NCBI GenBank assembly: GCA_013152945.1
Contig: JAADFL010000094.1
Coordinates: forward strand, 8,224 to 31,880
Direction: 5' to 3'
Source: Deltaproteobacteria bacterium
GTDB taxonomy: Bacteria > Myxococcota_A > JAADFL01
DNA: 23,657 nt
Shown here: positions 1 to 23,657 of the stretch, in pieces
Position numbering within the stretch: the first letter of the stretch is position 1
Layout: the number at the start of each line of letters is the position of its first letter
Translations under genes and position numbers: made by a program
The notes under the pieces: model-generated
Databases searched by the model: none
What the model was told of the DNA's origin: nothing
What the model saw: only the letters and a program-made list of their open reading frames with translations

Positions 1-3
1 CTG

Positions 4-130
4 GACCAGGCCGGCTTTCCACCGCCCTCACCCCCTTTTGTCCCCCTCTCCCGCAGAGCGGGCGAGGGGGATCGTTTGGTACCAATAATTCAAGGGGCAA
101 CGCCCATGGAATTGTTGCGAACAGCCTGGA
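4..130 (+). repeat. Dispersed repeat, left copy
   Basis: Bases 4-91 match 23351-23438 with one visible difference, and 94-130 match 23621-23657 almost exactly; the right copy has about 180 extra bases between these two blocks. The element contains a strong hairpin at 42-70, with arms CCCCCTC/GAGGGGG and CCCGC/GCGGG around a 3-base loop. A C-rich tandem duplication, ATCCCCTTCCTA at 145-156 and 159-170, lies just outside it. No coding capacity is visible. It looks like a REP-like or MITE-like intergenic repeat; the mechanism of spread is unknown. Confidence 0.85.
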
Positions 131-211
131 TCCGCATGGGACGAATCCCCTTCCTACGATCCCCTTCCTAATGACATTTTAATTCGGCTATCACACAACT
201 GAACCTGCTGC

Positions 212-241
212 TTGCCCTGACCGGTGAATAGAATATATAAT
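212..241 (+). promoter_or_regulatory. Putative sigma-70 promoter of the REC-DnaJ-TPR gene
   Basis: A perfect -10 hexamer TATAAT lies at 236-241. It is preceded by TTGCCC at 212-217 (four of six -35 bases) with an 18-bp spacer. It is about 50 bp upstream of the TTG start of the next gene. Predicted from sequence only. Confidence 0.5.
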
Positions 242-290
242 TCCTTGGAAAGCCTTATAGCTGGTTTCTTTTTACGAGGAGGACTTTGAA

Positions 291-2348
291 TTGAGTAAGA
301 AAATATTGCTGGTGGATGACGATCGAAACGTCCAGCGCACCCTTGCAGAGGCCCTGGAAATGGAAGGTTTCGATGTACTCCGTGAGAAGGACGGAGAATG
401 GGCAATCAAGACCTTCTCGTCCAAAAAACCCGATGCAGTCGTACTGGATCTCCTTATTCCCGTGTTTAACGGTTTTCAGGTAGCGGAAAAAATAAGACTG
501 CTGCCTCACGGCAAGAACGTGCCCATCATCATGATAAGTGGAATCTACCGTGGTATGAACTACAGGATCGATGCAAAAAAGAGATTCGACGTCGTCGAGT
601 ACCTGGACAAACCTGTACGCATCGAACAACTTGTCACGATTTTAAAAGACGTCTTTAAAGAAGATTATCCATCGGCAAAAAAGAAACGCACGAAATCGAT
701 TGCCCCAAACGAGCCGGCGGCCGAGGAACCCTATGCCGACCGCGAGACCGCGCAGGAGGCCGAGGAAGCTGAAAAGATGGTTCGTACAGGCATGAGGAAA
801 AAGGCGGATTCCGCCATTTCCGGCGACCTCAAGGAGACTTCATTTCCAAGACTCCTGCACAGGCTCCACAGGGAAAGGCTGACCGGCGCATTACTACTTA
901 GAAGGAAAAAGATAAAAAAGATAGTTTATTTCAAAGACGGGTATCCTGTCAGCGTCAAGTCCAATCTGCTCAACGAATGTCTCGGCCGCATATTGGTGGA
1001 AGAACAAATAATAACCGAAAACCAATGCCAGGAATCCATACGCCAGATGCAGCGCTCCAAGAGGCAACAGGGGACCATACTGATTGAGATGGGCGCAATA
1101 TCGCCGCACAACCTTAACTGGGCCTTGCAACAACAACTCGAGACAAAGCTTCACGATATCTTCGCTTGGCCGAACGGAGAATACAGGTTCACAAGGCAGG
1201 CAAAGGTTCCGGCCGCCACGGTGCAACTCGAGGCCACTCCCGCCGAACTGATATATGAAGGGATTCGCAAGAAATTCGACCCGGACCGAATGCGCAATGA
1301 ATTGGAGGCCCTCTCCCGTAAATTCGTGGACCGGTCACCCGACCCTATTTACGGTTCTCAGGACATGGGGCTCGACCCTGATGAGGAGGCTTTTCTATTG
1401 CAACTCGACGGGACGCAAAGTGTCTATGACCTGATTGCATACGGCCCCCTCGGTGAACTGCATGCCAGGCAACTCTTGTACGCACTAATATCCGCAGAAA
1501 TCGTGTACTTGTTGGACGTGGCCCGTATTCCTCCACCCCCTCAAGACGCGGGACCTCCACCCTTGAGGGAGGTATCCGGCGTACATGTACCAAAGGAAAT
1601 ACCAAGACTCGACCGGCTCGGAAAGACTGACCGCCTGACGCTCACCGAGGAAGAACGCAACACCAGGGAGAAACTGGCCAACTACTTCATGGAGATAAAG
1701 AACAAGGACTACTTCCAAATCCTCGATGTTCCCAGAAACGCATCAAGGTGGGAGATAAAAAAGGCCTTCCTGGAACTTGCCAAGGAATTCCACCCGGATA
1801 AACACTTTGGAACCGCTACAAAAGAAATCAAGGAGATCGCGGAAGAAATTTTCGCCATTATAAGCAAGGCTCACGATGTACTGACGGATGACCAGGACAG
1901 GGCCGAGTACCTTCGCCAGCTTTCCGGCGGAAGGCCGAAGGATGTCTCAGACGAAGTAAACAAGATACTCGCTGCTGAAGGCCAATTTCAGAAGGGAGAG
2001 GCCTTGCTGCGAAAAAAGAAATACGACGAGGCAGTAAACAGTTTCAAAGAAGCGGTCGACCTTTACGGCGATGAGGGTGAATTTCATGCGTACCTCGGAT
2101 GGGCGCAGTACAATTCAAATCCGGGCGACCCGTCCATCCTTAAAAAAGCGAGGCAGCACTTACAAACCGCCATCAGGTTGAATCCCAAGCTGGACAAGGC
2201 ATACCTTTTCCTGGGCTATATCTACAAGTCCAACGACCAGAGACACCTGGCCGAACAACAGTTCGAAAAGGCGATACAGTGCAACCCGGACTGTGTCGAG
2301 GCATTACAAGAGCTGAAACTCATATCCAGGTCCAGGAGAAGGCGCTGA
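291..2348 (+). CDS. Response-regulator receiver / DUF4388 / J-domain / TPR protein
   Basis: This is a 685-aa multidomain signalling protein with no transmembrane segment. Residues 1-120 form a receiver domain with acidic pocket D9-D11, phospho-acceptor D53 and K107. A charged linker follows. A DUF4388 (PATAN-like) region spans about 175-290. A J-domain lies at about 475-545 and keeps its HPD triad (H501-P502-D503), so it should stimulate a DnaK-type ATPase. At least two or three TPR-like helical repeats fill 555-680. The start is TTG, chosen because AGGAGG sits 8 bases upstream and the receiver fold begins at once. There is no DNA-binding output, so phosphorylation probably controls protein-protein contacts or chaperone recruitment. 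Such receiver-DUF4388-DnaJ-TPR mixes are typical of Myxococcota-like genomes. Domain calls are confident; cellular role is unknown. It is the first gene after the repeat and is followed 60 bp later by ssb. Confidence 0.88.
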   Translation: MSKKILLVDDDRNVQRTLAEALEMEGFDVLREKDGEWAIKTFSSKKPDAVVLDLLIPVFNGFQVAEKIRLLPHGKNVPIIMISGIYRGMNYRIDAKKRFDVVEYLDKPVRIEQLVTILKDVFKEDYPSAKKKRTKSIAPNEPAAEEPYADRETAQEAEEAEKMVRTGMRKKADSAISGDLKETSFPRLLHRLHRERLTGALLLRRKKIKKIVYFKDGYPVSVKSNLLNECLGRILVEEQIITENQCQESIRQMQRSKRQQGTILIEMGAISPHNLNWALQQQLETKLHDIFAWPNGEYRFTRQAKVPAATVQLEATPAELIYEGIRKKFDPDRMRNELEALSRKFVDRSPDPIYGSQDMGLDPDEEAFLLQLDGTQSVYDLIAYGPLGELHARQLLYALISAEIVYLLDVARIPPPPQDAGPPPLREVSGVHVPKEIPRLDRLGKTDRLTLTEEERNTREKLANYFMEIKNKDYFQILDVPRNASRWEIKKAFLELAKEFHPDKHFGTATKEIKEIAEEIFAIISKAHDVLTDDQDRAEYLRQLSGGRPKDVSDEVNKILAAEGQFQKGEALLRKKKYDEAVNSFKEAVDLYGDEGEFHAYLGWAQYNSNPGDPSILKKARQHLQTAIRLNPKLDKAYLFLGYIYKSNDQRHLAEQQFEKAIQCNPDCVEALQELKLISRSRRRR

Positions 2349-2408
2349 TCCGCGATTGAAAAATGTCATACCCTCCTGGTAGAGTGCTTCCTCGAATGGA
2401 GGTAAATT

Positions 2409-2840
2409 ATGGGTAGTGTAAACAAAGTTATTCTGCTTGGAAGACTAGGGTCGGATCCGGAGCTTCGGTACACCGGAAGTGGACAGGCAGTGGCGAATTT
2501 CAGGCTGGCTACTTCCGATCGCATTAAGAAAAACGACAACTGGGAGGAACGCACCGAGTGGCATAAAATCGTGGTGTGGGGAAAACTGGCTGAAAATTGT
2601 AATCAATACATCTCCAAGGGCCGCGAGGTCTATGTCGAGGGAAGGCTCCAGACCAGGCAGTGGGACGACAAGCAGGGTAATACGAGGTACACGACCGAGG
2701 TCGTGGCCAAGGAAGTAGTATTTCTCTCCGGCGGCAGGCAACAGGGCGGTTCCGGTGCGAATCAAGCACCGGCCGATTCCGGTGGTCAGGCATCTCCGTC
2801 AGAACCGCCTGTTCCCGGCGACCCGGACATTCCGTTCTAG
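2409..2840 (+). CDS. ssb: Single-stranded DNA-binding protein
   Basis: The 143-aa product is a standard bacterial SSB. The OB-fold spans about 1-108 and starts with the usual [18 protein letters not shown] strand; W, F and Y residues typical of the ssDNA contact surface follow (for example [14 protein letters not shown]). A Gly/Gln/Pro-rich disordered linker runs from about 108 to 137. The acidic tail ends in DPDIPF, the hydrophobic tip that recruits replication and repair partners. The ATG at 2409 has GGAGG about 6 bases upstream. SSB acts as a homotetramer coating single-stranded DNA in replication, recombination and repair. Its length and tail are normal, so it is probably the housekeeping copy. 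It sits between the signalling protein and selD on the same strand, perhaps co-transcribed. Confidence 0.97.
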
Positions 2841-2898
2841 CAGTACGTCGCGGTTGATTCTCGATTGTGTTGATTCGATTGGGCGAAAGGAGGACAAG

Positions 2899-3969
2899 GT
2901 GACCGAGCGTGATTTCAGTCGGCTGACCACGCTGGCATCCTGCGCGGGTTGAGCGGCCAAGACCTCGCCCGAGGTTTTGGCGCAGGTTCTGCGCCCGCTC
3001 AAAAGGATGTTTGGAGACAACGCCGCACCAGGCGTGGTGGCGGGGCTCGCCTCAATAGATGATGCGGCGGCCTTCAGGGTTGCAAAAGGCCGGCTATCGG
3101 TATTCACACTCGATTTTTTCCCACCTGTTGTTGACGACGCCGGGGATTACGGGGCCATTGCAGCGGCAAATTCAATGTCAGACGTTTGGGCTATGGGCGC
3201 CGATCCCGTAATGGCCCTGAACATCGCCTTGCTGCCTCCTGACATGCCGCCGAGCATAAGGGAAAAGATACTCATCGAGGCAGGAAAACAAGTAAAGAAG
3301 GCCGGGGCGGTAATAGCAGGCGGCCATACCATGGACAACAAAGAGCCCATATTCGGGCTCGCGGTTTTCGGGCTGGGGCGTGAAGACGAACTTATGAGCA
3401 AGACATCTCTTGTTCCAGGCAGCATGATAATCCTGACCAAACCGCTGGGCTCCGGGGTAATAACAACTGCCGCCAAAAAGGATATGGCGCCGCCAAGTTC
3501 AATAAAATCAGCCGTTTTCTACATGAGACAGCTCAACATGGACGCTTCCAGAATTGCCAGAAAACACAAGGTGACCTGCGCCACGGATGTCACGGGATTC
3601 GGCATGTTGGGGCATTGCCTCGATATGTGCTCGAACCGACCGCTCGGTATGGAAATATGGCTCCCTGCAATAGACTTTATCCAGGGTTCCCTCGACCTGG
3701 CTGAAAAATGGCTCTTCCCTGGTGGAGCTGTTTCAAACCGCTCTGCCTATTCCAAAATGGTTGAAATAGATCCTTCCATAAATCCCAATGAATCCATGCT
3801 TCTTTTCGATCCCCAGACAAGCGGCGGATTGCTGCTGCAGGTGGAGCCGTCTCGTGTTGATTCAATGCTCTCGGACCTGGAAGTCAAGGGTTATCGGGCG
3901 TCTTGTATCGGCCGTGTCGTCGAAAGGGATGACCCTGTGAAGATACATGTATCGAATTCCCGGCCATAG
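2899..3969 (+). CDS. selD: Selenide, water dikinase SelD containing selenocysteine (UGA read-through)
   Basis: SelD makes selenophosphate from selenide and ATP, the Se donor for selenocysteine and selenouridine tRNA. The full reading frame starts at GTG 2899, with AGGAGG 5 bases upstream, and passes an in-frame TGA at 2950-2952. With Sec at codon 18 the N-terminus reads ...ASCAG-U-AAKTSPE, exactly where SelD proteins carry catalytic Cys/Sec followed three residues later by the catalytic Lys (K21 here). The protein is then 356 aa, the normal family length. Downstream AIRS-like nucleotide-binding sequence is intact: DDAAAF, an AGGHT-type segment and DVTGFGMLGH. Starting at the ATG at 2977 would remove the active site, so that shorter start is rejected. 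A SECIS-like hairpin follows the UGA. SelA, SelB and tRNA-Sec must be encoded elsewhere. The gene lies 58 bp after ssb. Confidence 0.93.
2953..2995 (+). promoter_or_regulatory. Bacterial SECIS-like element in selD
   Basis: A perfect 7-bp stem GGCGCAG (2979-2985) / CTGCGCC (2989-2995) closes a small loop, giving an apical sequence GCAGGUUCUGC. This closely resembles the GCAGGUCUGC apex of the E. coli fdhF SECIS. The loop G lies about 34 nt after the UGA, inside the range accepted for bacterial SECIS elements. A second hairpin, 10 bp with one G-U pair (2957-2966 / 2971-2980), shares two bases with it, so the two stems compete. SelB binding is inferred from the shape and position. Confidence 0.7.
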
Positions 3970-4059
3970 AGCCGTAAGCGCTCCCGGCATAATGCCCGGC
4001 GCCTGCTTGTCAAGACGCCTTTATTGTTGTCCGGGGAAAAAGGGCAGGAGGCTTTTGTC

Positions 4060-6573
4060 ATGTTTCACTTCAAACCGGTATATGGATTGTTCCTATTGCT
4101 TGCCGCATCAGCCTTTTACACAAGTCTTGGATGTACCAAGGGCAGGATAGGCGGGCCAACGAAAGATGAGGCGGAAAACCAAACCGAAGCCGATACAGGC
4201 GATGACGTTGCTTCCGAAGTAAATACCGACTCTGAAATCGGCGCCGAACTCGGCAGGGATGCCGACACAGGCCCCAAAGCCGATGCCGATATTTTTCAAG
4301 ACAGGGAAGTCGATTCGCAGGCCGAAAGGCTGGAATCAGATGGAACCAACCATGACATGGCTCCGAGCATCAACGGCTGGCAGCCGACAGGCCTGTCCGG
4401 TGGGGGCGGCATGTTCGCGCCGTCCATAAGCGGGCTCGATCCGGATCTCATGATGATAAACTGCGACATGTCGGGCGCATACATAACAGAGGACGGCGGA
4501 CATTGGTGGCGGCTCATACCTTTCAAGGAACTTCAAAGTTACCTGCACTGTCCTGTGGCCTTTCATCCAAAGGATCCAGGCGTGATCCTGGCTCCCCGAT
4601 GGAGCAAGCTCAGGATATCCCGCGACAAAGGCCGTACATGGCATGACTGGTCCGATCTCGGCGAATCCGCTTACGGCAGGATCCGTTTCGACCCTGACGA
4701 TCCCAACCTTGTCATTGCAGGAACACAAAACGGCTGCCGCGTATCAAGGGACAGCGGCAAATCCTGGATCAAATGCGATGGTCCAAAGGGCGAGGCCCTG
4801 GACGTTCATTTCGATCGCACGTCGCCTGTTAAAACCAGGATCGTCTTTGTAGGTACCCGCATTGGAATCTGGCGCTCGGACGATGCAGGCCGAACCTGGA
4901 CCAGGAAAACCTCGGGCCTTCCGGATGACGGCACAAAAATAAACGGATTCGCCGGAGGTTCCAGCCCGGATGCCGGCATTGTCATGTTGTACTGCACCGT
5001 GCCCGGTACAAACGACAACGGTACCTTCAACGGCGGAGTATTCCGCTCGTCCGACCGGGGTGAGACCTGGCAATGGGCCATGGGCCGCGGTATCAACAAA
5101 GATACAAAACAATACGACCAGTGGGCAGCCGGATCCATACCACAGTACACCTGGGTGCTAACCAGTGACACGGCGCCACAAACCGTATATGTAATGAATT
5201 CGAGCACAGGTTTCTGGCCCCCGCACGATGAAAACGTCTGGCGCAGCGACGACAGGGGCGACACCTGGCGCGAGACATTTTTCATGGACCCGCGCTTCGA
5301 TCAATATAATGTTGAACCCAACTACGTAACCGCATCCATGGGACAATCGTACAAGGGAGGTGATCCTCCATTCGGCGCGGCCTTGAGCCGACTCGATCCT
5401 GACCAGGCGCTCATCGAGTGGAGCAAGTGCTATATCACGCACAACGGTGGTGTTTCGTGGTTCAACGGCCATACATTTCCGCCGCCCGGAGTCAAACCAG
5501 GCCCGGACACACCGTGGGTGAACAACGGGCTCGTGGTGACCACGACATGGCACTACTACGTGGATCCACACCAAAACGACAGGCATTACATTGCGTATAC
5601 CGACTTGGGCTTTGCGCGGTCTGAAGATAGTGGAAAAACCTGGATCTGGTGGGACAAAGAAGGCCGCGCTCCATGGACCAATACATGTTACGAGATGGCA
5701 TTCGACCCCGACGTCGCAGGCAAGATCTGGGGAGCATTCTCAGAGGTTCACGATATACCCAACGCCAACATCATCCGCAATCGCCACTGGGGAGGAAACC
5801 CGGAGCGAGGTAAAGGGGGAGTAGCCCTGTCAACAGATTTCGGCCGAACCTGGCAGAGCGAGACCAGCGGCCTGCCCGAGGCACCGGTCACAAGCATCGT
5901 GCTCGACCCTGCGTCACCAAAAGAATTGCGAACATTGTACGCAGGTGTGTTCGGCCGTGGAGTATACAAATCCACGGACGACGGCAAGACGTGGACCAAT
6001 GTCAGCAACGGTCTCGGCGATCCATCCAATATGCGCGTGTACAGGGTGGCGCTGCACCGTGACGGCACCCTGTTCGCGTTGATAACCGGCCGAATGGTCG
6101 GCGATTCCTTCAGGCCCGGGGGAGTGGGGCTGTACCGCTCGTCTGATCGGGGAGCCTCGTGGACCAGAATAACCAACGATCCCATATTGCTTTGGCCCAA
6201 GGACTTCCAGGTGGACCCAAGGGACAGTAAGGTGATCTTCATAGGAGCTGCAGACGCCGGCAACGACCAGGGCGGGCTTTACCGCACGTTGGACGGCGGC
6301 GCGACCTGGAAAAAGGCAGCTCGCTTCGGCCGCGAGCACTTCGGCGCGTATTTTCATCCCACCCGGCCTGGCTGGGTGTACGCCACGATGTGCGAGGGAA
6401 CCCCCGAGTGGTCCTTGTGGCTGAGCAAGGATAACGGCGACACATGGACTCCGTTCAAGAGCTTTCCGTTTGCCAATACCCAGAGGGTGCAGTTCGATCC
6501 GGGTAACCCGGATATCATATATGTGACAACTTTCGGAGCAAGCGTGCTTAAAGGACCTGCACAGCCTGAATAG
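4060..6573 (+). CDS. Exported Asp-box (BNR) beta-propeller protein, GH74/sialidase-like fold
   Basis: This 837-aa secreted protein begins at ATG 4060, chosen because AGGAGG lies 8 bases upstream; the frame is open 12 codons further but without a ribosome site. A signal peptide covers about 1-24. A possible lipobox (SLGC, C25) is imperfect, so lipid anchoring is likely but not certain. Residues about 33-95 form an Asp/Glu/Thr-rich linker, common between lipid anchor and domain in Myxococcota-like secreted proteins. The rest holds about thirteen Asp-box motifs of the S-x-D-x-G-x-T-W type (for example SRDKGRTWHDW, STDDGKTWTNV, SKDNGDTWTPF), which mark consecutive blades of one or two beta-propellers. 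Proteins of this layout include GH74 xyloglucanases, sialidases and non-enzymatic sortilin-like propellers. I cannot assign catalytic residues, so the substrate is open; a glycan is plausible given the carbohydrate genes nearby. Confidence 0.82.
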   Translation: MFHFKPVYGLFLLLAASAFYTSLGCTKGRIGGPTKDEAENQTEADTGDDVASEVNTDSEIGAELGRDADTGPKADADIFQDREVDSQAERLESDGTNHDMAPSINGWQPTGLSGGGGMFAPSISGLDPDLMMINCDMSGAYITEDGGHWWRLIPFKELQSYLHCPVAFHPKDPGVILAPRWSKLRISRDKGRTWHDWSDLGESAYGRIRFDPDDPNLVIAGTQNGCRVSRDSGKSWIKCDGPKGEALDVHFDRTSPVKTRIVFVGTRIGIWRSDDAGRTWTRKTSGLPDDGTKINGFAGGSSPDAGIVMLYCTVPGTNDNGTFNGGVFRSSDRGETWQWAMGRGINKDTKQYDQWAAGSIPQYTWVLTSDTAPQTVYVMNSSTGFWPPHDENVWRSDDRGDTWRETFFMDPRFDQYNVEPNYVTASMGQSYKGGDPPFGAALSRLDPDQALIEWSKCYITHNGGVSWFNGHTFPPPGVKPGPDTPWVNNGLVVTTTWHYYVDPHQNDRHYIAYTDLGFARSEDSGKTWIWWDKEGRAPWTNTCYEMAFDPDVAGKIWGAFSEVHDIPNANIIRNRHWGGNPERGKGGVALSTDFGRTWQSETSGLPEAPVTSIVLDPASPKELRTLYAGVFGRGVYKSTDDGKTWTNVSNGLGDPSNMRVYRVALHRDGTLFALITGRMVGDSFRPGGVGLYRSSDRGASWTRITNDPILLWPKDFQVDPRDSKVIFIGAADAGNDQGGLYRTLDGGATWKKAARFGREHFGAYFHPTRPGWVYATMCEGTPEWSLWLSKDNGDTWTPFKSFPFANTQRVQFDPGNPDIIYVTTFGASVLKGPAQPE

Positions 6574-6580
6574 CCATGCC

Positions 6581-6595
6581 TGGCAGGGCCATTGC
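6581..6595 (+). promoter_or_regulatory. Weak candidate sigma-54 promoter
   Basis: TGGCAGG-N4-TTGC keeps the GG-N10-GC spacing of -24/-12 promoters, with one departure from the TGGCACG consensus. It starts 8 bp after the stop codon of the propeller gene. The predicted start would be about 6607, at the first base of the C-rich repeat tract. It may be chance. Confidence 0.25.
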
Positions 6596-6606
6596 CTTTC
6601 CCAAGA

Positions 6607-6783
6607 CCCTCCCCACCCGAGACCCTCCCCACCCAGGTTGATTTCCACCCGGCCCTCCCCACCCAGGTTGATTTCCAGGGCATCAAAAACCTGCTGTCAT
6701 TTCATAAAGTTGTAGGGGCAGTTAACGAACCGCACATGCGAGATTCAAGCCAAACAATTTGTATTTTTGTCTCCTGGACAGGG
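6607..6783 (+). repeat. Dispersed repeat, middle copy with C-rich tandem units
   Basis: CCCTCCCCACCC occurs at 6607-6618, 6623-6634 and 6653-6664; the last two are each followed by AGGTTGATTTCC. The next ~110 bp align with 23241-23357 of the right copy, sharing for example TTTGTATTTTTG and the TCCTGGAC-type end. The copy stops where the left copy begins, so left and middle together make one full element. The opposite strand carries repeated GGGTGGGGAGGG, a G-quadruplex-capable pattern. Confidence 0.8.
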
Positions 6784-7045
6784 GCGGAGTAATCACCTGG
6801 GGCATGGTCCCAACCAACCCGGAGCCCTTGGCAGGGAGACCCTGGATTCCATGGGGGCTCGCATGGTGCGACTCCTGGAAACCCTCGTACAAAAGGGATT
6901 GGACCCGGACCTGTTACTGGATCGGCCACAGATTTCGCCTGCGACCTGCTGTCTTGTGAGCCCGGACGGCGAGGTGACCGTGGACAAGGCGTTTTCCATG
7001 ACAAGGGACTTGGCAAAAGGACTACGAAGCAGGTATAAAATATAA
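6783..7045 (+). pseudogene. Frameshifted C-terminal remnant of a MetE/UROD-like methyltransferase gene
   Basis: Two overlapping frames together spell the C-terminal end of a cobalamin-independent methionine synthase / UROD-MetE-like protein. From 6783 one frame reads GGVITWGMVPTNPE, resembling the family's GG-x-I-x-WG-x-VPT strand. From about 6836 the next frame continues ETLDSM, then LLETLVQKGLDPDLLLDR, ISPATC and finally KAFSMTRDLAKGLRSRY, ending at TAA 7045. The switch in frame falls at about 6820-6836. Everything upstream is missing, and the remnant abuts the repeat copy, which may have entered or recombined within the gene. The family assignment rests on my recognition of these motifs. 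The alternative is an unrelated short ORF. Confidence 0.6.
7010..7039 (+). promoter_or_regulatory. Putative sigma-70 promoter of the cytochrome operon
   Basis: TTGGCA (7010-7015) and TATAAA (7034-7039) are separated by 18 bp; each matches the consensus at five of six positions. They lie inside the 3' end of the pseudogene, about 50 bp before the octahaem cytochrome start. Prediction only. Confidence 0.5.
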
Positions 7046-7088
7046 GCAATATTAGCATTGTACCGCTGGATTTTTCTGGGAGGAGTCA

Positions 7089-8423
7089 ATGAGGATCCTG
7101 GTAACCTTTTCGTTGTTGATACTCATGCCGTTGGCATCACCTTCGGCGGATGACGGTGTACCGGCCGGTGCGGCAGGGAACTGCATGACCTGCCACAAGG
7201 AAAAGACGCCCGGTCTGTACAGGCAATGGTACCTCTCAGAGCACGCCAAGCACAATGTGACGTGCCTGGATTGCCACCAGGCTGCCGCAGGTGACCGGGA
7301 CGGCTTCGTGCACGAAGGCGTTCGCATAGCCACCCTGGTCACTCCAAAGGATTGCGGCAGATGCCACAAGACCGAGCAACAGGAGGTCGAGGCCTCGTAC
7401 CATGCCACGGCCGGCCGGATTCTCGAATCGGCCGATGCGTACCTGGCCTTTGCTGCAGGAGGGCAACCAGCGGCGATAGCAGGCTGTGAGAGCTGTCACG
7501 GAAGCAAGATCCGGATCGATCCCTCGTCACCAAACAAGCTTAATCGGGACACCTGGCCCAACTCCGGTATAGGCCGCCTGAATCCGGACGGATCCAATGG
7601 TTCCTGTACGGCCTGCCATACGCGGCATCAATTTTCCAAGGCCCAGGCCAGGCGGCCCGAGTCGTGCGGCAAATGCCACCTCGGTCCTGACCATCCCCAG
7701 GAAGAGATCTACCGGGAATCCAAACACGGGAACGTCTTTTACACGCACGTGAATGAAATGAATCTCGGGGCGGACAGGTGGGTTGTCGGTTGGGACTACA
7801 GCGCGGCTCCAACTTGTGCAACGTGTCACATGTCGGCTGCGCCGAATCAGAAGAAGACGCACGACGTGGGAAAGCGTATATCCTGGACCTTGAGGCCGCC
7901 CGTTTCCAAGATGAAACCACACTGGAGGCAGAGGCGCGAGAACATGAAGCAAGTGTGTACAGCATGCCACGGCCGTCGCTTCGTGGACGGCCACTACAGG
8001 CAGTTCGACGGTGTCGTGCAACTATACAACGAGAAATTCGCCAAGCCCGGCGGCAGGCTCATGGCTCTCATCAAGAAGAAAGGACTCTTGAAACGGGCAG
8101 CCAGGTTCTCTAATAACATCGAGTGGATCTACTGGGAAATCTGGCACCACGAAGGCAGAAGGGCCAGGCACGGCGCATCCATGATGGGTCCTGACTACAC
8201 ATGGTGGCACGGCATCTACGACGTGGCCAAGCATTTCTACTTCGACCTGCTCCCGGCCGCCGGGGAACTCGGTGATCCCGAGGTCGATAAATTCGTGGAC
8301 GAGCTTTTAAAGGATCCCATGCATAAATGGCTGTCCAGATCCACGTCGGACATCAAGAAGGACATCAGGTCCGGCAAGATGCAGGAGCTGTACAAGGATA
8401 TGTTCAAACCGGCGGGCGAGTAG
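7089..8423 (+). CDS. Octahaem c-type cytochrome, hydroxylamine oxidoreductase (HAO)-like
   Basis: The 444-aa protein has a Sec signal peptide (about 1-20) and eight CxxCH haem sites, with haem-ligand His at 36, 63, 93, 137, 177, 197, 247 and 294. It is therefore periplasmic and needs the cytochrome c maturation system. The haem-4 motif CESCHG and the later segment EGRRARHGASMMGPDYTWWHG (Tyr370) are characteristic of the HAO / octahaem nitrite-reductase superfamily. HAO oxidises hydroxylamine; related proteins without the tyrosine crosslink run in reverse, reducing nitrite or hydroxylamine. Whether Tyr370 matches the crosslinking tyrosine of true HAO needs an alignment. The start has GGAGG 5 bases upstream. 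The next gene, a membrane NapC-type cytochrome, begins 3 bp after the stop; a quinol-linked reductive role is thus more likely than ammonia oxidation. No Orf2 or cytochrome c554/c552 genes typical of nitrifiers are present. Confidence 0.87.
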   Translation: MRILVTFSLLILMPLASPSADDGVPAGAAGNCMTCHKEKTPGLYRQWYLSEHAKHNVTCLDCHQAAAGDRDGFVHEGVRIATLVTPKDCGRCHKTEQQEVEASYHATAGRILESADAYLAFAAGGQPAAIAGCESCHGSKIRIDPSSPNKLNRDTWPNSGIGRLNPDGSNGSCTACHTRHQFSKAQARRPESCGKCHLGPDHPQEEIYRESKHGNVFYTHVNEMNLGADRWVVGWDYSAAPTCATCHMSAAPNQKKTHDVGKRISWTLRPPVSKMKPHWRQRRENMKQVCTACHGRRFVDGHYRQFDGVVQLYNEKFAKPGGRLMALIKKKGLLKRAARFSNNIEWIYWEIWHHEGRRARHGASMMGPDYTWWHGIYDVAKHFYFDLLPAAGELGDPEVDKFVDELLKDPMHKWLSRSTSDIKKDIRSGKMQELYKDMFKPAGE

Positions 8424-8426
8424 CAC

Positions 8427-10007
8427 ATGTCGCGGACCGTCTCATGGATCCTGCGGTTCCTGCACGGGTTGGCTGCAAATACCTTGAGTTCGGCAGGAGT
8501 GGTAATAACCACCAGCAGCTTCCTCGCCTTTGTCTTCCTGGAAATATTGAGGCTGGCCGGGCTGATCACCAATGCATACCTGGGACTGGTCACGTACCTG
8601 GCACTGCCGGCGTTGTTCATTCTCGGGCTGCTCTTGATACCCTTGGGATGGTGGTTGTTGGGCCGGCGCACGCCGGCGGCCGGGAAGATCGAAGAGCGCT
8701 TCGGCAGAGATGCTACAGAGCCGGGACGCCTCGGTTCGAAGCTTTTCCTGACCATAGCCGCGTTCACGTTGCTGAACCTTCTGTTTCTCGGTGCTGGAAG
8801 CGTGCGCATGTTGGGATTCATGGATGAGCCGGTGTTCTGCGGGACCGCATGCCACAGTGTTATGAATCCGGAATGGACCGCATACCAGAGTTCACCGCAC
8901 GCCAGGGTAAGATGCGTCGACTGCCACGTGGGACAGGGACCGGAAGCCGCCCTGGACGCAAAGCTCAACGGCATCTGGCAGATGATATCCGTGACCTTCG
9001 ACCTGTACGAGCGTCCGATCCCGACACCGGTGCACAACTTGAGACCTGCCCGGGAGACCTGCGAGCAATGCCACTGGCCCGAGGCCTTCTATGGAGACAG
9101 GATAAAACGTATCGTGCATTATTCCATGGACCGCGACTCAACGCCCAGATACACCACCTTGTCATTGAAAGTCGGCCCGGGAAAGTTTGGCCCTGGAAAA
9201 ACCAACGACGGCAGAGACAGCAAGCAGGGACACATACATTGGCATGTGGCTTCCGGGAACCTGGTCAGGTACGAGCCCGGAGATCCGAGCCGCCTTTCCG
9301 TGAGATGGGTAGAGGTCCGTAGGGCGGACGGCACGTTCGAGAGATACACCAACCGCAGGCTGTCTTCGGTACATGGACATGGCCTCGAGGTTCGCGTGAT
9401 GGACTGCGTGGATTGCCACAACAGGGCCACACACATATACGAGGGCCCGGAAGACGCAGTGGATCGCCTGATACGTGAAGGCGCCATAAATCGCAAGGTC
9501 CTGCCCTTTGCAAAGAGACAGGCCCTGGCGGCCTTGACGGGCGAGTATGCGCCAGGGGACGCCGCAACTGGTATCGACCTGGACTTCAGGGCATACTACC
9601 GCGGTAACCAACCGGGGACGGCTGCTGCATCGGACACTGTAATAGACAAGGCCGTATCGGCCCTGCAGTCCGTGTACACGAGGAACGTGCACGAAAACAT
9701 GAACGTCACCTGGAACGCATACCCGAACCACCTGGGACACCGCAATGGTCCTGGTTGTTTCAGGTGCCACTCCGAGTACCTTGTGAACAAACAGGGCAGG
9801 GCCATGCCACACGACTGCACACTGTGTCATTCCATGCTTGCATACGACAGCAACGATCCGTTCGAGTTCCTCTCCCCGCCGGATCCCGAAAGTCCGGACT
9901 GCAAGATGCACCTGTACCTGAACCAGGAGTTCACGGGGCATGCACGCGGGTCGTCCCGGGACCCGTGCCCGATGAGCAGAAAAGCTTCAAATACGGGAGG
10001 GAAGTAA
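8427..10007 (+). CDS. NapC/NirT-type membrane multihaem cytochrome c
   Basis: A 526-aa membrane-anchored cytochrome. Hydrophobic helices lie at about 22-45 and 52-78, and a third at 105-125. The haem region follows, with six haem motifs: C138-GTA-C142-H (an expanded CxxxCH), then CxxCH with His at 167, 216, 331, 448 and 468. The block FCGTACHSVMNPEW...SPHARVRCVDCHVG is the NapC/NirT/NrfH signature, whose members take electrons from the quinol pool and pass them to periplasmic reductases. It starts 3 bp after the octahaem gene, with only a weak ribosome site, so it is probably translationally coupled. The pair recalls the hao-napC gene pairs of Campylobacterota, where the membrane partner feeds an octahaem reductase. 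The long C-terminal part with two extra haems makes it larger than classic NapC (about 200 aa). Electron direction is inferred. Confidence 0.85.
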   Translation: MSRTVSWILRFLHGLAANTLSSAGVVITTSSFLAFVFLEILRLAGLITNAYLGLVTYLALPALFILGLLLIPLGWWLLGRRTPAAGKIEERFGRDATEPGRLGSKLFLTIAAFTLLNLLFLGAGSVRMLGFMDEPVFCGTACHSVMNPEWTAYQSSPHARVRCVDCHVGQGPEAALDAKLNGIWQMISVTFDLYERPIPTPVHNLRPARETCEQCHWPEAFYGDRIKRIVHYSMDRDSTPRYTTLSLKVGPGKFGPGKTNDGRDSKQGHIHWHVASGNLVRYEPGDPSRLSVRWVEVRRADGTFERYTNRRLSSVHGHGLEVRVMDCVDCHNRATHIYEGPEDAVDRLIREGAINRKVLPFAKRQALAALTGEYAPGDAATGIDLDFRAYYRGNQPGTAAASDTVIDKAVSALQSVYTRNVHENMNVTWNAYPNHLGHRNGPGCFRCHSEYLVNKQGRAMPHDCTLCHSMLAYDSNDPFEFLSPPDPESPDCKMHLYLNQEFTGHARGSSRDPCPMSRKASNTGGK

Positions 10008-10141
10008 CATGGTCAACCCGGTCAATTACAGGCTGCAGGTTTGAGCCCTTGCCCTTGATTCATGGGCCATGTTGCTTATTCTCGTCCAAAGGGCTGGTGA
10101 AAATTCAACTCTTCTATCCAAAAATACAAAGGGACCTTGAA

Positions 10142-10230
10142 CAAGGGCACGGCAACCCGGGTTTCAGGGTATCGAGCTGCAATATACCTGCTTGCTATCT
10201 CCTATGGTTGCCGGTCAATGCCCGCCCTTG
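10142..10230. repeat. Long inverted repeat in the gap before the glycosidase gene
   Basis: CAAGGGC (10142-10148) plus CGGCAACC (10150-10157) can pair with GGTTGCCG (10206-10213) and GCCCTTG (10224-10230), leaving an uneven internal bulge and a ~48-nt apical region. It occupies the middle of the 295-bp gap at 10008-10302. No U-tract follows on the plus strand, so it is not an obvious terminator. It may be part of the leader of the next gene. Nothing else convincing is seen in this gap; TTGACA at 10228-10233 lacks a good -10. Confidence 0.45.
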
Positions 10231-10302
10231 ACAAGATACATGATTTTGTTACCACCTGAATAAACGAAAATCTTCCCTTGACCGGGAAAAAGGAGTTGCC
10301 GG

Positions 10303-12810
10303 GTGGCGGAAAAATCAAGAGAAAAAAGCTTGCGTCTTGTTTTCAGCCTGTGTCTTTTACTCGCATCCTGGTCCTGCTTTGAGCAGGCTCCCGGAGTCCC
10401 TTTGGTTGAAAGACCGAAGCCGAAATTATGGCAGAACGTGTTTAAAGCGCCTGATGTGCCGGATGCCTTTTCACCGGCCATGGCCGACGGGTTCTCATCA
10501 TGGGGAGTATACAAGGACAAGCAGGCCCTGGCTGCAAAGCAGGGAATTTCCCTTCGCAGGCTCAGGCCCGATTACATGAGTTTGTCCTTTTTCGGTATTG
10601 GCAACGGAAGAGTCTTTGCATTCGAGGGAGGAACCTATCCGCTCAACACGCTTCACGACATGATCGGCCCGGACATGCAAAAAGGAACCGAGGGCTTTTT
10701 CGGTGATGTCTCCCTGCAGGTAGGCAGTGACCCGTCGGCTGCAAGACTCTTTGAAAAGGAATGGATCTTCAGGGCGAGAAATGCTCCGGTGACGATCACA
10801 AAGGCAATCGTAGAAGGTGGAGATATTGCCTTGTACACCCTGGACTTTGCACCAAGGGGGCTGCCCCGGGACCATATTCTTGTGGAAAACACCATTATCA
10901 GGGTTGCGATCGTGGAAAACCTGTCCGGCCAACCCGTAAAAGGTTTGGAGGCATTCACCACAGCGGCGACCAAGTGCAGCGTGTCCGGCAATACGGCGGG
11001 AGAGCAGAGAAACGAAAAGGTAATACGATACACCTGTCTCGACGGCACGTGTGAGACGTACGAACCAAGCTCGAGCACTATCAACGGCGGCCTGATCTTC
11101 AGCCTGGACGACCTCCGGCCCGGAGCAACAAGGGAACTTTCAATGGTATTCGCATTTACGACACAGGATAGATCTAAAGATGGAGATGCAACGATTTCAG
11201 ATGCAAAAGAGATTGGCTGGCGCAAGCTCCTCGAGTACACGACGACCTGGTGGAAAACCTGGCTGGATGCGACCACCACGATTCACACACAAGATCCCAA
11301 GGTAGACGATCTCCTCCAAGGTTTGAAGATGACGTTAAAATTACAGCAGACCGCGACAGGTTCCGCCACGCCCATATCCCATTATGCATCCACGTGGACC
11401 AGGGACCAGATGGGATGGGCACGCTACTTTCTCGCAATCGGGGACTATGAGGATGTTGCCTCCATTCTGGACTATGCGTATGCAGCAGCCTGTTACAACG
11501 GCGGCCTGTACAATGCAGTGGATTCGAACCTGGATCCGGACAAGGCGCCGGATCCCCCGGACTGGCTGTCCCTGCCCGCCGGCTCGGGAAGAACTGCTGC
11601 AGAGGGGCCTTCATACATTCCAATCATGTACGACCTGTTGTACCGTTCAACAGGATGGCTCGACAGAATCGAACAAAGGCTGGATTATCTCCAGTACTGC
11701 ATTACCTGCCAGCAGGTGAATGAACAGGGTCTTCTCGGATTCAGCGGAGACGAGACCTTTCGCACTGCGATGGCAATCAATCTTGGGATGGACGCTACAT
11801 TTTCCTTCGAGGATCTTGCATACTCGGCCAACTCTTCTTTCCTGTTCCTTGCTGCAAAAGAAGGTTTCGCACGCATGACCAAGGCGCTGGGCCGATTGGA
11901 AAGAAATAAAGATATCGGGGCCCGGGCCGCACTGGTGCTGAATGGGCTCGAAAAACACTTCCTCGTGACCGGCAAGGGATACTATGCGCCCTTTCTGCTC
12001 AAGGACGGCCTCGTACCCGGTCCTGCTCCGTTCGAAGACGTGAATACCAAGCCCTTGTGGCTTGGTGTAGAATCAATTCCGGGACAGAGGGAACAGGATA
12101 ACATAGAGGCACTGATCGATTCCGCATACAGGGGAGATGGCCTGGTTGTTTCACATTCGGGTCAGGACGTGGAGATATTCGGCATCAACCTCGGCAATGG
12201 AATTTACACCGGCATGAGCCCCGGATACGTGTTGTACGACTTGACTGCAATGAACAGCCCGCTTGCAAAAGAGGCTTTCAATGCCCTGAATGTCGTGGCC
12301 GACCTTTCGGGCAATTTTTCAGAGGATATTCAGTTCGATGGAAACAGGCCGATACAGCCATTCTACTTTCCCTCGGGCGGGCAAGGAGAACTTTGGACAA
12401 GGTTCAGACCCTGGGAAGGCGGAATATGCGGCGAGGCAGCTCTTTATTATCTTACCGGAAGAAAACTCGATTGCCCGGAATCAACCCTGTCCCTGTTTCC
12501 AAGGCTCCCCAACAATTGGAGCAAGCTCGAAGTCGAAAATATGCGGCTTTGTCCCAGTGACGACTTGAACTTCACACTGGAGGATACAGGAACTTCATTG
12601 CTTTTCACAATAGAGGCATCCTCTCTTTCCAAGCCCTATGACCTTACATTGAATCTTGCTGTTCCAGGCCCCATGACCCATCCAAGAGTCATGATAGGCG
12701 ATAATGTCCTGGGGCAATCGGATTACCTTGTCACCAGGAAAGGGGACCAAGAGATACTCACCATCGACATGAAACTCGATACGGGCAAGGTAATTAGCGT
12801 AACTTACTGA
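10303..12810 (+). CDS. Exported six-hairpin (alpha/alpha)6 glycosidase-like protein
   Basis: The 835-aa product starts at GTG 10303, with AGGAG 7 bases upstream. An N-terminal signal peptide (about 1-25) is clear; the cysteine at 25 follows ASWS, a poor lipobox, so lipidation is doubtful. Residues about 40-310 look like an N-terminal beta-sandwich domain. From about 330 to 750 the sequence resembles six-hairpin glycosidases of the GH15/GH63/glycogen-debranching type, with a conserved-looking STWTRDQMGW (W365-R367-D368), repeated aromatic helices and a late PWEGGICGEAALYYLTG segment. A small beta domain ends the protein. Such enzymes usually hydrolyse alpha-glucosidic bonds, which would supply sugars to the phosphorylase operon that converges on it 26 bp away. 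The exact family and substrate cannot be read from the sequence. No terminator is evident between the two convergent genes. Confidence 0.7.
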   Translation: MAEKSREKSLRLVFSLCLLLASWSCFEQAPGVPLVERPKPKLWQNVFKAPDVPDAFSPAMADGFSSWGVYKDKQALAAKQGISLRRLRPDYMSLSFFGIGNGRVFAFEGGTYPLNTLHDMIGPDMQKGTEGFFGDVSLQVGSDPSAARLFEKEWIFRARNAPVTITKAIVEGGDIALYTLDFAPRGLPRDHILVENTIIRVAIVENLSGQPVKGLEAFTTAATKCSVSGNTAGEQRNEKVIRYTCLDGTCETYEPSSSTINGGLIFSLDDLRPGATRELSMVFAFTTQDRSKDGDATISDAKEIGWRKLLEYTTTWWKTWLDATTTIHTQDPKVDDLLQGLKMTLKLQQTATGSATPISHYASTWTRDQMGWARYFLAIGDYEDVASILDYAYAAACYNGGLYNAVDSNLDPDKAPDPPDWLSLPAGSGRTAAEGPSYIPIMYDLLYRSTGWLDRIEQRLDYLQYCITCQQVNEQGLLGFSGDETFRTAMAINLGMDATFSFEDLAYSANSSFLFLAAKEGFARMTKALGRLERNKDIGARAALVLNGLEKHFLVTGKGYYAPFLLKDGLVPGPAPFEDVNTKPLWLGVESIPGQREQDNIEALIDSAYRGDGLVVSHSGQDVEIFGINLGNGIYTGMSPGYVLYDLTAMNSPLAKEAFNALNVVADLSGNFSEDIQFDGNRPIQPFYFPSGGQGELWTRFRPWEGGICGEAALYYLTGRKLDCPESTLSLFPRLPNNWSKLEVENMRLCPSDDLNFTLEDTGTSLLFTIEASSLSKPYDLTLNLAVPGPMTHPRVMIGDNVLGQSDYLVTRKGDQEILTIDMKLDTGKVISVTY

Positions 12811-12836
12811 AACTTTGTGCTCTCTCTAATTCCATG

Positions 12837-15389
12837 TCACTGCTCCCAGCAGACCTTGCCCAGCTTCAAGGGCGCCGCCAGGCATTCGTGGGCCGGCACC
12901 ACGCGGACCGAGAATCCCAACCTTCCGCTCCTGCCGGTCGGAGCGTACCCTCTGAACAGGAATAGTCCGTCACCAACCCTCTCGGCGAACTTCATTTTTA
13001 CCACCTCGGTCTTTCGTATCTCACTTTCCCTTTCCACTTGGCCGCAATAGAGCTGAACCGACACATCCTCGGGTTCCAGCCCGTCCAACCGGGCTATAAC
13101 GTCGACTCTCAACCTGCCATCCATCGGAATGTCGGATTGCTTATCGTATTCCACCTTTTCGATCCTTGTATTGCCCCAGCCGGCTTCCACCTTTTTCAGC
13201 CATCCGGAAAGCTCCCTGGCCTTGAGAAAATCATTACCTGCAAGCATCCGGTAATCACGGGCCGCCGGCAGATAGTACCATTCAACGTATTCCTTGACCA
13301 TTCGAGTCGTGGTGTACGTCGAAGCAAGCCGTTTCATAGAGGCCTTCACCCTCTGAAGCCATGCCCTGGGCAATCCATCCTGTCCTCTTTCCCAGAACAA
13401 GGGTATTATTTCATTTTCCAACAAGGAGTACAATGCGTCCGACTCGACCTTGTCCTGATATTCGTGATCTTCTCCGTATTCCTCGCCTGCTCCAATGGCC
13501 CAACCAAGGTCATCCTGAAACGCCTCGGCCCACCAACCATCCAGTATGCTGGCATTGAGCCCGCCGTTCGGAAGTACTTTCATACCGCTCGTACCACTCG
13601 CTTCCCTCGGTCTTCTCGGCGTATTGAGCCAGAGGTCCACTCCCTGTACCATGTACCTTGCCAGGTTCAAATCATAGTCTTCGAGAAAAACCACCCGGCC
13701 TCTCAAGCTTTCCGAAGATGCGAAACGAACTACATCCCTGATGAGACTTTTGCCTGCCTCGTCCTTGGGATGGGCCTTGCCCGCGAACAATATCTGAACC
13801 GGCCTGTCTGCATCGTTGAGAAGTCCGGCCAACCTGTCCGGATCGGCAAACAAGAGGGTCGCCCGCTTGTAAGTCGCGAACCTTCGCGCAAAACCGATGG
13901 TAAGGGCATCTGTCCGAAGCACGTCCTCGACCCGCACGCTCTCGGACATTCCCCTCTTGAAAAGCTGGGCCTTCAACCTCTTCCTTGCAAAGGCCACCAA
14001 TCTGGTCCTCCTGCGTTCATGCACGGTCCAGAGTTCCTCGTCTGGAATTTCATCCACCCTGGCAAAGGCCTCGGGCGCAGCCGGGTCCTCCCGCCACAAG
14101 GTGCCGAGATACCTGTCAAGCAGAGATGCCATGTCGCCTGATATCCACGAACCCACGTGAATACCGTTGGTCAAGGGGCCCACCGGCTTTTCATCTTCGG
14201 GCAGATCCGGCCATATGTGACTCCACATCTTCCTGGTCACCCTGGCATGCAACTGGCTGACGCCATTGATCCTGGATGACAGCCTTATTGCAAGCATCGC
14301 CATGTTGAAATTCTTCTTATCATCCCCTGCCGTTTCCCTGCCGAGGTCCATGAATGCTTTTGGAGAAAGGCCGAATACATCTGCATAACCTTTCAAGTAC
14401 TTGATTACCAGCTCGGCCGGAAAAACATCGAATCCGGCAGGCACGGGAGTGTGTGTGGTGAAGAGGTTGCCGGCCGATGCAGCCTGCCGGGCCTCATCGA
14501 AAGCCAGGCCCTTCTCCTCGATGAGAACCCTTATGCGTTCCAAGGCAAGGAATGCCGAATGACCTTCATTCATGTGGCATACATCCGGATCTATACCCAT
14601 CATCTTCAATGCACGCATCCCGCCTATTCCAAGCACCATTTCCTGTCTTATCCTGGTCTCCAGGTCTCCGCCGTAAAGTCTTTCGGTCACGGCCCTTTCC
14701 TGCGGTCCGTTATCCTTGAGGTTCGTGTCCAGGAGGAAAAGGGGCACCTTCCCCACATCGGCTCTCCAGACTTGGATCAATGTCTTTCGGCCCGCAAGGT
14801 CCATATCAAAAACGAGCTGCCGTCCCCCCGGATCCATTACCCTTGACAAAGGCATGTTGAAAAAATCGTTGTCACTATACTTTTCCTGTTGCCAACCGGA
14901 TGGATTCAAATACTGCTGGAAATAGCCCTGCCGGTACAGAAGGCCCATACCGACCAATGGAAGTCCCAGATCGCTTGCAGCCTTGAGATGGTCTCCGGCC
15001 AGGACGCCAAGCCCTCCCGAATATATGGGCATGCACTCGGTGAGACCGTATTCGGCTGAAAAATATGCAATATTGAGTTGGCCCGGGACCTCTTCAAGGC
15101 GTGAAAACCACCTCGGCCTGTGCAGGTATTCATCAAGCCGTTCCCTTGCCCTGTCGAGATGTGCCAGAAAGGCTTCATCATTGCTTGCCTCGACAAGCCT
15201 CCGGCTGTCCAGCCTGCCTACAACCAGCATTGGATTATGGCCGCTTTCTTCCCACAAATCCGGATCGAGCCTCCTGAAAAGCGCCAACACCTCGTGGTCC
15301 CAACTCCAATACAGGTTCCTGGTAAGCCTGGCCAGCTCGGCGATTTTCCCGGGCAACCTCGGAACCACCGTGTAGGAATGAACTTTCAT
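12837..15389 (-). CDS. glgP: Alpha-glucan (glycogen/maltodextrin) phosphorylase, GT35 with DUF3417 N-terminus
   Basis: This 850-aa enzyme cleaves alpha-1,4-glucans with phosphate to release glucose-1-phosphate in the cytoplasm. The N-terminus matches DUF3417 (ARLTRNLYWSWDHEVLALF), typical of the short AgpA-type bacterial branch of the family. The PLP-binding signature REASGTSGMKVLPNGG is intact, with the Schiff-base lysine at about K604. Other phosphorylase hallmarks include the EGHSAFLALERI and TTHTPVPAGFDVF segments and the TNGIHVGSW block. The start is placed at ATG 15389, because GGAGGG lies 8 bases upstream and the family begins with MKVHSY-like residues; a longer frame to 15413 lacks this support. 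It is the last gene of the minus-strand operon, 45 bp after the GT-GH130 gene. About 100 residues of beta-rich sequence follow the catalytic part, common in this branch. Confidence 0.95.
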   Translation of the reverse strand: MKVHSYTVVPRLPGKIAELARLTRNLYWSWDHEVLALFRRLDPDLWEESGHNPMLVVGRLDSRRLVEASNDEAFLAHLDRARERLDEYLHRPRWFSRLEEVPGQLNIAYFSAEYGLTECMPIYSGGLGVLAGDHLKAASDLGLPLVGMGLLYRQGYFQQYLNPSGWQQEKYSDNDFFNMPLSRVMDPGGRQLVFDMDLAGRKTLIQVWRADVGKVPLFLLDTNLKDNGPQERAVTERLYGGDLETRIRQEMVLGIGGMRALKMMGIDPDVCHMNEGHSAFLALERIRVLIEEKGLAFDEARQAASAGNLFTTHTPVPAGFDVFPAELVIKYLKGYADVFGLSPKAFMDLGRETAGDDKKNFNMAMLAIRLSSRINGVSQLHARVTRKMWSHIWPDLPEDEKPVGPLTNGIHVGSWISGDMASLLDRYLGTLWREDPAAPEAFARVDEIPDEELWTVHERRRTRLVAFARKRLKAQLFKRGMSESVRVEDVLRTDALTIGFARRFATYKRATLLFADPDRLAGLLNDADRPVQILFAGKAHPKDEAGKSLIRDVVRFASSESLRGRVVFLEDYDLNLARYMVQGVDLWLNTPRRPREASGTSGMKVLPNGGLNASILDGWWAEAFQDDLGWAIGAGEEYGEDHEYQDKVESDALYSLLENEIIPLFWERGQDGLPRAWLQRVKASMKRLASTYTTTRMVKEYVEWYYLPAARDYRMLAGNDFLKARELSGWLKKVEAGWGNTRIEKVEYDKQSDIPMDGRLRVDVIARLDGLEPEDVSVQLYCGQVERESEIRKTEVVKMKFAERVGDGLFLFRGYAPTGRSGRLGFSVRVVPAHECLAAPLKLGKVCWEQ

Positions 15390-15434
15390 ATGACAAGCCC
15401 TCCACGCTCTCATGTAAGCTGCATGACTCGATCG

Positions 15435-18400
15435 TCAGATACGGACCAGGTCTTTGACCTTTCCTCTTGCCACACCAATCAAGGTATCGGCCGCGCCATA
15501 GTAAACCAACACACTATCCTCGGGACCGAGTACATCCTTTTCCTCCATGGGGACCATGCCGCAAGTAAAAACGACCCTTGGAACCCAGTAGTCATCACCA
15601 TCCGCATTGCCTATTTCGTATTCCATCTCCGGTTCGAGCACCGGGTTTGGAGAGCGGTAGATCACTCGACTCGGATCGTTCGCATCCATGAGCATCACGC
15701 CCAGTCTGTAGTACCTCTCATAATCCACGCCATGGTACAGGTTCAACCATCCAAGCTCTGTCTTGACGGGAGGTGCACCTGCACCTATTTTAACTCCGTC
15801 CCACATCATGCCGGGCCTCGGACCGGCCACTATTTTTTGTCCGGTCCTTGGCCACGGGCATTCGAGGTCCTGTAGATAGGATATCCAGAGATTCGGATCC
15901 AAGCGGTGATACACTACATAACTCCCGGAAAACCTTGCCGGATACAACACTCCGTCCTTGTTGGACAGACCTGGAAAGGCCAATCCCCATCTCTTCCATT
16001 TATCGAATTTCCCGTCCAGGAAATCATTGATGTCAATCGAGGCCACGGCTATTTGCGCCAACCTTCCATCCCACGCCGTATAGACCATGTGCAACTTTCC
16101 ATCCATCACAGTCACCCTGGGATCTTCGCAACCAGCCGATTCTTCGGGAGTGCCCGGTGAAAACACGGGCTCATCGATCCTTCCATCGATGTTCACACCG
16201 TCCCTGGTCCATGCGAGTCCGATCCTGGAAACCTTGTCATCTCCGAATGCCCTGTACAGGATGTATATTTCACGGTTCAACCTGACTGCAGCGGCGTTCA
16301 GTACATATGTGCTCTCCCATGAATGTCCGGCAATGGGTCGAAGTATGGGACCGCTGCCGAGCCGCTCAAGCTTGGATGCGGGTTTTCCCCTTGTCGTACT
16401 CTGAATGACCAGCAAGTTATCAGGGTCGGCGGATGTACCCAGCAGGTGATTCCCCAGATCCTCATGTTCCCTTCCCTGTCCCATCAGCCTGAATACCGCG
16501 TTGTCCACAACAGCCTCGTCACCTATTCCCGACGCTTGAATGTAACTTGTAAGAAAGTCCCGGGTCGCCCAATCCCTTTCCACAAGAGAGGACAATGGCG
16601 TCGGCGCCCCGGTTCCACCCCGGTGACTGTAACTTGACCAGGTCCAAATCGAGAGGGGCACGAACGTCTGGTCACGCAAAGTGATGGATAAGTGGTAAAC
16701 ATCCATGGCAGCATCGAGAATGGATAAGGCCTCCGTTTCCGCATCATCTTTGGGCCGGTTTCTTCTATTCCGCCTATTTTGGACAAAATCCTTCAACCTG
16801 GCCGCAAGCATCCTCTGGTGCCTGCTTTCGAAGACATTATGAGCACTAAGCACCCTCCGTCCCCAGTGCCCCCTTATGGACGCCGCGAGTTTTGCTCCGA
16901 ATGAATCACCATCCATTGCAAATTTACGCCATGCCTCGGAAAAGAGTTCGATGCCGACGATTTTCTTGATGGTCCTCAACAAGAACCATGACTTGGGAAA
17001 CTCACCCCCGAAGTCGCTTGAACAAACACTGCTTACAACTCTTCCCGCCAATCTTGCCAGAGCAGCGGTTCCGTGAATGTCCAAGGCCCACGGCATCAAT
17101 TCCGGGTCGATTATCCCGTAACCAAGCGGAGCCACATGGAACCAGTACGGGGCCGACTCCTTTTCGATCAGGTCCATGACCTTGTTCAGATAGGCCTGCC
17201 TGTCAGTCCATGCCGCCATTCCAAGGGCTGTATTCGGATCCGTCTGTTCCAGCAATGATGAAACGTCCGCGCATTTAACAGCAGTCAACAGATTGGGCGG
17301 AGGCAGGTTGCGCAGAATACTTGCCGCAGCTTTTGGGGTGAGTTGAAAGGTATCGCTGCGGGAAAACTCATCGACCGATTCCCTCGTGAGCCGTTCCACG
17401 TCCTTTTTCAAAGTCAAATCACCCGGCAGTAACACCGAGTCCAGGGCCTGTTCCAGGTGCTTCATGAAATCATGGACCCTACGTAGAATTTCGGCAGAGT
17501 CCCGGAGATTGTCCAGGTGCAGCCACTGCTTCGAGAACAGCCTGAACTCCTGCCTGTACTGATCCAGCAAATCTTTGTATACCTCGTTGGCGTTGGCCTT
17601 CTTTCCTTGCGGTCCAACCAGTTCCTGGGGAACGATTACGCTTACATTCGGTACGAACTGCCAAGCCCCCAGCAACGGCAGGTAAGGCTCTTCCTCCTGC
17701 TGTTTTTCAAGCCACCTGTTCTTCAACCCGGTCCTGCGGGAGACGAACTTTTCCGCCTGCAAATCCAAGATATGTTCCGCCTCCCTCATGGCTACATCGC
17801 GAAGCCCGGAACTTGGAGCATCACCTTGCACGCAAAGTTTCTTTTCCAGATCCTTTATTTCGGATGCGAATGCCCTCAACCTGGCGAGAAACAACGGAAA
17901 CAAGCCGTCCACCACATCATCGGGGTGAAACCTGTCGTCAAAAGAATAGGCCAAGAGGAATTCCTCCAGTACCTGCAGCCACTCGTCGGATGTCAAACCA
18001 GGCGCACCCCCGGGATCATCGGCCATCATTTCCATGTGGGAGCGAAGGTCCCCGGGCAACAAGGCCCTGAACATGGTGTCATCAAAATGGTTGAATTCCA
18101 GCCTGAAACGTTTCTCCAATTCTATCGTGTCCAAATTGCAGGCCGGGGATGAAGTGTCGAGGCCGACTCCCATTACAGCAGGAGTCCTGAACAAACCCGG
18201 TCTCTTGGTCCACCATGAGCTTTGTCTATCGGCCAGGGTAAACAGGACGTGCGCCACTTGTCTGAATACGAGCTTCAACTTGCCCAGACCGCGGGCACGT
18301 ACTGCCGGACCCAAGGAAACTTCACAAGGCTCTATTCCCAAGGTCATGGCGGTAACACCCAGCCAGGGCTCGAAACCAGCCTCTCCGACTTCATCGCACC

Positions 18401-19028
18401 AGCCGGTCTCCAGTTCCATGACCTTCCTGGCCAGGTATGAAGACATGCAAAGCAACCCGGATCCTGATTGCTTCAATCCAAGGTCGAATACACCTGCGAA
18501 CATGGGATAGGCCAGCAATGAATCCACCGGCCCGGCCAGCGGATGCATGTCGAAATGCGCCCAGGCAAGATCGACACCATGGTTCCCGACCGTGTCCACG
18601 ATTCTTGAAATCCATGCCGGATCGATTTCGCCGGGGCCGCCATGCTCAACCATGGAACGAACCGGGTCGTTCGGCATTAACAACAGGATTGCATTCATCC
18701 TGGCGGCCGCATCCATTAGAGCCGCCACGGCCCAGCCCCTGGATCGAAATCCCTGCGGCATGGCCATGATCGTGATGGAATCTTCCCGAGGCATGGCCAG
18801 GGATGAGGCACGGCGCCCGGTGCACTCGACCCCAACCACCCTGCCGTCAATGCGATATTTCTCAATGGCCTTGGTTGCGGCATCAATGGACCGCACTGTA
18901 TCGAGGGAATTGGTGCATGTCACGCCGATGAGAACACTGCAAGGCCCAAGCGCCTCCAATTTTTCCAACATGTCCTCGATAGCCTCGATCGACATTGTAC
19001 CGGCATCCATGCTGTTTTTAAATTTCAA
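15435..19028 (-). CDS. Giant fusion: GT-A glycosyltransferase domain + helical middle + GH130 mannoside-phosphorylase domain
   Basis: About 1197 aa, cytoplasmic, with no signal peptide. Residues about 30-280 look like a GT-A nucleotide-sugar transferase related to glucosylglycerate/mannosylglycerate synthases: a Rossmann-like start, a PND at ~119-121 in the place of the usual DxD, and a YPMFAGVFDLGLKQSGSG segment. Residues about 300-860 are mostly helical and unfamiliar. Residues about 870-1195 are a GH130 five-bladed propeller (YRAFGDDKVSRIGLAWTRDG, GCEDPRVTVMDGKLHMVYTAWDG with D969, and GMMWDGVKIG). GH130 enzymes phosphorolyse beta-mannosides to mannose-1-phosphate. GGAGG followed after 5 bases by TTG sets the start at 19028; an upstream TTG at 19040 overlaps the ribosome site. 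It is the middle gene of a three-gene operon (gaps 46 and 45 bp). Making and phosphorolysing the same glycoside is one possible role, but the substrate is not readable here. Confidence 0.8.
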   Translation of the reverse strand: MKFKNSMDAGTMSIEAIEDMLEKLEALGPCSVLIGVTCTNSLDTVRSIDAATKAIEKYRIDGRVVGVECTGRRASSLAMPREDSITIMAMPQGFRSRGWAVAALMDAAARMNAILLLMPNDPVRSMVEHGGPGEIDPAWISRIVDTVGNHGVDLAWAHFDMHPLAGPVDSLLAYPMFAGVFDLGLKQSGSGLLCMSSYLARKVMELETGWCDEVGEAGFEPWLGVTAMTLGIEPCEVSLGPAVRARGLGKLKLVFRQVAHVLFTLADRQSSWWTKRPGLFRTPAVMGVGLDTSSPACNLDTIELEKRFRLEFNHFDDTMFRALLPGDLRSHMEMMADDPGGAPGLTSDEWLQVLEEFLLAYSFDDRFHPDDVVDGLFPLFLARLRAFASEIKDLEKKLCVQGDAPSSGLRDVAMREAEHILDLQAEKFVSRRTGLKNRWLEKQQEEEPYLPLLGAWQFVPNVSVIVPQELVGPQGKKANANEVYKDLLDQYRQEFRLFSKQWLHLDNLRDSAEILRRVHDFMKHLEQALDSVLLPGDLTLKKDVERLTRESVDEFSRSDTFQLTPKAAASILRNLPPPNLLTAVKCADVSSLLEQTDPNTALGMAAWTDRQAYLNKVMDLIEKESAPYWFHVAPLGYGIIDPELMPWALDIHGTAALARLAGRVVSSVCSSDFGGEFPKSWFLLRTIKKIVGIELFSEAWRKFAMDGDSFGAKLAASIRGHWGRRVLSAHNVFESRHQRMLAARLKDFVQNRRNRRNRPKDDAETEALSILDAAMDVYHLSITLRDQTFVPLSIWTWSSYSHRGGTGAPTPLSSLVERDWATRDFLTSYIQASGIGDEAVVDNAVFRLMGQGREHEDLGNHLLGTSADPDNLLVIQSTTRGKPASKLERLGSGPILRPIAGHSWESTYVLNAAAVRLNREIYILYRAFGDDKVSRIGLAWTRDGVNIDGRIDEPVFSPGTPEESAGCEDPRVTVMDGKLHMVYTAWDGRLAQIAVASIDINDFLDGKFDKWKRWGLAFPGLSNKDGVLYPARFSGSYVVYHRLDPNLWISYLQDLECPWPRTGQKIVAGPRPGMMWDGVKIGAGAPPVKTELGWLNLYHGVDYERYYRLGVMLMDANDPSRVIYRSPNPVLEPEMEYEIGNADGDDYWVPRVVFTCGMVPMEEKDVLGPEDSVLVYYGAADTLIGVARGKVKDLVRI

Positions 19029-19074
19029 TATCGCCTCCAATAACTTGTCATTGATTAACCCGGGGACATGAATT

Positions 19075-20715
19075 TTACTTTACGGCTCTTGTTTGCATTC
19101 CTCTATTCATCCAGCCCTTGGCAAAAACAAGGGCTATCGGTGAAATCAATGCTATCAGGGCATAGATGAGCCACAATGTACCGCTCCTGGTCGCTTCGCC
19201 CGTCTCTGGTTTCGGCAGGTAGGTGGCAACAAAATAGCCTGAGTACATGCCGGTTATCATCTTGGTCAAAAACCATGGAAACTGGCCTATCCCCATGTAA
19301 ACTCCGGTCTTGCCCTTGGGCGCTATCTCTGCAATCCATTGAAGAAACCGGGGCTGCCACATTGCCTCGCCGATAGACATGAATAGTACATATGTCAAGA
19401 ACAAGTACACATTCGGCCCAACGGCAAGAAGCAACGTCGGCAGGGCCATCACGAAGGTCCCGTAGATCATCATCTTGTAAACATTGGCCTTGGCTGTCAG
19501 GCCTGCAACCAGGGGAGCCAAAACAAATATCAGGATCGGGTTGAGGTTGGAGAAAAATTCGAAATAGTCGCCCACGACCTGGCCGTGAAAGGCCCGGTCG
19601 AGATAATACGGCAATGTGAGCCAGTTGTGGGCGAACAACGTCTGAACAGGTATTAGTACGAATATGAAAAACGTGAACCTCGAATCCCTGAAAGGATGCT
19701 CGGGCCGCCTGTATATATAATCAGCGGCCGCACCCAAAGATAAAACCGTCGCCAATACATAGGCAAGATATTTCATCCACGGATTACCGGACAGCCTGCC
19801 GTTTGAAATCGCGATACCTGCGGCCAAGGCGCCTACAGCCAGGAGCACGAGTAAATATAGAAGTCTGTTATCTACATGTATCTTGTTGGCCGGCTCAGTT
19901 TTCCCATCATCCTGTATCTCATCTTCTTGTTTTTCTCCTTCTTCTCCGCCGGACTCCTGCTTCTCCTCTTCGACCCTTGCAACCGCCGCCTTATCTGTCT
20001 TCCTTGTGAGGATTGTTACCGTAATCAGGAGAGCCACTGCAACGAAACCCGTATATACCCAAAACACGGCGGCAAGCCCGTTAGGGGGAAAAATACTAAC
20101 CGCCCTGTGCCTTACAAAAGGAGATATGAAGCCTGAAAAGAAGGCGCCGAGGTTCATCAGGCCGTATATGACTGCATATCCCATGGCCGCCGTCTTTGGA
20201 CCGGTATATCTTTTTACCCCTGCGTACGCAGCGGGTTGAAACAGTCCGTAAGCAAGGACCATTATCAATAGGCCGGATGCCATGATAAAAAACATGGGAG
20301 ACAAGATGCCTTGCCCAAAATCCATTGTGCCTGAAAATGCAATCAGGCCCCTGCCCAGAAGAAACATTACAAAGGATAGGACCAGGGCCTTTCTCACTCC
20401 TATCTTGTCACTGACACCACCCAGGAAGAGCATTGCCAGCGTTATGCCGCCGGTTACTCCGGAATACACCCAACCTGCCTGCTCGTCGGTAAGTCCTACG
20501 TTTTCCGAACAGAACTTGCCAAGTATGGTTAGTATCCCGAAGTAGACCAATCCCTCGATCACATATGGTACGTTGATTCCCCAAAGAGCCTTGGGCGCCT
20601 TGAAAAAAGCGACCAATGTCTGTCCCAGTTCCCTGAAGGCATCTCTTATTATTTTTTCCAGGCTCTGGTCTGTTTGTTCCTCTTGTTCCATCCCATCCTT
20701 GCCATTGTCATCCAT
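19075..20715 (-). CDS. Major facilitator superfamily transporter
   Basis: A 546-aa polytopic membrane protein with about 12-14 hydrophobic segments. An acidic N-terminal tail (about 1-40) precedes the first helices. MFS motif A appears as GGVSDKIGVRK at about 99-109, in the loop between helices 2 and 3. A highly charged Lys/Glu/Asp-rich cytoplasmic loop (about 238-278) separates the two halves. The overall pattern, including YTGPKTAAMGYAVIYGLMNLGAFFSGF, recalls oligopeptide or sugar symporters of the POT/MFS type. The start at 20715 is preferred because GAGAGGAAAG lies about 5-8 bases before it; the frame is open to 20757. It is the first gene of the operon with the GT-GH130 fusion and the alpha-glucan phosphorylase, so an oligosaccharide substrate is likely. 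The transcript leader upstream contains a structured RNA with a terminator. Confidence 0.85.
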   Translation of the reverse strand: MDDNGKDGMEQEEQTDQSLEKIIRDAFRELGQTLVAFFKAPKALWGINVPYVIEGLVYFGILTILGKFCSENVGLTDEQAGWVYSGVTGGITLAMLFLGGVSDKIGVRKALVLSFVMFLLGRGLIAFSGTMDFGQGILSPMFFIMASGLLIMVLAYGLFQPAAYAGVKRYTGPKTAAMGYAVIYGLMNLGAFFSGFISPFVRHRAVSIFPPNGLAAVFWVYTGFVAVALLITVTILTRKTDKAAVARVEEEKQESGGEEGEKQEDEIQDDGKTEPANKIHVDNRLLYLLVLLAVGALAAGIAISNGRLSGNPWMKYLAYVLATVLSLGAAADYIYRRPEHPFRDSRFTFFIFVLIPVQTLFAHNWLTLPYYLDRAFHGQVVGDYFEFFSNLNPILIFVLAPLVAGLTAKANVYKMMIYGTFVMALPTLLLAVGPNVYLFLTYVLFMSIGEAMWQPRFLQWIAEIAPKGKTGVYMGIGQFPWFLTKMITGMYSGYFVATYLPKPETGEATRSGTLWLIYALIALISPIALVFAKGWMNRGMQTRAVK

Positions 20716-20810
20716 GTCAACTTTCCTCTCACTTCTTGCTTCTGCGATACAGAACATACTCGGAAATATGAACTTTACATGTTTAGGCGGGTTTTCTCAA
20801 TGATTCAAAT

Positions 20811-20884
20811 AAAAAAAAGACCGGCAGGATCATTACCTTCGAAGGGGGGGGGAGCCTCCGAGAGGTCAAGAGTCATCCTGCCGG
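20811..20884 (-). terminator. Strong Rho-independent terminator upstream of the MFS operon
   Basis: A perfect 10-bp stem, CCGGCAGGAT (20875-20884 as read on the minus strand) with ATCCTGCCGG (20821-20830), is followed two bases later by eight consecutive T residues on the minus strand (20811-20818). The 44-nt loop includes CCUC/GAGG and CCUUCGAAGG sub-hairpins and a C9 run. It lies about 96 bp before the MFS start codon, so it either ends a small RNA or conditionally blocks the operon. Confidence 0.8.
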
Positions 20885-21029
20885 CCTAGGTATAGGGCAA
20901 AAGCCCCTAAACTGTGTGTCGAGGACATGGATGGGATGATCTCTGCTAGGAGGGGGGGAAAGCACCAAGGGAGCTGTGGTCTTCCCATCCACATCCTCAA
21001 CGTCCTAGGTGTTCAAAGAACAAATACAG
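20811..21029 (-). ncRNA. Structured, terminated RNA: sigma-54-dependent small RNA or leader/attenuator
   Basis: Read leftward from the predicted sigma-54 start near 21029, the RNA folds into clear parts. A small GUUC/GAAC hairpin comes first. A long helix pairs 20983-21001 with 20918-20936: 19 continuous pairs, including a tandem G-U/U-G and a further U-G, closed again by CCUAGG/CCUAGG at 21004-21009 and 20885-20890. A small hairpin around GGGC-UUUU-GCCC sits inside. A terminator ends it (next entry). The wobble pairs would be A-C mismatches on the plus strand, supporting minus-strand transcription. Two C-rich single-stranded tracts (CCCCCCCUCC and CUCCCCCCCCC) lie in the apical loops. It ends about 96 nt before the MFS start, so it could act as an attenuator leader or a separate small RNA. 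No known family is recognised. Confidence 0.6.
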
Positions 21030-21040
21030 CTTTCCCTTTA

Positions 21041-21055
21041 GCAATCGCCATGCCA
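21041..21055 (-). promoter_or_regulatory. Sigma-54 (-24/-12) promoter for the structured RNA and MFS operon
   Basis: Minus-strand TGGCATGGCGATTGCT has the invariant GG (21053-21054) and GC (21041-21042) exactly 10 bp apart, and differs from TGGCACG-N4-TTGC at one base. The predicted start is about 21029. A TTGACA at 21062-21067 has no acceptable -10, making sigma-54 the better fit. The divergently encoded sigma-54 activator begins 200 bp away. Confidence 0.65.
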
Positions 21056-21150
21056 ACAATTTGTCAAACCAATTTTGTTTACATTAGGTTCTCATTTCAA
21101 TTAATACACTTTCAAAGCCGTTCAAAAATGATTAGCCGCATAGGGCATTG

Positions 21151-21222
21151 TTACCACAGAAAACCATTGACATCATTATTTTCCACTTGCAGTATTCGAA
21201 CTGGTTGTGGTAAAAAAACCAC
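21151..21222 (+). promoter_or_regulatory. Control region of the sigma-54 activator gene
   Basis: TTGACA at 21167-21172 has CAGTAT 17 bp later (21190-21195), a modest -10. TTACCACA (21151-21158) is repeated inverted as TGTGGTAA (21206-21213). The latter starts a palindrome, GTGGT-AAAAAA-ACCAC (21207-21222), just before the gene. The shared half-site GTGGT/ACCAC could be an operator for the regulator itself, also serving as enhancer for the leftward promoter. Speculative. Confidence 0.35.
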
Positions 21223-21248
21223 TGCGCTTGAGTGGGGAAAGGAACAGA

Positions 21249-22730
21249 ATGAAAGTACTGGTAGTAGACGATGATTCCAACACAAGGTACCTGATACAGG
21301 TTTTCTGTAAGGACATGAGCATTGATATTGTATTTGCATCGGACGGAATAGAGGCTTTGGACTTGATACAAGGCGGTAATATCAACTTGGTTGTAACTGA
21401 CCAGCGAATGCCCAGGATGGATGGTGAGCAACTTCTTGTCAGGATCAAGGAATTAAACCCCGAGATACCGGTTCTGATAATGACTTCTTATGGAACAATC
21501 GAAAATGCGGTAAAGGTCTTTCAGCTCGGTGCATATGACTACATCACAAAGCCTTTGGAAAAAGAAGTCTTTTGTTCAAGGCTCAATAATGCAATAGATA
21601 AGCTCAAGCTCACCGAGGAAATCACCAGCCTTCGCCATAACCTCAAGGAACGTTCGGGACTGAATCATATTCTTGGACGAAGCAAGGTTATGCTCGATAT
21701 TATTGATAAAATTCCGGTTATTGCAAAGACGGAGGCATCAGTCGTCATCTATGGGGAAAGCGGCACAGGCAAGGAACTGGTAGCAAGGGCGATCCATGAC
21801 TTGAGTCCAAGGGCTACCGCGCCTTTCGTTACCGTTAATTGCGGAGCCTTGCCTGACACATTACTGGAAAGTGAACTGTTTGGTTACAAGAAAGGGGCAT
21901 TTACAGACGCACGGCAAGACACTCCGGGCCTGGTCACTTCTGCAAATGGGGGAACACTCTTTCTGGATGAGATCGGAGAGGCCAGCCTCAACGTCCAGGT
22001 CAAGCTCCTGAGATTCCTGCAAGTTAAAGAATACAAGCCCCTGGGTAGTACAAAGACATTGAAAGCAGATGTGCGAATAGTTACCGCCACCAACAGGGAC
22101 CTGAAAAAATCCATTGAAGAAGGCGGATTCAGGGAAGACCTGTACTACAGGTTGAACATCATCCCAATTCATTTGCCCCCCCTCCGGGAAAGAAAGGTGG
22201 ACATCCCTTTGCTGGCAAACCATTTTTTAAAGAGATTCGCTAAAATCGCAAACAGAAACATGGCGGATTTTTCACCACTGGCCATGCAAAAATTGGTGAC
22301 CTACAGTTGGCCCGGAAACATCCGGGAACTGGAAAACAAGGTTCAGCAGATGGTAATCCTTTCTGAAACCGACCGGATCTTGCCCGAGCACGTGAACCCG
22401 GGAGAAGAGGAAATTTACCTAATACCTGCTGCACAAGGTGAAACCGCCAGCCACGATAACACTCAAAAAACAGAAAATGAGCCACAGGAACTCGATTTAT
22501 TGACAAGGGCCTTTGTCCTGGGAGGTGAAGATAACCTTGAGCGAGCAGGCAATTTCAAGCAGGAAAAACGAAAAGTAATAGAATCATTTGAAAAGATATA
22601 TCTCAAAACCCTATTACGCCGGAATAATGGCAACATTTCCAGGGCAGCCAGAGAAGCTGAAATGCCAAGGAAAAACTTTTGGCAAAAAATGAAGCAATAT
22701 AATATTCACAATGTTAATTTCAAAGCCTAG
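21249..22730 (+). CDS. NtrC-family sigma-54-dependent response regulator
   Basis: A 493-aa enhancer-binding protein. The receiver domain (about 1-120) has D7-D9, phospho-acceptor D51 in VVTDQRMP and a TKP lysine near the end. The AAA+ domain (about 140-380) has Walker A GESGTGKE (169-176), Walker B GGTLFLDE and arginine-finger sequences FREDLYYRLN. The sigma-54-contacting loop reads GAFTDA (216-221) rather than GAFTGA. A Fis-type helix-turn-helix closes the protein (about 450-490, NGNISRAAREAEMPRKNFWQKM). The start at ATG 21249 follows GAAAGGAA; the upstream GTG at 21207 lies in a palindrome and is rejected. No sensor kinase is in the window, so the input is unknown. Outward-facing sigma-54 promoters flank the gene on both sides. 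Its DNA is visibly more A/T-rich than the cytochrome operon. Confidence 0.95.
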   Translation: MKVLVVDDDSNTRYLIQVFCKDMSIDIVFASDGIEALDLIQGGNINLVVTDQRMPRMDGEQLLVRIKELNPEIPVLIMTSYGTIENAVKVFQLGAYDYITKPLEKEVFCSRLNNAIDKLKLTEEITSLRHNLKERSGLNHILGRSKVMLDIIDKIPVIAKTEASVVIYGESGTGKELVARAIHDLSPRATAPFVTVNCGALPDTLLESELFGYKKGAFTDARQDTPGLVTSANGGTLFLDEIGEASLNVQVKLLRFLQVKEYKPLGSTKTLKADVRIVTATNRDLKKSIEEGGFREDLYYRLNIIPIHLPPLRERKVDIPLLANHFLKRFAKIANRNMADFSPLAMQKLVTYSWPGNIRELENKVQQMVILSETDRILPEHVNPGEEEIYLIPAAQGETASHDNTQKTENEPQELDLLTRAFVLGGEDNLERAGNFKQEKRKVIESFEKIYLKTLLRRNNGNISRAAREAEMPRKNFWQKMKQYNIHNVNFKA

Positions 22731-22863
22731 GGTTTTTTTACCTCATGCTTGTTTACCATCTAATGTTATAAGATTTTATTTGTTACAAAGATGATAGTCA
22801 TTTGCGCACCGCGTTAAATATTTAAGAATCGCATAGAAAACCATTCCTTTTATCACCTGTTTT

Positions 22864-22878
22864 TGGCATGCACCTTGC
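22864..22878 (+). promoter_or_regulatory. Second sigma-54 (-24/-12) promoter, pointing rightward
   Basis: TGGCATGCACCTTGCT keeps GG (22865-22866) and GC (22877-22878) 10 bp apart and has the same TGGCATG-N4-TTGCT pattern as the leftward site. The predicted start is about 22890. No convincing protein gene follows. AGAAAACCATT at 22835-22845, 19 bp upstream of the site, is also present at 21158-21168 in the other control region. Confidence 0.6.
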
Positions 22879-22889
22879 TTATAATAGCA

Positions 22890-23138
22890 ATCGACAAGGC
22901 TGACGCTTCTGCGCTACAGCCAACGCTCTTTTTCAGAGTCGTTAGAAATGCTGCGAGAACATCTTTTGCCATGTTGTCGTTGTTTTGTTCCACGTTGAAG
23001 CAGATGAGACAAGACATTATATTCCAGTTGGAGCTGTTGCGGCCGCTACCTGTTACTGAAGAAGCTACTCATTTTTACTGTTTTCTTTCCCTTCCCCCGG
23101 TTCTCACTCACCAGCTAGACAGAAACGTCAGCCTTGTC
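22890..23138 (+). ncRNA. Candidate second sigma-54-driven structured RNA (or a MITE-like inverted-repeat element)
   Basis: Three bases after the predicted sigma-54 start, GACAAGGCTGACGCTTCTG (22893-22911) is matched by its inverse at 23120-23138, with one mismatch in 19. Between them lie further local hairpins: GGCTG/CAGCC with CGC/GCG (22898-22921), which would compete with the long-range stem, and AACGCTC/GAGTCGTT (22922-22943). A pyrimidine stretch with a C5 run lies near 23085-23098. No U-tract follows 23138, and the single mismatch would be a G-U pair on the minus strand, so direction is uncertain. The same inverted repeat could be the ends of a small non-autonomous transposon; no target-site duplication is visible. 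Confidence 0.35.
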
Positions 23139-23182
23139 ACTCTTCTATTATCTCGACAAAATCATTCCTGGACGATATGCGG

Positions 23183-23438
23183 CCCTCCCCACCCATGCGT
23201 CCCTCCCATGCGTCCCTCCCCACCCCGTCCCTCCCCACCCAGGTTGATTTTCAAGGTGCCTAAAATATGCTGTTATTTCTTGAATATAGGGGCGGTTCGC
23301 AAACCACCCATGCGTGATCCAATCCCAATAATTTGTATTTTTGCCTCCCGGACCAGGCCGGCTTTCCACCGCCCTCACCCCCTTTTGTCCCCCTCTCCCG
23401 CAGGGCGGGCGAGGGGGATCGTTTGGTACCAATAATTC
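23183..23438 (+). repeat. Dispersed repeat, right copy (complete)
   Basis: CCCTCCCCACCC occurs at 23183-23194, 23214-23225 and 23229-23240, with CCCTCCC and ATGCGT units between. The following 110 bp align with the middle copy, and 23351-23438 align with the left copy. The strong hairpin recurs at 23389-23417. The open frame across 22863-23435 is not protein-like and is explained by this repeat. Confidence 0.85.
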
Positions 23439-23636
23439 CTGGGGCGTTGCCCCAGGCTGACATATTACGCCCCTTCAGGGCTTAATTTTTGCCAGGCATT
23501 CGAAGCATCCGGCCATACATCCCGCATCATAGGGACATTTTTTTTCAATTTAATCATTTCCAATTTAATCAAATAAAATCAATTCCCCAAAAGCCCCAAA
23601 GGGGCGAAATAAAATAGCCTGGGGCAACGCCCCAGG
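23438..23636. repeat. Palindrome-flanked segment inserted in the right repeat copy
   Basis: CCTGGGGCGTTGCCCCAGG (23438-23456) and CCTGGGGCAACGCCCCAGG (23618-23636) are both palindromes and are inverse copies of each other. Between them are GCCC/GGGC (23469-23481) and GCCCC-AAA-GGGGC (23593-23605) hairpins in A/T-rich DNA. The left repeat copy lacks this ~180-bp segment and keeps one degenerate palindrome, so the segment looks inserted or lost as a unit. No open frame of note. Confidence 0.7.
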
Positions 23637-23657
23637 AATTGTTGCGAACAGCCTGAA

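Follow-up and report, generated by a model that had tools for sequence, protein, structure and literature searches.

A candidate sigma-54-dependent, intrinsically terminated RNA divergent from an NtrC-type regulator gene

In the window, that is, the whole stretch of 23,657 nucleotides that we analysed, there is a candidate small RNA of around 219 nt on the minus strand (RNA1, 20811-21029), whose start was placed from promoter geometry and whose end was placed from a terminator. In our preferred reading, to which we give somewhat better than an even chance, RNA1 is a stand-alone, sigma-54-dependent and intrinsically terminated regulatory RNA that is switched on by the divergent regulator and acts in trans by means of C-rich loops. 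The match to the sigma-54 promoter (P1), the fold of RNA1, its terminator, the domains of the regulator and a shared 12-mer are read directly from the sequence. Starting from these features, we infer the transcription of RNA1, its activation by the regulator, its pairing, its targets and a feedback.

According to the mechanism that we propose, the phosphorylated NtrC-type regulator would bind a GGT-N6-ACC dyad around 165 nt upstream of P1 and, once bound, it would activate RNA1; a transcript from a second promoter (P2), beyond the regulator's gene, would probably be under its control as well. RNA1 would work in trans: through the C-rich loops exposed on its two hairpins, CCCCCCCUCCU and C9, it would pair with ribosome-binding sites rich in G and thereby, independently of Hfq, repress translation. 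The mRNA of the regulator itself would be a likely target, and its repression would amount to negative feedback.

Promoter, extent and fold of RNA1

P1 reads TGGCATGGCGATTGCT and lies at 21040-21055 of the minus strand. The minus strand from 21056 to 21039 is TTGGCATGGCGATTGCTA, and within it positions 21055-21040 fit the -24/-12 consensus TGGCAYRNNNNTTGCW with 0 mismatches, so that the promoter which the sequence-only reading had called near-consensus is actually an exact match. In the 4.84-Mb genome there are 22 exact sigma-54 sites, versus 4 for the reversed control pattern, and therefore most exact -24/-12 matches in this organism are likely to be real signals. Furthermore, 24 places in the genome match a sigma-54 activator at E<=1e-20.

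The start of RNA1 at around 21029 follows from the usual sigma-54 geometry and its end is the U8 at 20811, which together bear out the length of about 219 nt that had been proposed. Regarding the fold, the energy of the minus strand was -90.2 kcal/mol (z -6.3), and none of 200 shuffles was equally good; the opposite strand of the region had a z of -3.9. Hairpin 1 is a helix of 19 continuous pairs on the minus strand (5' arm 20983-21001, 3' arm 20918-20936), three of them G-U wobbles, and it is broken in the plus-strand fold. The sequence-only reading had taken the wobbles of this helix as a pointer to a minus-strand RNA, and that argument is right because the helix is continuous on this strand with its three G-U pairs. 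It had also described a closing stem CCUAGG. The sequence is indeed present on both sides (5' side 21004-21009, 3' side 20885-20890, minus strand), but the pair probability is 0.55-0.65 and the stem is thus plausible but not certain.

The perfect 10-bp terminator with eight U was confirmed. Its stem, CCGGCAGGAU/AUCCUGCCGG (5' arm 20875-20884, 3' arm 20830-20821, minus strand), has a probability of around 1 for nine pairs and of 0.76 for the innermost one, and it is followed by UC and by the U8 (20818-20811). The terminator hairpin encloses a long loop of 44 nt that itself holds an inner hairpin, which is why the terminator is absent from the output of a simple terminator scan.

RNA1 is single copy in the genome and therefore it is not a repeat element. 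No Rfam family matched it at the gathering threshold and nothing beyond noise appeared in the region at E<=10, in agreement with the earlier statement that no known RNA class was recognised. The genomes compared share the phylum with the host, none of them being closer; in the 95 nearest, a search for homologues by DNA gave only noise, and in 377 a covariance model built from the single RNA1 sequence found RNA1 itself and one weak hit (E 0.09, 17.4 bits, 120-nt span). When the same model was run on the loci with homologues of the downstream MFS gene and with paralogues of the regulator, it found only the RNA1 locus itself.

The divergent regulator and a second promoter

Divergent from RNA1 lies the gene of an NtrC-type response regulator (21249-22730, plus strand), the probable activator, with a receiver, a sigma-54 AAA+ domain and a Fis-type HTH (HTH_8), in this order. 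Its GAFTGA loop reads GAFTDA, which is among the GAFTGA variants expected to retain activity in the activators of Desulfovibrio vulgaris (PMC4641369).

A putative enhancer site, UAS1 (GTGGT-TTTTTT-ACCAC, 21207-21222, minus strand), is found upstream of P1, and its GTGGT-N6-ACCAC dyad would fit a dimeric HTH protein. The core 12-mer GGTTTTTTTACC has 5 copies in the 4.84 Mb, and one of them is upstream of each of the two promoters, P1 and P2; the copy that belongs to P2 is the putative site UAS2 (22731-22742, plus strand). Both copies have the same orientation relative to their promoters and start 165 and 133 nt, respectively, upstream of the -24 elements. Since GGTTTTTTTACC is upstream of each promoter and in the same orientation, the regulator probably drives both. 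The other three copies have no exact sigma-54 site within around 350 nt. A shared word this long appeared in 20 of 2000 dinucleotide shuffles, and in 8 of the 2000 it had the same orientation; against this stands the T-rich composition of the enhancer site, with which shared words become more likely by chance. A second shared element (CACAGAAAACCATT at 21155, CATAGAAAACCATT at 22832) was set aside, as its distance and orientation to P1 and P2 differ.

Two paralogues of the regulator were found in genome G178 (52% and 48% identity), and a search with a looser pattern gave no sigma-54 site across their loci of 14-15 kb. With a chimeric query, MFS plus regulator, one contig scan found homologues of the MFS protein in Acidobacteriota, Calditrichota and Ignavibacteria; its regulator hits had only 24-38% identity, and it did not find the neighbourhood again.

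P2 (TGGCATGCACCTTGCT, 22864-22879, plus strand) is also an exact match and starts 134 nt beyond the stop codon of the regulator. It would drive a candidate RNA2 (22890-23140, plus strand), in which the first arm of an inverted repeat of 19 nt begins within 3 nt of the predicted start at 22890. The two arms (22893-22911 and 23120-23138) are matched at 18 of 19 positions, and 500 shuffles gave 15 at best. RNA2 has an unpaired CCUUCCCCC stretch, its fold z is modest (-2.6) and a terminator was not seen. Furthermore, another contig (C64, 125-218) has a 98% copy of a 94-nt piece with the 3'-end of RNA2 (23087-23180), beside an Acido-Lenti-1-type end; RNA2 may therefore belong to a repeat and is kept as a candidate only.

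A more ambitious reading would take both promoters together. The regulator would be flanked by two sigma-54 promoters with a common enhancer motif, each of them driving a distinct structured RNA with C-rich single strands, and the whole would be a compact, Hfq-free double-RNA circuit that joins translational control to feedback on the activator. We consider it doubtful that the locus goes so far; if it does, RNA1 may found a new RNA family.

C-rich loops, possible targets and known systems

C-rich loop 1, CCCCCCCUCC(U) at 20949-20958 of the minus strand, has unpaired probabilities of 0.36-0.98. It carries the anti-Shine-Dalgarno-like CCCCCCCUCCU, which contains CCUCCU, the anti-Shine-Dalgarno core. 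C-rich loop 2 is a C9 run (20844-20852, minus strand) in the apical loop of the terminator hairpin; its first seven C are unpaired with a probability of around 1.0 and the last two are paired. Only 8 such runs exist in the whole genome, this one included. Because the loops carry CCCCCCCUCCU and C9, translational control is suggested as the way in which RNA1 would act.

Targets were predicted among 229 start regions, taken from around 390 kb of this genome and from the window, and the best predicted seeds of RNA1 cluster within loop 1 or immediately on its 5' side. Over the ribosome-binding site of the regulator there is a GGGGAAAG (21234-21241, plus strand) that is complementary to CUUUCCCC of loop 1. 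After accessibility correction this pairing ranked 13 of 229, and the MFS start region ranked 72 of 229. The predicted contact of loop 1 with the regulator mRNA at this site is only suggestive and not significant. Regarding loop 1 as a whole, its mean pairing with the start regions was not stronger than that of shuffled loops (-14.3 versus -15.3), and the richness of the loops in C could simply follow from composition. A target list made from G7 tracts before ATG was dropped because most of such ATGs are not gene starts. The Hfq model PF17209 had no match in the genome, which is 94% complete, and it was positive in 5 of 14 control genomes.

The closest likeness of the loops themselves is with two groups of RNAs. 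In Xanthomonas, sX13 has stable stems with apical C-rich loops and represses, independently of Hfq, mRNAs with G-rich motifs near the start codon (PMC3771888). RNA1 too has C-rich unpaired loops on stable stems, clearly for loop 2 and partly for loop 1, in a genome where Hfq was not found. However, sX13 has three loops with C4/C5 motifs versus two in RNA1 (C7UCC and C9), and RNA1 differs also in lacking a match to any Rfam family and in that its targets are predicted only. In the alpha-r14 or 'cuckoo' RNAs of rhizobia, such as NfeR1, anti-Shine-Dalgarno loops sit on several hairpins whose stems are unlike one another, and these RNAs are linked to NtrBC (PMC10746234). The hairpins of RNA1 also carry an anti-Shine-Dalgarno-like loop beside an NtrC-type gene, but RNA1 belongs to another lineage and has two hairpins (CCCCCCCUCCU and C9) rather than three, each with the unpaired CCUCCUCCC that defines the group and that is absent from RNA1.

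Regarding gene organisation, small RNAs that a neighbouring sigma-54 activator controls are a functional kind and not a sequence family. RNA1 has the marks of this kind: a -24/-12 promoter at its 5'-end, an intrinsic terminator and an adjacent sigma-54 activator gene with a shared putative upstream site. The Qrr RNAs are transcribed from promoters of the sigma-54 type, qrr1 adjoins luxO, and these RNAs require Hfq. In Vibrio they are under the sigma-54 activator LuxO, whose mRNA they repress in turn, so that a feedback loop results (PMC3262071). RNA1 likewise lies beside a sigma-54 activator, and the feedback that we propose would be parallel to Qrr-luxO. Nevertheless, RNA1 has neither a sequence nor an Rfam match to Qrr, Hfq was not found in its genome and its feedback pairing is weakly predicted.

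In Pseudomonas and Azotobacter, CrcZ/CrcY are sigma-54-dependent regulatory RNAs next to, and activated by, the NtrC-family CbrB (PMC8871633). RNA1 resembles them in having a sigma-54 promoter beside an NtrC-type regulator gene, and the candidate RNA2, after the regulator gene, has the same layout. However, CrcZ is an Hfq/Crc sponge, whereas Hfq was not found here, and CrcZ is downstream of its regulator whereas RNA1 is divergent from it.

If our preferred reading is true, the design of a sigma-54 activator with an adjacent regulatory RNA, as in LuxO-Qrr and CbrB-CrcZ, reaches an uncultured lineage without detectable Hfq, where it is combined with C-rich loops of the anti-Shine-Dalgarno type. 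Through the enhancer word common to both promoters, the link between activator and RNA could be tested directly with a reporter in a laboratory host.

Alternative readings and other elements of the window

Downstream of RNA1 and on its strand there are genes for an MFS protein, a GT-GH130 protein and a DUF3417/phosphorylase, and the sequence-only reading had left the choice between a small RNA and a conditional leader of this operon. As a 5' leader, RNA1 would let a signal choose between termination at 20811 and read-through. The operon is certainly well placed for that, directly downstream on the same strand, with the terminator ending around 95 nt ahead of the ATG at 20715. Nevertheless, no competing antiterminator fold was found: the terminator pairs are near probability 1, no alternative fold removes them, and when the 5' arm of the terminator is made unavailable the minimum energy is around 17 kcal/mol worse. 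Furthermore, a sigma-70-like promoter that could serve the MFS operon (TTGAGA-17-TAAAGT, 20772-20800, minus strand, a consensus match only) sits downstream of the RNA1 terminator, between it and the MFS gene. At 20 loci with MFS homologues, from other phyla, there was no -24/-12 match where upstream sequence was present, and a terminator-like hairpin, a weak one, was found at one of the 20; these homologues lack the same operon and are too distant (58-66% identity over the longer alignments) to exclude a leader for this genome. Because of the energy cost, the sigma-70-like promoter and the MFS homologues without a sigma-54 site, the leader reading is disfavoured and we judge it quite improbable. 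The exact sigma-54 site, the strong terminator, the divergent activator gene and the shared putative enhancer speak for the small RNA.

A sigma-54-driven RNA1 might also bind a protein instead of mRNAs, either as a sponge like CrcZ/RsmZ or as a polymerase decoy like 6S. We regard this as unlikely, although long stable helices, which are typical for protein-binding RNAs, count for it. The layout is also like that of CrcZ, where a sigma-54 promoter lies beside an NtrC-family regulator gene (PMC8871633). However, the Hfq search in the genome was negative, the GGA motifs of RNA1 are outside the hairpin loops in the predicted fold, and neither the Rfam model of 6S RNA nor a Csr-type family was listed for the region even at E<=10. 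The remaining alternative, to which we give a very low chance, is that the promoter match and the hairpins do not amount to a functional RNA gene and that the structure either has its role in the DNA itself or is what is left of a decayed mobile element. The end of the contig does bear repeat elements (inverted pairs of Acido-Lenti-1), another contig has a second copy of part of RNA2 and no homologues of RNA1 were found in the two genome searches described above. Nevertheless, RNA1 itself is single copy, its G-U pairs make the fold favour the minus strand, and the U8 terminator and P1 are on the same strand.

Among the other genes of the window, the 1201-aa protein at 15435-19040 (minus strand) has a C-terminal GH130 domain, nearest to the beta-1,2-mannobiose phosphorylase models and below their cut-offs, and its first 900 residues have no Pfam match. 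At 10303-12810 (plus strand) an 835-aa open frame, also without a Pfam match, adjoins multihaem cytochrome genes.

Regarding the repeats, two matches to Acido-Lenti-1 (RF01687), at 23438-23482 (plus strand) and 23592-23636 (minus strand), make up an inverted pair of 54 nt. There are 44 such matches in the genome, and since many of them are opposite-strand pairs around 154 nt apart and many are at contig ends, Acido-Lenti-1 behaves here like a paired repeat element (MITE/REPIN-like). Between RNA2 and this pair, at 23177-23240, there are four copies of a short imperfect direct repeat similar to CCCTCCCCACCCATGCGT.
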